A DNA stretch of 64,000 nt. It comes from Pleurocapsa minor HA4230-MV1 (GTDB lineage: Bacteria > Cyanobacteriota > Cyanobacteriia > Cyanobacteriales > Xenococcaceae). The notes beneath the pieces are model-generated. The model was not told the DNA's origin. It saw nothing but the letters and a program-made list of their open reading frames with translations, and did no database searches. Below, piece after piece: positions 1 through 64,000 of the stretch (the first letter of the stretch is position 1; the number at the start of each line of letters is the position of its first letter). The position numbers and the translations under genes were made by a program. The stretch is from positions 1-64,000 of the forward strand of contig JAHHHZ010000013.1 in the NCBI GenBank assembly GCA_019359095.1. Direction: 5' to 3'.

Positions 1-173
<173 letters not shown>

Positions 174-220
174 TACCGAAACTTGAGACACAGGTAACAA
201 GATAATCAATAGTTGAGCAT

Positions 221-258
221 AAAGCGTCTCTCTAGTTTAGAAGGGGCGCTTTATTTTT
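221..258 (+). terminator. rho-independent terminator of psbA
   Basis: AAAGCG at 221-226 pairs with CGCTTT at 247-252, with partial pairing further in, followed by a short T-rich run. It sits right after the psbA stop, which fits a highly expressed monocistronic gene. Confidence 0.7.
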
Positions 259-319
259 AAGACAGCAATGAGTCAATGAATCTAAACCTACCACCAAAAT
301 TCAACGAGAATAAATAATC

Positions 320-448
320 ATGTTTCTAACTTCCCTATTGTTAATCTGTTTAATAGCAGTCACAGTTATTACAGAACAAAAGCCTTCTATCGTTGAGCAA
401 GAAGAATTAATTCCTATTCCTGTTCGCACAGATAAAACTAAAGGTTAA
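320..448 (+). CDS. small single-span membrane protein, unknown (42 aa)
   Basis: An ATG-started frame of 43 codons between psbA and a strong terminator. The product starts MFLTSLLLICLIAVTVIT, a likely membrane segment, followed by an acidic and proline-containing soluble tail ending in DKTKG. I do not recognise a family. The ribosome binding site is weak (a GAGA about 9 bases upstream). Support is the hydrophobic N-terminus, the compact fit between the two terminators and the size range of small thylakoid or plasma-membrane proteins. A chance ORF is possible. Confidence 0.35.
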   Translation: MFLTSLLLICLIAVTVITEQKPSIVEQEELIPIPVRTDKTKG

Positions 449-516
449 ACGTCAAATAAATATCAAATAAAGCTTGATTGAGATTGTATTTCTCCAACAT
501 ATACTGCATACTGCTT

Positions 517-553
517 AAACACTTATGGCGATCGCTATAAGTGTTTAATTTTT
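517..553. terminator. bidirectional terminator with a HIP1 loop
   Basis: A perfect 10-bp stem, AAACACTTAT (517-526) and ATAAGTGTTT (537-546), is followed by a T run on the plus strand and preceded by A-rich DNA for the other direction. The loop holds the HIP1 octamer GCGATCGC, itself self-complementary. It separates the small plus-strand ORF from the minus-strand dioxygenase-like gene, so it can stop both. Confidence 0.75.
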
Positions 554-591
554 TTAAATATTATCAGCTCAGATATAGGAGTTGGATCTGT

Positions 592-1512
592 TCATTTTTC
601 TGACCAAATTATGGGAAAAATCGCAGGATCGGTATAGTCAGGGAGTCCATTGGCTTGTTTACGACATAAACTATCTAAAAAGTGATGGATTTGTTTGCCA
701 TTGTTCCAAAAGGTTTGATAGCGATTTTCACCATCTTGGACGTTCATTACTACTACCCTACGCATGATTTTACTGCGATTTTCATAGCTGCCATGAATCA
801 AGGAGGAATGATGAAAACTAATTTGTCCTTTTTTGAGTATTATGGGAATTTTGTGAAATTCTTGTCCTTGCTGCTTAAATTCTCGCTCAATTTCTGCATG
901 GTTATCATAGTTAAAACCTCGCATTTGATCGGTTTTTGACCATTTATGACTGCGATCGATCACTACTAAAGGGCCTTGTTCTTCGGTAACATCATGAAGA
1001 GGAATCCAAGCTGTTAGTAATTTATTAGAAGTGCAATTTGAATGATAAGAACAATCTGTATGCCAGCCAACTTTTGTCGTATTTGGCTGATTAGGTTCTT
1101 TACTGACTAATTGATCTTGGAAATATCTGACTGTATCGGTATTCATTAACCTAGCTGCGATCGCGCCAATGATTGGTTGTAAAGATAGTTGCCTAAAAGC
1201 TAGATTTTGGAAAGAAATATATTCATTGTTACGTACTGCTGAGCGATCTCCTGGCTGCCAATTTCTACAACCTGCGATCGGTATTTCCGCATCTTTGTTG
1301 CCACTATATAATTCTTCACTGGCAATAAATAAAGCATCAATCAAATCTTCGGCAAGGATTTTGGGGGTAACAAACCAACCATGTTCTTGGAAGAATTTAA
1401 GATCCTCTACTGATGGTAAAAGTTGCTGCTGCTTTTCATTAAGATGAAATTTTTTTAATTGTCTATTTTCGTTAGCAAATGATAACAATAAATTTAAAGT
1501 TTTATTAGTCAT
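592..1512 (-). CDS. phytanoyl-CoA dioxygenase family protein (Fe(II)/2-oxoglutarate oxygenase)
   Basis: A 306-residue PhyH-type protein. The iron triad is visible: His151 and Asp153 in WHTD, and His240 in SLIHGSYEN. An arginine near residue 251 is in place to bind 2-oxoglutarate. The family hydroxylates small molecules, lipids or natural products, and the substrate here cannot be read from sequence. The gene is monocistronic, reading toward the HIP1-loop terminator at 517-553. Family assignment is firm; physiological role is unknown. Confidence 0.85.
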   Translation of the reverse strand: MTNKTLNLLLSFANENRQLKKFHLNEKQQQLLPSVEDLKFFQEHGWFVTPKILAEDLIDALFIASEELYSGNKDAEIPIAGCRNWQPGDRSAVRNNEYISFQNLAFRQLSLQPIIGAIAARLMNTDTVRYFQDQLVSKEPNQPNTTKVGWHTDCSYHSNCTSNKLLTAWIPLHDVTEEQGPLVVIDRSHKWSKTDQMRGFNYDNHAEIEREFKQQGQEFHKIPIILKKGQISFHHSSLIHGSYENRSKIMRRVVVMNVQDGENRYQTFWNNGKQIHHFLDSLCRKQANGLPDYTDPAIFPIIWSEK

Positions 1513-1981
1513 TAATTTTAAATTTTAGTTGTATAAATTAGCTGTACTATGTTAAAGACTATTGGCAGGCACAAGAACTTTTTCTTGCAAAGTAAACTTC
1601 AAGAACAGAAAGAAAGTTTTAAATTTAAATATTAATAACTAATCTCAATTGAGAGTAAATTTAATTTAAATTATTTAATCAGATATACAAAAAACTGTTT
1701 AAATTGACGCTTATTATTAATAATCAATATCAATAATAACATAAATGACACAATATTTTATTTTTCGGTTAAGCCAAAAATAGTTTAGGTTAGGCATTAA
1801 TCGAATTTAGCTAGAAAAATTACAGTTAAAAGAATCTTCTTTGATTAATTCCAAATTAGCAAGATCAGAAGTATTTCAACAGTAACTATAGTAATTAGCT
1901 ATTGTTGAAAATTTTATTAGTTACTGAACTTAGTTAGGTTACCTAAAATAACAATCCCACCAGGTAAAAGATGGTTATAAC
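1513..1981. other. AT-rich intergenic region
   Basis: 470 bases rich in A and T between the dioxygenase promoter side and the decayed HxlR fragment. I see no ORF with coding character, no RNA gene and no clear repeat. The promoter of the minus-strand dioxygenase gene must lie at its left end. Confidence 0.6.
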
Positions 1982-2293
1982 TCAATCAAGTTTTTTGCTA
2001 TCAATTGCTTCTGCTCTGGCAAGTTCCACTTCGTGTAAATGCTCTGAAGCCCAATTGCAAAGGGTTTTAAGTGGTTTGACAAGTGTTTTTCCTAGGGGAG
2101 TCAAAGAATATTCCACCATTGGCGGTACAACTGGATAAACCTGGCGATGAATCAGTCCACTGTTTTCCAGATTGCGCAGGGTTTGAGTTAACATTTTTTG
2201 CGACACTCCCCCAATTTCACGGTGTAATTCGCCATATCTTCTGGTATTTCTCGACAGTGACAAAATAACTAATGCCGTCCACCCAATTAATTT
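1982..2293 (-). pseudogene. HxlR-family regulator, 5'-truncated remnant
   Basis: The frame encodes the C-terminal two thirds of a winged-helix HxlR regulator (RRYGELHREIGGVSQKML, then GLIHRQVYPVVPPMVEYS). It is a close paralogue of the intact regulator at 4298. The recognisable homology starts near base 2285 (GWTALVILS), where the N-terminal dimerisation and DNA-contact residues should begin, and a TGA stop at 2294-2296 blocks the frame upstream. Only a TTG at 2261-2263 could restart it. The truncation and the joined Nudix fragment upstream point to a deletion junction. Confidence 0.75.
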
Positions 2294-2530
2294 TCAAATC
2301 CATATTCCATCAATAGTAGTAGTGTGGGCAATGCCCACGCTACTTAAATGAACCCAATATTTTAGCCTAGACGCGCTACTACTAAGTTTCTTATTACTTT
2401 TGAGAAGCTGATTATCTTTACGGTGCTGAAGCAACAGATCACCTTGTTGATTGACAATCAGAACAGCAGCTCCAGGAATAATTAAGGGACGATGCCCAAC
2501 TAGTGAGCGAAGTTCTTGAACATAGCCCAT
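2294..2530 (-). pseudogene. Nudix hydrolase, truncated N-terminal fragment
   Basis: The first about 40 residues (MGYVQELRSLVGHRPLIIPG, then VLIVNQQGDLLLQHRKDNQ) match the first strand of Nudix hydrolases. The sequence then departs into an unrelated tail that includes an inverted repeat, and the Nudix box (GX5EX7REUXEEXGU) is absent. The frame runs into the HxlR remnant in the same phase, with one stop codon between them. An AGGTAAGT ribosome binding site still precedes the ATG. No catalytic activity is expected. Confidence 0.7.
2318..2344. repeat. short inverted repeat (GTGGGCA/TGCCCAC type)
   Basis: Thirteen-base arms, AGTAGTGTGGGCA and TGCCCACGCTACT, pair with one mismatch around a single base. 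It lies inside the broken Nudix frame at the junction with the HxlR remnant. Related GTGGG...CCCAC ends occur at 34944-35099 and 47375-47438. Confidence 0.7.
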
Positions 2531-2640
2531 TTGTAACTTACCTATTGTAATTTTGACTGAATCATCCTAACTTAACTTAACGCGATCGCTTTTTACGCTT
2601 AAAAGTCAACACGATCATTGAAAAATTTGCAGAATTATTA

Positions 2641-3123
2641 TTAGGCTTTAGCGACTTCATTACCCTGATTTAGTAGCGCCCAACTCACAAAAACAATGGA
2701 TAGAATTGCCAGTCCAGTTCTGAACCAATGCCAGTTTGACCAAATTACTATTTTTTCCGAGATGTCACCAAGATCCATAGTCTGACTCAAAAACTCTGCA
2801 TTTGCACCAGCGAAGTAAATGGGAAAAGTAATTGTACAGATAAACAGAGAAATTAAGCCTAAAATTAACGGCAATCGGCTGCTAGGGGATGACTTCCATG
2901 CTGTCGCTAAGGCTACAATCAGCATTAATAATGACACCATATTTAAGGGAATCATGATAGTTGGAAATCGAAAAAAGTTCTCGTTCATCCATGATAAGAA
3001 CATACTGGGTTGTGCTGCCTGCCAAAAGTTAACGACAGCAACAGCAATAAATAACAAAGCGCCTGAATACAAACTCAAGGCAATCAGTGTTAGCACTTGA
3101 AAGATGGTCGAAATCTTCGTCAT
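2641..3123 (-). CDS. DUF1772 (anthrone-oxygenase-like) membrane protein
   Basis: A 160-residue protein with about four membrane spans. The C-terminal signature SNWHWFRTGLA matches the conserved W/H/RT region of the DUF1772 family, which includes fungal anthrone oxygenases acting on aromatic polyketides. It is the last intact gene of a minus-strand run (isochorismatase-like, YciI, DUF1772) that diverges from an HxlR regulator, so co-regulation is likely. A ribosome binding site (GAGGAG) precedes the ATG. The substrate is unknown; a role in handling aromatic or quinone-like compounds is inference. Confidence 0.7.
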   Translation of the reverse strand: MTKISTIFQVLTLIALSLYSGALLFIAVAVVNFWQAAQPSMFLSWMNENFFRFPTIMIPLNMVSLLMLIVALATAWKSSPSSRLPLILGLISLFICTITFPIYFAGANAEFLSQTMDLGDISEKIVIWSNWHWFRTGLAILSIVFVSWALLNQGNEVAKA

Positions 3124-3153
3124 AATAACTCCTCTTAATTTGCTTTGCTTCCA

Positions 3154-3540
3154 CTACATCAAAGCTCGCTGAGGCTCTGACAGGGTAACTTGGACAGTAA
3201 TCTTACCGTCATTAAGCAACCAAGGACGAATAGTAAAAGTACGAGCGCCACTGCTATGCATAGGATCGGCCTGGGCAATACTTTGGGCTTCTTCGACTGA
3301 ACTGGCTCTGTAGATCAACAAGCCATCTCCTTCAAAATATTGACCGTCATCCGTCCAAAGTGGCCCTGCGCCAAATAATACATTGCGGTTTTCTAATTCT
3401 CTTAAGTAGGCTCGATGCTCAACGAGATTTTGCTTGACAGAATCTAAGTTCTTGGCGATGGAAGTTACAACATAAAGCTGCATCCGTAGGGAATTACCTG
3501 AACTTTCGATAATTTTTTGGGCTTTAACGCGATCGCTCAT
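3154..3540 (-). CDS. YciI-family protein
   Basis: The start is taken at the ATG at 3538-3540 (MSDRVKAQ), giving 128 residues. A longer frame from 3621 would overlap the upstream gene's end and adds a cysteine-rich stretch unlike the family. The YCII domain covers residues about 20-115 (YVVTSIAKNLDSVKQNLVEH, then GDGLLIYRASSVEEAQ). The C-terminal part ends ITVQVTLSEPQRALM. YciI-like proteins are small dimeric alpha/beta folds, some with lactone-hydrolysing or dehalogenase-like activity. It lies 28 bases after the isochorismatase-like gene and 30 before DUF1772, so all three probably form one transcript. Confidence 0.75.
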   Translation of the reverse strand: MSDRVKAQKIIESSGNSLRMQLYVVTSIAKNLDSVKQNLVEHRAYLRELENRNVLFGAGPLWTDDGQYFEGDGLLIYRASSVEEAQSIAQADPMHSSGARTFTIRPWLLNDGKITVQVTLSEPQRALM

Positions 3541-3568
3541 TTTTCTTACTTTTAATATATTTGTAACT

Positions 3569-4159
3569 TTAGGCAATTTGTGGCAACACATCTTGAAACA
3601 AGATTTGTTGTAATTGCGCACCTTCGGATCGACTCCAATCTTGTGCTAATTCCGCCATCATTGTATTGGTTGCCGTTAGCACTACGCCTTCGCGCTCCAT
3701 GCGTCGTCTCGACATTTCTTCTGAAAGCTCAAAAGGTGATCCTGACGCATCCATTACAGCTTGAACTTGATAGCCCTCTTGGCACGCACTGATTGCAGGG
3801 AAAACTAAACAAACATCGGTAGTCACTCCCGCCATAATCAAATTTTTGCGTCTTGTGGCTTCAACGGCTGCTTTGAAGTTTGGATCATTCCAAGCGTTGA
3901 CAATACCTGCGCGTTTGATGCGAGTTTCAAAAGCTGCTGGCAGAATCTCAGCTAATTCTGGTAAGAGCGCACCCTGAATATTTTCTTCTTGACTACTAGT
4001 AAGAATCACGGGAATGTTGAGAATTTTCGCTGTCTTTGCCAGAGCTAGAGTATTTCGTTTAACCACTTCTAGAGGTATGTTGTGGATCAATTTCATTGTG
4101 CCAATCTGGTGATCGATTAATAACAATGCTGAGTTTTCCGCTGTGAAGATACTACTCAT
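3569..4159 (-). CDS. isochorismatase-family cysteine hydrolase (YcaC-like)
   Basis: A 196-residue isochorismatase-fold protein with the expected Asp16 (LLLIDHQ), Lys82 (RIKRAG) and Cys117 (GVTTDVCLVF) catalytic triad. The length and sequence resemble the YcaC subgroup, whose substrates are unknown, rather than true isochorismatases or nicotinamidases. It is first in the minus-strand operon and diverges from the HxlR gene across a 138-base region holding a palindromic operator. Expression is therefore probably controlled by that regulator. Family call is strong; reaction is unknown. Confidence 0.8.
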   Translation of the reverse strand: MSSIFTAENSALLLIDHQIGTMKLIHNIPLEVVKRNTLALAKTAKILNIPVILTSSQEENIQGALLPELAEILPAAFETRIKRAGIVNAWNDPNFKAAVEATRRKNLIMAGVTTDVCLVFPAISACQEGYQVQAVMDASGSPFELSEEMSRRRMEREGVVLTATNTMMAELAQDWSRSEGAQLQQILFQDVLPQIA

Positions 4160-4261
4160 TTCCTTCTCCTATCGGTTTTGTATTTTGTGTTTTGCAAATG
4201 ATTGAATGTTTTGATTATCGATTCTTAACAGTTAAAAGCGCAAGTACGTACATAAAAATGC

Positions 4262-4285
4262 TATACATACATATTTGTATGTATA
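4262..4285. promoter_or_regulatory. palindromic operator, probable HxlR site
   Basis: TATACATACA and TGTATGTATA are perfect 10-base arms around a 4-base centre, 12 bases before the HxlR start codon and about 100 before the divergent operon. Just upstream, AGTACGTACAT at about 4240-4252 looks like a related half site. HxlR proteins bind such palindromes as dimers, often sensing electrophiles or oxidants. Confidence 0.75.
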
Positions 4286-4297
4286 AACTTCCCAGCT

Positions 4298-4672
4298 ATG
4301 ACTATCAAAGGCTCAAATAATGTTTTAGATTCACATCCTTATCTGCGTCAGACTCTCGATTTGGTCGCGGATAAGTGGGTTGTTGCAGCTTTGTATATTC
4401 TTTCTCACGGGACAAAACGTTATGGAGAAATGCAAAGGGAAATCGGCAATATCTCACAGCGAATGCTGACTCGGACACTGAGAGATTTGGAACGAAATGG
4501 GCTAGTGCATCGCCAGGTATATCCTGTTGTACCGCCAATGGTGGAGTATTCTTTGACTCCGCTGGGTGAAACGCTCAATGAAGTATTGAAAGCTCTTTGT
4601 GATTGGTCAACGGATAATTTTCAGCAAGTGGAAACTGCAAGAGCAATTTATGATGAGGCAAAAAAGCAATGA
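4298..4672 (+). CDS. HxlR-family transcriptional regulator
   Basis: A 124-residue winged-helix MarR/HxlR-type regulator with the family core from DLVADKWVVAALYILSHG through GLVHRQVYPVVPPMVEYSL. It lacks the N-terminal cysteine used by redox-sensing HypR/YodB types: no cysteine is seen before the helix-turn-helix, and the only one is near the C-terminus (ALCDWS). It is transcribed divergently from the isochorismatase/YciI/DUF1772 genes and has its own palindrome at the promoter, suggesting autoregulation plus control of that operon. A truncated paralogue lies at 1982-2293. Confidence 0.85.
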   Translation: MTIKGSNNVLDSHPYLRQTLDLVADKWVVAALYILSHGTKRYGEMQREIGNISQRMLTRTLRDLERNGLVHRQVYPVVPPMVEYSLTPLGETLNEVLKALCDWSTDNFQQVETARAIYDEAKKQ

Positions 4673-4683
4673 AGTTATGGTGA

Positions 4684-4733
4684 AGCGATCGCATTTTCCT
4701 ATAGTAACTACTTGACTTGACCAAAACGGCGAT
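4684..4733. repeat. direct repeat copy 1 (duplicate of uppS 3' end)
   Basis: Fifty bases match 6442-6491 at 48 positions. Copy 2 includes the last codons and stop of uppS plus 24 bases beyond it. This copy sits 11 bases after the HxlR stop with no uppS gene attached, so it looks like a duplicated junction. Confidence 0.85.
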
Positions 4734-4981
4734 TCAATTTTTCCTACTTTCTCATTCTTGACGATACATTCGGCGATTTTGGCTAGTATATAATGCCTTT
4801 CATTTGTCTATATTTAGGTAATACCACATATTTCTTAATTCATGCTTTTGTTTGCCTTGGCACAAAGATCATGATATACGTAGTGAATTATGTTTAACCT
4901 AACATTTTCCTGAGTCATTTTAACGAGTGCATAGTGATGAGATAATTCCAACATAAAATTTATGAAAGGTTGGCTGCACCA
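4734..4981. other. intergenic region before the DUF3500 gene
   Basis: Together with 4673-4733 this is about 310 bases without a gene. Apart from the 50-bp repeat it holds AT-rich DNA with no repeat or hairpin I can support. It should contain the promoter of the DUF3500 gene. Confidence 0.5.
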
Positions 4982-6319
4982 ATGAAAAAAAAGCTTTTCC
5001 CAAAATTGACTGCTCTACTTTGCTTAACCGCTGTGCTATCAATGATTGGTAGTGATCGATTAGAAGAACAGTTCAACCGCTCTAGCTATTCTGCCCAGCA
5101 AGCTATTGACACTAGTTCTCAGTCAACTGTTCTTCCAAAAACTCGTAGCGTTTTCAATAATTCTAATCTGGCACTAAGACAATCGCTTCAAGATGTGCGT
5201 TATCTAGAACTTAGCGAATCAATTAAAAGTTTTTTAGCAACGCTTGACAAAACCCAACGCGCCGCTGTAGTTGTTCCCTTTGATAATCCCTTTCGCACCC
5301 GATCCTTTTGTTATGTACTCGCCCGATGTAAAGACGAGTTTGTCGGCTTAAAAATGTCAGCGCTCAATTCAACGCAAAAAATAGCGTTAAACAACCTGTT
5401 GATGAAAAGCTTTAGTGGTTCTGGCTATTCGAGAGCTATTCAAACAATGAATCGCGAATGGCTTGTCGAAGAGATGGAAAATGCCCATCGCGCTGATCCT
5501 AAGAAATATCCCACAGTGGGGAGTCCTTTGGTTCCTGAATGGACGCCACCGCCAAAGCGCGCTGCTCCTGATTACTATATCGCTTTCTTTGGGCAGCCTG
5601 CCTCCATGCACCCCTGGGGGCTACGCTTTGAAGGTCATCATCTTAGTTTGAATCTGACTTTTGGGGGTGAAGGTTCGCAGCATAAGGTAGGGACTTCACC
5701 AATGTTTTTTGGTTCTAGTCCAATGATCGTTCCAGCAAGTCCAAAAACAGCAGAAGGGCAGACTGCCTATCCTCGATGGTACCAGGAAGAAGGTCAGCAA
5801 TCGCTCAATCGCGAAGCTTGGCTAGCCCGTTCATTCTTAAATGCTTTAGATGCTTCAACTCTCAAGCCTGGCAAGTGGTCAGCGTTGCCCGATGTTGTTT
5901 TAGCTGGCGGTACAGATGTTCCGCTAGACGCCTCAAGTTATCTAAAGAATGAGAAGGTGGGCATCGCCGTTGCCAATTTAAGTCCTCTGCAACAAGACTT
6001 ACTTTATGAATTTGCCCTGGAGTTTTTACAATTACAGGCAAGCCAAAATATCAATATAGATGACTTTAAGGCCAACTTAGCTAACTCACGCGTTTGGTGG
6101 TTTGGTAATAAGAAAGATGATCGAGCGGCTCTTTATTTTCGTATTCAGAGCGATCGCTATTTGATTGAGCTGTTACAGTCAGACACTTTTGGCGTCTCCA
6201 GTGAAGTAGAATCCAACCACGTACATGCCTCATTTAGAGACTTAACTAATGATTGGGATCATAACTCTTTAGGGGAGCATTTACGCCAGCATCACCATGA
6301 CGAAGCACTTATTCGTTAA
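4982..6319 (+). CDS. secreted DUF3500-family protein
   Basis: The ATG at 4982 is preferred over an in-frame TTG at 4970 because an AAAGG lies about 12 bases upstream and the product then starts with a clean signal peptide (MKKKLFPKL plus a hydrophobic run to about residue 24). The 445-residue protein has DUF3500 hallmarks: YYIAFFGQP, WGLRFEGHHLSLNLTFGG and a C-terminal histidine cluster (LRQHHHDEALIR). The function of DUF3500 is not established; its conserved histidines suggest a metal site. The gene is bracketed by the 50-bp direct repeat, a sign of insertion or duplication. Confidence 0.8.
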   Translation: MKKKLFPKLTALLCLTAVLSMIGSDRLEEQFNRSSYSAQQAIDTSSQSTVLPKTRSVFNNSNLALRQSLQDVRYLELSESIKSFLATLDKTQRAAVVVPFDNPFRTRSFCYVLARCKDEFVGLKMSALNSTQKIALNNLLMKSFSGSGYSRAIQTMNREWLVEEMENAHRADPKKYPTVGSPLVPEWTPPPKRAAPDYYIAFFGQPASMHPWGLRFEGHHLSLNLTFGGEGSQHKVGTSPMFFGSSPMIVPASPKTAEGQTAYPRWYQEEGQQSLNREAWLARSFLNALDASTLKPGKWSALPDVVLAGGTDVPLDASSYLKNEKVGIAVANLSPLQQDLLYEFALEFLQLQASQNINIDDFKANLANSRVWWFGNKKDDRAALYFRIQSDRYLIELLQSDTFGVSSEVESNHVHASFRDLTNDWDHNSLGEHLRQHHHDEALIR

Positions 6320-6441
6320 AACGTTAAGATTTCAAGATTGGGGTACCTCAGCCGAATGCAGAAAGCCAATCCTCTGATAACGCAAGTTCGGAGTTACAGT
6401 TTGTTTACGCAAAACCGAACATTTTTAGCTAGAAGACGATG

Positions 6442-6491
6442 AGCGATCGCATTTTTCTAGAGTAACTACTTGACTTGACCAAAACGGCGAT
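6442..6491. repeat. direct repeat copy 2 (contains uppS stop)
   Basis: This is the partner of 4684-4733, with two mismatches over 50 bases. It spans the last 26 bases of uppS, including the stop, and 24 bases downstream. Confidence 0.85.
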
Positions 6492-7221
6492 CGCGCTGTT
6501 GAAAAGCGACTATAGCTCGATCAAACTGCTCATGATTAAAATCTGGCCAGAGAGTATCGGTCACATAGATTTCAGTGTAGGCTAGCTGCCACAGCATGAA
6601 GTTACTCAAGCGCATTTCCCCACTGGTACGAATCAAGAGATCGGGGTCGGGACTAGCAGCAGTATAGAGATGTTGAGAGATAATTTGGTCATTAATAGAG
6701 TCGGCAGATAGTTCACCCTGCTGGACTTTTTCAGCGATCGCTTTGCAGGCATGAATCATTTCGTGACGACTACCGTAGTTGATTGCCACATTAAAAAATA
6801 CGCCTTGATTATTTTTTGTCCGCTCCATTGAGCGATACATTTCCTGTTGTAGGGAAGAGGGTAAAGGCGTTAAATCTCCAATAAAATTAATGCAGACTTC
6901 TTCTGCTTCCATCTCCTTTAATTCTTTCTGCAACAGCCTTTCAAATAAGCTCATCAAGAAGTTAACTTCTCCTGTGGGGCGACCCCAATTTTCCGTCGAA
7001 AAAGCATAAGCAGTTAAAGTTTTTACCCCTAGATCTTTACAGTAACGCAACATCTCCTTCAGGGCATTAGCACCCCTGCGATGTCCTTCAATGCGCGGTA
7101 AACCCCTTTGTGTTGCCCAGCGACCATTACCATCCATAATTACAGCAACGTGGTTCGGCAATTTAGCTTGGTTAGTTTGGTTAGTTTGGGTTAATAGATT
7201 AGTTACTAATTGAGCTGTCAT
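6466..7221 (-). CDS. uppS: isoprenyl transferase (undecaprenyl diphosphate synthase)
   Basis: A 251-residue cis-prenyltransferase that condenses isopentenyl diphosphate onto farnesyl diphosphate to make the C55 carrier lipid for peptidoglycan and surface glycans. The active-site signature [13 protein letters not shown] is near residue 24, and the C-terminal region has the conserved [18 protein letters not shown]. It is cytoplasmic or peripheral to the membrane. It reads leftward after the unknown diiron protein with a 49-base gap. The first about 22 residues are rich in T, N and Q and may be variable. Confidence 0.95.
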
Positions 7222-7270
7222 AGAAATTATTTTAAGTTAAGGACGATTAAACTAAATAAGAAGTTGCTAC

Positions 7271-8272
7271 TTAGAAAATGATTACTTTAGGCTGATTGTA
7301 TTCAACACTATTGTTCCCGAAAAAATCTGGAGTCGCACAGCACGAGTGCAAATATTCTGGAGTTAATTGACTACTCCAATACCACATTCGTTTTAAAACC
7401 CAAATAAAAGTGTAAATCAATTCGCCTCGACATAAGACTGACCAAGATTGCCAATTTAAAATAGACATCATACGTTGAAACGTAGATTTGATCTCCGCTG
7501 GAGATTTAATTGTTGATTCATAGGATACAGGCAAGATAGTATGAATTTGGCTAAGAAGATAGCAAATTAACTGTTCTGTACCATCGGGATAGAGCCACAT
7601 TCCCATTCCCCAGAATTTTGCCAGGTGATTAACTTCGTCCTGTAACAATTCACTCAAGACTTGTTGGGTTGTTCCTGTTGTGTGAGACATCAGCCACAGG
7701 TATAAACAGGCTGCACCATATTCTGTGATCACCCGATGTAAACCGTGTTGATATAAATCTTGGTAGGGATTTGTCCAGGCTTGATAGCTTTTGGCAGTTT
7801 GTACTTGAGGGGTAATTGATTCAGTTGCTAGCATTTGATAGAGCTTGGTTAAAGCTGGAGTGTGTTGACGCTCTTCTTTTTCCCACAAGCCTAATTCAAT
7901 GATTGTGCCATCATCTGCGACTATTCCCCCCACTAACCGCGCCATACTGGGATGAATTGGTTCAAGATACTGTCTACTAGTTTGGGTATATTCTCTGATG
8001 GGTGCTTCCGTGTCCAACGCACCTTTAATAATCGACAAAAAAATATCCAATTCTAGACCAATAACTTGTTCTGGATGGATATCTTGCCAATTGATGTTAG
8101 ACCATTTACGGGGTTGTGGATTGAGAAACTGCTGGGGTAAATCCTCTAGGCGATCGCCTAATTTTTGACAACTTAAATATCGCTCGATTAAATAATTAAT
8201 CCTAACTTTGGTCTGAAAAAAATTAGGACGAAAACAAACTTCTCCCGCTAAATCGATTGCTGGTTGATACAT
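7271..8272 (-). CDS. ferritin-like diiron protein, unknown function
   Basis: A 333-residue helical protein with two carboxylate/histidine motifs, E134xxH137 in EKEERQHT and E213xxH216 in LQDEVNHL, plus Glu184 between them. This spacing fits a four-helix diiron fold related to soluble acyl-ACP desaturases and other ferritin-like oxidases. It has no signal peptide and only weakly hydrophobic segments. It lies upstream of uppS on the same strand and could share its transcript. The substrate is not predictable, and a fatty-acyl or aldehyde oxidation role would be a guess. Confidence 0.6.
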   Translation of the reverse strand: MYQPAIDLAGEVCFRPNFFQTKVRINYLIERYLSCQKLGDRLEDLPQQFLNPQPRKWSNINWQDIHPEQVIGLELDIFLSIIKGALDTEAPIREYTQTSRQYLEPIHPSMARLVGGIVADDGTIIELGLWEKEERQHTPALTKLYQMLATESITPQVQTAKSYQAWTNPYQDLYQHGLHRVITEYGAACLYLWLMSHTTGTTQQVLSELLQDEVNHLAKFWGMGMWLYPDGTEQLICYLLSQIHTILPVSYESTIKSPAEIKSTFQRMMSILNWQSWSVLCRGELIYTFIWVLKRMWYWSSQLTPEYLHSCCATPDFFGNNSVEYNQPKVIIF

Positions 8273-8722
8273 AGACTTATTGCTGACTATTTCCTCAAAA
8301 ACTCTGTTTTACTTACTTGAAATTTAGCTTAAGTAAATTCCCGTAGTTTGTCTGTCGGAAAAAGTCGGGAGTTGTGAGGCGGAAAAAGTCGGCAAGTCAA
8401 AATTTATTGTAATACTCAATAATTTTATTGGAATACTCATTATTTTATAGTTGTCATAAATCTTTACTACAAATAATTAATATTTTTGAGGTTTGATTGA
8501 AGATCCTCACAAATTCTTCAAATTTAAAAACTATTATTTAGATCAGATTGAAGCGAGGAAAAATTATGCCGCCTAATTACTAGCCCAAAATTGACTCAAC
8601 AGACTTATAAGATACTCTGTTATTACTTCAATTCTACTTATAATCTAGTATTTTCATAATTAAATATCAAATAAATATCAAATACACTTAATACTTTTGT
8701 AAAAAACTTGGTTTAAATAATT
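8273..8722. promoter_or_regulatory. 450-base intergenic region with direct repeats
   Basis: This divergent promoter region lies between the diiron gene and the zinc-ribbon gene. It holds two copies of CGGAAAAAGTCGG 24 bases apart (8356-8368, 8380-8392). An imperfect 21-bp tandem repeat containing AATACTCA follows at 8406-8447, and TCACAAATTCTTCAAA at 8507-8522. The last motif recurs before the Hsp20 gene. No ORF is supported. Confidence 0.55.
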
Positions 8723-8929
8723 ATGGAAAACTCAAATAGCTGTCCTTGTTGCTCCACACCATTACTACATCATTTTGGTAATAATCGCGAGTATTGGTTC
8801 TGCCGACACTGCTGGGCAGAAATGCCAAATGTAGAAATGCTCAAAGACACAAAACATCAGTCAGCTTTCAAAATTATTAATTTATCAACTAGCTTTTCTA
8901 GATTGAAAAAACCTGTCTTAGCAAGTTAG
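8723..8929 (+). CDS. small zinc-ribbon protein
   Basis: A 68-residue protein whose N-terminal 40 residues hold two cysteine pairs, CPCC and CRHC, separated by about 19 residues, followed by WAEMPN. This is a typical single zinc ribbon. I recall similar short proteins in many cyanobacteria, with no known function. It precedes the KaiA-like gene by 41 bases on the same strand and is probably cotranscribed with it. The C-terminal 30 residues are basic and probably unstructured. Confidence 0.7.
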   Translation: MENSNSCPCCSTPLLHHFGNNREYWFCRHCWAEMPNVEMLKDTKHQSAFKIINLSTSFSRLKKPVLAS

Positions 8930-8970
8930 CAATTATTCATGTTTAAAATCCTGGAGGAAAAGCTAAGTTC

Positions 8971-9426
8971 ATGCATAGAACTATCAATGAATCACAAATT
9001 GAAAGACATCAACAGCAGCAAAATCGTTTAAATTCTAAGCTAAATGAACGATTAGAATATTCAGATGTCTACTTCAACCGAGATTCCCAAGGATTTTTTA
9101 AACATCTGTCTGTTTGCGATCAAAAACAATTACTAGAAAGGCTAAAATTAATCTACTCTCAAATTCTCTTTGATTATTTTTCTCCTGAAAACAATACGAA
9201 TAGTTTAATAGATCGTTTTGTAGAAGAAGCTTTCTTTGTCAACTTACCAATGAATAAAGTTGTCGAGATTCACCTAGAATTAATTGAAAACTTAGAACGC
9301 CAACTAAGATTTGAAGGACTGCATATTGACTATCTTAGTGACTTTCGCCTCACTCTAATTGATGTCATTGCTCATTTAGGCGAAATGTATCGTAGTGTAA
9401 TTTGTGAAAAATGTTTACAAGATTGA
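8971..9426 (+). CDS. KaiA C-terminal-domain protein, stand-alone
   Basis: A 151-residue protein. Residues about 50-145 closely resemble the KaiC-binding, dimerising C-terminal domain of KaiA: LLERLKLIYSQILFDYF, VVEIHLELIENLERQL and RLTLIDVIAHLGEMYR match the family from memory. The N-terminal pseudo-receiver domain of long KaiA is absent and replaced by a glutamine-rich 45-residue leader, as in short KaiA of filamentous cyanobacteria. kaiB and kaiC are not adjacent; neighbours are a zinc ribbon and Hsp20. A clear GGAGGAAAAG ribbon of purines serves as ribosome binding site. It may be the main KaiA relocated, or a divergent paralogue. Confidence 0.7.
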   Translation: MHRTINESQIERHQQQQNRLNSKLNERLEYSDVYFNRDSQGFFKHLSVCDQKQLLERLKLIYSQILFDYFSPENNTNSLIDRFVEEAFFVNLPMNKVVEIHLELIENLERQLRFEGLHIDYLSDFRLTLIDVIAHLGEMYRSVICEKCLQD

Positions 9427-9555
9427 TTTTAAATTACTGAGAGAAATTTAGTATTTTTGTCTTCACAAATTCTTCAAACTTTATTGCTAACCTATCAATA
9501 CCAAAGCAAAATTAATTTGATAAATTACTTAGATTAAGAGTAGGAGATGAGTGTA

Positions 9556-9888
9556 ATGGAAGAAGCTAGTAAAACTTGGTGTCCAGCGATTGAGTTGAAT
9601 GAGACTGAAAAAGATTTAATTCTCAAGGCAGAAATCCCTGGGGTTGAAATCAAACACCTAAACATCAGCGCCGATCCAGAATTAATTTCAATTTCGGGAC
9701 TTCATAACCATCACAAGTCCTCAACTGAACAAGAATTAATTCCTTCTCAACTTCACTATGGGCAGCTTGACTGTAGTGTTCCCCTGCCAAAATCAGTTCA
9801 AGTAAACTACGTTAGAGCTGAATTGATTGATGGAGTTTTAACGATCACTATGCCGAAAGTAAATACAGCCAACTTTGTCAGAAGCTAG
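9556..9888 (+). CDS. small heat shock protein, Hsp20/alpha-crystallin family
   Basis: Start set at the second ATG (9556), because the AGGAG at 9542-9546 abuts the first ATG (9547) but is ideally spaced from the second. The 110-residue product is nearly all alpha-crystallin domain: ILKAEIPGVEIKHLNI, a central ISISG, then the RAELIDGVLTITMPK motif. N- and C-terminal extensions are very short, and the IXI oligomerisation motif is not obvious. It would act as an ATP-independent holdase. The motif TCACAAATTCTTCAAA lies 93 bases upstream and also before the zinc-ribbon/KaiA pair. Confidence 0.85.
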   Translation: MEEASKTWCPAIELNETEKDLILKAEIPGVEIKHLNISADPELISISGLHNHHKSSTEQELIPSQLHYGQLDCSVPLPKSVQVNYVRAELIDGVLTITMPKVNTANFVRS

Positions 9889-9968
9889 CACATAGCAATC
9901 AGATCGCCTCATCTGATCGCCATGAATAGTGAGGAAGTTGTGAACTTCAGAAGTCTGAGGTCTAAACG

Positions 9969-10565
9969 ATGAAAGTACATGATAGATCATTTAATTTAAC
10001 ACCAATACTAATAGGATTTTCTCTGTTATTAATTGGAGTAGCTCAAATTACTGTTCTGCGGGCGTTGACCAAAGTAATTCTGCCAACTTCAATCAAATCA
10101 CCTGCTGTAGAGGAAATACAAGCAGCAAAGTTTAGTCCTCAGATGTATCGATTAGAAATAGTCGATAATCATATTCGCTTGATCCCAGAAACCATTCAAA
10201 CTCGTGTGGCTTCTCCTGAGATTGCCCTCAAGCAAGCACTGGAAAAATTATTAGCTCAGTCTCCAACTTTCGATCCTACTACGACAATTCCTCAGCAAAC
10301 ACGGTTACTCAATTTACATACCAACAAACAAGGTATATATGTAGATTTATCTCCAGAATTTGCTCAAGGTGGCGGTAGTAGTTCGATGATTTATCGAGTA
10401 GCTCAAATTCTTTACACTGCTACCAGCATCAATCCTCAAGCACCAGTGTTTTTGTCTATTGCGGGAAAACCCCTCAACGATAACTATCCTTTAGGAGGAG
10501 AAGGATTGATTTTAGAATATCCTCTGACCAGACAACAATTCAAGCAAGATTTCTTAGCAGAATAA
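9969..10565 (+). CDS. GerMN-domain lipoprotein-like/membrane protein
   Basis: A 198-residue protein with an N-terminal membrane anchor (residues about 12-35, no lipobox cysteine seen) and a GerMN domain in the C-terminal half (LNLHTNKQGIYVDLSPEF, then AQILYTATSINPQAPVFLSI). In spore formers the domain is in germination protein GerM; in cyanobacteria such proteins are widespread and probably sit at the cell wall. The gene stands alone, between hsp20 and a small MITE-like element. Confidence 0.75.
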   Translation: MKVHDRSFNLTPILIGFSLLLIGVAQITVLRALTKVILPTSIKSPAVEEIQAAKFSPQMYRLEIVDNHIRLIPETIQTRVASPEIALKQALEKLLAQSPTFDPTTTIPQQTRLLNLHTNKQGIYVDLSPEFAQGGGSSSMIYRVAQILYTATSINPQAPVFLSIAGKPLNDNYPLGGEGLILEYPLTRQQFKQDFLAE

Positions 10566-10611
10566 TTAACCTCAGTTCGGGTTAAAACAATTGATTGGTT
10601 AAGCTAGCTAT

Positions 10612-10717
10612 TATAGCCCTACGTAAAAATATTAGGATATCTTTGAAATACTACTTCCTATTTTCTACTTACGAGTCAATTACTCTTAATGTCCTAATCT
10701 AATTTTGTACGGCTATA
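10612..10717. mobile_element. MITE-like element with TATAGCC ends
   Basis: A 106-bp unit with 26-base terminal inverted repeats (20 of 26 match, starting TATAGCC and ending in TTAGGA on each arm) and TA at both ends. It has no ORF. The TA boundaries fit an IS630/Tc1-type non-autonomous element. Confidence 0.55.
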
Positions 10718-10721
10718 GTGA

Positions 10722-11084
10722 CTAACTACTAACCCACTTCAAAGCTTGCTCTGTTTCATCTGGGGTAAAATGTTTGACCTCAATACTTGAAAATAGAGTA
10801 TTGCCTAGTGCAGCTAAACCTTCTAGCCATCGATGATCGCTTACGATCGCTTCTTTTTCAAAATCTTTTAAATGTTGCAAGCTGAATTTGAGGTCTTTAA
10901 TAAAAGCGACCAAAGACATTCCTGACCAATTATTGATCTCAGCATAAATTCTTAACTTCTCACCAGTATTGAGCCTTTTTTCAATCAGCTCGACGATGCG
11001 ATCGAGATCTTCTGCGTCGATCCAGCCATCAATTTCTAAACCGATTATATGGTCTGGTTTATGGGGAATAAGTTTGATAGTCAT
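10722..11084 (-). CDS. SpoIIAA-like (STAS/DUF3478) protein
   Basis: A 120-residue single-domain protein of the SpoIIAA-like/DUF3478 type: HIIGLEIDGWIDAEDLDRIV at the start, LRIYAEINNWSGM in the middle and EAIVSDHRWLEGLAALG in the second half. Family members resemble STAS/SEC14 folds and often bind small hydrophobic ligands; cellular roles are mostly unknown. It precedes no partner kinase. Universal stress protein genes lie just upstream on the same strand (32-base gap), so a shared stress-related transcript is plausible. Confidence 0.8.
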   Translation of the reverse strand: MTIKLIPHKPDHIIGLEIDGWIDAEDLDRIVELIEKRLNTGEKLRIYAEINNWSGMSLVAFIKDLKFSLQHLKDFEKEAIVSDHRWLEGLAALGNTLFSSIEVKHFTPDETEQALKWVSS

Positions 11085-11115
11085 AACTTGATTTTCCTAG
11101 GTTAGGGAAATAAAA

Positions 11116-11661
11116 TCAGGCATAAATTTGATTTTTAATGCCTTTTGGTAAGGTTGAATTTTCTAAAACAGGAGCCTGAGCAAGTAAGATCGAGCAAGGA
11201 GAATGATGGATGACATAGTTACTGACACTACCCAAAAACATTGATTTTAAGCCTTGATGCCCTCGTTTACCCATGACTATTACATCCGCGTGGCAAGAAT
11301 GGGCGAACTCACAGATAGTCGAACTGGGATGTCCTGTAATCTGACTAAATTCAGTTGAGACTCCTGCTGCGATCGCTTTTTCGGTAAAAGAACGCAATAA
11401 CTTGATGCCTTTTTGTTGAAAATTAAAGCATTCTTGGTCGTATATTTCGTTTGCTTGGCGCATGATCCAAGAATCGACATGAATACAACGATCTTTATGG
11501 CGTATTAGATAGGGAGGCATGGTCGGATCGACTTCATCAACAGACAAAACATGCAATAAAATCAAATTTCCTTGGTTGGTTTTGGCTAAAGATAAAGCTG
11601 TCTCAAAAACTTGTTTGCTGCCTGCTGAATAATCAATTGCCACTAAAATTTTCTTGAACAT
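11116..11661 (-). CDS. universal stress protein (UspA family), single domain
   Basis: The start is taken at the ATG at 11659-11661 (MFKKILVAIDYSAGSK), because that is where the Usp fold begins; an upstream ATG adds 16 unrelated residues. The 181-residue product has the ATP-type phosphate loop near the C-terminus (VMGKRGHQGLKSMFLGSVSN). It is cytoplasmic. It is the middle gene of a usp(tandem)-usp-SpoIIAA run, with a 58-base gap to the upstream gene. Its Usp sequence is more divergent than the two halves of the neighbouring tandem protein are from each other. Confidence 0.9.
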   Translation of the reverse strand: MFKKILVAIDYSAGSKQVFETALSLAKTNQGNLILLHVLSVDEVDPTMPPYLIRHKDRCIHVDSWIMRQANEIYDQECFNFQQKGIKLLRSFTEKAIAAGVSTEFSQITGHPSSTICEFAHSCHADVIVMGKRGHQGLKSMFLGSVSNYVIHHSPCSILLAQAPVLENSTLPKGIKNQIYA

Positions 11662-11719
11662 TTTACTAACCTTTGCTAACGGTAAATTAAGAAGTAAACC
11701 AGATATCAACGAACATTAT

Positions 11720-12814
11720 TTACTGTTTAAAAGTCTGAAGTTTTTGCTTTGGATCTGCTTTTGTTGATTTAGCCATTGCTTGAGCAAATTTAGAATCAAG
11801 GGGAGTTCGGACGATTAGAACTGAACAGGGTGCATGATGAGTCACATAATTACTGACGCTACCGAGAAACATTTCTTTCAAGCCTGTTAGTCCCCGACTG
11901 CCAATGAGAATCAAATCTGCTGACCAAGTACTTGCTAATTCGCAAATCGCCCGTCCTGGATTACCAGTTAACTGCGTAAATTCAGTGTTGATTCCTGCTG
12001 CGGTGGCTTCTTTTACTTTTGCTGACCAGAAATTAATTATTTGTTGTTTATAATCAGCAAATTTTTTCTTAGATAATTCGTAATCGTAACTATCTAAAAC
12101 TGGATAATAGTCATAGTTAGATATGACGGGATAACTTGGTTCGTCTTCAGCTAAAACATTGAGTAGCATTAAGTCTGCTCCCACAGTTTTTGCTAAAGAT
12201 GCTGCCGAATCAAAAACCAATTGATTTGCTTGAGAATAATCTACTGCTACTAAAATTTTGTTAATCATTAGAACACCTCTTCTTAACTGAATATCTGCTG
12301 CTTCTTCATCTGAAAAAGTTTGGTTAGATTGAGAATTAGAATTAATGTCAGCACGAATAATCAAAACTGAGCAGGGTGCGTGATGGGTTACATAGTTGCT
12401 TACGCTGCCGAGAAACATTTCTTTCAAGCCTGTTAGTCCCCGACTGCCAATGAGAATTAAATCTGCTGACCAACTGCTTGCCAATTCGCAAATCATTCGT
12501 CCTGGATTTCCTCCCAACTGAGTAAATTCAGTTTGGACTCCTGCTGCTGTTGCTTCTCTAGTCAGATTTCTAAGAAATTCAATTCCATGTTGTTCGTACT
12601 TAGCATATTCTTTTTGATATGTTTCATAATTGCGGTTTTCCACAATGGGATAGTAAGTATAAGCTGGGGCGAGAGGATGATCCTCTTCTTTGACAGATAA
12701 AACGTGGAGCAACATTAACTTTGCCCCTGTTATTTTTGCCCAAGATACTGCTGTGCTAAAGACAGACTTGCTGTTTTGAGAACGGTCTACTGCTATCAGA
12801 ATTTTGTTAATCAT
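11720..12814 (-). CDS. tandem universal stress protein (two UspA domains)
   Basis: The ATG at 12812-12814 has an ideal AAGGAG nine bases upstream, so it is preferred over the ATG at 12823. The 364-residue product holds two complete Usp domains, each starting MINKIL(I/V)AVD and ending with LILIGSRGLTGLKEMFLGSV and the G-2x-G-9x-G(S/T)-type nucleotide loop. DNA identity between the loop regions of the halves is very high. The second domain begins with its own ATG (12268) preceded by AGAGGTG, so this looks like two tandem genes fused after loss of the stop between them. Confidence 0.92.
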   Translation of the reverse strand: MINKILIAVDRSQNSKSVFSTAVSWAKITGAKLMLLHVLSVKEEDHPLAPAYTYYPIVENRNYETYQKEYAKYEQHGIEFLRNLTREATAAGVQTEFTQLGGNPGRMICELASSWSADLILIGSRGLTGLKEMFLGSVSNYVTHHAPCSVLIIRADINSNSQSNQTFSDEEAADIQLRRGVLMINKILVAVDYSQANQLVFDSAASLAKTVGADLMLLNVLAEDEPSYPVISNYDYYPVLDSYDYELSKKKFADYKQQIINFWSAKVKEATAAGINTEFTQLTGNPGRAICELASTWSADLILIGSRGLTGLKEMFLGSVSNYVTHHAPCSVLIVRTPLDSKFAQAMAKSTKADPKQKLQTFKQ

Positions 12815-12893
12815 GAGCGGCAACTCCTTGTTTGTAAGTAGTTAGTAGTTAGTAGATAAGAGTCAAATGCTGACTTCTAGCAACCAATGCCAA

Positions 12894-15425
12894 CTAATTA
12901 ATATTTCCTTCAACTTCGGCTATTTTTAACCTAGTTTTAAGTATCGAATCGGGATTGAGACTGATAGAATCAATTCCCTGCGTGACTAAAAATTCGGCAA
13001 ATTCGGGATAATCGCTGGGTGCTTGACCGCAGATGCCAATTTTACGTCCTTTCAGTTTGGCGATCTCGATCGCCATAGTCAGCATGGCTCTTACAGCAGG
13101 GTTACGTTCGTCAAATAGATGTGCCACCAAAGCTGAATCGCGATCGAGTCCCAAAGTGAGCTGAGTTAGATCATTTGAGCCGATCGAAAAACCATCAAAG
13201 ACTTCGCTAAATTCGGCAGCCAGCATAACGTTGCTAGGAATTTCGCACATGACGTATACTTGCAAGCCATTTTCACCTTTCACTAGTCCGTGTTTAGCCA
13301 TTTCTTCTAGCACTTTACGTCCTTCATCGGGAGTACGACAGAAGGGGATCATGGGAATGACGTTAGTTAAGCCCATATCATCTCGCACCCGCTTGAATGC
13401 CTGACATTCGAGCGCAAAAGCAGCACGATACTGGGGATCGTAATAGCGACTTGCACCCCGCCAGCCCAACATCGGATTTTCTTCTTGGGGTTCAAACTGC
13501 TTTCCACCCAACAGATTCGCATATTCGTTACTCTTGAAGTCTGACATCCTCACAATTACAGGCTTGGGATAGAATGCTGCGGCGATGGTAGCAATACCCC
13601 GCGTTAGTTTATCGACAAAGAAATCAGGCTTGTTGGGATAGTGAATTGTTTGACGAACAATCGCCATTTTTTCGGCAGGATCTTTGAGCTGGTCAAATTT
13701 AATTAAAGCTAAAGGATGAATTTTAATTTGGTTGGCAATTATAAACTCAAGCCTTGTCAAACCCACACCGTCACAGGGCAAAGCTGACAACCCAAAGGCT
13801 GATTCAGGATCGCCTACGTTCATGAGAATTTGGGTTTTGGTTTGAGGCAGATGATCTAGCTGAATTGATTCCACAGTAAACGGAATTAAACCAGCGTAAA
13901 CTTTACCTTGTTCGCCGTCAGCGCAAGATACGGTGACATCCTGTCCTGTTTGAATCTTATTAGTCGCATTACCACAGCCGACGATCGCAGGGATACCCAT
14001 TTCACGGGCAATGATGGCAGCATGACAGGTTCTACCACCCTGGTTAGTGACGATCGCACTGGCTTGTTTCATGATCGGTTCCCAGTCGGGATCGGTTTTA
14101 TTGGTAACTAATACTTCTCCTGGTTGAAACTGGTCGATATCACTGGCATTTAAAATAATTCTGGCAACGCCTGCACCAATTTTTTCCCCCACCGATCTGC
14201 CTGTGGTTAGTAGGGGCGTTTCGTGAAACGCCCTTTCCTGAAACGACCCCACGTTCAATTTATATGTCTGCAATACATTGTTCGTTTTCTGGGATTGGAC
14301 GGTTTCGGGGCGGGCTTGAACAATAAATAATTCTCCTGTTAGCCCATCTTTTGCCCACTCGATATCCATTGGCGTGTAAACATTACGCACCTGGGAATAA
14401 TGATCTTCGATCTGACAAGCCCATTGAGCTAATTGCAGAATTTCAGCCTCATTGAGTGCATATTTAGCTCTTTGTAAGTGAGATGTGGGTACGTTTTTGG
14501 TTAGTTTACTACCGCCTACGTCGTACACCAGCTTAATTTCTTTACTACCAAGACGCCGATCCAGAATGGGACGATAGCCTTGTTTGAGGGTTGGTTTAAA
14601 AACAATATATTCATCAGGATTTACTGCACCCTGAACAACATTTTCTCCCAAACCGTATGCCGCAGTAATTAACGCTGCATCTTTAAAACCTGTTTCCGTA
14701 TCAATCGAGAACATGACACCAGAAGTTGCCAAATCTGAACGCACCATCTTTTGCACACCAACAGAAAGAGCTACTTCAAAATGATCGAAGCCTCTAATTG
14801 TGCGGTAGGAAATAGCGCGGTCAGTATATAGAGAAGCAAAGCATTTGTGACAGGCTTCGAGGACGCACTGAAGATCGTGAACGTTGAGATAGGTTTCTTG
14901 CTGTCCTGCAAAACTAGCGTCGGGTAAATCTTCAGCCGTGGCAGAGGAACGAACTGCTACATCCACATTATAGGTATACTGTTTGCAAACTTCTTTTTCT
15001 GCTCCTGTAAATTGGTCACAGTAGGAAAAGTCGATTTTGTATTGCTCACATAGCTGGCTGTAGGCTGCGGTAATCGCTGTATCTAATTCTGGGGGAAATG
15101 GGGTATTGAGAATTAATGCTCTGGCTTGTTGACCACGCGATCGCAAGCTGTCTAAATTTTCTACGTCTAGATCGGCAAATAGCTGACGCAGCTTGGTTTC
15201 TAATCCTGCCTGTTCGATGAAGTAGCGATAGGCATAGGCAGTAGTCGCAAAACCTCCTGGTACGTTAATTCCTTGAGGTGTTAACTGCTGAATCATTTCC
15301 CCCAACGAGGCATTTTTTCCACCCACAAGAGCAACATCTGACATACCCACATCTTCAAACCAGAGAATCAAAGCTTTTTGTTTATCTTGTATGGTTCTGC
15401 TGCGACGATCTGCTGTGACGACCAT
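12894..15425 (-). CDS. ppsA: phosphoenolpyruvate synthase
   Basis: The enzyme makes phosphoenolpyruvate from pyruvate and ATP (gluconeogenic direction). The ATG at 15423-15425 has a GGGAGA upstream; a longer frame to 15470 runs into repeat-like DNA. Domains in order: N-terminal ATP-grasp PEP/pyruvate-binding domain (VGGKNASLGEM, VDVAVRSSATAEDLPDASFA), swivelling domain with catalytic His in GGRTCHAAIIAREMGIP, and C-terminal PEP-utilisers barrel (IGSNDLTQLTLGLDRDS). At 843 residues it is slightly long because a hairpin repeat has inserted in frame in the linker before TTGRSVGEKIGAG. Confidence 0.95.
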   Translation of the reverse strand: MVVTADRRSRTIQDKQKALILWFEDVGMSDVALVGGKNASLGEMIQQLTPQGINVPGGFATTAYAYRYFIEQAGLETKLRQLFADLDVENLDSLRSRGQQARALILNTPFPPELDTAITAAYSQLCEQYKIDFSYCDQFTGAEKEVCKQYTYNVDVAVRSSATAEDLPDASFAGQQETYLNVHDLQCVLEACHKCFASLYTDRAISYRTIRGFDHFEVALSVGVQKMVRSDLATSGVMFSIDTETGFKDAALITAAYGLGENVVQGAVNPDEYIVFKPTLKQGYRPILDRRLGSKEIKLVYDVGGSKLTKNVPTSHLQRAKYALNEAEILQLAQWACQIEDHYSQVRNVYTPMDIEWAKDGLTGELFIVQARPETVQSQKTNNVLQTYKLNVGSFQERAFHETPLLTTGRSVGEKIGAGVARIILNASDIDQFQPGEVLVTNKTDPDWEPIMKQASAIVTNQGGRTCHAAIIAREMGIPAIVGCGNATNKIQTGQDVTVSCADGEQGKVYAGLIPFTVESIQLDHLPQTKTQILMNVGDPESAFGLSALPCDGVGLTRLEFIIANQIKIHPLALIKFDQLKDPAEKMAIVRQTIHYPNKPDFFVDKLTRGIATIAAAFYPKPVIVRMSDFKSNEYANLLGGKQFEPQEENPMLGWRGASRYYDPQYRAAFALECQAFKRVRDDMGLTNVIPMIPFCRTPDEGRKVLEEMAKHGLVKGENGLQVYVMCEIPSNVMLAAEFSEVFDGFSIGSNDLTQLTLGLDRDSALVAHLFDERNPAVRAMLTMAIEIAKLKGRKIGICGQAPSDYPEFAEFLVTQGIDSISLNPDSILKTRLKIAEVEGNIN
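14210..14250. repeat. GTAGGGGCG hairpin repeat inside ppsA
   Basis: GGGGCGTTTC (14213-14222) pairs with GAAACGCCC (14225-14233), and a second imperfect arm GAAACGACCCC follows at 14240-14250. It encodes about 14 extra residues (GSFQERAFHETPL region) in frame. Related hairpins with different inner sequence lie at 18055-18079 and 45051-45078. Confidence 0.75.
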
Positions 15426-15444
15426 AAATTCTACTTCTCCCTTT

Positions 15445-15545
15445 ATCAATGAGCAGTGAACATTGAACATTGAACAATTGATTAATCAGGTTTAAGACCT
15501 CTTTTCAACGATCAGTGATCAGCGATCATTGCTCACTGTTGAATT
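15445..15545. repeat. heptamer repeats and inverted GATC-rich repeats upstream of ppsA
   Basis: A short tandem array of ACATTGA-type heptamers is followed by overlapping GATCA/TGATC inverted repeats. It forms the leader region of ppsA on the minus strand. Confidence 0.5.
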
Positions 15546-15666
15546 CTAACTTTCGAGCATTGACATCATCTGTAATGCTTTAAAGTTGATAGTTCTGTTG
15601 TAGATTAATACTTTGAGGAACTTGTGAGGATGTTAGACTAGCTTTAAGTTAAACAACCCATAATTA

Positions 15667-16503
15667 ATGTTCGAGTTACAAGAACAAAGCCCACTATCAT
15701 GTCTGAAGCAACTTAGCCCTACTCATCGGTTTGCTAAGGTTGCACAAGGCACGATCGATCGCACTCATCCTCATCCTCGTCCAGTCGGTTCAAATTCCAA
15801 TTCAATCAAGGTTTTAAGTTGGAATATTGCCAAAAACAATCATAATCGCGTCTGGAGCGATGATTTTCTCACCATAGTCGAACAGCATCAGCCAGATCAA
15901 ATCTTTCTGCAAGAAGTACGTCTTTGTGCGCTCAAACAGCAAATTCCCGAACTGGCATCAATGGGTTGGAGTTTTGCCCCTAACCTAATTGATACCTTAG
16001 ATAACAGTTATTCAGGAGTTCTGACGGCGACTAAAAGCGATCGCCTTAAGAGTCAAGCAATAATTACCCAACACCAAGAACCCGTAACTAATACTCCCAA
16101 GGTTTCTCTGTTTGTCGAATATTCTTTGGGTAACGGTTCAGGTACTCTCTTGGCAGTTAATACCCACTTGATTAATTTTGTCGAAACCAGCAAATTTCAA
16201 GCACAATTACAAGCGATCGAGACAATTATCGGGCAACATCCAGGGGCAGTAATCTTTTCAGGAGATTTCAATACCTGGAATCGATCGCGCTGGCTAATTT
16301 TATTACAAATGACCGCTGGATTGGGTTTGACTCCCGTTAAATTTCCCTTTCTGGAAGCGCAAAAGATTAAACGCTTTTTGCTCTCTCCTCCTTTAGATTA
16401 CATTTTTTATCGCGGACTTGAACAGAAAACTACTGGTGCTAAAGTAATTGATACGATTACTTCTTCAGACCATAATCCTTTATTAGTCGAGTTTTGTCTT
16501 TAG
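15667..16503 (+). CDS. endonuclease/exonuclease/phosphatase (EEP) family protein
   Basis: A 278-residue metal-dependent phosphoesterase fold. Visible motifs in order: VLSWNIAKN (metal Asn), FLQEVR (metal Glu), NTHLI, SGDFNTWNR (Asp/Asn) and the C-terminal SSDHNPLL (Asp-His). The first about 45 residues are a nonconserved leader without a signal peptide. It lies 15 bases upstream of a cardiolipin synthase-type gene on the same strand, so the two probably form an operon, and a role in phospholipid or phosphodiester turnover is plausible. Confidence 0.9.
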   Translation: MFELQEQSPLSCLKQLSPTHRFAKVAQGTIDRTHPHPRPVGSNSNSIKVLSWNIAKNNHNRVWSDDFLTIVEQHQPDQIFLQEVRLCALKQQIPELASMGWSFAPNLIDTLDNSYSGVLTATKSDRLKSQAIITQHQEPVTNTPKVSLFVEYSLGNGSGTLLAVNTHLINFVETSKFQAQLQAIETIIGQHPGAVIFSGDFNTWNRSRWLILLQMTAGLGLTPVKFPFLEAQKIKRFLLSPPLDYIFYRGLEQKTTGAKVIDTITSSDHNPLLVEFCL

Positions 16504-16518
16504 ATTGCTCTAAAATAT

Positions 16519-17958
16519 ATGCTGCTAGGGATTAATCTGGTTTCCATCTATAGCCTGGCGACAATAATTGCCCATGGGTTAGGAATTATTACGGCTGCCC
16601 ATGCAGTAATGGTGGTGCGTTCATCCCGTGGAGCGATCGCCTGGGGAATTTCAGCGATTACTTTTCCTTGGGTAGCGATTCCTCTGTATTGGATTTTAGG
16701 CAAGAACGAGTTTCAGGAATATGCCACCGCTTTACAGAATGCTTATTTAGAGAAACATAAACTAGTCAGTCAGGCATACGGCGCAATTTTAGACTATAAA
16801 GCCCTCTTGCCAGCTAAATTGTCAGACATGGAAAAACTGGTGGAGGTATTTACTTTCCTACCCTTTACTACAGCCAATAAGCTCGAACTATTAATTGATG
16901 GTCAACAAACCTACGAGGCAATGTTAGCAGGGATTGCCCAAGCTCAAGACTATATTTTGCTGCAATCCTATATTATTCATAGCGATCGCATTGGTAACAA
17001 GTTCTTACAGGCTCTGATCGATAAAGCTAGTCAAGGGGTCAAAATTAGCCTACTCTACGATAAAATTGGCTCGCGCAAACTCTCTCGTACCGATCTCAAA
17101 TTGCTACAACGTAACGGCATCGAGGTTGCTGGTTTTGGTAGCACCAGAAGAAAAGGCAACCGCTTTAGAATTAACTTTCGCAACCATCGTAAAATCTTAA
17201 TTATTGATGGCAAAATAGCCTTTATGGGGGGCTTAAATATTGGCGATGAATATTTAGGCAAAAATCCTCGTTTTGGTTCATGGCGCGATACTCACCTCAA
17301 GATTCAAGGCGCAGCGGTGCAATGTTTGCAGAGTGTCTTTCTGGGAGACTGGTATTGGGTAACTAGAAAAATCCCGCAAGTTGACTGGCAAGTACAACCA
17401 GCCGAAGACAGTCAAACAGCACTAATCTTACCCACAGGGCCTGCCGATCGGCTAGATAATTGTAATTTATTTTGGCTTAGTTTGATCGAGCGATCGCAAA
17501 CCCGTATCTGGATTGCCAGTCCCTATTTTGTGCCTAACGCCTCGGTTCTCAATGCCCTCAAACTAGCTGCCCTACGGGGTGTTGATGTACGAATTATCTT
17601 ACCCAGTAGCCCCGACCATTTAACCGCCTATCTCTGTTCTTTTTCTTACTATACAGAGCTTCAAGCCGTAAAAATTAAGCTATATCGTTATTGCTCTGGA
17701 TTTATGCACCAGAAGGTAATCTTAATCGATGATGACCTGGCAGGCATAGGTACGGTCAACCTAGATAATCGCTCATTCTTTCTCAATTTTGAGGTGATGA
17801 CCTTTTCGATTGAGCCTCAGTTTATCCATAACGTTGAAACCATGCTACAACAAGACTTAAACTCATCTGGCTTGGTCAATCTTGATGCCTATGAGCAAAA
17901 GTCATTCTGGTTTAAGCTAGCTGCAAGGGTATCTCGCTTACTCGCACCAATTTTATGA
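16519..17958 (+). CDS. cls: cardiolipin synthase (phospholipase D family)
   Basis: A 479-residue protein with two N-terminal membrane segments (residues about 5-60, including WGISAITFPWVAIPLYWILG) and two PLD HxK motifs: NHRKILIIDGKIAFMGGLNI and the C-terminal MHQKVILIDDDLAGIGTVNL. The arrangement is that of bacterial cardiolipin synthases, which condense two phosphatidylglycerol molecules. Presence of cardiolipin in cyanobacteria is debated, so a phosphatidyl-transferase role on other lipids is possible. It follows the EEP phosphoesterase gene closely. Confidence 0.85.
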   Translation: MLLGINLVSIYSLATIIAHGLGIITAAHAVMVVRSSRGAIAWGISAITFPWVAIPLYWILGKNEFQEYATALQNAYLEKHKLVSQAYGAILDYKALLPAKLSDMEKLVEVFTFLPFTTANKLELLIDGQQTYEAMLAGIAQAQDYILLQSYIIHSDRIGNKFLQALIDKASQGVKISLLYDKIGSRKLSRTDLKLLQRNGIEVAGFGSTRRKGNRFRINFRNHRKILIIDGKIAFMGGLNIGDEYLGKNPRFGSWRDTHLKIQGAAVQCLQSVFLGDWYWVTRKIPQVDWQVQPAEDSQTALILPTGPADRLDNCNLFWLSLIERSQTRIWIASPYFVPNASVLNALKLAALRGVDVRIILPSSPDHLTAYLCSFSYYTELQAVKIKLYRYCSGFMHQKVILIDDDLAGIGTVNLDNRSFFLNFEVMTFSIEPQFIHNVETMLQQDLNSSGLVNLDAYEQKSFWFKLAARVSRLLAPIL

Positions 17959-17991
17959 GTTGGGAGTTCTAGTTTTTTTACTTGCTCCAAC

Positions 17992-18007
17992 TCACAAATT
18001 CCTCAAA
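17992..18007. promoter_or_regulatory. third copy of the TCACAAATTCYTCAAA motif
   Basis: TCACAAATTCCTCAAA differs by one base from the copies at 8507-8522 and 9463-9478. It lies downstream of cls and about 190 bases before the THUMP gene. A regulatory role is only inferred from recurrence. Confidence 0.3.
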
Positions 18008-18039
18008 ATTTTAAATTAAGCTAACAATAATAGAGCGGG

Positions 18040-18090
18040 CTAGTAGGTAGTAGGTAGGGGCGAACGGCCGTTCGCCCGTACAGGTAGTAG
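18040..18090. repeat. TAGTAGG heptamers with GGGCGAACGG hairpin
   Basis: A short TAGTAGG/TAGGTAG tandem array is interrupted by the perfect palindrome GGGCGAACGG-CCGTTCGCCC (18058-18077), then the heptamers resume. Same hairpin family as in ppsA and at 45051-45078. Confidence 0.75.
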
Positions 18091-18197
18091 TAAAAAAAAC
18101 TTCCTAACATTTTCTAGTATTGCTCTATCTGGAAAAGGAGTCTGAAAGAACTGGCTTAAATATAATTTGAAATTCAGAAAAATTCAGGAAAAATACG

Positions 18198-18743
18198 ATG
18201 CTTGATTGGAATATAGTAATTGACGTACACGAACATAGCTTTAGCAGAGCCTATTTATTATTTGAAGAATTCGGCACAGTTTTTCAGAGTGATTTTGAGA
18301 ATATATTGCTGATGAAAGTGAATAGTATTCCTGAGTTTTTAGATCACTTTAACAGTAAAGTATTAAGCGATCCTAGTTTAGCCAAAGTAGCCTCTCGAAT
18401 TGTACCTGTTACCTCAACCTTTTCTTTTCCATCGGCGGCAGAGTTTGAAACCAAAGCCAGAGAAGTGATTCTGCAATGGCTACCAATTTTAGCAGGAAAA
18501 AAATTCTATGTCAGAATGCACCGCAAAGGTTTAAAAGATGTAATTGATGGTAACGAAGAAGAAAATCATCTCGATCTCATCATCCTTCAAGAACTGGAAA
18601 AAATAGGCAACCCAGGGGAGATTAGCTTTGAAGATCCTGAAGCGATCGTAACTGTAGAAACCATCTCTCAACAGGCTGGACTCTCCTGCTGGACTCGTCA
18701 GGATTTAGAAAAATATCCTTGGTTAAAACTCAACTTGTCTTAA
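18198..18743 (+). CDS. THUMP-domain protein
   Basis: A 181-residue protein whose second half is a THUMP-like RNA-binding domain: KKFYVRMHRKGLKD, then GEISFEDPEAIVTVETISQQ and GLSCWTRQDLEKYPWLKL at the C-terminus. It has no attached methyltransferase, thiouridylase or pseudouridine synthase domain. Stand-alone THUMP proteins resemble Tan1, which assists tRNA acetylation, but the bacterial function is not established. It is a single gene, flanked upstream by repeat DNA and downstream by an STRR array. Confidence 0.75.
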   Translation: MLDWNIVIDVHEHSFSRAYLLFEEFGTVFQSDFENILLMKVNSIPEFLDHFNSKVLSDPSLAKVASRIVPVTSTFSFPSAAEFETKAREVILQWLPILAGKKFYVRMHRKGLKDVIDGNEEENHLDLIILQELEKIGNPGEISFEDPEAIVTVETISQQAGLSCWTRQDLEKYPWLKLNLS

Positions 18744-18828
18744 CCGTTGATTAACGCGAGTTCCGAGTTGTCAAAAAGCTGTAAGCTATAAGCCTTGATC
18801 CTTTATGTTAAAGCGATCGCTTTCCTAT

Positions 18829-18860
18829 TTCCTATTTCCTATTTCCTATTTCAATTTCCT
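18829..18860. repeat. STRR array, TTTCCTA heptamers
   Basis: About four to five tandem TTTCCTA units. The complementary heptamer array lies at 20147-20190 on the far side of the DUF4336 gene, so the two arrays are inverted with respect to each other. Confidence 0.8.
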
Positions 18861-18941
18861 AATTTACCGAAAATCAATTTTCAGCGAGAATATGTAAACA
18901 AACAAAATTTGTGCATCGGGTGGAGAGAAGAGGGAGTTAGA

Positions 18942-20159
18942 GTGAGTCAACTATCAAAAAGTAAGTTAAGTCACAATCAGATTGAGGATAGCCAGTATGA
19001 TTGGCGTTTTTGGGCAAACGTGCCGATCTATCCCTACAGTAAGCGACGTACAATTCGGCGAGAAATATTACCCAACACAATTTGGACTTTCGATCAGCTA
19101 CAGGGCATTTTTTATGTGGTAGTACCAATTCGCATGACCGTGATTAGGTTAGATCGAGGAGGATTACTGGTATATGCTCCTGTTGCCCCTACCAAGCAGT
19201 GTATTGATTTGGTGCAAGAGTTAGTAGTAGAGCATGGAGAGGTGAAATACATCATCTTGCCCACTATCTCTGGACTAGAGCATAAATATTTTGTTGGCCC
19301 ATTTGCGCGCCAGTTTGCCCAGGCAACGGTATTTGTAGCGCCAAAACAGTGGAGTTTCCCCGTCAATTTACCCTTAAGCTGGCTGGGTTTTCCCGCTAAA
19401 CGCACCCAAGTCTTACCTGCTGACAGTAGCCAGACCCCCTTTGCTGATGAGTTTGATTACGCTATTTTAGGTGATATCGACCTGAGATTGGGTCAATTTG
19501 AGGAAGTGGCTTTTTTGCATAAGCGATCGCAAACTTTGTTAGTAACAGATACAATTGTCTCAATTCCCAATCGCCCACCCGAAATCATCGAGCAAGATCT
19601 GTTTCCCTTATTGTTTCATGCCCGTGAAAATGGTCGAGAAAAAATCACAGATACGCCTGAAAATCGCCTCAAGGGTTGGCAGAGAATTTGTTTATTCGCC
19701 ATGTATTTTCGCTCTAGCGTCTTGGATGTACCTGCTTTGGGTAAGATCTTCCAAGATGCTTGGCGATCGCCTAATAAATCACCTCAAGCCTACTGGGGTT
19801 TGTTTCCTTTTCAGTGGCGATTTAATTGGCAACAGGCTTTTACTCAATTGCGCCAAGATGGTCGGTTATTAGTCGCCCCCATCTTACAGACTCTAATTCT
19901 TAATCGCGCCCCAAAAGCAACCCTAGAATGGGCAGATAAAGTTGCTAGCTGGAATTTTAAACGGGTCATTCCCTGTCATTTTACGGCTCCCGTGACGGCT
20001 ACCCCCACAGAGTTTCGTCGTGCCTTTAATTTTCTGGAGGCAGATAGTCCAGATAAGTTACCTGAAGCTGATTTAGTCACCCTGAAAAAGATCGATGCTT
20101 TGCTCTATAAACCTGGGATTGTCCCTCCTCCACAGCCATTATTGGGAAGTAGGAAATAG
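18942..20159 (+). CDS. DUF4336-family protein (metallo-beta-lactamase-like fold)
   Basis: The GTG at 18942-18944 is chosen as start because GGGAG lies 8 bases upstream and the frame before it is built of STRR heptamers (FPISYFLFQFP). The 405-residue product starts with a leader and then the DUF4336 core: RREILPNTIWTFDQLQGIFY, VPIRMTVIRLDRGGLLVYAP and KYIILPTISGLEHKYFVGPF. The protein resembles degenerate metallo-hydrolases, in which the HxHxDH motif is not seen. Its C-terminal LLGSRK is also encoded by heptamer repeats. Function unknown; plants and cyanobacteria share the family. Confidence 0.8.
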   Translation: MSQLSKSKLSHNQIEDSQYDWRFWANVPIYPYSKRRTIRREILPNTIWTFDQLQGIFYVVVPIRMTVIRLDRGGLLVYAPVAPTKQCIDLVQELVVEHGEVKYIILPTISGLEHKYFVGPFARQFAQATVFVAPKQWSFPVNLPLSWLGFPAKRTQVLPADSSQTPFADEFDYAILGDIDLRLGQFEEVAFLHKRSQTLLVTDTIVSIPNRPPEIIEQDLFPLLFHARENGREKITDTPENRLKGWQRICLFAMYFRSSVLDVPALGKIFQDAWRSPNKSPQAYWGLFPFQWRFNWQQAFTQLRQDGRLLVAPILQTLILNRAPKATLEWADKVASWNFKRVIPCHFTAPVTATPTEFRRAFNFLEADSPDKLPEADLVTLKKIDALLYKPGIVPPPQPLLGSRK

Positions 20160-20190
20160 GAAATAGGAAGTAGGAAGTAAGAAATAGGAA
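20147..20190. repeat. STRR array, TAGGAAA/TAGGAAG heptamers
   Basis: About five tandem units starting inside the last codons of the DUF4336 gene. It is the reverse complement of the array at 18829-18860. Confidence 0.8.
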
Positions 20191-20270
20191 AACGATCGCC
20201 TTCTATTACTATAAAGAGCGATCGCTTGAAAACAAAATAAAGATGAGTTGTAACAACTAACTTTGATTAA

Positions 20271-20306
20271 AAGGCTAAGAGCTAAGAGCTAAAAGCTAAA
20301 AGCTTA
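20271..20306. repeat. STRR array, AGCTAAR heptamers
   Basis: Five units of GAGCTAA/AAGCTAA immediately downstream of the ndhF stop, on its 3' side. Confidence 0.75.
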
Positions 20307-20313
20307 AAACACT

Positions 20314-22326
20314 TTAAGCCACACTAAAAACTAAAACAAAGCCTAAAACTGCGCCAAACACAATCAGGGCATAGAATTGGGCGCGGCCATTTTCTAGGTA
20401 TTTTAACCCTTCACCACTGAGAACTGCTGCTAAACCAGTTAGGTTAACTGCTCCATCGACAACACGGTAGTCAACTTCCATAATTTGTCTGGCAATACGA
20501 CGAATGCCTGTGACAAATACTTTGTTAAAGAGATCGTCTATATACCATTTGTTCAGGGAGAAGCGATACAGCGTAGGTACTTTTTTGGCGATACTGCTGG
20601 GATCGATCGTTTTAGTCCGATACATGAGTATGGCAACGATAATTCCTGTTACGGCGATCGCTACAGATAACCCTGCCATGGTAATAAATTCGCTTTTGTC
20701 GAAGACATGAGCTTCAATAATTTCGCCTGGGGCATGAATAAATTCTTCAAAGTAATTATTCCAGGGGCGACCAAGCAAACCAATTAAGGTAGAGGGGACG
20801 GCTAATACTAATAGCGGTAGCGCCATTGTCAGAGGTGACTCATGGGGAGACTTGCTATGACCATGACCTTCATCAGTATCCATAGCGCCTGGGCCAAAGG
20901 CCAAACCAGCTTCTCCCATTAGCTGTTGCTTGATTCCTGCATTGTTACCGCGAAACTCTCCTTCAAAAGTCATGAAGTACATACGGAACATGTAAAAGGC
21001 GGTTAAACCAGCGGTTGCCCAACCCACAAGCCAAAGAGCAGGGTTTGCTTCAAATGCCTGTCCCAGAATCTCGTCTTTAGACCAGAAACCAGCAAAAGGA
21101 GGAATTCCGCAGATAGCTAAATTACCAATAAAGAAAGCTCCCGCAGTAATGGGCATATACTTTCTCAAGCCCCCCATCAACCGCATATCCTGGGCTAATA
21201 CTGGATTGTGTCCCACCACGTCTTCCATACCGTGGATGACTGAACCAGAACAAAGGAACAGCATTGCTTTAAAGTAGGCATGAGTTCCCAAGTGGAATAA
21301 ACCAGCACTATAAGAACCAATTCCCATTGCCATCACCATGTAGCCAAGCTGGGAAACAGTGGAGTATGCCAAACCCTTTTTAATATCGTTTTGGGTTAGG
21401 GCAATACTTGCGCCTAAAAAGGCAGTAAACGCACCCGTCCAAGCAATCAGAGTCATGGCAGCAGGCACATTCTCAAAGACGGGATACATCCGCGCAATTA
21501 AAAATACCCCCGCAGCAACCATGGTGGCAGCATGAATTAGCGCCGAGATAGGAGTAGGGCCTTCCATAGCGTCTGGGAGCCACACATGCAGGGGAAACTG
21601 AGCTGATTTGGCTGCTGGCCCCAAAAATACTAAGATGGCAAATAGGGTCGCTAGAAACGCGCTAATCGCACCAGAGGAAACCAGCTCCCCTAGGCGATCG
21701 CCCATTACCTGAAATTCAAAACTACCTGTTGCCCAGTAAAGTCCCAGCATCCCAAGCAATAGCCCAAAGTCACCAACGCGGTTCGTCACAAATGCCTTTT
21801 GACAAGCATCGGCTGCGGGTTGGCGATCGTACCAAAAACCAATCAGGAGATAGGAACACATCCCGACTAATTCCCAAAAGATATAGATTTGGACTAGGTT
21901 AGGGCTAATGACTAGTCCCAGCATCGATGAGCTAAAGATACTCAGATAGGCATAAAAGCGGACATAGCCTGGATCGTGGGCCATGTAGCCATCGGTATAA
22001 ATCATCACCAAGAAAGCTACGGTGGTAACAATCACCAGCATCATGGCACTAAGATGATCGATCGTGTAGCCCATTGATAGATGAAAGTCTCCCGCTGAAG
22101 CCCACTCGATCGTGCGGGTAACGGCTTCGTGTCCGTGGATCTGACTCCACAGAATGGCAAAAGACATCGCCATCGTCGCGCCAAGAATGGAAACGATGAA
22201 GACAGCGACTATTTGACGGAGATTATTGGTTGCCTTGTTGACGGAGATTAAACCAATTCCCACGATCATTGCCCCTAACAAAGGCAGAACGGGAATTAGC
22301 CAAGCATATTGATAAAGCGGTTCCAT
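20314..22326 (-). CDS. ndhF: NAD(P)H-quinone oxidoreductase subunit 5 (NDH-1 NdhF1)
   Basis: A 670-residue antiporter-like membrane subunit of the thylakoid NDH-1L complex, used in respiration and cyclic electron flow. The start MEPLYQYAWLIPVLPLLGAM and the segments GYTIDHLSAMMLVIVTTVAF, FWELVGMCSYLLIGFW and AFVTNRVGDFGLLLGMLGL are typical of NdhF1 rather than the CO2-uptake NdhF3/F4 forms. About 16 membrane spans and the long lateral helix are expected. It is monocistronic here, and an STRR follows the stop. Confidence 0.95.
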   Translation of the reverse strand: MEPLYQYAWLIPVLPLLGAMIVGIGLISVNKATNNLRQIVAVFIVSILGATMAMSFAILWSQIHGHEAVTRTIEWASAGDFHLSMGYTIDHLSAMMLVIVTTVAFLVMIYTDGYMAHDPGYVRFYAYLSIFSSSMLGLVISPNLVQIYIFWELVGMCSYLLIGFWYDRQPAADACQKAFVTNRVGDFGLLLGMLGLYWATGSFEFQVMGDRLGELVSSGAISAFLATLFAILVFLGPAAKSAQFPLHVWLPDAMEGPTPISALIHAATMVAAGVFLIARMYPVFENVPAAMTLIAWTGAFTAFLGASIALTQNDIKKGLAYSTVSQLGYMVMAMGIGSYSAGLFHLGTHAYFKAMLFLCSGSVIHGMEDVVGHNPVLAQDMRLMGGLRKYMPITAGAFFIGNLAICGIPPFAGFWSKDEILGQAFEANPALWLVGWATAGLTAFYMFRMYFMTFEGEFRGNNAGIKQQLMGEAGLAFGPGAMDTDEGHGHSKSPHESPLTMALPLLVLAVPSTLIGLLGRPWNNYFEEFIHAPGEIIEAHVFDKSEFITMAGLSVAIAVTGIIVAILMYRTKTIDPSSIAKKVPTLYRFSLNKWYIDDLFNKVFVTGIRRIARQIMEVDYRVVDGAVNLTGLAAVLSGEGLKYLENGRAQFYALIVFGAVLGFVLVFSVA

Positions 22327-22777
22327 GTTTATATCTAATATATAAATTGCTTAACTACAAGATATGATTAACGCTAATCATTGTGACATATACGATTACT
22401 TAAGGATCTATTTAGAGATGGAGATGCTTTATTAGTTATTTGGATCATAAGATCTTAGTAAAGAAACGTCCTCACATTGTCATTATTACTATTTTTTGTA
22501 AAAGTGCGATCGCCGTTATACCAACTCTCTATGAAAATGCACTAAATGAAATTTAATTCTTTGTCCCAACAGCGCGATTATTCAAGGCGAAATAAATTCG
22601 CCGAATCTCGCGCTCAAACTAAGCGGGATAAACGTCTCTGCGTCTCTGCGTCTTTGCGCGAGATTTACAATCAAAATGTTAAGTGCAAGTTTAAGTAGAA
22701 ATGGTATTAGACATCTAATTGGAATTTTAGAGCAACTAATAGCGACTAGTAAGGACGTTGTAATTAACAGAACAATA
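22327..22777. other. 450-base intergenic region holding a MITE-like element
   Basis: The left part (22327-22500) contains the ndhF promoter and AT-rich DNA with no visible repeat. The element at 22519-22706 fills most of the rest. Confidence 0.6.
22519..22706. mobile_element. MITE-like element, long copy (188 bp)
   Basis: Ends TACCAACTCTC...TGCACTAAA and, on the other strand, TACCATTTCT...TGCACTTAA form terminal inverted repeats. Inside lies GAATCTCGCGC paired with GCGCGAGATTT, and tandem TCTCTGCG units. A shorter relative with the same ends is at 37779-37892. Confidence 0.65.
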
Positions 22778-23971
22778 TTAGATTGCTAACGTGAAATAAA
22801 AAGTAGCTCCTTTACCTTCAGCCGCTTCAGCCCAAATTCTGCCGTTATGACGATGGATAATGCGTTGTACTATCGCCAAGCCAATTCCATTTCCTTCAAA
22901 CTTTTTGGCATTATCTAAACGATGGAAGGGAGTAAATAATTGCTCTGCTGATTTCATATCAAAGCCTAAGCCATTATCTCGTATGAAGTAAATTAGGTTG
23001 CGATAGGCTGAACGGATGCGATTTCTTTGATGCAGATCGCTGATTATTTCTAAATCAGTATTAGTTGTGTGTAAAGTTTTGCTTACTTCGGCTGGATTGG
23101 AATCGATCGCGCCGACTTCAATACAAGGATATTGCTCATTGGCAGTGTATTTCCAAGCATTATGCAACAAATTTTCTAAAGCGTGCATCAAAAGATTTTC
23201 ATCGCCGAGGGCGATTATTTGTGGTTGAATGGTTAACTTTACTTCTCTGACAGCTTGTTGTTGCAAGCGAGTACCAATTTCACTCACTAAATCGCTCAAA
23301 TTTACGGGTTTGATCTCCAGTTCACTTTTTTTGACTTGAGACAGGATCAGTAAATCCTTGATAATTTGCTCCATGCGATCGCTGGAATCGCAGATATGTT
23401 TTAAAAAATCTTGTTCTTGTTCATCTCGTTGTTCAAGATCGTATTTGTGTTTCAGCAGTCTAGCCATCCCTTTGATCACAGTTAAAGGGTTCCTTAAGTC
23501 ATGGGAAACTGTGTAGCTAAAAGCTTCTAATTCTTGATTTGAGGCTTCTAATTGAGAAGTTCTAGTTTTGAGCTGTTCTTCGATCAGCTTGCGCTCAATC
23601 GCATAGTGCAGAGCATGAACTAAAACTTTTCCCATCACTTGTCCTTTGACGAAATAGTCTTGCGCTCCTTGTCTAACTGCTTGAATTGCTAACTCCTCGT
23701 CATTCGTGCCTGTAAGAATAACGATCGGTACTTGAACAGCTTTTTTGCCAATAGTTTTGAGAGTTGCTAATCCTTGACTATCGGGCAAGGAAAGATCTAG
23801 TAAAATTACGTCACAAGGGCATTGTTCTAGATACGCAATTGCTTTGGCTAAATAGTCAACATGAATTATAGAATATTCAAATGTCTTGGCACTTCTAAAT
23901 TGCTCTTGAATGAGAAAGGCATCACCTAAATTATCTTCGACTAATAAGACATTAAATAGTTTTTGATTCAT
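22778..23971 (-). CDS. response regulator-histidine kinase hybrid (REC-HisKA-HATPase)
   Basis: A 397-residue soluble protein. Residues 1-120 form a receiver domain with phospho-acceptor Asp59 (VILLDLSLPD). A coiled coil leads to a HisKA domain with His157 in VSHDLRNPL, and a HATPase with NAWKYT, IRDNGLGFD and GNGIGLAIVQRI. An N-terminal receiver feeding a kinase suggests relay from another kinase rather than direct sensing. It follows the Rcp-like regulator gene after 3 bases and is the last gene of a four-gene minus-strand signalling operon. Confidence 0.93.
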   Translation of the reverse strand: MNQKLFNVLLVEDNLGDAFLIQEQFRSAKTFEYSIIHVDYLAKAIAYLEQCPCDVILLDLSLPDSQGLATLKTIGKKAVQVPIVILTGTNDEELAIQAVRQGAQDYFVKGQVMGKVLVHALHYAIERKLIEEQLKTRTSQLEASNQELEAFSYTVSHDLRNPLTVIKGMARLLKHKYDLEQRDEQEQDFLKHICDSSDRMEQIIKDLLILSQVKKSELEIKPVNLSDLVSEIGTRLQQQAVREVKLTIQPQIIALGDENLLMHALENLLHNAWKYTANEQYPCIEVGAIDSNPAEVSKTLHTTNTDLEIISDLHQRNRIRSAYRNLIYFIRDNGLGFDMKSAEQLFTPFHRLDNAKKFEGNGIGLAIVQRIIHRHNGRIWAEAAEGKGATFYFTLAI

Positions 23972-23974
23972 AAA

Positions 23975-24439
23975 CTAACTGCCATTGGGAGCAAATTTTG
24001 GTGGCAACTGAACTAAATTAAGCCAAAAATTTTCAATCTTTTTAATCGCGTTAACAAATTCTTCAAAGTCAAAAGGTTTAGTTACGAAACAACTAGCATA
24101 AAGTTGATAGCATTTTAAAATATCTTGCTCTGCTCTGGAAGAAGTCAAAATAATTACGGGTATTGCTTTTAGTTTGGGGTCAGATTTAATTTCTTCTAAA
24201 ACTTCAAAGCCTGGTTTTCTAGGTAGGTTTAGGTCTAAGAGTACCAGATCGGGACGAGATACTGCTTGATAATCTCCTTGCTGTTGCAAATACGCCATTG
24301 CTGCTTCGCCATTGGCTACATGATGAAGATTGTAAGCAATTTTGCTTTCTTGGAGAGCATTAGTAATTATATAAACGTCACCCAAATTATCTTCACACAC
24401 GAGAATATCAAAAGCTTGGTTACTTTGACGAAGACTCAT
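23975..24439 (-). CDS. single-domain response regulator (Rcp1-like)
   Basis: A 154-residue stand-alone receiver of the kind paired with cyanobacterial phytochromes. Acidic pocket CEDN, Asp69 in LVLLDLNLPRKPGFEVL, Thr in ILTSS and Lys in TKPFDFEEF are all present, and the C-terminal FWLNLVQLPP helix is typical of Rcp1-type dimers. It has no output domain, so it would act by protein contact or phosphotransfer. It is about 45% identical by eye to the next regulator, a tandem duplication. Confidence 0.92.
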   Translation of the reverse strand: MSLRQSNQAFDILVCEDNLGDVYIITNALQESKIAYNLHHVANGEAAMAYLQQQGDYQAVSRPDLVLLDLNLPRKPGFEVLEEIKSDPKLKAIPVIILTSSRAEQDILKCYQLYASCFVTKPFDFEEFVNAIKKIENFWLNLVQLPPKFAPNGS

Positions 24440-24540
24440 ACAGTCTAATGTTAAATTTTATAACTTAGTTTAGCTTTTTATTATATTGTATATTGTCCCG
24501 TATCTAGCTTAGAAAATAACCAAAAGCGTTTTATACAGGG

Positions 24541-25005
24541 TTAATCATAGCTTTTCGATAATTTAGGTGGTAACTTGGCTAGATTTAACCAAAAAATCTC
24601 AATACTTTTGATAGCTTGAAAAAAAACGAAGTAATCAGAAGGTTTAACAATATAGCTGTTGGCGCACAGTTGATAACTTCTGAGAATATCTTTTTCGGTA
24701 TTAGAAGAAGTTAAAATTACTACGGGAATTGTCCTCAATTTTAGATCGGCTTTAATTTCTTTGAGAACTTCAAACCCGTTCTTTTTCGGTAAATTAAGAT
24801 CGAGCAAGATCAAATCAGGAAGAGATACATTTTGATAGCCTCGTTCTTGATGTAAATATGCCATTACCGCCTCTCCATCATCAACTTGATAAAAATTGTG
24901 ATTGATTTGGCTGTCAGTTAGAGAAGAACGAACGATATAGACATCGCCTGGATTATCTTCTCCTAACAGGATCTCGACTGGAGGTTTGATTGGAATAATA
25001 TCCAT
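24541..25005 (-). CDS. single-domain response regulator (Rcp1-like), second copy
   Basis: A 154-residue receiver with GEDNPGD acidic pocket, Asp69 in LILLDLNLPKKNGFEVL, VILTSSNTEKD and VKPSDYFVFF. The C-terminal FWLNLAKLPPKL matches its neighbour. It is 140 bases after the GAF kinase gene and 101 bases before the other regulator on the same strand. Two regulators downstream of one sensor suggest branched output. Confidence 0.92.
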   Translation of the reverse strand: MDIIPIKPPVEILLGEDNPGDVYIVRSSLTDSQINHNFYQVDDGEAVMAYLHQERGYQNVSLPDLILLDLNLPKKNGFEVLKEIKADLKLRTIPVVILTSSNTEKDILRSYQLCANSYIVKPSDYFVFFQAIKSIEIFWLNLAKLPPKLSKSYD

Positions 25006-25145
25006 GATGTTTTAGCTGCTCTACTTTAATCATCAGTAGCTCAATAGTTAGAGAAAAATTTAAACTTAAAATAATTTTTATATATGTTTAAATCATAAAA
25101 CATTTAAGAAATTAATTTAATTTAAAACTTAATTCCGATACATTT

Positions 25146-26492
25146 CTAGGGAATTTGGCTTTTTTTCGGGCACAAAGTAAAGTAAAAAGTAGATCCCTGT
25201 TCCAATGTTGAATCTACCCAAATTTTACCGCCATGATATTCGACGATTTTATGGCAAATTGCTAATCCAATACCCGTACCTGAATATTCTTGCCTAGTAT
25301 GGAGACGCTGAAAAATTTGAAAAATGCGATCGCTATATTGAGAATCCATACCAATGCCGTTATCTTTGACCCAAAATAACCATTGTTGCGGTTGCGCTTT
25401 TGCCCCAATTTCAATAATTGGCGGTTCTTCTCTGCGATATTTAATCGCATTGGCGAGCAGATTTTGAAATAGTTGAATCAACTGGGTTGCATCGCCGATT
25501 ACAGTCGGCAAAGGACTTCTGGTTATTTGAGTGTTGGTTTCTTGAATGGCAAGGTTAAGATTAGATAAAACTCGATCTAATACCTCGTCGCAGTTTACCG
25601 ACTCAAAAGTTTTACCTTGACTACCAATACGAGAATAAGCTAGCAAGCCTTCGATTAAAGCTTCCATGCGTTCAGCACCATCAACGGCAAAGCTAATTAT
25701 TTTATCGGCTTCGGCGTCTAGTTGCCCAGAATAGCGTCTGGAAAGTAGTTGGGTAAAGCTGGTGACCATCCTTAAAGGCTCTCGCAAGTCGTGAGAAGCA
25801 ATATAGGCAAACTGTTCTAGCTCGTGGTTGGAGGAAAGTAATTCTTGATTTAATTGCTGTAGCTGCTGATTAACTTTTTCTAATTCAGCAGTGCGATCGC
25901 TAACTCGCTGCTCTAAGTTGGCTTTTGACTCCTCTAAGGCTTGGTTAGAATGCTGTAGTTGTTCAAATAGTACAGATTGTTGAATTGCGATCGCTACATG
26001 GTTGGCTAATTGCTGCAAAAAATCAATTTCAGTTGGCTGCCACTTTCTAGATTGAGAACATTCATGGGCAATCATTAATCCCCAAAGATGAGGAGCTGGG
26101 GATGATATTTCTGATTGGTCTATAGAAAGTAAGATCGGTACAACTAAGTTAGCCCTGACTTGATATTGTTCTAAAAATTCCACATAACAAGGAGTCAGAT
26201 CCTTGAGATAAATATCTTCTGTACTGGCAACTCTGCCGTTACGATAAGGTTCTAGCCAACCTTGCTGAAAACAGGGATCGGCAATGACTCTGCCCATAAT
26301 TGACCATGCCTCATTGTTAACGGATTCTACCATTACTAATCCACTCCAATCGGGGTTAAAGCGATAGATCAAAACTCGATCGCAGTTTAACCATTGACGC
26401 ACCTCTGCCACAGTAGTGTGCAAAATTTGGTCTAGGTTTAGAGACTGACGAATACGCAGAGCTATGTTGGCTAAAACGTCTGGAAATACCAT
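25146..26492 (-). CDS. GAF-domain histidine kinase, possible cyanobacteriochrome
   Basis: A 448-residue protein: GAF domain residues about 10-175, a coiled coil, HisKA with His234 (IASHDLREPL), and HATPase (NAIKYRREEPPI, VKDNGIGMD, GTGIGLAICHKI). The GAF has the pattern LTPCYVEFLEQYQVRANLVV, with Cys102 at the position where cyanobacteriochromes attach bilin. The next residue is Tyr instead of the usual His. A bilin-binding photosensor is therefore possible but not proven; many cyanobacterial GAFs share this pattern. It heads the four-gene signalling operon. Confidence 0.88.
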   Translation of the reverse strand: MVFPDVLANIALRIRQSLNLDQILHTTVAEVRQWLNCDRVLIYRFNPDWSGLVMVESVNNEAWSIMGRVIADPCFQQGWLEPYRNGRVASTEDIYLKDLTPCYVEFLEQYQVRANLVVPILLSIDQSEISSPAPHLWGLMIAHECSQSRKWQPTEIDFLQQLANHVAIAIQQSVLFEQLQHSNQALEESKANLEQRVSDRTAELEKVNQQLQQLNQELLSSNHELEQFAYIASHDLREPLRMVTSFTQLLSRRYSGQLDAEADKIISFAVDGAERMEALIEGLLAYSRIGSQGKTFESVNCDEVLDRVLSNLNLAIQETNTQITRSPLPTVIGDATQLIQLFQNLLANAIKYRREEPPIIEIGAKAQPQQWLFWVKDNGIGMDSQYSDRIFQIFQRLHTRQEYSGTGIGLAICHKIVEYHGGKIWVDSTLEQGSTFYFTLCPKKSQIP

Positions 26493-26547
26493 TAAAGAGA
26501 TTTAAAGTTAATTGATTAAAGATTTATTAAATAAAATTGTAAATCAT

Positions 26548-28278
26548 TTAGTTGTTTGACTCTTGTTGAAGAATACAGGCACTCTTAAGGACAGCATGTT
26601 TAGCATCCTGGAAGACGGTACAGGTATCTTGTAAGAGTGCGATCGCTGGTACAGTTCCCTGTTCTAATTGTTTGATTGCTGCTTGGGTAGCAGGCTGCTG
26701 ATCCGTTAGCCAGCGATTATCCGCTAGGTAGGAGACGCTAAAACTAGACTTGTCAATTAACCATAGATCGACCCCATAACGTTTAAGGAAATCTTGAGCT
26801 AGTGCCAGATCGGGAGTGTATTGTGCCTCAATTAAATCAAAAAGACGCTGCCGTAAGGGTTGGAAATAACCCATATGATAGGGGATAGCGTGTTCTCGAC
26901 TAGATAAGACCGAGCGATCGCTAAAGCTAGCAATATTATCCGCCTCATCGGTTAAAGAAGCGATTAAAGTGTCTTTGGGTTGCTCTTTAATAAATTCATA
27001 TAGTTCAGGATATGTGCCAGTAACATAAAGCAATTTTTTTTCACTGAAGGGATTGCCAACCAAAAGGATAATTAATAGCGCCGTGGCAGATTGAGCTGCG
27101 ATCGCTTTGGCTTGACTAGTAGGTCGATCGATTGCCCAACTTAAAACTGCTTCCAAAAGTACCATTAGGGTTATCCCAGCAGCCAGGATAATCGCAACTC
27201 GCAAACTACGCGCCACATAACGACTGGGTAGATACAGCTTAAATAACACTGCATGAGCTAGGAAAAACCAGCCAAAGGAAGGAATTAGTAAATCCTTGAG
27301 ATAAGAAATTTTCGGATTAATTTTTTCGAGCAAAGGAAAGCGTTGTGGAAACTTAAATAATAAAGGTAAAAACAATCCCGCGATGACTAAATCTGGGACG
27401 AATAGTTCTTGGAGGGTTAATCCTGAGCGAATATTAATAAACCAATATTCCCAAAAATTATCAGTGAAAAAAGAAGTCCTGCCACCTGCTGCAAACTGAG
27501 GAATGTTTCTCGCTTGCTCTAGAGTAACCGTAGGGCCATATTCACTAGAAGCCAAGACGTAGGGTACAAGTAATATAAAAGCTACAGCTAAACTGATGCC
27601 ACTAAAAAGATAAACTTGCCGATATTCAACTAGACGGGGAATAAATCCTTTAAATTGCCATAATTGCCAAAATAACGCCCCCGCAAAAATCAAGATCATC
27701 GGAGGATAAAATATAGACCCTAAAAAAAGAGTAAAGCATACTCCCCAAAGCGATCGCTTTAACCAAAAATAAAGAAAAATAAAAAATAGCGGATACACAA
27801 AATCTTTTGCTGTGCCTGAAATTGTTCCTTGCGCGGCCCAAACATTCTGATTAAATAGTAGAGTAGTCATAAATGCCCCAAAGGGAATGGGCAAGAGTTC
27901 TAGACTCACAGCAAAGCTAAACACCGTAATGATTAAAGCGAGTATCCCTGGCAAAAACTTATTAAAAAGCTGAGGCTCGATCCCCAACATCGCCACCCCC
28001 TGATAGAGAGTTTTCACTCCCCAAGGAGAAACCGATTCGTAATAATCCGCAATCAGATCGTGGTTAAATAGTTCGGGATCGATAAAACGACTCATCCAAA
28101 AAATATGCTGACGAGCATCATCTTGAACAACATAGTCACTCGCAAAAGCTTGTTGTAATGCCAGCAAAGCATAAATCACCGTAAAGAATAGACCTAAACT
28201 GAGCCAGGATAGAGAGCGTTTTGTGTATAGTTTAGTTTCAGTTGCTAACAGAAATTTAGCTATTTTGGCGATCGACAT
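26548..28278 (-). CDS. polytopic membrane protein, probable GT-C-type glycosyltransferase
   Basis: A 576-residue protein with about ten membrane segments and a soluble C-terminal 150 residues. Near the first loop it has VVQDDARQHIFWM, an acidic pair where GT-C enzymes place catalytic aspartates. I do not recognise a characterised member. It diverges from a GT2-family glycosyltransferase of the dolichyl-phosphate-mannose-synthase type, which may supply lipid-linked sugar. A role in cell-envelope glycosylation is inference from context. Confidence 0.55.
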   Translation of the reverse strand: MSIAKIAKFLLATETKLYTKRSLSWLSLGLFFTVIYALLALQQAFASDYVVQDDARQHIFWMSRFIDPELFNHDLIADYYESVSPWGVKTLYQGVAMLGIEPQLFNKFLPGILALIITVFSFAVSLELLPIPFGAFMTTLLFNQNVWAAQGTISGTAKDFVYPLFFIFLYFWLKRSLWGVCFTLFLGSIFYPPMILIFAGALFWQLWQFKGFIPRLVEYRQVYLFSGISLAVAFILLVPYVLASSEYGPTVTLEQARNIPQFAAGGRTSFFTDNFWEYWFINIRSGLTLQELFVPDLVIAGLFLPLLFKFPQRFPLLEKINPKISYLKDLLIPSFGWFFLAHAVLFKLYLPSRYVARSLRVAIILAAGITLMVLLEAVLSWAIDRPTSQAKAIAAQSATALLIILLVGNPFSEKKLLYVTGTYPELYEFIKEQPKDTLIASLTDEADNIASFSDRSVLSSREHAIPYHMGYFQPLRQRLFDLIEAQYTPDLALAQDFLKRYGVDLWLIDKSSFSVSYLADNRWLTDQQPATQAAIKQLEQGTVPAIALLQDTCTVFQDAKHAVLKSACILQQESNN

Positions 28279-28376
28279 TTTAAGATAAGTAAGTTTAACG
28301 TCGAATATAGTAACCCTTTTCTCCTTCGGTTTTCACAGATTGCTCCCTATTTACTAGCTACTGCTTAAACATCCTG

Positions 28377-29249
28377 ATGCCACAAGAATTGTTACCAACT
28401 TTTTCCCTGGTTATTCCCGTATACAACGAAGAAGAAATGATTGCAGCTACGGTAGAGGATCTTCATCATATATTGCAGTTATATCAATACGAAATCATTG
28501 TGGTGAATGATGGTTCGACGGATGCTACTTCTAAGGTACTCTCTTCTGTTAATGGAATTACTTTAATTGAACATAACCGTAACCGTGGCTATGGTGCTGC
28601 TCTTAAGACTGGTATCAGACAGGCTCAGTATCCTCTGATAGTTATTACCGACGCTGATGGTACTTATCCGAATGAACGCATCCCCGATTTATTAACCCTA
28701 GCATCAAGAGCGGATATGGTGGTGGGTTCAAGGACTGGTAAAAACGTTACCTATTCCAATCTGCGTAAAATTCCCAAGTGGTTTTTAGTCCGTTTTGCTC
28801 AGTGGGTCACAAAAACTAAGATTCCCGATTTAAACAGTGGCTTGCGGGTTTTTCAGCGTGATGTTTTGGTTAAATTTATTCCCGTTTTGCCCAACACTTT
28901 TAGCTTTACCACTACTATCACCATCGCCATGTTGACTAATAATTATATTGTTCATTATGAGCCTATTGATTATTTCCATCGGGTAGGTAAGAGTAAAATT
29001 AAACCGATTCAAGATACCCTACGTTTTGTCCAGTTAATTCTGCGTATGGGTGTTTATTTTGCTCCCTTAAGAATCTTTTTACCCGTCGCGGGACTGTTTT
29101 TTACTGCTTTTCTCGTTACCCTGTTTCAAGATTTATTCATTAGACAAGATTTAACCGAGTCCACTCTCATCTTATTCGTCGCTGCGATCCAAGTTGGGAT
29201 GTTTGCCTTACTAGCAGATATGATCGACCGCCGTAGTAGTAGGTTTTAG
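28377..29249 (+). CDS. family 2 glycosyltransferase, DPM1/GtrB-like
   Basis: A 290-residue protein: GT-A catalytic domain with FSLVIPVYNEEEMI, EIIVVNDGSTDAT and the DADGTYP metal motif, followed by two C-terminal membrane segments (residues about 230-285). This layout matches polyisoprenyl-phosphate sugar transferases. The final residues RRSSRF and the stop are encoded by the start of an STRR array, so the C-terminus has been reset by the repeat. Confidence 0.88.
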   Translation: MPQELLPTFSLVIPVYNEEEMIAATVEDLHHILQLYQYEIIVVNDGSTDATSKVLSSVNGITLIEHNRNRGYGAALKTGIRQAQYPLIVITDADGTYPNERIPDLLTLASRADMVVGSRTGKNVTYSNLRKIPKWFLVRFAQWVTKTKIPDLNSGLRVFQRDVLVKFIPVLPNTFSFTTTITIAMLTNNYIVHYEPIDYFHRVGKSKIKPIQDTLRFVQLILRMGVYFAPLRIFLPVAGLFFTAFLVTLFQDLFIRQDLTESTLILFVAAIQVGMFALLADMIDRRSSRF

Positions 29250-29332
29250 GTTTTAGGTAGTAGGTTTTAGGTAGTAGGTAGTAGGTTTTAGGTAGTAGGT
29301 AGCGTTACTTGTTACTCGTTACTCGTTACTCC
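29234..29332. repeat. STRR arrays TAGGTTT/TAGGTAG and TTACTCG
   Basis: Tandem heptamers TAGGTTT, TAGGTAG (29234-29301) are followed by CGTTACT/TGTTACT units (29304-29331). The first unit overlaps the stop codon of the GT2 gene. Confidence 0.85.
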
Positions 29333-29435
29333 AAGCTTTCTCACCCATTATTAATTAATTGACAAAGCACTAAATAATTAAAGTAATAGCTAACATGATC
29401 TGTAAGTATAAATTTCTCATTTTTTTTAAAGCTTA

Positions 29436-29687
29436 ATGAAATTACCAGAATTAGATGTTAAAACTATCGACCGTGTGGTAGAGATGGCTTGGGAGGATCG
29501 TACGCCTTTTGCTGCCATTGAAACTCAGTTTGGTTTAAAAGAAAAAGAAGTCATTGCTTTAATGCGCCAGGAGATGAAACCCTCTAGCTTTAAAATGTGG
29601 CGCAAACGAGTTACAGGACGCAAAACCAAACATCTGGCAAAAAGAGATTTTGTGGCAGGTAGATTCCGCTGTAAAGAACAGAAGTAG
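29436..29687 (+). CDS. TIGR03643-family small protein
   Basis: An 83-residue basic protein matching the TIGR03643/DUF2805 family: VVEMAWEDRTPFAAIETQFG, then EVIALMRQEMKPSSFKMWRK and the R/K-rich tail. The first part looks like a helix-turn-helix. Function is unknown. It lies 40 bases upstream of an ABC permease gene, possibly on one transcript. Confidence 0.8.
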   Translation: MKLPELDVKTIDRVVEMAWEDRTPFAAIETQFGLKEKEVIALMRQEMKPSSFKMWRKRVTGRKTKHLAKRDFVAGRFRCKEQK

Positions 29688-29727
29688 AAGTTAGGAGTTA
29701 AACTGGGCTTTATTTCAGGTGTGAGTA

Positions 29728-30564
29728 ATGGCAATTAGGCAGAAGTCGGCAGTTAAGGTGATTGGAACATATTTATTGCTATGCGCGATCGCCTTTTTGA
29801 TGTTGTTTCCGCTGTTGTGGTTGATTGGGACAGCGTTTAAATCCCCCACAGAAGATATTTTTGCTTTCCCTCCTCAGATATTTCCCAGTCAGCCTACTTG
29901 GGCTAATTTTGCGACGGTTTGGGAGACTTATCCTTTTGCTTTCTATCTGTACAATAGTGCGCTCGTGGCTTTTTTGGCAGTGGGCTTTAATTTGCTGTTA
30001 TGCTCTTTGGCTGCCTATCCTTTGGCTCGTTTGGATTTTAAAGGACGGGAGTTTATTTTTGCTCTAGTCTTGGCAACAATTATGATTCCTTTTCAAATTG
30101 TGATGATTCCGCTCTATATTTTGGCGGTTAATTTGGGCTTGAGGAATACTTATTTAGGCATTGTCTTGCCCAATCTGACTTCGGCATTTGGTATTTTTTT
30201 GCTGCGACAGGCATTAAAAGCTGTTCCCCTAGAATTAGAAGAGGCTGCCCGCATTGATGGTTGCTCTGAGTTGGGTATTTGGTGGAATATTATGCTACCT
30301 GCCATTCGCCCAGCTTTATTTACCTTAGCAATCTTTGTTTTTATTGGTTCTTGGAGCGATTTCTTGTGGCCATTAATCGTGCTGGACGATCCTGATTACT
30401 ACACCCTACCCTTAGCGGTAGCTAATTTAGCCGATTCTTTTTCTTTAGACTGGAGACTAGTAGCAGCAGGTTCAGTTATTTCCATCGCCCCAATTTTATT
30501 ATTATTTTTATTCCTGCAAAAGTATATTGTGCCTACGGATGTGGGGAGTGGAGTAAAGGGGTAA
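29728..30564 (+). CDS. sugar ABC transporter permease (MalG family)
   Basis: A 278-residue inner-membrane permease with six predicted spans and the cytoplasmic EAA loop (LEEAARIDGCSELGIWWNIM) that docks the ATPase. It resembles the second permease of carbohydrate importers. No partner permease, binding protein or ATPase is in the neighbourhood, so the remaining subunits must be encoded elsewhere. The start has an AGGTG ribosome binding site. Confidence 0.9.
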   Translation: MAIRQKSAVKVIGTYLLLCAIAFLMLFPLLWLIGTAFKSPTEDIFAFPPQIFPSQPTWANFATVWETYPFAFYLYNSALVAFLAVGFNLLLCSLAAYPLARLDFKGREFIFALVLATIMIPFQIVMIPLYILAVNLGLRNTYLGIVLPNLTSAFGIFLLRQALKAVPLELEEAARIDGCSELGIWWNIMLPAIRPALFTLAIFVFIGSWSDFLWPLIVLDDPDYYTLPLAVANLADSFSLDWRLVAAGSVISIAPILLLFLFLQKYIVPTDVGSGVKG

Positions 30565-30676
30565 AGAAGCAATTATTCAATTAGATTTCAGTTTTATCAG
30601 AATTTAAAGTTTGAGATGAATAGTTATTTTCGTGCTTATTCTCTTCTAGTTTTTATTATCAAAAACTTCTGCTGCT

Positions 30677-31090
30677 ATGACCGATTAATATATTCAATTA
30701 CTACAGCAATTTCCACCTCGTACTATTAATAATGAAGAGGAGTTAGAAGCAACACAAGCGGTTATTGATAAGTTACTCGATCGCCCTTTATTAAGTCCTG
30801 AAGAATTAGATTATCTTAACGTATTAGGAACATTGGTTTATGACTACGAACAAAAAGGTGAACCTATTCCCGATATTTATGGTATCGAACTATTGAAAGT
30901 TTTGATTGCCGAAAGACAGTTACGCCAAAAAGACCTAATACCTATATTTAAAACAGAATCTATTGTCTCTGATATCTTAAATGGTAAACGACAATTGACA
31001 CTTCGTCATATTCAAGAATTAGGGCGATTTTTTAATCTATCTCCTGCTGTGTTTTTACCTGAAGAAGAAAGCTTAAAAGCGATCGCTTAA
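30677..31090 (+). pseudogene. HigA-like antitoxin with premature stop at codon 4
   Basis: From ATG 30677 the reading frame gives MTD, then TAA at 30686-30688, then stays open through YIQLLQQFPPRTINNEEELE and an XRE-type HTH (LIAERQLRQKDLIPIFK) to 31090. The whole 137-codon frame matches the size of cyanobacterial HigA-type antitoxins, so a single base change has broken it. A TTG at 30833 could give an 85-residue product containing just the HTH. No toxin gene is visible next to it. Confidence 0.65.
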
Positions 31091-31211
31091 ACCAAATCAT
31101 CTAAATATATTAATCACTTCACCCTGACATCTCCAATAGAACTATGTCTAATCCGATGAAGACTCATAACATCGCCGACCTAATTTAATCAGTTTTTAAA
31201 GAACAATTGTG

Positions 31212-31772
31212 ATGGAATCCGACCTACAACAAATTACTAATCGCTTAAAAGATTTTGGCTCAAGATCAGCGACTCCAGAGGCTAGAAAAGAGATTATGAC
31301 AGCACTGGAGTCAAAGTGGGAAGGGGTGCAAGTGGTAGCAGCTAAAGTTCTTGCAATTTGGGGAGGAAGAGAATCCGTTGATGCTCTTCGTGCATGGCTT
31401 ATTCAATGTCAACAGCGTAAAAATGGTTGGGCAGTAAGGAGCGTGGCAGTCAAAGCATTGTCAGAATGTATTGATGAATGTGATGTTGACTGGATTCTAG
31501 ATATGTACTTCTCAGTTTCTGGTGTACTTACAAAACATGAATTGCTGTATCCCCTTGTGGTGAATCTTCCTCCAAAGGCAGCACGAAAAAGATTAATGCT
31601 GGAATGCAAAAGTACGGATCGTGACAATCGACAAGCTGCAATGAAAGCAATTGCCAATATGCGAAATAAGTTTCGTAATAGAGAAGCGATCCTTGAACAA
31701 TTTACTCAAGATCCTGACCCTCAAATTCGTTATGGCGCAAGCATGAATTTGAAGAAGTTGATGATACAATAG
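31212..31772 (+). CDS. HEAT-repeat protein
   Basis: A 186-residue protein of four to five HEAT-like helix pairs (for example WEGVQVVAAKVLAIWGGRES and DNRQAAMKAIANMRNKFRNR). Such folds bind proteins; cyanobacteria also use them as bilin lyase partners, but this one lacks similarity to CpeZ beyond the fold. It precedes a GIY-YIG protein by 36 bases on the same strand. GTG at 31209 is an alternative start. Role unknown. Confidence 0.65.
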   Translation: MESDLQQITNRLKDFGSRSATPEARKEIMTALESKWEGVQVVAAKVLAIWGGRESVDALRAWLIQCQQRKNGWAVRSVAVKALSECIDECDVDWILDMYFSVSGVLTKHELLYPLVVNLPPKAARKRLMLECKSTDRDNRQAAMKAIANMRNKFRNREAILEQFTQDPDPQIRYGASMNLKKLMIQ

Positions 31773-31808
31773 CCAACACTCAATAATTCAAGTAGTGTAT
31801 TCGTTTTC

Positions 31809-32186
31809 ATGTCGACAAATGATTCTGAACTGCAAGCCCAAGCAAGAAGAATTCTGGATGAGATCGCTTTTAAGCCCTTTGAGCAATGCCAACCGCTGAG
31901 CCGTGGGTTTAAGAATATCCCTCCTCGCCCTGGTATCTACGCAGTCAGACATAAGATTGATGGACTACTCTACATTGGTAAGACTAAAAGTTTGCGAGGA
32001 CGTTTCAGTGGTGGCCATAAAGCTTTTTTGTGGGCGTGGCTCGATAAATATAATGACGAAGACGTGCGGATTGCAGTAGAACTTATTGCACACTGGGAAA
32101 ATCCCACGCTACTATTGGAACTAGAAGCTATAATTCTCAGAGCAACTGAGCCACCTTACAACGTTCAAATTCCAGCCCAGATGTGA
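31809..32186 (+). CDS. GIY-YIG nuclease-family protein
   Basis: A 125-residue protein with PGIYAVRHK (GIY, residues 42-44), LLYIGKTKSLRGRF (YIG, residues 55-57, plus catalytic-type Arg) and a C-terminal glutamate in LLELEAIILRATEPPYN. These match the GIY-YIG active site. There is no DNA-binding extension apart from an N-terminal 35 residues. A small protein gene starts 4 bases after its stop, suggesting translational coupling. Confidence 0.8.
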   Translation: MSTNDSELQAQARRILDEIAFKPFEQCQPLSRGFKNIPPRPGIYAVRHKIDGLLYIGKTKSLRGRFSGGHKAFLWAWLDKYNDEDVRIAVELIAHWENPTLLLELEAIILRATEPPYNVQIPAQM

Positions 32187-32190
32187 AATT

Positions 32191-32397
32191 ATGCAAAGCC
32201 AACTTCACGAACAACTATCCCGCTCCGATGCTGAAGTTATTCTACTGCGATTGCCTGAACGGATTCGCACTGCTCTAATCGATCGGGCTGCTGAAATTGA
32301 ATACCCGATCGAAGCAGTTGTGGAAATGGCGATCGCTAGTTTTCTTGACACAGAAGCTTTAGGTTTTGTCGATTGTAAACCAGGACGTGGACAGTAA
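32191..32397 (+). CDS. small ribbon-helix-helix-like protein
   Basis: A 68-residue protein with an early beta strand (AEVILLRLPERIRTALIDRA) and helices, resembling CopG/RHH-type DNA-binding proteins. It is coupled to the GIY-YIG nuclease gene and could be its regulator or an antitoxin-like partner. I do not recognise a named family. HIP1-derived bases lie inside the coding region. Confidence 0.5.
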   Translation: MQSQLHEQLSRSDAEVILLRLPERIRTALIDRAAEIEYPIEAVVEMAIASFLDTEALGFVDCKPGRGQ

Positions 32398-32427
32398 GCT
32401 TTCAAAGAACTTGAAAAATAAGATGAT

Positions 32428-34149
32428 TTAGTTGCAAAGATAAAAGCGATCGCGATAGCCACTATCAGCTAAATTTTTAGTTTCGTCTTGATTACAGCCT
32501 AGTTGGGGCAAAATATCATCTTCTAGGTCTAAATTTACGCCAACAAGATTTAATGGCTGGGGTTGATTTGCCATCAAGCGATTCACCACAGACGCGAACT
32601 GATCTTGACCATACTGATTATCGCTAACTAACATAAATTGAGGTGTGGCAGACTGAGGTAACTCTAAACGTTTAAAGGAATAAGCTAAAGCTACCAATTC
32701 GCGAATTTCGGAATGAGTTTGGTGAGTTATGGCGACTAAAATCGGGCCGTTGGAAGTTTGTTGAATATAGGTTGCTAAGGCATCTGAATGGAGAGATTTT
32801 TTAAAGCCGAAGTCGTTTACAACCGTTAATGAGCCTAATAATCCCATAATTAGAATGACAGTTACTACCTTGTTCTGGGTAATAGTATTGAAAGTGGTGT
32901 TTAACCGACAATTAGCTAAAGCTACCGCAACGAGCAAAATCCAGGCGGGAAAATAGCCAAAATGATAACGCGCTGCCAAAGAAGCATCTTTCCCCAGACC
33001 ATAAATCAACCCTAAAAACATGATTAATGAGCCGACTAAATAACCTGTCAAGATAATCATCGGCAAGCGAGTAGGAGAATTAGCGATCGCTCTACGCCAC
33101 TGTCTCACCAGAATCGGCATCGCCCAAATCAAAACCCCCAAGACAATCACCCCAGAGCCAATTACCACCACCTTAGACACCCCTTCGATGGGCAAAAGCA
33201 TCACCATGGTAATCATCCAGACTAGCAGGCGAGGAATTGGCAGGAAAACATCACCAAGTTCATAACTAGTAGCAATCCAGGTGGTCATCTCATTGCCCGC
33301 AACGCTTCTCGCCATGGGTAACCAGACCAAAGCAGTCGCCAAAGTTCCTACACCCGCCAAACTCAAGCCCCGCAAATATCTCACAGGTTGGGGATCTCGA
33401 ATAACTAACCAAAAAAACACTACGGCGATCGCTTGGGCCCCCAAAGCCAAGACAAAGAAATAATGGGTGGCAATGCCCAAACCATTAACTACAATCCAAA
33501 CTAAACTCAGCCACAGTGGCAAACTTCTTTGCTGACGAATTAGCCTGATACTTTCCACTAAACAGGCAAGAGATGCTATCACCCACAGCACAGTTAGAGT
33601 ATAGTGTCGTGCTTCTTGTGCCAGATAAACACCATAGGGAGAAAACGCCATCAGCATCGCTGCCAAATGAGCCACCAAACGAGAGCGAAAAGCCATCCAA
33701 CCCAAGGCAAAAATACCAGGAATTGCCAACGTCCCAAAAACCGCACTCAGCGATCGCGCAACCTGTAATGAGACTAGATCCCCGTCTTTGAGCCAAAAAT
33801 CTGCCCACCAACGAGTTAACCAAAAATACAGGGGTGGATGAGTACTTTCTTCCACTAATCGTCTAAACACCTCTGGATAGCCAATTGCCGTATCTAAACG
33901 TAGGGGGGCTAATAAAGTATCAAGATCGATAACTCGATCGAGGGGAATCTGCTTAAAACCATGACCCAAACTATAGCCAATCGTGGCAATTTCAATTGAG
34001 GCAGGAGGTTTTAGCTCTAAGTTAAACAGGCGGATAGCCAAGCCTAAACCAACCCAGACAAGGAGTAATAACAGGCTAATGACAGTAGAGTGTTTTTGCT
34101 GATTGCTAAATTGGTTGCTAAATTTCAATTGCAGGTCAAATATTCTCAA
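32428..34149 (-). CDS. family 39 glycosyltransferase (ArnT/PMT-like)
   Basis: A 573-residue polytopic protein, about 12 membrane spans, with the HPPLYFWLTRWW motif after the first periplasmic loop and AQEARHYTLTVLW, both typical of GT39/ArnT enzymes that move sugars from polyprenyl phosphate to lipids or proteins. The acidic residue of the first loop is in NLELKPPASIEIAT. The C-terminal 120 residues form a soluble domain. It ends 31 bases from the convergent RHH-like gene. Confidence 0.8.
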   Translation of the reverse strand: MRIFDLQLKFSNQFSNQQKHSTVISLLLLLVWVGLGLAIRLFNLELKPPASIEIATIGYSLGHGFKQIPLDRVIDLDTLLAPLRLDTAIGYPEVFRRLVEESTHPPLYFWLTRWWADFWLKDGDLVSLQVARSLSAVFGTLAIPGIFALGWMAFRSRLVAHLAAMLMAFSPYGVYLAQEARHYTLTVLWVIASLACLVESIRLIRQQRSLPLWLSLVWIVVNGLGIATHYFFVLALGAQAIAVVFFWLVIRDPQPVRYLRGLSLAGVGTLATALVWLPMARSVAGNEMTTWIATSYELGDVFLPIPRLLVWMITMVMLLPIEGVSKVVVIGSGVIVLGVLIWAMPILVRQWRRAIANSPTRLPMIILTGYLVGSLIMFLGLIYGLGKDASLAARYHFGYFPAWILLVAVALANCRLNTTFNTITQNKVVTVILIMGLLGSLTVVNDFGFKKSLHSDALATYIQQTSNGPILVAITHQTHSEIRELVALAYSFKRLELPQSATPQFMLVSDNQYGQDQFASVVNRLMANQPQPLNLVGVNLDLEDDILPQLGCNQDETKNLADSGYRDRFYLCN

Positions 34150-34339
34150 TTATATCGGTCATGTCAGGCGCTACAAATATTAACAGTCTTTGGCTCAAAT
34201 GACGAATTAGAACGACAATTCCGTATTCATCATTACAAAATCCCTGGGTCATAAAACGACTATTCTAAAATTTATTAAAATAAACATTTAAGACCTAGAT
34301 CGAGTTTTTAACCGAGTAATAAGTTTAGGACAACTAATA

Positions 34340-34915
34340 ATGACCATCAATTTGAGCAAAGGGGAAAGAATTTCCCTCGAGAAAGTAGCCCCAGGACTAG
34401 TAGAGATTTTTATCGGCTTAGGCTGGGATATTAATGTTACCGATACTGGAGGAGATTTTGATATTGATGCGTCAATTTTTCTTTTGGACAGTAAAGATAA
34501 GTTAATTTCTGACCAGCATTTTATTTTTTACAATAATCCCAAAAGTCCAGATCCCGCACAATCAATTCAGCAACGGGGGGACAATCGCACTGGCGCAGGA
34601 GAAGGAGACGACGAAATCGTTGATGTTAATCTTAAAACCATACCTCCAGAAGTGGTGAAAATGGCTCTTACCGTTACCATTCATGAGGCGGAGAAGCGCC
34701 ACCAGAATTTTGGTCAGGTGAGTAATGCTTTCGTCAGAATTGTCAACTGCCAAAATGAACAAGAAATCATTCGCTATGACCTAACAGAAGACTTTTCGGT
34801 AGAGACTGCGCTGATTATGGCAGAACTTTATCGCAAGGATGGTGAATGGCGCATGAATGCTGTCGGCGCGGGTTATGAAGGCGGACTACAGGCTTTGGTA
34901 GAACGATATCAGTAA
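34340..34915 (+). CDS. TerD-family calcium-binding stress protein, copy 1
   Basis: A 191-residue TerD domain with GLGWDINVTDTG, FDIDASIFLLDS and the calcium-binding loop GDNRTGAGEGDDE. In tellurite-resistance clusters TerD/TerZ proteins bind Ca2+ and sit at the membrane inner face with TerC. It is the first of three plus-strand paralogues. TerC, TerB and TerY genes are absent here. An AGGA precedes the start at a normal distance. Confidence 0.9.
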   Translation: MTINLSKGERISLEKVAPGLVEIFIGLGWDINVTDTGGDFDIDASIFLLDSKDKLISDQHFIFYNNPKSPDPAQSIQQRGDNRTGAGEGDDEIVDVNLKTIPPEVVKMALTVTIHEAEKRHQNFGQVSNAFVRIVNCQNEQEIIRYDLTEDFSVETALIMAELYRKDGEWRMNAVGAGYEGGLQALVERYQ

Positions 34916-34943
34916 AGCTGTAAGCCTTTGATTCAAGCAGCAG

Positions 34944-35099
34944 TGTAGGGTGGGCGACGCGAAGCTAGTCCTAAAGGACGACGCGTAGCTAGTGCTTTAG
35001 CATAAGCTTCGTGACCAGAGGGAATCCTTTAGGGCAAATGCTTTAGTGCATCGCAAATAATCATAAAGAGCGATCGCTCTTTGATAATGCCCACCATTC
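34944..35099. repeat. composite repeat between terD copies 1 and 2
   Basis: Left end TGTAGGGTGGGC and right end GCCCACCATTC frame a 156-bp segment. It contains two TCCTTTAGG/CCTAAAGGA units and the perfect 18-bp palindrome AAAGAGCGATCGCTCTTT (35065-35082). Confidence 0.6.
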
Positions 35100-35106
35100 G
35101 ATCAGC

Positions 35107-35144
35107 AATCAGTAATTAGTAATCAGTAATCAGTAATCAGTAAT
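35107..35144. repeat. STRR array, TAATCAG heptamers, abutting terD copy 2
   Basis: Five units of TAATCAG/TAATTAG end in AATC directly before the ATG at 35146, so they replace the normal ribosome binding region. Confidence 0.85.
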
Positions 35145-35145
35145 C

Positions 35146-35721
35146 ATGGCAGTTAATCTGAGTAAGGGACAGCGCATTTCTCTAGAGAAAGTCGCACCAG
35201 GAATTAGCGAAGTTTTTGTGGGGTTGGGTTGGGATACTAATATTACCGATACGGGGCAAGATATTGATATTGATGCTTCTGTATTTTTGTTAGATAGTAA
35301 CGAGAAATTGATCTCTGACAATCACTTTATTTTTTATAACAATCTTGCTAGTCCCGATCCTGATAAATCCGTCGAGCATTTGGGGGATAATCGCACTGGC
35401 GCAGGAGAAGGAGACGACGAGGTAATTAAAGTCAATCTTAAGCAAGTGCCTCCAGACGTACAGAGGATTTCTATGGTGGTAACTATCCATGAAGCGGAAC
35501 AACGTCAGCAAAATTTTGGACAGGTGCAGAATGCTTTTGTGCGGGTAGTTAACGCTCAAGATAAACAGGAAGTAGTCAGGTATGACCTGACAGAAGATTT
35601 TTCCATCGAAACGGCTTTGATTATGGCGGAACTCTATCGTAAGGATGGAGAATGGCGAGTTAATGCCGTTGGCGCAGGCTACCAAGGTGGATTACAGGCA
35701 TTATTAGACCGTTATCAATGA
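35146..35721 (+). CDS. TerD-family calcium-binding stress protein, copy 2
   Basis: A 191-residue TerD domain about 70% identical by eye to copy 1, with GLGWDTNITDTG, IDIDASVFLLDS and GDNRTGAGEGDDE. The leader is an STRR array with no Shine-Dalgarno sequence. It arose by tandem duplication of copy 1. Confidence 0.9.
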   Translation: MAVNLSKGQRISLEKVAPGISEVFVGLGWDTNITDTGQDIDIDASVFLLDSNEKLISDNHFIFYNNLASPDPDKSVEHLGDNRTGAGEGDDEVIKVNLKQVPPDVQRISMVVTIHEAEQRQQNFGQVQNAFVRVVNAQDKQEVVRYDLTEDFSIETALIMAELYRKDGEWRVNAVGAGYQGGLQALLDRYQ

Positions 35722-35841
35722 ACAGTGAGCAATGAGCAATGAGCAATGAGTCCTAAAGGATATGCCCTAAAGGACTAGCTTCGCGTCGCACGTCACAATG
35801 AGCAATGAGCAGTAATTAGTAATCAGTAACCAGTAATTAAA
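35720..35841. repeat. STRR array CAATGAG interrupted by a CCTAAAGGA element
   Basis: CAATGAG heptamers (35724-35750) are split by a 46-bp insert (35751-35796, TCCTAAAGGA...CGCGTCGCACGTCAC), after which AATGAGC units resume and change into TAATCAG units up to terD copy 3. The insert shares words with 34960-34990. Confidence 0.75.
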
Positions 35842-35844
35842 ATC

Positions 35845-36435
35845 ATGGCAATCAATTTAAAGAAAGGACAGCGTATTTCCCTCACCAAAGAAGATCCCAG
35901 TTTGCAGCAAATTATGTGTGGTTTGGGTTGGGACGTTGCGCCCAAGTCTGGGGGATTTTTCGGTGGTAATAAACAGTTCGATCTTGATTCTTCAGTTCTC
36001 TGTTTAAATGCTGATAAAAAATTACTCGATGTTAAAAATATAATTTATTTTGGTAATTTAAGACATAGTTCTGGGGCGATCGCTCACCAAGGAGATAACC
36101 TAACAGGTGCAGGAGAAGGAGATGACGAAATTATTAACATCGATCTGCCGTTAATTCCTCCCAGCATTGTTTATTTGCTTTTTGCCATTAATATCTATAA
36201 ATGCAATGAGCGTCGTCAAGATTTTGGCATGGTCGAAAATGCCTTTGTCCGTCTAGTAAATCGCAATAGCAATAAGGAATTGGCTCGCTATAATCTCTCT
36301 GGTGCAGAATATCAAGGGATGACGGGGATGATTCTAGCTGAAGTTTACCGCCACAATGATGAATGGAAAATGGCAGCTGTTGGTAACGGATTTAAGATTG
36401 CTACCCTGGCAGATATCGCCAAAATTTATACTTAA
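35845..36435 (+). CDS. TerD-family protein, divergent copy (TerZ-like)
   Basis: A 196-residue TerD domain with GLGWDVAPKSGGFFGGNKQF, FDLDSSVLCLNADKKL and GDNLTGAGEGDDE. An inserted glycine/phenylalanine loop and the SSV signature make it closer to TerZ/TerE types than to its two neighbours. It also starts directly after STRR-derived DNA, without a clear ribosome binding site. Confidence 0.88.
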   Translation: MAINLKKGQRISLTKEDPSLQQIMCGLGWDVAPKSGGFFGGNKQFDLDSSVLCLNADKKLLDVKNIIYFGNLRHSSGAIAHQGDNLTGAGEGDDEIINIDLPLIPPSIVYLLFAINIYKCNERRQDFGMVENAFVRLVNRNSNKELARYNLSGAEYQGMTGMILAEVYRHNDEWKMAAVGNGFKIATLADIAKIYT

Positions 36436-36576
36436 ATTAATTAACTAGCTTTGAGTGTTAGCTCTTTGATGCTTGTTTTAATTGACCCAGAAAATTTTAG
36501 AATAAGAGTAAGATTATAAAGCTATTTAGCTAAAGCGATTAATCTACATGATAAATAGAAATACCGTAAAAATTCA

Positions 36577-36789
36577 GTGTCTTGGATTACCCTAAAAACG
36601 ACTAAAGCTCGCTGGGAAGCTGACTTAATGCAGCAAATATTAAACGCCTACGATATTCCTTGTCGCGTGCTTAATATTGGTGCAGGAATTTATTGTGGAG
36701 ATGGCAGCCAGGCAGCACTCCAGGTCAGAACTAAAGATCGATGGACAGCCCTTTTGCTTCTCAGTCCTGCTGAAGATAGTCAAGATTAA
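36577..36789 (+). CDS. DUF2007-like small protein
   Basis: A 70-residue protein starting at GTG: WITLKTTKARWEADLMQQIL, NAYDIPCRVLNIG, and ALQVRTKDRWTALLLL. It resembles DUF2007/PII-like small signal proteins with a beta-alpha-beta fold. It lies 44 bases upstream of accD on the same strand and may be cotranscribed with it. No SD is clear, so the start is uncertain. Confidence 0.55.
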   Translation: MSWITLKTTKARWEADLMQQILNAYDIPCRVLNIGAGIYCGDGSQAALQVRTKDRWTALLLLSPAEDSQD

Positions 36790-36833
36790 AATACTATAAA
36801 AACACTATAAAAACACTATAAAAACCTAAATTT

Positions 36834-37760
36834 ATGTCTTCTTTATTTGATTGGTTCGCCAATATTAGAAAAACTGAAGCTCCTTTGCCAAAGCAACAGG
36901 AACGAGAAATTGCCGATGGATTATGGACTAAGTGTAACTCCTGTAGTTCGGTAGCCTACACTAAAGATCTTGAGGCTAATCAGCTAGTCTGTCCTGAATG
37001 CGATTATCATAATGCGGTAGGAAGCAGTGAAAGGATTAAGCAGCTAATTGATGCTAATACCTGGATGCCGCTGGATGAAAATATTCAACCGATAGATCCG
37101 CTTAAATTTCGCGATCGCAAAGATTATTCGGCTAGATTACTCGACTATCAGACCAAAACTGGTTTGACTGATGCGGTACAAACTGGAACAGGTTTGATTG
37201 ATGGTTTACCCTTAGCCCTAGGAGTCATGGACTTCAGTTTTATGGGTGGCAGTATGGGATCGGTCGTCGGCGAAAAGCTTTGTCGTTTAATTGAACACGC
37301 GACAGAAGAACAGTTTCCCGTAGTAGTTGTCTGTTCTTCTGGTGGGGCGAGGATGCAAGAAGGTTTATTTAGCCTGATGCAAATGGCTAAAATTTCGGGG
37401 GCTTTGCACCGTCATCAAACCGCCAAACTACTCTATATTCCCGTGCTGACTCATCCGACTATGGGTGGAGTAACCGCTAGTTTTGCCATGCTAGGAGACG
37501 TGATTATTGCCGAACCTAAGGCAACTATTGGTTTTGCTGGCAGACGAGTCATTGAGCAAACTCTGAGGGAAAAACTACCCGATGGCTTTCAAACCTCTGA
37601 ATATCTTTTAGAGCATGGTTTTGTCGATTCGATTGTGCCTCGCACTAATTTGAAGAAAACTTTGGCGCAATTAATTAGTCTGCATCAGCCCTTTTATTCA
37701 TTAATGTCTCCCATTGAAGAAAAAAACGGTCATTATTCGGAAGTAACAAAGACTGTTTGA
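36834..37760 (+). CDS. accD: acetyl-CoA carboxylase carboxyltransferase beta subunit
   Basis: A 308-residue subunit of the enzyme that makes malonyl-CoA for fatty acid synthesis. The N-terminal zinc finger uses Cys34, Cys37, Cys53 and Cys56 (TKCNSC, VCPEC). The crotonase-fold body follows with [20 protein letters not shown] and [15 protein letters not shown], which bind carboxybiotin and acetyl-CoA. It is separate from accA, as in other cyanobacteria. Confidence 0.96.
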
Positions 37761-37778
37761 TTGCAGTCAAGAGTGTAA

Positions 37779-37892
37779 TACCAATTCTCTATAACAATGC
37801 ACTAAATTAAATTTAACCCCTTTGTGTCTTAGCGTCTTAGCGCGAGATTTAAACTTAGAATATTAAGTGCAGCTTCAAGGAGAAATGGTGTA
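37779..37892. mobile_element. MITE-like element, short copy
   Basis: Shares with 22519-22706 the left end TACCAATTCTCTAT...TGCACTAAA, the CTTTGTGTCT/GCGCGAGATTTA core and the right end TTAAGTGCA...AGAAATGGT. It lacks about 75 bp of the longer copy's interior. Confidence 0.65.
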
Positions 37893-37931
37893 AGTATCAA
37901 TTGTCCTACGATTAAATATCCTTTGATCTCG

Positions 37932-38306
37932 ATGCAACTTTTTTTGCCAAAGCAACTATTCATCTTCATGCCTTTAATTATGGTGGCTAATCTTGGCTTA
38001 TTTCCAGCATCAGCAACCGCCAATGCTACGCCTTTAACTCAAACTGAAATTGACCAAAAGATTAAAACCATACCTCAATGGCAACAGTCAAAACAAACAA
38101 TTACCCGTACTTTTGAGTTTAAAAACTTTGTTGAAGCGATCGCTTTTGTCGATCGATTAGTCGAGCCTGCCGAAGCAGCAAAACACCATCCTGATTTGGC
38201 TATTTCCTACAATAAAGTCACGGTTTCCCTCTCCTCTCACGATGCAGGAGGCTTAACGGAGCGAGATTTTGCTATGGCAAAGACTATCTCCAACCTTGCT
38301 AAGTGA
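37932..38306 (+). CDS. pterin-4a-carbinolamine dehydratase-like protein with signal peptide
   Basis: ATG 37932 is preferred over a TTG at 37923. The 124-residue product has a hydrophobic leader (FIFMPLIMVANLGLFPASAT) ending near an A-x-A site (ATA/NA) and then a full PCD domain with EAAKHHPDLAISYNKV and HDAGGLTERDFAMA, the active-site histidines included. The cytosolic enzyme recycles tetrahydropterin. The leader predicts export to periplasm or thylakoid lumen, so the substrate may be different. It follows the MITE-like element directly. Confidence 0.75.
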   Translation: MQLFLPKQLFIFMPLIMVANLGLFPASATANATPLTQTEIDQKIKTIPQWQQSKQTITRTFEFKNFVEAIAFVDRLVEPAEAAKHHPDLAISYNKVTVSLSSHDAGGLTERDFAMAKTISNLAK

Positions 38307-38350
38307 ACTAAAATGAGTGTAAGATATTTGTCACTAATTGAACACCATAT

Positions 38351-39334
38351 ATGCAGCAGTTTTTTGGCGATTGGACTCCGTCCAAGCTTCGCGATCGCAA
38401 TCAACCTTACTTTAACTGGGTAAACAAGCTGCTTTTGAGCTGGTTTCTAGCTACTCTTGTTAGTACTCCAGCTGTGGCTGATAGTGTGGTTAAAGAAGCC
38501 AAAATCTATAAAGTGCGTAATCAAGTAGACATCAACTATGGTCAAAAATTAGATTGGAGTCAAGCCGAACTTGGCGACGTAATTATGCCTCAAGATTCTG
38601 TGCGTACTGGTGCTAATTCTCGCGCAGATCTGCTATTTAATGAAGGAACTTTGGTCAGAACAGGTGCAGGCACTATCTTTCGCTTCCCTCCTGGTAAACG
38701 CAGCTTTGAATTAACCAGTGGTGCCGCCTTGATTATGATTCGTCCCGAACAAGGACAAAGCACGATTACTACCCCTGAAGCTAAAGTAGTTTCCCAAGGA
38801 ACGGCTTTATTTGTGCAGCATAACCCCAAGAATAGCTCATCTCTAGTCGGGGTTCTGACAGATAGTCCTGCGGGTCTAGTTAAAGTACAAAGTACCAATG
38901 GCGAGGTGACGATTTATTTACAAGCAGGTCAGTTTGTAACAATTGTCGAAGGAGTTGTGGGACTTGTCGAACATTTTGTTTTGCCAATGTTTTATGAAAC
39001 GGTGGAACTTGCAGCAGGCTTAGGTTTAGACCCAGAAGCAAGGGAAAAACTGCTAGCCAAAGAATCTCCAGCAGTACAGCAAACGATCAGAGCAGTCCAG
39101 GCTGAAGCGATCGCGCCATTGCAAAATCAACTAAACTGGCTTCAGGGTCTTTGTCAGGTTCAAGTGGAAACAGAAAACCTCGATCCTTTATTACAAATAA
39201 TCGGACTTGATGCTTCAGAAATTAAGGCTAATTTAGCTATTGCCGAGCAAAATCCAGTGGTGTTGCCTTTGCGATCGCTTGGTGGAGTAAACTGGTTAGG
39301 AAAATATTGTGACAATCAGATTAAGCGTAAATAA
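38351..39334 (+). CDS. FecR-domain protein, exported
   Basis: A 327-residue protein: an N-terminal signal/anchor ending near STPAVADS at about residue 43, then a FecR-like beta domain (DVIMPQDSVRTGANSRADLL, TIFRFPPGKRSFELTSGAAL, TPEAKVVSQGTALFV), and a C-terminal helical part with three cysteines. FecR domains in cyanobacteria usually lie outside the membrane and may sense or bind wall components; no FecI sigma factor is adjacent. Downstream is the phycoerythrin promoter region. Confidence 0.8.
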   Translation: MQQFFGDWTPSKLRDRNQPYFNWVNKLLLSWFLATLVSTPAVADSVVKEAKIYKVRNQVDINYGQKLDWSQAELGDVIMPQDSVRTGANSRADLLFNEGTLVRTGAGTIFRFPPGKRSFELTSGAALIMIRPEQGQSTITTPEAKVVSQGTALFVQHNPKNSSSLVGVLTDSPAGLVKVQSTNGEVTIYLQAGQFVTIVEGVVGLVEHFVLPMFYETVELAAGLGLDPEAREKLLAKESPAVQQTIRAVQAEAIAPLQNQLNWLQGLCQVQVETENLDPLLQIIGLDASEIKANLAIAEQNPVVLPLRSLGGVNWLGKYCDNQIKRK

Positions 39335-40188
<854 letters not shown>

Positions 40189-40278
40189 TTTTTTGTTTAG
40201 TCTCAATGTGGTCAGCTTTTGGCACGAGCATTGAAAACTTACCATAATTTAATTTCAAGCAATTCAGGAGATAATTAA

Positions 40279-40776
<498 letters not shown>

Positions 40777-40932
40777 GAGTTTGGTTTAAGAGTTTAATTT
40801 TCTCTTATAGACAGATAATATTAAATATTTCTGTTTAAATAATGAGGGCTTTAGGTCTGTTGCTGTGACTTTAAGAGGTTTTGGTATCAGTCTTAAAGCT
40901 CTTGTTGTTTATGTAATATCAAGTAATGACTA

Positions 40933-41538
40933 ATGACTATTGACGCTTTATTTGAAAAACTGAAGCATCCCAATCCCAACCTACGCTTTAAAGCGATGTG
41001 GGAAATAGCCGAGGCGAAAGATGAAAACACGATTCCTCGTCTGATGAGCATTCTCGATCAAGAGGATGTATCCTATCGTAGAGCAGCAGTAAAAACTTTA
41101 GGTGTAATTGGTGCGGAAGTAGTTCCTCCTGTGGTAGATGCACTGCTAAACAGCGACAACCCTACAGTACGCTCTAGCTGTGCTAAGGTGCTAGCACAAA
41201 TCACCGTTAATCATCCAGATGTACCAATGCCCGAAGAAGGTATCCAAGGATTAAAGCAAGCATTAAACGATCCTAATCCTGTAGTTAACATACCTGCGGT
41301 GATGACATTGGGTGAAATCGGCTCGCCAGTATTTGACCTTTTAGTAGAGACTTTAAACACCACTGACAACATCGTGGTTCAAATGTCGATCATTAATGCT
41401 TTAGGCTCGATGGGGGATGAAAGAGGAGTAGAAGTTTTAAGGCATCTGAGTCAAAATCAATCTGCCGATCCCTATCTTCAAGAATCTGCAACTAGCGCTC
41501 TATCTCGTTTAGAGATGGTGATTAAATACAAAAGCTAA
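40933..41538 (+). CDS. cpeZ: HEAT-repeat bilin lyase/chaperone CpeZ
   Basis: A 201-residue all-helical protein of about five HEAT repeats. The start LFEKLKHPNPNLRFKAMWEI and segments such as SILDQEDVSYRRAAVKTLGV match CpeZ of phycoerythrin producers, which acts with the lyase CpeY in chromophorylation of CpeA and CpeB. It is 157 bases after cpeA on the same strand, which fits. CpeY itself is not in the window. IaiH-like proteins have similar folds, so the exact subtype should be confirmed. Confidence 0.85.
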   Translation: MTIDALFEKLKHPNPNLRFKAMWEIAEAKDENTIPRLMSILDQEDVSYRRAAVKTLGVIGAEVVPPVVDALLNSDNPTVRSSCAKVLAQITVNHPDVPMPEEGIQGLKQALNDPNPVVNIPAVMTLGEIGSPVFDLLVETLNTTDNIVVQMSIINALGSMGDERGVEVLRHLSQNQSADPYLQESATSALSRLEMVIKYKS

Positions 41539-41579
41539 TTAATCAAAAGTTTTTTTAAAATTCAGGGAAAGCTAAGAGT

Positions 41580-42230
41580 ATGTTTAAACAACTGCTCTCG
41601 GTATTTCTCGAATCTCGTTGTGAATTTTGTCACCGCACTACTTCTAATAGCCTGTGCGAATATTGTTGGCAAAAACTCTCTAGTCATCAATTAAAAAAAA
41701 GCGATCGCCTTCAACTCAATCGGACTCAAGCTGTATTTGCCTGGGGTAGGTATGACGGACAGTTAAAAAGAGCGATCGCCTTGATGAAGTACCAAGGGAA
41801 ACCAGAAATTGGTAGTGTCTTGGGAACTCTTTTAGGACAAGCTTGGCTAGAGAGTAAACCAATTAAACTTCCGTCCAAAGTAACTGTCGTGCCGATTCCG
41901 CTACACCGCAATAAGCAGAAGGTGCGTGGCTTTAATCAGGCAGAAGTGATGGCGAAAAGTTTTTGTCAAATTACAGGATATAAATTAAATACTCAGGCTT
42001 TAATTCGGATTAAAGAAACCGAAGCGATGTTCAATCTGCAAACCTTAGCAGCAAGAGCTAAAAATTTACAGGGTGCATTACAAATAGGCGCGAAACTGCC
42101 CAAATATCCTGTTTTACTGCTAGATGATATTTACACCACAGGAACTACTGTTAAAGAATCAATTAAAGTATTGCAACAGAATAAAATTGAGGTTATTGGT
42201 GTGGCGGTAGCAGCGAAAGCAGGTAAATGA
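41580..42230 (+). CDS. comF: ComF-family phosphoribosyltransferase-like protein
   Basis: A 216-residue protein: N-terminal zinc-type cysteine pairs (CEFC, CEYC), then a phosphoribosyltransferase fold with VPIPLHRNKQKVRGFNQAEV and the PRPP loop VLLLDDIYTTGTTVKES. Homologues act in DNA uptake, in which cyanobacteria are competent. It lies 41 bases after cpeZ on the same strand, but functional linkage is unlikely. Confidence 0.9.
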   Translation: MFKQLLSVFLESRCEFCHRTTSNSLCEYCWQKLSSHQLKKSDRLQLNRTQAVFAWGRYDGQLKRAIALMKYQGKPEIGSVLGTLLGQAWLESKPIKLPSKVTVVPIPLHRNKQKVRGFNQAEVMAKSFCQITGYKLNTQALIRIKETEAMFNLQTLAARAKNLQGALQIGAKLPKYPVLLLDDIYTTGTTVKESIKVLQQNKIEVIGVAVAAKAGK

Positions 42231-42268
42231 TACTAAATCCTGTTGGTATACAACATTTAAAAGTTGAG

Positions 42269-42308
42269 CAAAGGTAATGGGTAATGGGTAATGGGTAATA
42301 GGTAATAA
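42269..42308. repeat. STRR array, TAATGGG heptamers
   Basis: Four to five TAATGGG/TAATAGG units between the convergent ends of comF and hisA. Confidence 0.85.
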
Positions 42309-42333
42309 AGTTTCAGCTTTATCTCATTCATTT

Positions 42334-43104
42334 CTAAACAATAAAAGTATTTGTCTCAGGGGGAACATCCTGCCAACGTCCTTCACCTACTGCCCTGACT
42401 GCTTCTTTAAGACTCACATCTCCCGTATAGATTGCCCGACCAACAATTACGCCTGTAACTCCTATTGGTTCGAGGCTCAGAAGACTCAATAAGTCGGTTA
42501 GGGAGCTTACACCACCAGAGGCAATTACGGGAATCTCAATTGCTTGCGCTAATTCCCTGAGTGCATCCATGTTAGGCCCCGATAAAGTACCATCACGATG
42601 AATATCGGTATAAATAATTGCTGCTGCCCCTTGTTGAGCCATCCGTTGGGCTAAATCTGTGGCTGCGACTTCAGAAGTTTCTAACCATCCCCTAGTTGCT
42701 ACCATGCCGTTACGGGCATCAATGCCAACCACAATTTGATTGGGAAACTCTTGACATAATTCTGTGACTAGCTCTGGTTTTTCGACTGCTACAGTACCCA
42801 AAATAGCTTGCTGAACTCCTGTTTTGAGTAATCGATCAACTCCTGCGCGATCGCGTAAACCACCGCCAACCTGGACGGGAATATCGATCGCTTTGGCGAT
42901 CGCCTCAATCACTGATAAATTAACTGATTTACCTTCTTTTGCTCCGTCTAAATCGACTACATGGAGTCTGGTTGCCCCTTCTGCTGCCCATTGAAGAGCA
43001 ACTTCTACAGGATTATCGTTGAAAACTGAAGCCTGATTATAATCGCCTTGATAAAGACGGACACATTTACCGTCTAGTAAATCTATTGCTGGGATGACTT
43101 GCAT
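42334..43104 (-). CDS. hisA: phosphoribosylformimino-AICAR-phosphate isomerase (HisA)
   Basis: A 256-residue TIM-barrel enzyme of histidine synthesis, isomerising ProFAR to PRFAR. It begins [20 protein letters not shown] with catalytic Asp8 and has [17 protein letters not shown] and the second Asp in [14 protein letters not shown]. Its start codon directly follows an STRR array of TAATCAG units on the minus strand, with no purine-rich ribosome binding site. Confidence 0.96.
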
Positions 43105-43132
43105 GATTACTGGTTACTGATTACTGATTACT
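43105..43132. repeat. STRR array abutting the hisA start
   Basis: Read on the minus strand the DNA is AGTAATCAGTAATCAGTAAC then CAGTAATC, ending directly at the hisA ATG. The same unit precedes terD copy 2. Confidence 0.85.
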
Positions 43133-43136
43133 GTTA

Positions 43137-44024
43137 TTAAACATGAGAATACATTTGCTCTGCCCAAAGTTGTACTGACTCGGAGAATAAGGAATGATAG
43201 TTTTGTAGTTCGATATTATTCATTCCCAAGCGTCGAGCTTTATCAAATAGGTAGACCAGCGATCGCGTTGCTGCTTCGGCTGCTTGAGGAGTTTCAGGAT
43301 TGGCTTTTAATAAGGCTTCTAATTCTTTTTTGATGGGGATGAGGGACTCGCGATCGCGACTATTGGAAAAGGGACGGGCTGGAGTCTCTTCTTCTTCTAA
43401 TAGTTGTCCTTCAGGGGGGACATAGGTATGAGTCTTAGCGTCATAGGCTAATACCTCTCCTGTTTCGATGTTGTAAACCCAGGCATAGATCTTGAGTTTG
43501 CCTTGATGTAGTCTAGTTCTGACGATGGGATAGGTTTTGAGATTATCGATCTGAATCAGGACATTTTCTGCCACCAACATATCCATCAAATCTTCATCGT
43601 TATAGTTAGAATAGTTTTCCAGCACTAGACGGCGAGTTGCTTCGGCATGTTTGAGCCAATCGTAAACCAGAGGCATATCTTTTTGCAGTTTATTGAGCTT
43701 CAATAACCCTTTCATCGCGCCACAGTTAGAATGTCCGCAGACAACTACCTGCTCGATACCCAAGGCGTTAATGGCATACTCAATTGTGCCACCTTCCCCA
43801 CCATTGGCAGCACCATAGGGAGGAATAATATTGCCTGCGTTACGAATGACAAATAGTTCTCCCATATCAGTATTAGTGATTAAGTTGGGATCGACCCTAG
43901 AGTCTGAACAGGCAATGAATAGCACCCTCGGCTTTTGACCATGAGCAAGCTGCTCTAATAGCTCTTGATGACTACTGACATATGTTTGCCTGAATTTATC
44001 TAGTCCGCGAATTAGCTTTTTCAC
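43137..44024 (-). CDS. ccaA: beta-carbonic anhydrase, CcaA (IcfA) type
   Basis: A 295-residue zinc enzyme. Zinc ligands Cys39, His98 and Cys101 and the Asp41-Arg43 dyad are all present (ACSDSRVDP, VCGHSNCGAM). A C-terminal extension of about 90 residues (from EEEETPARPF) is characteristic of carboxysomal CcaA, which converts bicarbonate to CO2 for Rubisco and contacts CcmM. It is upstream of hisA on the same strand with a 32-base STRR gap. Confidence 0.92.
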   Translation of the reverse strand: MKKLIRGLDKFRQTYVSSHQELLEQLAHGQKPRVLFIACSDSRVDPNLITNTDMGELFVIRNAGNIIPPYGAANGGEGGTIEYAINALGIEQVVVCGHSNCGAMKGLLKLNKLQKDMPLVYDWLKHAEATRRLVLENYSNYNDEDLMDMLVAENVLIQIDNLKTYPIVRTRLHQGKLKIYAWVYNIETGEVLAYDAKTHTYVPPEGQLLEEEETPARPFSNSRDRESLIPIKKELEALLKANPETPQAAEAATRSLVYLFDKARRLGMNNIELQNYHSLFSESVQLWAEQMYSHV

Positions 44025-44259
44025 TCTTTACCTATTTGCCAAAAAATCGTCAACTTTAAGTTCTATTATCTAATAAAAGCTCAAAAGATTAAATCTAACT
44101 TCAAAATCCAAGTTTTAATTTTGGCGATCGCAGAATTTACTTGAATATTAAAATCATGTGTTGCACTCTTTTTCACCGATCGGCTGGGGATGAAGCTGTT
44201 TTTAAAGTTCAGAATCTGGGAATTGATACATACTTGTAAACGCAAATTAATTAACTTTT

Positions 44260-44940
44260 CTACCGCATATTAATCTCCCCGATATCTACAGTTTTTGAAA
44301 GTGTTAAAATCCATTCAACCACAGAAATTATATCCGCCAGAGGAATCGGAACTTGTTGCGAAAATCTGCCCTCCTCAATATCTGCCACCACTTCTTCTGT
44401 AGCAACATTACCAGGGTTAATAACTGTAATACCTATTTTGTAATCAAATAATGCTAACTTTAATGCTTGCGCTGCTCCTCTCAAGCCAAACTTTGAGGCT
44501 GTGTTAGCCACCTCAATTGATGCTGAATTATCCAACCCAGATAGTGAGCCAATAAATATCGCTCTTGGGTTGTCGGATTTAATCAGATTTTTGGTAAGCT
44601 GTTTAGTCAGTTCGATGGGAGCAATAGTATTTACTGCTATCACATAGCGAGTTTCTCGATCGGAACTTTGCATAAAGTTGTATTGTTCTGTAAATGCTCC
44701 GTCTTCCCAAACTCCCCCCATGAATAATAGGGCATCCAATTTAGATTCACCAATAGTATCGGCAACTAATTTTATGCCTTCTGGAGTGGAAATATCTGCT
44801 TGAATCCATTCTCCTGCGACTGGCTGGCTTCTTGAGACGGAAACCACATAATCACCTTTTTGAACAAAATGTTGAGTTACAGCCGCACCAATACCTCGAC
44901 TAGCTCCTATAACAACGATTCGCTTTTTCTCTAACTGCAT
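44260..44940 (-). CDS. short-chain dehydrogenase-like protein lacking the catalytic Tyr
   Basis: A 226-residue Rossmann protein with nucleotide loop GASRGIG (residues 12-18) and Ser in the GSLSG segment. The family YxxxK is replaced by Asn146-T-A-S-Lys150, so the usual catalytic tyrosine is missing. It may be a binding or regulatory protein, or use another residue. It stands alone between ccaA and oligopeptidase A. Confidence 0.75.
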   Translation of the reverse strand: MQLEKKRIVVIGASRGIGAAVTQHFVQKGDYVVSVSRSQPVAGEWIQADISTPEGIKLVADTIGESKLDALLFMGGVWEDGAFTEQYNFMQSSDRETRYVIAVNTIAPIELTKQLTKNLIKSDNPRAIFIGSLSGLDNSASIEVANTASKFGLRGAAQALKLALFDYKIGITVINPGNVATEEVVADIEEGRFSQQVPIPLADIISVVEWILTLSKTVDIGEINMR

Positions 44941-45050
44941 TTCCAGCTTTTGTAATTGTCAATAGTTTTAATACTTCTGGTACTTCTTGATTGAATTGAT
45001 TGAAAATTAAAATGAAATATAGTCATTCCAAATAAAAAACATGCGATCTT

Positions 45051-45078
45051 GTAGGGACGATTCGCGAATCGCCCCTAC
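45051..45078. repeat. GTAGGGACG hairpin repeat
   Basis: GTAGGGACGATTCG pairs with CGAATCGCCCCTAC with one mismatch. It is followed at once by CTACCTA heptamers (45077-45120). It is a third variant of the hairpin in ppsA and at 18055-18079. Confidence 0.8.
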
Positions 45079-45121
45079 TACCTACTACCTACTACCTACT
45101 ACCTACTACCCACTACCCACT
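45077..45121. repeat. STRR array, CTACCTA/CTACCCA heptamers
   Basis: About six tandem units lie between the hairpin and the stop of the oligopeptidase gene. Confidence 0.85.
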
Positions 45122-45159
45122 ATTTAATCTCAACCCATCAATTCAAACTTAACGATCTA

Positions 45160-47241
45160 CTAAGCAGCATCTAATAATCCGCTATGTCTTAATAAAGGCT
45201 CAGTTTGTGGCTCTCTACCTCGGAAAGATTGAAATACTTCCATCGGGTGTAAGCTACCACCGAGAGACAGAACAGTATCTTTAAAACGTTTACCTACAGT
45301 TTTCACTGCTGTTTCATTCTCCAGACCAACTTCTTCAAAAGCAGCAAAGGCATCGGCGCTTAAAACTTCCGCCCATTTGTAGCTATAGTATCCTGCTGCA
45401 TATCCGCCAGCAAAAATATGTCCAAAAGAACAAAGGAAATTGTCTTCAGGAATGGGTTGTAGGACGCTAGTAGTTTTAGCTAGGCGATCGCGCACATCAT
45501 TAGGAGTTTCTGTTCCTCCTGGTTCATAATTAGAATGGAGTTCCATATCTAACATCCCAAAATGCAGTTGGCGCAGCATTCCTGAGCCACTCATATAGTT
45601 TTTCGCAGCAACTAACTTTTGATAATATGCTTCAGGCAAAGTTTCGCCAGTTTGATAGTGTTTTGCCATGCCGAAAAGAGTCGGGCGATCGTAACACCAG
45701 TTTTCCATAAACTGACTGGGTAACTCTACTGCATCCCATTCCACGTTATTGATTCCCGCTGCACCGACATAATCAATGGTAGTCAACATATGCTGTAAAC
45801 CATGACCAAATTCATGAAAGAGGGTAGTTACCTCACCAAAAGTCATCAAGCTAGGTTTGTCGTCCACAGGAGGAGTTTGGTTACAGGTGAGATATGCCAC
45901 TGGTAAACGAGTTTCTGTCTTACCTTCTACAGTCATTTTTGCTCGACTAACACAGTCATTCATCCACGCACCACCACGTTTTTCGGCGGGACGAGAATAA
46001 GGATCGAGATAGAAAAAGGCGATCGCTCCATTTTCATCAGCTATCTTAAAGTAGCGTACATCTTCGTGCCATACAGGTGCTTCCCCATCGGCTGCGGTAA
46101 TGGTTACGTCAAAGATACGGTTAGCTAAACCAAATAAACCATCCAAAACTTTAGGTAAAGAGAAGTAAGGACGCAATTCTTCCTCATTAAAGTCAAATTT
46201 AGCTTCTCGCTGCTTCTCTGCCCAATAACTTACATCCCAATGCTTAAGATCTTCTTGTCCTGCAAAAGCTTTCAACTCTTCAAATTCTTTAACTGCTGCA
46301 TCATAACTAGCACCTCGCAGATCATCCTGTAGCTTTTGGACTGCATCTACATCAGTCGCCATTTTTTTAGCTAAACTCAATTCCGCAAAATTAGCAAAAC
46401 CGAGAATATTTGCTTTTTCTTTTCTTAATTCTAAAATGCGATCGATATTGCCACGATTATCCAATTCACCACTAGCAGCACGAGAGACAAAAGCTTTATA
46501 TAGTTTTTCCCGCAATTCCCGATTTGTGGCATATTTCATGTAGGGAACATAACTAGGATAATCCAAAGTAACTACCCAAGGGCCATTTTCAGCAGTTGCG
46601 TCTTCATCGCCTTCAGCTTTAGCAGTTTGCGCCATCAAGCCCAAAGCACTAGGAGGTAAGCCTTCCACGTCTTTTTTATCAGTCAGCTTAAGTTTAAAAG
46701 CCTTAGTCGCATCCAAGACATTATTAGAAAACTTAGTGGATAATTCCCCAGACTCCAATTGAATCTGATTAAATCTGTCTTTAGTTTCCCCTGTCAAACC
46801 CACACCAGATAATTCAAAATCTTTAATAGAAGACTCAACAATCCGCTGTTGCGCTGGCTCTAATTTATCCCACTCTGCACCATCTTTAATTGCTTTAAAT
46901 GCTTCGTATAAAGGCTTGCTTTGACTTAGCTTGGTATAAAACTTAATTACCTCTGGCTGCATCTTCTCATAAGCTTCGCGCAATTCAGGACTATTTTTGA
47001 CCCCCATCAAATGTCCTACAATCCCCCAACTCCAGCCTAAACGCTCTTCTAACTCTGTCAGGGGTTCGATTAAACCAGACCAAGTAGGAGTTACATTTGA
47101 CTCTAGTTTAGTAACTGCTTCGTCTAACTCTTTTAATAGTTGCGTCATGGCTGGAACGACTTGTTCTGCCTTGATTTCGTTAAAGGGAGGTAGTCCTTTG
47201 CCAATTAATAATGGATTTTTGGTAATAGTTGCGTCTGTCAT
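45160..47241 (-). CDS. prlC: M3-family oligopeptidase A
   Basis: A 693-residue zinc metallopeptidase of the thimet/oligopeptidase A group. The zinc motif HEFGH occurs in TTLFHEFGHGLQHML with the third ligand glutamate about 25 residues on. It digests small cytosolic peptides, including cleaved signal peptides. Length and the C-terminal closure FRGREPQTEPLLRHSGLL are normal. Confidence 0.94.
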   Translation of the reverse strand: MTDATITKNPLLIGKGLPPFNEIKAEQVVPAMTQLLKELDEAVTKLESNVTPTWSGLIEPLTELEERLGWSWGIVGHLMGVKNSPELREAYEKMQPEVIKFYTKLSQSKPLYEAFKAIKDGAEWDKLEPAQQRIVESSIKDFELSGVGLTGETKDRFNQIQLESGELSTKFSNNVLDATKAFKLKLTDKKDVEGLPPSALGLMAQTAKAEGDEDATAENGPWVVTLDYPSYVPYMKYATNRELREKLYKAFVSRAASGELDNRGNIDRILELRKEKANILGFANFAELSLAKKMATDVDAVQKLQDDLRGASYDAAVKEFEELKAFAGQEDLKHWDVSYWAEKQREAKFDFNEEELRPYFSLPKVLDGLFGLANRIFDVTITAADGEAPVWHEDVRYFKIADENGAIAFFYLDPYSRPAEKRGGAWMNDCVSRAKMTVEGKTETRLPVAYLTCNQTPPVDDKPSLMTFGEVTTLFHEFGHGLQHMLTTIDYVGAAGINNVEWDAVELPSQFMENWCYDRPTLFGMAKHYQTGETLPEAYYQKLVAAKNYMSGSGMLRQLHFGMLDMELHSNYEPGGTETPNDVRDRLAKTTSVLQPIPEDNFLCSFGHIFAGGYAAGYYSYKWAEVLSADAFAAFEEVGLENETAVKTVGKRFKDTVLSLGGSLHPMEVFQSFRGREPQTEPLLRHSGLLDAA

Positions 47242-47576
47242 GTAAATAAATGTCTGCCGATTATATTTATATTTATTTACCCTAACGTTTTATCTGAAGG
47301 TGTTGCAGCAGTATGCAGGTTGGGATTACCGAAATTTTAGAAATTTTAAGTTTGCGATCGCACGTCCAATCAAATGTAGGGTGGGTAAAAAAATACTTTG
47401 AGTACACAACATTTTAATCAAGAAATTTGCCCACCATTAAAATTTAATAATCGGTTAATCAAAATATTTGTAAGTTAGATTTTTTTCAGCTTTTGTTAAT
47501 TTAAGCTTCACAGCAGGGAATTGTTTAAATAAGTGCCATTTTAGATAACAGATCCTTATTTGAATTAATTTTGTTT
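47242..47576. other. intergenic region with a small GTGGG...CCCAC repeat
   Basis: About 330 bases between divergent prlC and rmuC. A 64-bp unit at 47375-47438 starts TGTAGGGTGGGTAAA and ends TTTGCCCACCATT, forming imperfect terminal inverted repeats. The rest is AT-rich with no further signal. Confidence 0.5.
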
Positions 47577-49652
47577 ATGGAAGTTTTACTTGGCTTGATA
47601 GTTGGATTGATTTTAGGCGGAATGTTTATTAGGCTAACAATGCGTTTGCAAATACAAGAAATAAAATCTCAAAAGCGGGCAAGTGATGATAAATTATCTT
47701 TTTATTGTTCGCAACTAGAAACATTGTCGGCTGAAAACAATGACCAAAAGCAAAAAAATCAAAGGTTAGAAATAGAAATTCGCTCAACTCTCAGTAAAGC
47801 AAGCGATGCAGAGGCGAAGATATCACGCTTATCAGAGTTGCAGCAAGAGGTACAAATTAAAACGAGCGAAGTTCAGAGTCTTCAATCACAGATTACTGTT
47901 CAAAAAGAAGATATATCCAGATTAACTGCCGATTTAAGCAACAAAGAGCAATTTGCTAAACAGAAAATCGAAGAGTTGAATACTAATTTACAGCAGGTAA
48001 ATTCGGAAAGTAACCGTTATCGAGAAGAAATAGAATTAGCCAATCAAAAGAATGCAGCAGCTAACGCTCAACAAGAACAACTAGCTTATCTTAGACAAGA
48101 ACTAGAACAAGAAAAAATTAAAAATCAAGGGCTTCAAACTGAAAAAACTAATTTAATAGCAAAATTGTCCAACAGTGATACAGAGGCAAAGATATCACGC
48201 TTATCAGAGTTGCAGCAAGAGTTACAAATTAAAACAAGCGAAGTTCAGAGTCTCCAATCACAAATTACTGTCCAAAAAGAAGATATATCCAGATTAACTG
48301 CCAATTTAAGCAACAAAGAGCAATCCGCTAAACAGAAAATCGAAGACTTGAATACTAATTTACAGCAGGTAAATTCAGAAAATAATCGTTATCGAGAAGA
48401 GATAGAATTAGCTAATCAAAAGAATGCAGCAGCTAACGCTCAACAAGAACAACTAGCTTATCTCAGACAAGAACTAGAACAAGAAAAAATTAAAAATCAA
48501 GAGTTTCAAGCCGAAAAAAATGATTTAATAGCAAAATTATCCAACTTAGAATCTCAATTAGATTTACTTGAAAACCTAGAACAAAAATTTACCAGCACCT
48601 TTGAACTCCTCTCTTCTAAAGCTTTACAACATAATAATCAGCAATTTATTGAAGTAGCCAAGGAAACTTTTGCCAACATTCATCAGTCCTCTCATAATCG
48701 ATTAGACAACTTAGTTTCACCATTAAATAGCTCCCTTGAGGCATTTAATAAACAAATTAAAGAAATTGAAAATTCTCGACAAGAAGATAAGGGTAAAATT
48801 TCAGAACAACTACAGTCCGTTGTTAATGCTCAATATCAACTACAAACTGAAACCGCTAATTTATCAAAAGCTTTGCGTCAGCCTGTAGTTCGTGGTATAT
48901 GGGGAGAAATGCAATTGAAGCGCGTAGTGGAATTGTCAGGTATGCAAGAACACTGCGACTTTACCATTCAAGAAACTGTTCACACTGAAGACGGTTCTCC
49001 TAGTAGACCAGACTTAATTGTTAAGCTTCCTGGCAAAAAACAAGTAATTGTAGATTCTAAGACTCCTTTAAAAGCCTATTTAGAAGCTATAGAAGCAAAA
49101 GAAGAATCAATACAGCTTGCGTGTTTGAAAAATCATGCTGGACATATTCGTACTCACATTAATCAACTAAGTTCCAAAAATTATTGGGAACAATTTAATC
49201 AAACACCTGAATTTGTGATTATGTTTTTACCTGGGGAAGTATTTTTCAGTGCTGCTCTTCAACAAGACCCAAGGTTAATTGAGTTTGGAATAGAAAAGAA
49301 AGTTATTTTGGCTACACCAACAACTTTAATTACACTATTAAAAACCATAGAGTATGGTTGGAGGCAGGAACGAGTTGCAGAAAATGCTCAAGCAATTGGT
49401 AATTTAGGTCGAGAACTATATGACAGATTTATTAAATTTACACAGCATTTAAACACTGTCCGTAAAAAGCTTGATGATACTGTTAAAGCATATAATACAA
49501 CAATAGGGTCTTATGAATCTCGACTTCTGGTAACTGCTCGAAAATTTCAAGAAATAGGTGGTTATGGTAATGATGAAGTTGAAAGTATTAAAATAATTGA
49601 TCGTTCTATTCAATTAATAACGCAAGAATACAATTTAGAAAATGATAAATAA
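47577..49652 (+). CDS. rmuC: DNA recombination protein RmuC with duplicated coiled coil
   Basis: ATG 47577 is preferred over TTG 47571. The 691-residue product has an N-terminal membrane anchor (residues 1-22), a long coiled coil, and the RmuC nuclease-like domain from about residue 430 (GIWGEMQLKRVVELSGMQEH, then KKQVIVDSKTPLKAYLEA). RmuC limits inverted-repeat recombination. The coiled coil contains an in-frame tandem duplication of about 372 bp (units from 47811 and 48183, 124 residues each). Confidence 0.92.
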   Translation: MEVLLGLIVGLILGGMFIRLTMRLQIQEIKSQKRASDDKLSFYCSQLETLSAENNDQKQKNQRLEIEIRSTLSKASDAEAKISRLSELQQEVQIKTSEVQSLQSQITVQKEDISRLTADLSNKEQFAKQKIEELNTNLQQVNSESNRYREEIELANQKNAAANAQQEQLAYLRQELEQEKIKNQGLQTEKTNLIAKLSNSDTEAKISRLSELQQELQIKTSEVQSLQSQITVQKEDISRLTANLSNKEQSAKQKIEDLNTNLQQVNSENNRYREEIELANQKNAAANAQQEQLAYLRQELEQEKIKNQEFQAEKNDLIAKLSNLESQLDLLENLEQKFTSTFELLSSKALQHNNQQFIEVAKETFANIHQSSHNRLDNLVSPLNSSLEAFNKQIKEIENSRQEDKGKISEQLQSVVNAQYQLQTETANLSKALRQPVVRGIWGEMQLKRVVELSGMQEHCDFTIQETVHTEDGSPSRPDLIVKLPGKKQVIVDSKTPLKAYLEAIEAKEESIQLACLKNHAGHIRTHINQLSSKNYWEQFNQTPEFVIMFLPGEVFFSAALQQDPRLIEFGIEKKVILATPTTLITLLKTIEYGWRQERVAENAQAIGNLGRELYDRFIKFTQHLNTVRKKLDDTVKAYNTTIGSYESRLLVTARKFQEIGGYGNDEVESIKIIDRSIQLITQEYNLENDK
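47811..48545. repeat. two tandem 372-bp units within rmuC
   Basis: The unit starting GAGGCGAAGATATCACGC recurs 372 bases later with GAGGCAAAGATATCACGC. Near-identity along the unit indicates a recent in-frame duplication. Confidence 0.9.
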
Positions 49653-49681
49653 TAAAATTTGATATTCACTTTATAGATTGA

Positions 49682-49834
49682 TATCTCATAGCTGATCTAC
49701 AAAACCCACCAGGAAATAAGTTAGAAAGCTTGAAGGGAGAATACAGCATTAGGATTGATCGCCAGTGGAGAATCTGTTTTATTTGGAAGAAAGAAAATGC
49801 CAGTAATGTGGAAATTGTTGACTATCATTCCTAA
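49682..49834 (+). pseudogene. HigB-type toxin remnant
   Basis: The frame reads ADLQNPPGNKLESLKGEYSI then RIDRQWRICFIW and VEIVDYHS, the C-terminal half of a RelE/HigB ribosome-dependent RNase. No start codon exists and a TGA blocks the frame at 49679-49681, so about half of the toxin is gone. It lies 34 bases upstream of an intact HigA gene. Confidence 0.75.
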
Positions 49835-49868
49835 TTTTACTTAACTACTGTACATATCAAAGCAGATA

Positions 49869-50165
49869 ATGAATAACAAATTATTAGATAATCCAAAAGT
49901 AGGTGAAATTCTCAAAGCAGAATTTCTTGAAGAAATTGGGATGAGTCAAAATGCTTTAGCAAAGGCTATTAATGTCCCATCTAACAGAATTCATGCGATC
50001 ATTAATGGGACAAGACGAGTGACAGCAGACACCGACTTAAGGCTATGCCGTTTCTTCGGGTTATCAGAAGGATATTTTCTCAGACTTCAAAATGCTTATG
50101 AACTGATGGAAGCAAAGCGAAATTTAGGAAAAGTTTTAACAGAAATTCAACCCTATGCTTCTTAA
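49869..50165 (+). CDS. HigA-family antitoxin
   Basis: A 98-residue XRE-type antitoxin with a helix-turn-helix (MSQNALAKAINVPSNRIHAI, NGTRRVTADTDLRLCRFFG) and a C-terminal helix. It would bind its own promoter. The HigB-type toxin gene just upstream is only a fragment, so this antitoxin is now an orphan. Confidence 0.88.
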   Translation: MNNKLLDNPKVGEILKAEFLEEIGMSQNALAKAINVPSNRIHAIINGTRRVTADTDLRLCRFFGLSEGYFLRLQNAYELMEAKRNLGKVLTEIQPYAS

Positions 50166-50250
50166 AATTCATGGCGCGATCGCCTGCTCCATCGGCAGTT
50201 CCATCTTGATTAGTATCATCAACTAAATAATCTAATAATATAGATGACAT
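50078..50250 (-). other. small ORF resembling a DxNxDG calcium-loop fragment
   Basis: From ATG 50248-50250 the minus strand reads MSSILLDYLVDDTNQDGTAD then GAGDRAMN and overlaps the higA gene antisense. DTNQDGTADG resembles a calcium-binding loop of extracellular repeat proteins. It is probably a relic of a lost gene, not a functional one. Confidence 0.2.
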
Positions 50251-50362
50251 TTGACAATTGTAGCTTAGTCAAGACAATCGCTTTTTTTCAAGCTTGAGAG
50301 AGTTGGAAATTAACAGGATGTGCGATCGCGCTTGGCACAATAAAAAAATAAATTGCTTTGAT

Positions 50363-50701
50363 TTAGTCTTCAATGTCTTGAATAATCATCCTAATTTTAA
50401 TTTTTAATTCAGGTAAATAGTCGCTAATGATTCCCCAAACTTCAGCTAAATCAACTCTTAGATAATCATGAATTAAAACATCTCTTAACCCAGCAATTCT
50501 TCTCCAAGGTATTTCTGGATATTTTTCTTTGATTTTTGGCGACAGTCTTTTTGTTGCTTCCCCTATCACTTCAAAATTTCTAATTACAGCATCTTGAATA
50601 ATACGGGTACGCATGAAAGTTTCTTCTCCAGCATCTGTGTAAGATTCAATTGCCTCAATACATTCTTGAATATTACTCAGATAAAGTAAATCGTTTTTCA
50701 T
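50363..50701 (-). CDS. hepT: HepT-like ribonuclease toxin
   Basis: A 112-residue HEPN-fold protein with the RX4-6H motif in GLRDVLIHDYLRVD. HepT toxins cleave RNA and are neutralised by the MntA antitoxin, which AMPylates a nearby tyrosine (Tyr in IHDYLRV). It overlaps the mntA stop by four bases, so the pair is translationally coupled. Confidence 0.88.
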   Translation of the reverse strand: MKNDLLYLSNIQECIEAIESYTDAGEETFMRTRIIQDAVIRNFEVIGEATKRLSPKIKEKYPEIPWRRIAGLRDVLIHDYLRVDLAEVWGIISDYLPELKIKIRMIIQDIED

Positions 50702-50988
50702 AGAGGAATAGCTTCTTGCAAAACTTGCTCTCTAATGTATTCATGTAAAACTTCTGGTTTAGCAACATCTACTTTATAGCCAAGTAAATCCTCTAAATCT
50801 TGAATCAACGCAATTCTATCTAATAGATTTTTTCCAGGCTCTATATCCATCAAGAAATCAATATCACTATTCGTCGTAGTTTCATTTCTAACTACAGAAC
50901 CAAAAATACGAATATTTGATGCGCCATGCTTTTGAGCAATATCTAATATTTCTGAACGTTTTGCTTGGAGTATTTCTTTATGATTCAT
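50698..50988 (-). CDS. mntA: MntA-like nucleotidyltransferase antitoxin
   Basis: A 96-residue minimal nucleotidyltransferase with the GSVVRNETTTNSDIDFLMD motif (Gly-Ser, then Asp-x-Asp). It would modify HepT with AMP. It overlaps the hepT start by 4 bases. The gene begins within the leftover end of a HicA fragment. Confidence 0.9.
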   Translation of the reverse strand: MNHKEILQAKRSEILDIAQKHGASNIRIFGSVVRNETTTNSDIDFLMDIEPGKNLLDRIALIQDLEDLLGYKVDVAKPEVLHEYIREQVLQEAIPL

Positions 50989-51052
50989 ACAAAAAATTTT
51001 TGAGTTGTTTGATAATTTGTTTTGCAGTTAATCTAGGAGTACGAGGAGACAT
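50978..51052 (-). pseudogene. HicA toxin remnant
   Basis: A 24-residue frame MSPRTPRLTAKQIIKQLKNF then LYES and TAA. It matches the N-terminus of HicA RNases (RITAKE...LKKxGF) but lacks the catalytic GSH. It follows hicB at a normal operon distance and runs into mntA, so a deletion has joined two toxin-antitoxin modules. Confidence 0.65.
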
Positions 51053-51065
51053 TTAATTATTCTCT

Positions 51066-51275
51066 CTACAAAACCAATTCGATTTGTTCAGAGGTTGAAT
51101 TACTAGAATATAAATCACCTGGAATAGGCTCAAGCATTAATTTAATTGCATCTTCTAAATTAGCGATCGCTTCTTTTTTGGTATCGCCACAGGATGAAAT
51201 AAAATTAAGTTCAGGGCAAGTAGCAGAGTAAGCTTCTGCTTCTGCATCCCATTCAATTACGGCTCGAATAATCAT
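51066..51275 (-). CDS. HicB-family antitoxin
   Basis: A 69-residue HicB-like protein (partial RNase-H fold): MIIRAVIEWDAEAEAYSATC, PELNFISSCGDTKKEAIANL. It lacks the DNA-binding C-terminal helix of longer HicB proteins. The cognate HicA gene beside it is only a 24-codon stub, so it is an orphan antitoxin. Confidence 0.8.
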   Translation of the reverse strand: MIIRAVIEWDAEAEAYSATCPELNFISSCGDTKKEAIANLEDAIKLMLEPIPGDLYSSNSTSEQIELVL

Positions 51276-51301
51276 ACATAATTTGCGGGTTTATTGGTTA
51301 A

Positions 51302-51391
51302 CTAAATTACGGCATTTTCAATGATACAGATTTGCCTAAAAGTTTCTTGTACAGCATCTGTATAAGATTCAATTGCTTCAATATAGATAGC
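51302..51391 (-). pseudogene. HepT-like fragment
   Basis: The frame YIEAIESYTDAVQETFRQIC then IIENAVI aligns to HepT residues 15-41 (IEAIESYTDAGEETFM...) at 18 of 27 positions and then stops. A 42-residue unrelated leader precedes it. It is a relic of a second hepT copy. Confidence 0.6.
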
Positions 51392-51606
51392 TCTAGTCAT
51401 TGTAGCGTAGCCTTCAAATCGGACTTTTTCCCACTTAGGCGATCGCAATACCATTGCCAGTAAGTGTAATTGTTCATTAAGAAACACTCCCGCAACATCT
51501 GTCAGAGGCTTCAAAACTGAAATAATAGAGCTAGAGACACTCTTGACCTAATGTGTCAAATAAACAGTGTTCTAACTAATAATAAATATTATTTTGGGGT
51601 TGAGTT

Positions 51607-53637
51607 ATGAGTAACAGCAACATCAAAAACACCCGTAATGTGGCAATTGTGGGCCCATACTCTAGCGGCAAGACAACATTACTCGAAAGTATTTTATTTG
51701 TAACCAAACAAATTTCTCGTAAAGGCAGTATCAAGGAAAAAAATACAGTTGGTGATAGTTCAACCGAAGCACGCGATCGCCAAATGAGCGTAGAACTATC
51801 CGTTGCCGATACCGAGCATCAAGGAATTAATTTGACCTTTTTAGACTGTCCTGGGTCAGTGGAATTTGTCCAGGAAACCTACAATGCCCTAGTGGGTGCT
51901 GGAGTTGTGGTGGTGGTTTGCGAACCATTGGTTGATAAGGTTTTAACCTTGGCTCCTTTATTTAAGTTTCTTGATGATTGGGAAATTCCCCATTTAGTAT
52001 TTATCAATAAGATGGATCGCAGTTCCTATGGTTATGGGGAGATTCTTCAGGCGTTAAAAAAAGTTTCCAGCCGTCCCCTCGTGCCGCAACAGTACCCCAT
52101 TGTTCAAGCGGAGCAGACCATTGGCTATATTGACCTAGTATCGGAACAAGCTTATCAATATCATCATCAACAGCCTGCGGATCCCATTGCTTTACCAGCA
52201 GAATTGATGGAGTTGGAAAAAATTACTCGTCAGGAAATGCTAGAAACCCTGGCTGAATTTGACGACAATTTATTGGAAGAATTAATTGAGGAAATTGAGC
52301 CGTCTCAAACCGAAATACTCCAGGATTTGAAACAAGAGCTAGGTGCTGACTTAATTGTGCCTGTCTTTTTTGGGGTGGCAGAACATGATTTTGGCGTTCG
52401 TCCCCTCCTTGATGCTTTAGTTAAAGAGGCTCCATCTCCTGAGGTTACGGCTCAACGTCGAGGTTTAGATGTTAATGCCGTAGGTGATGGTGATACCATT
52501 GCGCAAGTCTTGAAAACCTATTTTACTGCTCAAGGTGGACGCTTATCCCTAGTTAGAGTTTGGCAGGGAGAGCTGACAGAAGGAATGATCCTGAATGGGG
52601 AAAGAATTGGCGGTATTTATCAATTAAGGGGACAACAGCAGAACCCTTTGCCAAGAGCATCTATGGGCAGGATCGTCGCCCTTGGTAAATTGGATCATGC
52701 TGTTACAGGAGATACTCTTTCCAATGCGACAGAACCAGTTGCACCCTTGCCTCAAGCAGAAGCGATCGCTCCAGTCTATGCTCTGGCGATTACGCCACAA
52801 AACCGTAAGGATGAAGTCAAACTTAGTAGTGCCTTGGGTAAACTTTTGGCAGAAGACCCGTCCTTGCATTGGGAACAGCATGGTGATACCCGCGAAGTGA
52901 TTTTATGGGGTCAGGGAGAGGTTCATCTTCAGGTAGCCTTAGCTCGTCTCGAACGCAAGTATAACCTACCTATGAGTACCAATTTACCTCAAATACCTTA
53001 CAAAGAAACTATTCGCTCTGCCACTAACTCTCATGGTCGTTATAAACACCAGAGTGGGGGACACGGTGCTTTTGGAGATGTATATCTCGATATTAAACCC
53101 TTGGATCGAGGGAAAGGTTTTCAATTTCATGAAACTATTGTCGGCGGTGTAGTTCCACGGCAATATATCCCAGGCGTGGAAACAGGAGTGAGAGAATACT
53201 TAGCTCATGGCCCTCTCGGTTTTCCTGTGGTGGATGTTGATGTTACCCTAACCGATGGTTCCCACCACTCGGTAGATAGTTCGGAGCAAGCTTTTAAACA
53301 GGCAGCCCGAATCGCAATGACCGAAGGGATGACCCACTGTAGCCCAGTTTTGTTAGAGCCTGTTTTAGAAATTACTGTTTCTGTGCCGAATGATTTTACT
53401 TCTAAAGCTCTACAACTAATTACTGGTAAGCGGGGGCAAATTTTAGGCTACGATCGCATTCCTAACTGGCAGAGTTGGGACATGGTAACAGGGTATTTAC
53501 CCCAAGCGGAAATGCATGATTTTATTATTGAATTACGTTCTCTGACTTTGGGAGTGGGATTTTTTAATTGGCAAGTAGCTCATTTACAAGAAGTCCCCGA
53601 TCAGCTAGCCCAACATATCTTAACCACGGCTAGTTAA
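51607..53637 (+). CDS. elongation factor G-like GTPase
   Basis: A 676-residue EF-G-family translation GTPase. G1 is GPYSSGKTT (residues 16-24), G3 is DCPG, G4 is NKMD. Instead of the EF-G switch-I ERERGITI it has RDRQMSVELSV, and the C-terminal domains IV and V (GGVVPRQYIPGVETGVREYL) are complete. It probably belongs to the cyanobacterial EF-G-like/EF-G2 lineage of undefined role, perhaps ribosome recycling or stress translation. Confidence 0.85.
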   Translation: MSNSNIKNTRNVAIVGPYSSGKTTLLESILFVTKQISRKGSIKEKNTVGDSSTEARDRQMSVELSVADTEHQGINLTFLDCPGSVEFVQETYNALVGAGVVVVVCEPLVDKVLTLAPLFKFLDDWEIPHLVFINKMDRSSYGYGEILQALKKVSSRPLVPQQYPIVQAEQTIGYIDLVSEQAYQYHHQQPADPIALPAELMELEKITRQEMLETLAEFDDNLLEELIEEIEPSQTEILQDLKQELGADLIVPVFFGVAEHDFGVRPLLDALVKEAPSPEVTAQRRGLDVNAVGDGDTIAQVLKTYFTAQGGRLSLVRVWQGELTEGMILNGERIGGIYQLRGQQQNPLPRASMGRIVALGKLDHAVTGDTLSNATEPVAPLPQAEAIAPVYALAITPQNRKDEVKLSSALGKLLAEDPSLHWEQHGDTREVILWGQGEVHLQVALARLERKYNLPMSTNLPQIPYKETIRSATNSHGRYKHQSGGHGAFGDVYLDIKPLDRGKGFQFHETIVGGVVPRQYIPGVETGVREYLAHGPLGFPVVDVDVTLTDGSHHSVDSSEQAFKQAARIAMTEGMTHCSPVLLEPVLEITVSVPNDFTSKALQLITGKRGQILGYDRIPNWQSWDMVTGYLPQAEMHDFIIELRSLTLGVGFFNWQVAHLQEVPDQLAQHILTTAS

Positions 53638-53832
53638 ATGCTCGTCGAGCGATCGCTTTGTGCAATTCTTTCTACAATTCTTAAAGCGATCGCATTTAGA
53701 TAAAAACTGGCGATCGTATATCCTTTTAGGCTTTTTACTTAGCTAGTCAGAATCGGACTTGCTAAAAGTAGTTTGTCAGCTGCTCTAAAATAATCTTAGA
53801 AGTATAAATATTTAAAATTTAAGGGATCGAAT

Positions 53833-54828
53833 ATGGAGCGTCGTTCTTTACTCAAATGGCTAGGAGGCTTAACTACAGGGTTAATTTTAACTTCTCAAAC
53901 CCATGCCCAAGGTCAACAAAAAAGCGATTTACCTACGGATCGCTGGGGTAAATTATTACCCTTAAGAACTTTAGGACAGACAGGGGAAGCGGTAACAATG
54001 CTGGGGGTGGGAGGCTCTCATTTGGGAGGCTTGAGTGAAAGAGATGCCCAAGAAACTATTGAAATTGCTTTGCAGGGTGGAGTACGTTTTTTTGATACGG
54101 CTCGTATGTATCAGTCTGGGGGTAGCGAAAGGATGATGGGGAAATTGCTGACTCCTAAATATCGGGATGATATTTATTTGATGAGCAAAACTACTGCTCA
54201 AAATACTGAGGATGCTCGTCGCGATTTAGAAGATTCCTTACGAGAATTAAATACTGACTATCTCGATTTATGGCAAGTCCATAGTGTCAATAGTCCTGAT
54301 GATGTCAGCGATCGCATTACCAACGGTGTATGGTCTGTAATGGCAGAGGCTAAAGCTTCAGGAAAAGTTAGACATATCGGCTTTACAGGTCATACCCAAC
54401 CAGCAGCCCATCTACAAGTATTGGCAGAGTCGGATATTTTTGATACTTGTCAAATGCCAGTTAATCTTGCCGATCCTAGCTATTCTAGCTTTATCAAACA
54501 AGTCATGCCCCAGTTAATTGAGCGCAAGATCGGCGTAATTGCCATGAAATCCCTAGCCAATGGTGGTTTTTTTGGTGGTTCGGCTCATGGACAATCGGGC
54601 AATAATCCCAAAATTGTTCCTAACCTAGTAAGTATTGCCGAGGCAGTTCATTTTGCTTGGTCAATGCCGATTAGTGTTTTGGTAACAGGTTTTAATAATC
54701 CCCAACAAATGCAGGAAAAAGTAGCTCTGGCTAATTCTTTTGTGGCAATGAATGAATCACAACGTCAAAATTTAATTGACAAGGTTGCTGAGTTGGCAGG
54801 AAGAACGGTCGAGTTTTACAAAGCATAG
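53833..54828 (+). CDS. aldo/keto reductase with twin-arginine leader
   Basis: A 331-residue TIM-barrel oxidoreductase. The N-terminus MERRSLLKWLGG followed by a hydrophobic stretch to about residue 25 is a Tat-type signal. Catalytic residues are seen in FFDTARMYQSGG (Asp and Tyr), MSKTTAQ (Lys) and WQVHSV (His). Tat export implies a folded, cofactor-loaded enzyme in the periplasm. The substrate is unknown. Confidence 0.85.
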   Translation: MERRSLLKWLGGLTTGLILTSQTHAQGQQKSDLPTDRWGKLLPLRTLGQTGEAVTMLGVGGSHLGGLSERDAQETIEIALQGGVRFFDTARMYQSGGSERMMGKLLTPKYRDDIYLMSKTTAQNTEDARRDLEDSLRELNTDYLDLWQVHSVNSPDDVSDRITNGVWSVMAEAKASGKVRHIGFTGHTQPAAHLQVLAESDIFDTCQMPVNLADPSYSSFIKQVMPQLIERKIGVIAMKSLANGGFFGGSAHGQSGNNPKIVPNLVSIAEAVHFAWSMPISVLVTGFNNPQQMQEKVALANSFVAMNESQRQNLIDKVAELAGRTVEFYKA

Positions 54829-54871
54829 CTCGCGCTCGATACTTCGGATAAAAAGAAGAAAATTGAACGGA

Positions 54872-56353
54872 TCAAAAGCTAAATTCTGTTCTTACTGTTC
54901 CTACCCACAAAGTATTACCATCTTCGGTGTCGGGGTTAATAACGACAAATCCTCCAGGCGTAATTTCGATATAGTCATTAACTTCTATACGGTATAAAGC
55001 TTCTATATGTATAGGAGTGTCTTCCGTAATTAAATTATCATCATCATGACCGCTAATTACAGGTGGTACACCAATGATAATTCCTCCTAGGTTATTTTCT
55101 GCGCCTAAATCGGGGAAAGCAAAAGTCAACGCACCGTTGAGGATAGTTGCGCTAGCATCACCATTTTCCTGTTGTTGGGCTTGAGTATAACCAACCCAAC
55201 CGCCAATTTCTAAACCAGAAGTGACTTCCCAGTTAGCTTGTAAACCAAAATTATTTGAGGTAGTGGCATTTTGTTCAAAAGGTTCGTTAGCATCCTCAAC
55301 TCCCGTAGAACCCATCAGGTTAACATCATCATTACGTTCATAGGTACGGGTATAGGTAGCAGCAAAAGCTAATTCATCCTCTGGTTTAATTACTAATTGA
55401 GCGATCGCACTATAAGAGCTATCAAATAAGCCTCTACCAGCTTGAGGATCGGCTACATCTTCATTATTAATAAAATAACCCGCAAATCCTAGTATTTCAT
55501 CACTAAATTCCTGTTTAATGCCAATTCCTGAACCTCCAGGGGCGCGTAAAGTAGCTGGATCTCTGCGACCAAATCGAGAAACTGCACCACTACTACTACT
55601 GGAAAAAGGATTTAAAACTTCTCCGACATCATTCAGACTAACTCCTGCTGTGCCGAAAAGAATTTCTGTGCGATCGCTCGTTTGAAAAGTATAGGATAGT
55701 TCTGATATTTCGATTTGATTATCGCTGTCACTATCAACACTTAGACGACTTAGGGAAGTATCTGTCACATCATCTAAACGACCAAGATCGCTACTTTCTA
55801 AACGAACTCTCAGGAGATCTTGACCTGAGAAACTCGTATCAAAAATTAATCTGGTGCGGTAGCCAAAGGTAGTTTGACTATTATCTTCTTGTCCAAAGCT
55901 ATCAGTTAAAAAGAATAAAACCTGACCATTAAATTTAGTTGTGGTGGAGAATTGTTCTGATTCAAGTTGAGTAATATTAGCTTCGACTTGAGCTACCTTA
56001 TTGGTTAATCGAGCTAATTCTGGAGTAAAATCTTGTTGTAATCTTTGTAAAATAGTCAAGTCTTTTTGAGATGAAATAGTATCTATTTGTTGTAGACAAT
56101 GATTTAACCCGACTGCAAATTCATAACGACTTAGAGGGCGATCGCTTTGATCGTTTTGCCATTTTTCAGTACAGCTATAACGTTGAGCTAGAGATTGTAA
56201 AGCTTGATATTCCCAGTCTCCAGTGTGAATATTTTTTAATTTTGATACAGCAGGAATTGATTTAATATTATTAGCTAAAGCAGCAGAAGTATTAAAAAAA
56301 GATATGATTACAATAATTCCTAATTTTATTTTTTGTTTAAATTTTATTTTCAT
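54872..56353 (-). CDS. cyanobacterial iron-uptake-type porin with SLH domain
   Basis: A 493-residue outer-membrane protein: signal peptide to about residue 28, an S-layer homology region (WEYQALQSLAQRYSC through RPLSRYEFAVGLNHCLQQID), a coiled coil (LTNKVAQVEANITQLES), and a beta-barrel of about 350 residues ending in F. This is the usual layout of Slr1841-like porins, which pass inorganic iron or small solutes. Confidence 0.88.
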   Translation of the reverse strand: MKIKFKQKIKLGIIVIISFFNTSAALANNIKSIPAVSKLKNIHTGDWEYQALQSLAQRYSCTEKWQNDQSDRPLSRYEFAVGLNHCLQQIDTISSQKDLTILQRLQQDFTPELARLTNKVAQVEANITQLESEQFSTTTKFNGQVLFFLTDSFGQEDNSQTTFGYRTRLIFDTSFSGQDLLRVRLESSDLGRLDDVTDTSLSRLSVDSDSDNQIEISELSYTFQTSDRTEILFGTAGVSLNDVGEVLNPFSSSSSGAVSRFGRRDPATLRAPGGSGIGIKQEFSDEILGFAGYFINNEDVADPQAGRGLFDSSYSAIAQLVIKPEDELAFAATYTRTYERNDDVNLMGSTGVEDANEPFEQNATTSNNFGLQANWEVTSGLEIGGWVGYTQAQQQENGDASATILNGALTFAFPDLGAENNLGGIIIGVPPVISGHDDDNLITEDTPIHIEALYRIEVNDYIEITPGGFVVINPDTEDGNTLWVGTVRTEFSF

Positions 56354-56434
56354 TAATTTGTTTATAGCAAGGCAAGATTATCTATTTTACTTGGATTGAA
56401 ATCAAAGTAAGACAATGTGTAGATTAATCAAAAA

Positions 56435-57577
56435 TTACTGATTAACTGTTAACTTTTGACTGCTCACTGCCATCAGTGGTAATATTCCCTGCAAGATTGA
56501 ATAGCTATAATTTTGAGGATAATGAATGATAGCAAGATGAGCTGCGATATTTAAAGTATTTATCTTCAAAGTTGTCTGTAAAATTTGGGCTAGTAATTTA
56601 TCTGAAGCAATAATTAAACCAGTAGTTAAACTTGCTTGTTCTGAACTTAAAAAGTATTTTTTTTGCTTAATAATTGTTTGTTGCCAATCTAAAAAATGGT
56701 TTTGCGCTAGAGATATATGAGGAATTTTAGATTGGGCTACTAGATCCTTAATTGGGTATCCTGATACTGAGCGATCGGTTAATAGTAAATCAATTGAGTT
56801 ACTATTTATTAATCCTGTTACACAGGAATATTTAGCTATATTTTTGGCATTAGCTTTAGATAATAATAACCATCGCCAGCCAGTTTTTCCTGCTTTAAGT
56901 TTTGGTAAGGTTTCGCCTAAATGATTGGTGACGTTTAAGTATTTAAGCTCACCAATGTTATGTTTTGAGTAAAATTCCAAGCAACTGATCCCACAATTAG
57001 ATTGCTGCAAGCTATGATAATATTCTGGATTTAAACCAACCGCCGTACTGATTAAAGCTCGATTAGTGCCACCGTGCGCCACAATTAAAATAGTTTGACC
57101 GCGATGTTTAGTTAAAATTTTTTGCCAAAATTGTTGTGCTTGCTTAAATAGTTCTCTCACAGGAAACAAAGTACCATTTAAAGTAAAAAGATGGGGAGTA
57201 TTCTGCCAATAATTATAAGCATCAATAAATTTTTCTTTAACCTCTTGATACAATAATCCCTGCCAATCTGACATTTGAATTTCAGTTAACTGGCGATCGA
57301 TAAATAGAGGAGGTATATTATTATTTTTTTGTTTAAAAGTAGCAAGAATTGCTTGAGTGGTTTGTTGAACTCTGGTTAACGGACTAGTATAAATCGCATC
57401 AAAATTATACTTTTGCAAAGCTAATCCTGTAGAGTAAGCATCTTGATGTCCTTTTTCTGTTAATACCGAGTCATCACTACTACCTTGATATCTGCCCTGT
57501 TCGTTATAGGTAGTGCGAGCATGGCGAACTAGGATTATTTTGGTAAAGGGAGCGGAAGGAGATAAGAAATTATTCAT
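56435..57577 (-). CDS. histidine phosphatase with extra C-terminal domain
   Basis: A 380-residue protein. The N-terminal half is a phosphoglycerate-mutase-like phosphatase with catalytic LVRHARTTYNEQGRYQG and the distal LIVAHGGTNRAL. Residues about 205-380 are an extra domain with a weaker resemblance to a second phosphatase fold, as in double-domain cyanobacterial forms. The substrate is unknown; the last residues match STRR-like DNA. Confidence 0.8.
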   Translation of the reverse strand: MNNFLSPSAPFTKIILVRHARTTYNEQGRYQGSSDDSVLTEKGHQDAYSTGLALQKYNFDAIYTSPLTRVQQTTQAILATFKQKNNNIPPLFIDRQLTEIQMSDWQGLLYQEVKEKFIDAYNYWQNTPHLFTLNGTLFPVRELFKQAQQFWQKILTKHRGQTILIVAHGGTNRALISTAVGLNPEYYHSLQQSNCGISCLEFYSKHNIGELKYLNVTNHLGETLPKLKAGKTGWRWLLLSKANAKNIAKYSCVTGLINSNSIDLLLTDRSVSGYPIKDLVAQSKIPHISLAQNHFLDWQQTIIKQKKYFLSSEQASLTTGLIIASDKLLAQILQTTLKINTLNIAAHLAIIHYPQNYSYSILQGILPLMAVSSQKLTVNQ

Positions 57578-57679
57578 AAATTAATAATTATTGCTTACTT
57601 ACTCATTACTGTATATAGATTTGTCTATTCCAATGAAAATGAAGTGAAGCTTGTGTGAGAAATTTTTCATAATAAATCA

Positions 57680-57775
57680 AATATTAAACCGCTTCGCGGT
57701 AGCTATTAGCTTGACTGGCATAGTGGGAAAATAAACCCACCACTATGGGATTTTTCCACTTTAGAGAAGTGGAGG
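57680..57775. other. cluster of three hairpins upstream of fic
   Basis: CCGC-GCGG (57689-57699), CATAGTGG...CCACTATG (57719-57747) and TCCACTT...AAGTGGA (57755-57773) lie in succession between two divergent genes. They could be a remnant of an IS200/IS605-type element end or a small structured RNA. Confidence 0.4.
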
Positions 57776-57850
57776 AATTAAAGCCTGAAGCGATCGCAAA
57801 TTTTATAATCAAGAATAAATAATATCTACATAATATCTACAACAACTGTT

Positions 57851-59317
57851 ATGCAATGGCAACCAATAAACGACTTACCAACAGATTGGCAAAAATGGGC
57901 TAATCCTGAGTTACCACCTTTAGTAACCGTTTGGAATGAGCAAGCAGATCGTTTGCGTGACTCTGGTGAATTTAAAACTTATATGGAAAAATTGCGCCGT
58001 GAAATAGCAATTGAGACGGGAATTATTGAAAGGTTATATACACTAGATCGCGGAGTAACGCGATTATTAATTGAGCAAGGAATCAACGAATCTTTAATTC
58101 CCCATGGTTCTACAGATCGACCTGTAGCTCAGGTAATTGCTTTGATTCAAGATCAAAAAGCAGCAATGGAAAGTTTATTTGATTTTGTTGGCAGAACAAG
58201 AAGTTTATCAACTTTTTATGTTAAGCAGTTACATCAACTTCTCACTCAAAATCAAGATAGTACAGAGGCATTAGTACCATCTACAGGTCAAGTTATCAAT
58301 GTCCCACTAATAAGAGGAGATTGGAAAAAACAGGCAAATAATCCGATGAGAGGAGATGGCTCTATTCATGAATATTGTCCTCCAGAACAAGTAGCTTCGG
58401 AAATGGATCGATTAATTGAATTACATCATCAGCATAACCATAAAAAGATACCACCTGAAATCAAATCAGCTTGGTTACATCATCGTTTTACCCAAATTCA
58501 TCCTTGCCAAGATGGTAATGGTCGTGTTGCTCGATGTCTTGGAAATTTAGTTTTTATACAAGTGGGTTGGTTTCCTTTGGTAATTACTCGTGATGATCGG
58601 GCAATATATATTCAAGCTTCAGAAAAAGCAGATCGAGGTGATTTATCAGATTTGATTAATTTATTTGCGAAAAATCAAAAAAGAGCTTTTATTCGCAGTC
58701 TTGGTTTATCCGAGCAAATCTTATCGGAATCACGCCGTACTCAAATTGTTATTGCCTCTATTGCTGACAAACTTAATCAGAATCAATCGATAACAATCCA
58801 AAATAGATGTCATCAAGTTGAAGGTTTTGCCAAAGATTTATACGATTTGGCATTGCAACGTTTAGAAGAAGTTATTGCGGAAATTAAACTTTCGCTATCA
58901 AATTTATTAGATGAATTTCAAGTTTTTACAGTTACTCCAAAATCTGATGGTTCTCAATCCCATTATCATCGTTATCAAATTGTCGAAACTGCTAAACAAT
59001 TAGACTATTTTGCTAATCTTCGCTCATATCACCAGTGGATACAGTTAATTATTGACGTTCAATATCCAACTATAATTTTGTTATCATTTCACGTGCTTGG
59101 TCATGAATATCGAGGATTGTTAGTATGTTCGGCTTGTGCCTATCATCGAGATGATTCTGGTAACGGAGAAAGTAACACCAATGATATACAAACACTTTCA
59201 GAATCTCCTTTTCAATTCTCCTATGCTGATGAAAAAACTGCGCTGATAGAACGTTTTAAAGTTTGGCTCGAAGAAATAATCGTTAATGGTTTAGAGTATT
59301 GGAATAAAAGTATTTAA
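57851..59317 (+). CDS. Fic-domain protein (probable AMP/nucleotidyl transferase)
   Basis: A 488-residue protein with the Fic motif HPCQDGNGRVAR (His217), the flap region and a core of about residues 120-280. An upstream ETGIIERL helix (Thr56 to Glu60) resembles the autoinhibitory S/TxxxE motif but with Arg after Glu instead of Gly or Asn. The C-terminal 200 residues (from about 290) are unrelated to common domains. Fic proteins modify targets with AMP or other nucleotides. The stop is 3 bases from the convergent ABC gene. Confidence 0.88.
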   Translation: MQWQPINDLPTDWQKWANPELPPLVTVWNEQADRLRDSGEFKTYMEKLRREIAIETGIIERLYTLDRGVTRLLIEQGINESLIPHGSTDRPVAQVIALIQDQKAAMESLFDFVGRTRSLSTFYVKQLHQLLTQNQDSTEALVPSTGQVINVPLIRGDWKKQANNPMRGDGSIHEYCPPEQVASEMDRLIELHHQHNHKKIPPEIKSAWLHHRFTQIHPCQDGNGRVARCLGNLVFIQVGWFPLVITRDDRAIYIQASEKADRGDLSDLINLFAKNQKRAFIRSLGLSEQILSESRRTQIVIASIADKLNQNQSITIQNRCHQVEGFAKDLYDLALQRLEEVIAEIKLSLSNLLDEFQVFTVTPKSDGSQSHYHRYQIVETAKQLDYFANLRSYHQWIQLIIDVQYPTIILLSFHVLGHEYRGLLVCSACAYHRDDSGNGESNTNDIQTLSESPFQFSYADEKTALIERFKVWLEEIIVNGLEYWNKSI

Positions 59318-59320
59318 ATT

Positions 59321-61144
59321 TCAACTAACATTAACAGTTTGTTGTAAGCGATAAAGAGTTGCATAATGCTTACCCAGTTTCATTAATTGTTCGTGTGTTC
59401 CCTGTTCTAAAACTTGACCCCCTTCCAGATAAAAAATTTGGTCGGCATTTTGGGCAGTTCTTAAATCGTGGGTGATTAAAAAAGTAGTTGATGTTTGCGT
59501 TAAACGATCTAAAGCATCGGTAACAATGCGTTCGCTATGGTTATCTAGTCCGACGGTGGGTTCATCGAGAATAACGATGGGAGCATTACGAATAGCAGCA
59601 CGAGCGATCGCAATTCGTTGTCTTTGTCCTCCTGAAAGGGTTGCGCCTCTTTCTCCCACAACGGTATCGTAACCTTCTGGGAGTGCCATGATAAAATCGT
59701 GGGCATTGGCTAAACGGGCAGCCATTTCGATTTCTTTATCAGTAGCTTCGACGCAACCATAGGCGATATTATCTTTAATGCTGGCAGCAAAAAGAATGCT
59801 TTCCTGCAAGACAATACTGATTTGTTTTCTGAGGGAATCGAGAGTGTATTCTCTAAGATCATGTTCATCTATTAGTACTCCACCTTGTTGAGGATCGTAA
59901 AGGCGTAGCAGGAGACTAACCAAAGTTGATTTACCGCCACCAGAAGCACCAACTAAAGCTACTTTCTGTCCTGGTAAGACGGTTAAAGAGAGATTATTAA
60001 GAGTATTGGCTTGATTTTCGTAGGCAAAACTTACGCAACGAAACTCGACCATCCCCCGAAACAAAGGTGCAGGATAAGCCCATTTAGAATCTCTAACTTC
60101 AGGTACTATGTCTAATAGATCGATAATTCTTTCTCCAGAAGCGATCGCTTTAGCAATTTGTCCTGTATATTTTGCCAATTGGCGCATGGGTTTAAACGCC
60201 ACTTTAAGATAGGTGATAAACACTAGTAAGTCCCCTGGGGTAATAGTCTTAACCATTACTAACTGTACTCCTCGCCAGAGAACAATCGAAGTTGCGATCG
60301 CCACTAGCACTTCTACGGTACGCTCTTGTCCTGCCCGTAGTTTTTGGGTTTGTGCGCTTTCATTGAGGCTTTTTTGGTTTTGTTTAGCAAAGGTTTTTTC
60401 TAAACGAGACTCAAGGGATAAAGCTTGCACTACTTTAATCGCACCGATAGCCTCGGCTGCATTAGCTGCCATTACTCCTTCCCTTTGGCGTTGTTTCTTT
60501 GCCACCTTATGAATGCGTTTGCTCATAGTGGCAGTGGTCATTAAAAATATGGGGAAGATAGCCACCGCAATTAAAGCTAACTGGATATTCAACCACATCA
60601 TCACCCCTAACATTCCCACCATAGTTAAGGTGTTGGTGACTAAAGGTAAAGCAGCAACGACTGTTACTTCTCGCAATCTTTCAATGTCATAAGTAACGCG
60701 AGTAATTAAATCCCCCGTTTTGGCTTTGTTATGAAAAGAAAGAGACAAGCTTTGAATGTGAGAATATAAATTAGCTCGAATCTCACTCAATATCTTGGTT
60801 GCAGCTACCGCCATTCCTGCTGTGCTGACATAAGCCATTGAGCCACGTAACAAAGCAATAATTACTAAGGCAACCGCTAACAGGGTTAATAAGGTAATGA
60901 CATTAAAATCATCTAAGAACGGAACTTTTAGACTTTCAACTTTAAACCCCTTGAAAATAATCTCATCAAAAATAAACTTGAGAGGCCAAGGTTCAAGCAT
61001 ATGCAAACCCGTTTCGGCTAATAGTGCCAAGAAGGAAATAGTAAGTAAGCCTGCCTGTTGACGAATTTGGGGCAGAAAATGCTTTACTATGCGATTAAGT
61101 CCCGATATTCCTTGCTTTAGGTTCTTTGGTCGTTTTTTTTTCAT
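59321..61144 (-). CDS. ABC exporter with fused membrane and ATPase domains
   Basis: A 607-residue type IV (ABCB-like) half-transporter: six membrane spans (residues about 30-330), then an ATPase with Walker A GASGGGKST, signature LSGGQRQRIAIARAA, Walker B IVILDEPT and H-loop FLITHDLRT. The substrate (lipid, glycan or peptide) is unknown. It lies near surface-glycan glycosyltransferase genes. Confidence 0.9.
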   Translation of the reverse strand: MKKKRPKNLKQGISGLNRIVKHFLPQIRQQAGLLTISFLALLAETGLHMLEPWPLKFIFDEIIFKGFKVESLKVPFLDDFNVITLLTLLAVALVIIALLRGSMAYVSTAGMAVAATKILSEIRANLYSHIQSLSLSFHNKAKTGDLITRVTYDIERLREVTVVAALPLVTNTLTMVGMLGVMMWLNIQLALIAVAIFPIFLMTTATMSKRIHKVAKKQRQREGVMAANAAEAIGAIKVVQALSLESRLEKTFAKQNQKSLNESAQTQKLRAGQERTVEVLVAIATSIVLWRGVQLVMVKTITPGDLLVFITYLKVAFKPMRQLAKYTGQIAKAIASGERIIDLLDIVPEVRDSKWAYPAPLFRGMVEFRCVSFAYENQANTLNNLSLTVLPGQKVALVGASGGGKSTLVSLLLRLYDPQQGGVLIDEHDLREYTLDSLRKQISIVLQESILFAASIKDNIAYGCVEATDKEIEMAARLANAHDFIMALPEGYDTVVGERGATLSGGQRQRIAIARAAIRNAPIVILDEPTVGLDNHSERIVTDALDRLTQTSTTFLITHDLRTAQNADQIFYLEGGQVLEQGTHEQLMKLGKHYATLYRLQQTVNVS

Positions 61145-61815
61145 TATTATTTGTGTTGAATATATACGTTCATCTATTTCTAATTAAGTTTTGTCAAGCT
61201 AAAGAAAATATTAAAATCTTATTGAGAATAGCTAACCATTTTATTAGTGTTTCAAACTATGATAAATTTGTTGAATAACTAAGCTACACATAACCTGATA
61301 TTTTGGATTTTTATGACTAAATTTTGAAATTTTACTATTCTTAATACTTTGAAATTCAAGTTAGTTAATAACTTGCTGTTTTTCTTGATTCTAAAAATCT
61401 TGTTAACTCAACAAAACTTTAAATAGTCTTATTGACTAAGTATTATTACTCAATTGACAATCTGCTTGATATTTATATCTTGTCCAAATATAAAACTGGA
61501 GTTTTGAGATAAGAAGTCAGAGGTCAGAAAAGATTAATTGGTCACTGATAATTAATTGTTGATTGTTAAGTAGGTAGGCAAAATAATTGATTAAACCCCT
61601 ACCCTTAGAGCTATTTGTCCTAAAGGATTCCTAAAGGATTAGCTCCTTCGTCCTAAAGGACTTGTCTCGCATAGTTAGAGATACCGCTCCGCATATCGCG
61701 TCACCGCTCCGCATATTACTCGTTACTCGTTACTTGTTACTCCCTAACTTCATTTCCAATTTAATTACACCCACCTACTTACTTCCTATTTCCTATTTTT
61801 TATTTCCTACTTCGC
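61145..61815. other. 670-base intergenic region with repeats
   Basis: The left 350 bases are AT-rich and should hold the ABC gene promoter. From 61616 the DNA carries TCCTAAAGGA units, two CCGCTCCGCATAT units, TTACTCG heptamers and TTCCTAT heptamers. No ORF is supported. Confidence 0.6.
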
Positions 61816-61842
61816 TCACTGGTCACTGGTTACTGATAACTG
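61616..61842. repeat. mixed STRR and CCTAAAGGA repeat block
   Basis: CCTAAAGGA units at 61619-61660, CCGCTCCGCATAT at 61685-61715, TTACTCG at 61717-61740, TTCCTAT at 61781-61810, then CACTGGT/TACTGAT units. The last lie within the 3' end of the following glycosyltransferase gene. Confidence 0.75.
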
Positions 61843-62808
61843 ATGACTAATATATTTGTTGACCTTTCTTTCTGCTGCCACCAACATTTTTTCCAGCCAA
61901 GTTGCATAACCACCAAAGGAAAGTTTTCTAACTAAGGGACGTAAAAAGGCTTGATGACGGCGTTGTCCTAGGCGACTGTAGCGTTTTTTGAAGTACTTAT
62001 CTTTTTTGGTTAAATCCCACTTCTGCATAAAGTGTTCGAGACTAGCAACTTCCCAAGCATCACTCCAGCGCAACATGAAGTAAGTTAAATCTGACCATTC
62101 AAACCCAGTATCGGGAACATAGGTAGTTATAGAATCAGGTTCACAATAGATTTTGCCTCCTGCATTGGTAACAGACATCGAGAAATCAATGTGTTCTCTG
62201 GTGCTGAGTAATTTTTCATCTAATAAACCAATGGTGTCAAAGATATCCCTGCGGACTAACATACAGTGAAACTCGGCAAATTTACATTCTCGCCGTTTCA
62301 ATTTGTCTTGGACTTCGGCCACAGGACGATTGACAAAATAGTGCTTTTCGTAAACTTTGCGTTTCATTTTGTCATTTTTAACCTCTAGGACTATGTGTGC
62401 TTCTCCTCCAGCCAGGTGGACTTTGGAATGGAGGTTTTTACCAATACAAACTAGAGGACAAACTACTGTTGCTTCCGTTTCTTCGGCACAGTTCACTAAT
62501 TTTTCTAACCAACCAGGGGCAACATGAATGTCATTGTCAACGAAAACAACGTATTTAGTTTTGACGAATTGTAAGCCAATATTTCTCGCTTGATTGGGAG
62601 AAAGATACTGTTCAGTTCTAATTAACTTGAAATCTTTGACTGATGCTTGATTAGCTAAATAGTCTTGAATATGTCTTGGGGAATTACCATCAACATAAAC
62701 TAAATCAAAAGGATAATCAGTATGTTGATAAATACTTTCTAGAGATTCGCGAGTATAGCTAAAACGTTCTCTCGGTACGACGATTAATGTTACTTTGTTC
62801 TCGTTCAT
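61816..62808 (-). CDS. family 2 glycosyltransferase
   Basis: A 330-residue GT-A enzyme with TLIVVPRERFSYTRESLESI, the nucleotide-binding VFVDNDIHVAPGWLEKL (Asp-x-Asp) and a central EFHCMLVRRDIFDTIG. It probably adds sugars to a surface polysaccharide. The final residues (SHQLSVTSDQ) are encoded by STRR heptamers, so the native C-terminus has been replaced. Confidence 0.85.
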   Translation of the reverse strand: MNENKVTLIVVPRERFSYTRESLESIYQHTDYPFDLVYVDGNSPRHIQDYLANQASVKDFKLIRTEQYLSPNQARNIGLQFVKTKYVVFVDNDIHVAPGWLEKLVNCAEETEATVVCPLVCIGKNLHSKVHLAGGEAHIVLEVKNDKMKRKVYEKHYFVNRPVAEVQDKLKRRECKFAEFHCMLVRRDIFDTIGLLDEKLLSTREHIDFSMSVTNAGGKIYCEPDSITTYVPDTGFEWSDLTYFMLRWSDAWEVASLEHFMQKWDLTKKDKYFKKRYSRLGQRRHQAFLRPLVRKLSFGGYATWLEKMLVAAERKVNKYISHQLSVTSDQ

Positions 62809-62860
62809 AATTAGTTGTTAATTGCAAATCGTTAATAGTTAATTGTCGATCTATCACCTA

Positions 62861-62908
62861 CTACCTACCCATTACCCATTACCCATTACCCATTACCCAT
62901 TACCTATG
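62861..62908. repeat. STRR array, TTACCCA heptamers
   Basis: About six TTACCCA units, preceded by CTACCTA units, lie between the two glycosyltransferase genes. Confidence 0.85.
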
Positions 62909-62915
62909 ACTCCCG

Positions 62916-64000
62916 TTACCCTGCCAAAACTTGAATTTTAGGTTGAGTATTTACTGCCAAAACGCGAGCGTAAATCTCTCGCCAGTTGGCTTGTTCTACA
63001 GCAGGGTTTAAATCTTGAATAACTTTTTGTTTAGCTGCTTTACCAAAACTCTTTCTGAGTAAAGGATTATCTATTAATTGCGCGATCGCAATTTTCAACT
63101 CCTCACTGGAATAGGGATTTACAAGTAAACCGTTGACACCATCTTCAATAATTTCGGCGATCGCATCGACATTTGTACCCACCACCGCTTTTTCGGCTAA
63201 CATGGCTTCGAGTAAGGCATTAGGACAACCATCATTGAGAGAAGGAATGGCAAAGATGTCCATATAGGCTAAATATCCCAAGGCTTGTTCTCGACTTACT
63301 TTACCGGTAATTATTATTTTGTCTTTTAAGCCACTATTTATTAATTCTTGCTCCCAATATTCTCTTTCTTTAGCAACAAACTCACCAACAAATAATAAAG
63401 TAAATTCTGTTTCTATTGTTTGACAAGCGTCTAAGAGATATTCAATCCCTTTTTTATCCCGAAAATTACCTACAGAACCAACTACTGTTCCTTTTAATTG
63501 ATTCACTAAAGACGGAGTGGGCAGGCTATTAAAATCTACAGGGGCAATCGAGTTTAAAAATGCCGAAGATTTATTCACAATTGTCGGTTCAAATAATCTG
63601 GCACGGTGCATTAGATCCTGACTAACAAAAGTAGTCCAATCAGAATTAGCTAAAGTCCAGGCTATTTGTTTTTGCTGTTGAGAATCAAAAATATGTTTGT
63701 GTAAATCTGCACCACGCACACTATTGATCACTGATAGTCCATTTTCTTTAGCTAACATAGTAGTTAAAAAACCAGTTTCGTTAATAAAAAAAGCATGAAC
63801 TACATCAAATTGATATTGTTTATGAAGGACAGTTAACTGTCCATAAATATCCATTAAATAATCTTGATCGCGAGCTAGTGTCGAACGAATAGCAGGATAT
63901 AAACGATGAACAGTAATCCCATCTTGAATACTAGTTTCACAACGAGAACGACTAAAATTTCCTGCGTTAGCTAACTTTCTTTCTTGACGAAATATAGAAC
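62916..64000 (-). CDS. family 4 glycosyltransferase (5' end beyond window)
   Basis: A GT-B enzyme of the GT4 group: the C-terminal domain has VGSVGNFRDKKGIEYLLDAC, IITGKVSREQALGYLAYMDI and the nucleotide-sugar motif IPSLNDGCPNALLEAMLAEK. An internal ATG at 63854 would give 312 residues, but the frame stays open upstream to the window edge (RKLANAGNFSRSRCETSIQD...), matching the usual N-terminal domain, so the gene continues off the window. Confidence 0.88.
   Translation of the reverse strand, partial: SIFRQERKLANAGNFSRSRCETSIQDGITVHRLYPAIRSTLARDQDYLMDIYGQLTVLHKQYQFDVVHAFFINETGFLTTMLAKENGLSVINSVRGADLHKHIFDSQQQKQIAWTLANSDWTTFVSQDLMHRARLFEPTIVNKSSAFLNSIAPVDFNSLPTPSLVNQLKGTVVGSVGNFRDKKGIEYLLDACQTIETEFTLLFVGEFVAKEREYWEQELINSGLKDKIIITGKVSREQALGYLAYMDIFAIPSLNDGCPNALLEAMLAEKAVVGTNVDAIAEIIEDGVNGLLVNPYSSEELKIAIAQLIDNPLLRKSFGKAAKQKVIQDLNPAVEQANWREIYARVLAVNTQPKIQVLAG

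Follow-up and report, generated by a model that had tools for sequence, protein, structure and literature searches.

A second, stand-alone KaiA of Pleurocapsa minor HA4230-MV1 and related Xenococcaceae, a candidate activator of the clock kinase KaiC1

Results of our analysis indicate that a small gene of Pleurocapsa minor HA4230-MV1, designated here as kaiA2, encodes a stand-alone KaiA in a genome that also encodes a canonical, double-domain KaiA1, and suggest, with a probability that we estimate at about 0.6, that both proteins act on the same kinase, KaiC1. The gene is located in a stretch of 64,000 nucleotides at the start of contig JAHHHZ010000013.1, referred to below as the window. Its orthologues are found in ten genomes of the family Xenococcaceae, always together with kaiA1 and away from kaiBC.

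Results

The kaiA2 gene and its product

The relevant features of the window are the following:

8723 to 8929, plus strand: gene of a small, 68-aa zinc-ribbon protein (ORF; CPCC ... CRxC (CxxC) motif)
8953 to 8957, plus strand: GGAGG ribosome-binding site of kaiA2, read directly in the sequence 13 nt 5' of the ATG at 8971
8971 to 9426, plus strand: kaiA2, encoding a 151-aa stand-alone KaiA linker and C-terminal (dimerisation/KaiC-binding) domain (Pfam, PDB, Foldseek, orthologues)
9547 to 9888, plus strand: gene of an Hsp20/alpha-crystallin small heat-shock protein (Pfam HSP20, 40.4 bits)
10722 to 12823, minus strand: gene of a SpoIIAA-like protein (Pfam, 87.2 bits) and two universal-stress-protein genes (assigned by sequence reading)
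12894 to 15470, minus strand: ppsA (assigned by sequence reading), after the universal-stress-protein and SpoIIAA-like genes

The product of kaiA2 matches the Pfam KaiA family (PF07688) with 134.9 bits (E 2e-39; the cut-off is 22.2 bits), its residues 26-145 corresponding to positions 1-120 of the 122 positions of the profile, and it matches solved KaiA chains of the PDB with E values as low as 3e-36. The domain is therefore that of KaiA, as an earlier, sequence-only reading of this DNA had proposed, and not of a different family. The same reading had noticed the lack of a pseudo-receiver, and indeed none is encoded in the 151-aa ORF, in which no second Pfam domain exceeds its cut-off and the KaiA domain begins at residue 26. 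The protein starts about 14 residues ahead of the linker, its N-terminus corresponding approximately to residue 137 in the canonical KaiA numbering.

The linker of KaiA2, NRLNSKLNERL, aligns without gaps to HRLSQKLKERL of the KaiA chain of 5jwr (pattern RLxxKLxERL). Of the 27 sites listed as universally conserved in KaiA (PMC8113500, Table 1), the window protein retains 26, among them the positions of KaiC binding and of the dimer interface, and the sole deviation, Y261F, concerns this species. Sites typical of KaiA2 are F244L and C273G, which are invariant in this group, and N227, found in nine of the ten proteins; G273 is present in some KaiA1 proteins, too. The glutamine-rich leader that had been pointed out as unusual is there in the window protein but is not a conserved feature, as the orthologues have fewer glutamines; canonical KaiA proteins have QQRRL at this place.

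The AlphaFold model of KaiA2, built as a monomer from a shallow alignment of ten orthologues, is of moderate confidence (mean pLDDT 72.8), its confident part being the helices from about residue 41 onward. A Foldseek search with this model gave 13 matches below E 0.001, all of them to KaiA chains (the best to 5jwr, 2.5e-9, with 1r8j also among the top ones), and the predicted structure has the KaiA fold. A scan for promoters and terminators revealed nothing exceeding chance.

Canonical clock genes in the same genome

The genome, which consists of 36 contigs (5.64 Mb) and is rated 100% complete, was searched throughout and contains two KaiA domains, that of KaiA2 and that of a 324-aa double-domain KaiA1. 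The latter is encoded on contig C26, other than that of the window, in a complete cluster in which kaiA1 is followed by kaiB and kaiC. In the neighbourhood of kaiA2 (5-15.5 kb of the window) no kaiB or kaiC was found, all KaiB and KaiC matches of this genome being located elsewhere (C26, C31, C17, C29, and C13:391,686). The earlier remark that neither gene is nearby thus holds for this interval, and has to be read in the context of the complete kaiABC. Since that cluster is intact on another contig, KaiA2 is a second KaiA, and neither a relocated clock component, as one of the earlier suggestions had it, nor simply the normal short KaiA of this organism. The other suggestion, an additional KaiA-like protein, is borne out by the presence of KaiA1, by the separate clade of KaiA2, and by its orthologues in ten genomes.

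Besides a single KaiC1, this genome encodes a 481-aa protein of the KaiC2 type (27% identity) and has one weak third KaiC match; no KaiC3-like protein (~48% identity) was found in it. The KaiC2-type protein, whose gene adjoins that of a histidine kinase, stops at ILSGVPKSVNNEQ and is devoid of the KaiA-binding tail. The three KaiB domains of the genome are those of kaiB1, of a 398-aa frame (SasA by its size), and of an elongated, 253-aa KaiB encoded near queA-like and pilT-like genes (L181:5669-6430; C13, ~391.7 kb). In Nostocales, an elongated KaiB of 250 aa goes together with a truncated KaiA (PMC5520375). In Xenococcaceae, long KaiB frames accompany the normal KaiB in nearly all genomes regardless of the presence of KaiA2, and hence a link between KaiA2 and the elongated KaiB was rejected.

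Distribution, constraint, and phylogeny

Orthologues of KaiA2 (58-72% identity over the matched stretch) were found in 10 of the 27 Xenococcaceae genomes and in none of the 364 other genomes of the order; the next best matches in these 391 genomes are ordinary KaiA1 proteins of at most 55% identity. In a phylum-wide sample of 386 genomes the KaiA2 profile scored above 230 bits only with the window genome and G019, the next score being 181 bits. The carriers, as assigned by the scan of GTDB genomes, are Xenococcaceae MAGs, Myxosarcina, Xenococcus, and Hyella patelloides LEGE 07179. All ten carriers encode a double-domain KaiA1, and in none of them is KaiA2 linked to kaiBC. Collections of plasmids and phages contained no match to KaiA2, and a transfer by either type of element was rejected on these grounds.

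The KaiA2 proteins are intact in ten genomes of several genera and share more than 40 invariant alignment columns, while most differences between the orthologous genes fall at codon position 3 (29, 23, and 74 at positions 1, 2, and 3, respectively, between the window genome and G120). Judged from these patterns, the kaiA2 genes are under coding constraint. KaiA2 is dispensable, because it was not found in 17 of the 27 genomes of the family, and in one of these 17 (G136) the zinc-ribbon gene is followed by a degraded, 66-codon KaiA2 remnant.

In the best tree, the ten KaiA2 domains form one clade (support 100/100) on a long branch, the single-domain KaiA proteins (sdKaiA) of two other families form a separate clade (100/100), and the Xenococcaceae KaiA1 proteins are likewise apart from KaiA2. 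With about 130 columns, which are too few, the AU test rejected neither a joint clade of KaiA2 and sdKaiA (p 0.68) nor one of KaiA2 and Xenococcaceae KaiA1 (p 0.32). The origin of KaiA2 as a recent copy of the lineage's own KaiA1 is not seen in the tree, though the latter p value has to be kept in mind.

A second short KaiA alongside a double-domain one was also noticed in a genome of another family of the order (G024; a 177-aa frame, L099:6326-6850). It is placed outside the KaiA2 clade, on a long branch, as an independent case, and a gene with two stretches of COP23 (circadian oscillating protein) precedes its own at a distance of about 700 nt. In three further genomes (G097, G063, and G030; loci L060, L061, and L058), for which no intact KaiA is listed, stops or frame changes disrupt the KaiA matches; kaiA is possibly broken or badly sequenced there.

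The zinc-ribbon gene and other neighbours of kaiA2

The zinc-ribbon gene noticed earlier just upstream of kaiA2 is a real one: its 68-aa ORF is conserved in relatives, and cysteines C7, C9, C10, C27, and C30 are invariant in an alignment of ten of them, while no Pfam family exceeds its cut-off with this protein. It ends 41 nt upstream of the kaiA2 start, and the two genes are probably co-transcribed. A zinc ribbon is encoded upstream of KaiA2 on the same strand in seven of the ten genomes (G000, that of the window, and G019, G120, G163, G208, G150, and G176), a single small ORF separating the two genes in the last three; it is absent near KaiA2 in G228 and G253, and in G245 the contig ends too close to tell. 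The proposed pairing of the two genes is thus real, but a dedicated partnership does not follow from it, because the zinc-ribbon family is multicopy (about 1-7 copies per genome), its members occupy comparable positions without KaiA2 (G234, G249, G251, and G248), and a clade of the KaiA2-linked copies is rejected (AU p = 0.0003). The zinc ribbon is accordingly an inherited neighbour, often accompanying KaiA2, and no proven partner.

The zinc ribbon-KaiA2 pair is kept in differing surroundings, namely, a kinase module, an ATP synthase-type cluster (G208), and the vicinity of Hsp20 (the window). In four genomes (G163, G019, G176, and G150) it follows genes of a histidine kinase with the CBS-PAS-GAF-HisKA-HATPase architecture (1211-1455 aa) and of a CheY-like regulator, together with a gene of a DUF1830 protein that is missing only in G150. 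Close homologues of the regulator are encoded in nearly all Xenococcaceae genomes; that of the window genome is encoded on contig C19 and adjoins a kinase-sized ORF of 1461 aa. Clusters of the CBS-PAS-GAF histidine kinase, the CheY-like regulator, the DUF1830 protein (not in L101), and the zinc ribbon recur in Xenococcaceae with or without KaiA2 (L104, L105, L101, and L102).

In G208 (L100:1-7936), genes of a DUF1830 protein, the zinc ribbon, an 85-aa protein, and KaiA2 are located between genes of ATP synthase-type subunits (alpha, 3867-5414; gamma-like, 6836-7723), from which they differ in strand, and a gamma-like gene flanks the zinc ribbon also in G246 and G247. The 515-aa gene of G208 encodes an alpha-type subunit of ATP synthase and no KaiC. 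Several relatives have a 511-aa gene downstream of KaiA2 whose length had suggested a KaiC, but its product carries an AAA_33 kinase domain.

Stress genes (Hsp20, SpoIIAA-like, universal stress proteins, and PpsA) are found beside KaiA2 in the window genome, in G228, and partly in G176. In the window, two universal-stress-protein genes (one of them two-domain), the SpoIIAA-like gene, and ppsA lie in a row on the minus strand (10722-15470) beside the Hsp20 gene, a set that resembles bacterial dormancy regulons. An Hsp20 that is 70% identical to the window copy flanks KaiA2 in G228 (L098), and orthologues of the SpoIIAA-like and universal-stress-protein neighbours adjoin KaiA2 in G228 and G176. 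The stress and the two-component neighbourhoods of KaiA2 differ between species.

Discussion

The probable target of KaiA2 and its possible mode of action

The only KaiC found in all ten KaiA2 genomes, and the sole KaiC match in G228, is KaiC1. Since it is present in each of these genomes with its C-terminal KaiA-binding tail (ISGSP...EK.ELSRI) intact, the most likely activity of KaiA2 would be the activation of KaiC1. The earlier suggestion of its acting on another KaiC is disfavoured, as no second KaiC is common to all KaiA2 genomes. What counts against KaiA2 as a KaiC1 activator are the family-specific changes of its domain (F244L, C273G, and N227, with Y261F in this species) and its long branch.

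Canonical KaiA consists of the N-terminal domain (residues 1-129), the linker (130-179), and the C-terminal dimerisation domain (180-283), of which the last binds the C-terminal tail of KaiC and stimulates the kinase, while KaiB sequesters KaiA by binding its linker (PMC6378743). KaiA2, with its linker and C-terminal four-helix domain, would dimerise, grip the exposed C-terminal tails of KaiC, presumably KaiC1, and in this way stimulate KaiC autophosphorylation. In the simplest reading, it would do so without the redox input via the pseudo-receiver. Because this N-terminal module, which serves canonical KaiA as a quinone/redox input and amplitude module, is missing, the activity of KaiA2 may be set by the amount of protein made and not by redox state; because the KaiB-binding linker is kept, the KaiB-KaiC complex would remain able to silence KaiA2 at night. 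The expression of kaiA2 would be controlled apart from kaiABC, by its stress-gene setting or by the sensor histidine kinase/CheY-like regulator module, and such a pathway could therefore raise total KaiA activity via KaiA2, pushing KaiC1 toward the phosphorylated day state.

A different possibility, in our opinion an unlikely one, is that the partner of KaiA2 is either another KaiC (KaiC3 or one of the KaiC2 type) or no Kai protein at all but, for instance, the histidine kinase/CheY-like regulator or the zinc ribbon. It would agree with the linkage to kaiBC in 0 of 10 KaiA2 genomes, with the position of KaiA2 behind the histidine kinase, regulator, DUF1830, and zinc-ribbon genes in G163, G019, and G176 (in G150 without DUF1830), and with the precedent of KaiA3, a KaiA dedicated to another KaiC (PMC11372060). 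However, a KaiC3-like protein (~48% identity) is encoded in just two of the ten KaiA2 genomes, and genomes lacking KaiA2 have it as well, a distribution on which KaiC3 was rejected as the partner; the KaiC2-type protein of P. minor lacks the KaiA-binding tail, and the regulator, the kinase, and the zinc ribbon each occur without KaiA2.

The activation of KaiC1 by KaiA2 could be extended to a dedicated stress or two-component input to the main clock, which would override the redox-gated KaiA1 and hold KaiC1 phosphorylated in stress or dormancy, the histidine kinase and the stand-alone CheY-like receiver controlling the receiver-less KaiA in trans; we regard this extension as quite improbable. 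A role of KaiA2 mainly as a competitor or sink, which forms heterodimers with KaiA1 or occupies KaiB, shifting the phase or damping the clock, seems more doubtful still: the conserved dimer interface and KaiB-binding linker make heterodimers and KaiB binding plausible, but the KaiC-binding positions, which a pure sink would not need, are conserved as well. Least probable of all is a decaying paralogue without present function, as might be supposed from the patchy distribution, the remnant in G136, and the long branch, given the intact genes in several genera, the invariant columns, the prevalence of third-position substitutions, the conserved start, and the good ribosome-binding site.

The cyanobacterial clock is set by the ratio of KaiA to KaiC. 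If KaiA2 acts on KaiC1, the switching on of one small gene would enable a cell to push its post-translational clock, and stress signals could thereby act on the clock directly. A separately regulated KaiA that works on the same KaiC without the redox-sensing half would also be a natural experiment on the purpose of the pseudo-receiver. This reading is testable in vitro with four purified proteins.

Comparison with known types of KaiA

No genome with several kaiA copies was reported by Schmelling et al. 2017 (PMC5520375), and single-domain KaiA was found by Dvornyk and Mei 2021 only in Nostocales and Chroococcidiopsidales (PMC8113500). Our search of the open-licence literature found no earlier description of such an extra KaiA in Xenococcaceae.

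With canonical double-domain KaiA (that of S. elongatus, PDB 1r8j/4g86, and here kaiA1 on C26), KaiA2 has in common the C-terminal domain (PF07688), the KaiB-binding linker, and the KaiC-binding and dimerisation sites; it differs in the lack of the pseudo-receiver, the location outside the kaiABC operon, the F244L and C273G changes, and the coexistence with kaiA1. Similarly to KaiA2, sdKaiA of Nostocales and Chroococcidiopsidales (e.g., Anabaena KaiA, PDB 1r5q) lacks the pseudo-receiver and has N227 and P229. However, no further KaiA was found in the genomes with sdKaiA, while KaiA2 is accompanied by KaiA1, and the linker segment kept in KaiA2 is missing or diverged in sdKaiA. The engineered fragment of KaiA composed of the linker and C-terminal domain (the KaiA chain of 5jwr) is so close to KaiA2 in extent, with a gapless alignment from chain residue 12, that KaiA2 resembles its natural version, the difference being that kaiA2 occurs naturally and has a leader and regulation of its own.

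The KaiA3 protein of Synechocystis (Sll0485; PMC11372060) is, like KaiA2, an extra KaiA homologue in a genome with kaiA1B1C1. It was described by Koebler et al. 2024 as a receiver-KaiA chimera that works with KaiB3-KaiC3 (PMC11372060), and its genuine receiver may, according to a 2026 review, be served by an unknown kinase (PMC13421787). While KaiA3 is a fusion with a NarL-type receiver, is encoded next to kaiB3, and acts on KaiC3, KaiA2 consists of the bare domain and has no linkage to kaiB; the control of KaiA2 in trans by a kinase and a CheY-like receiver, if it takes place, would be a split equivalent of the receiver-KaiA fusion. KaiA2 represents a third arrangement, a bare KaiA in addition to a complete kaiABC, placed outside the sdKaiA clade in the best tree and unlike KaiA3.
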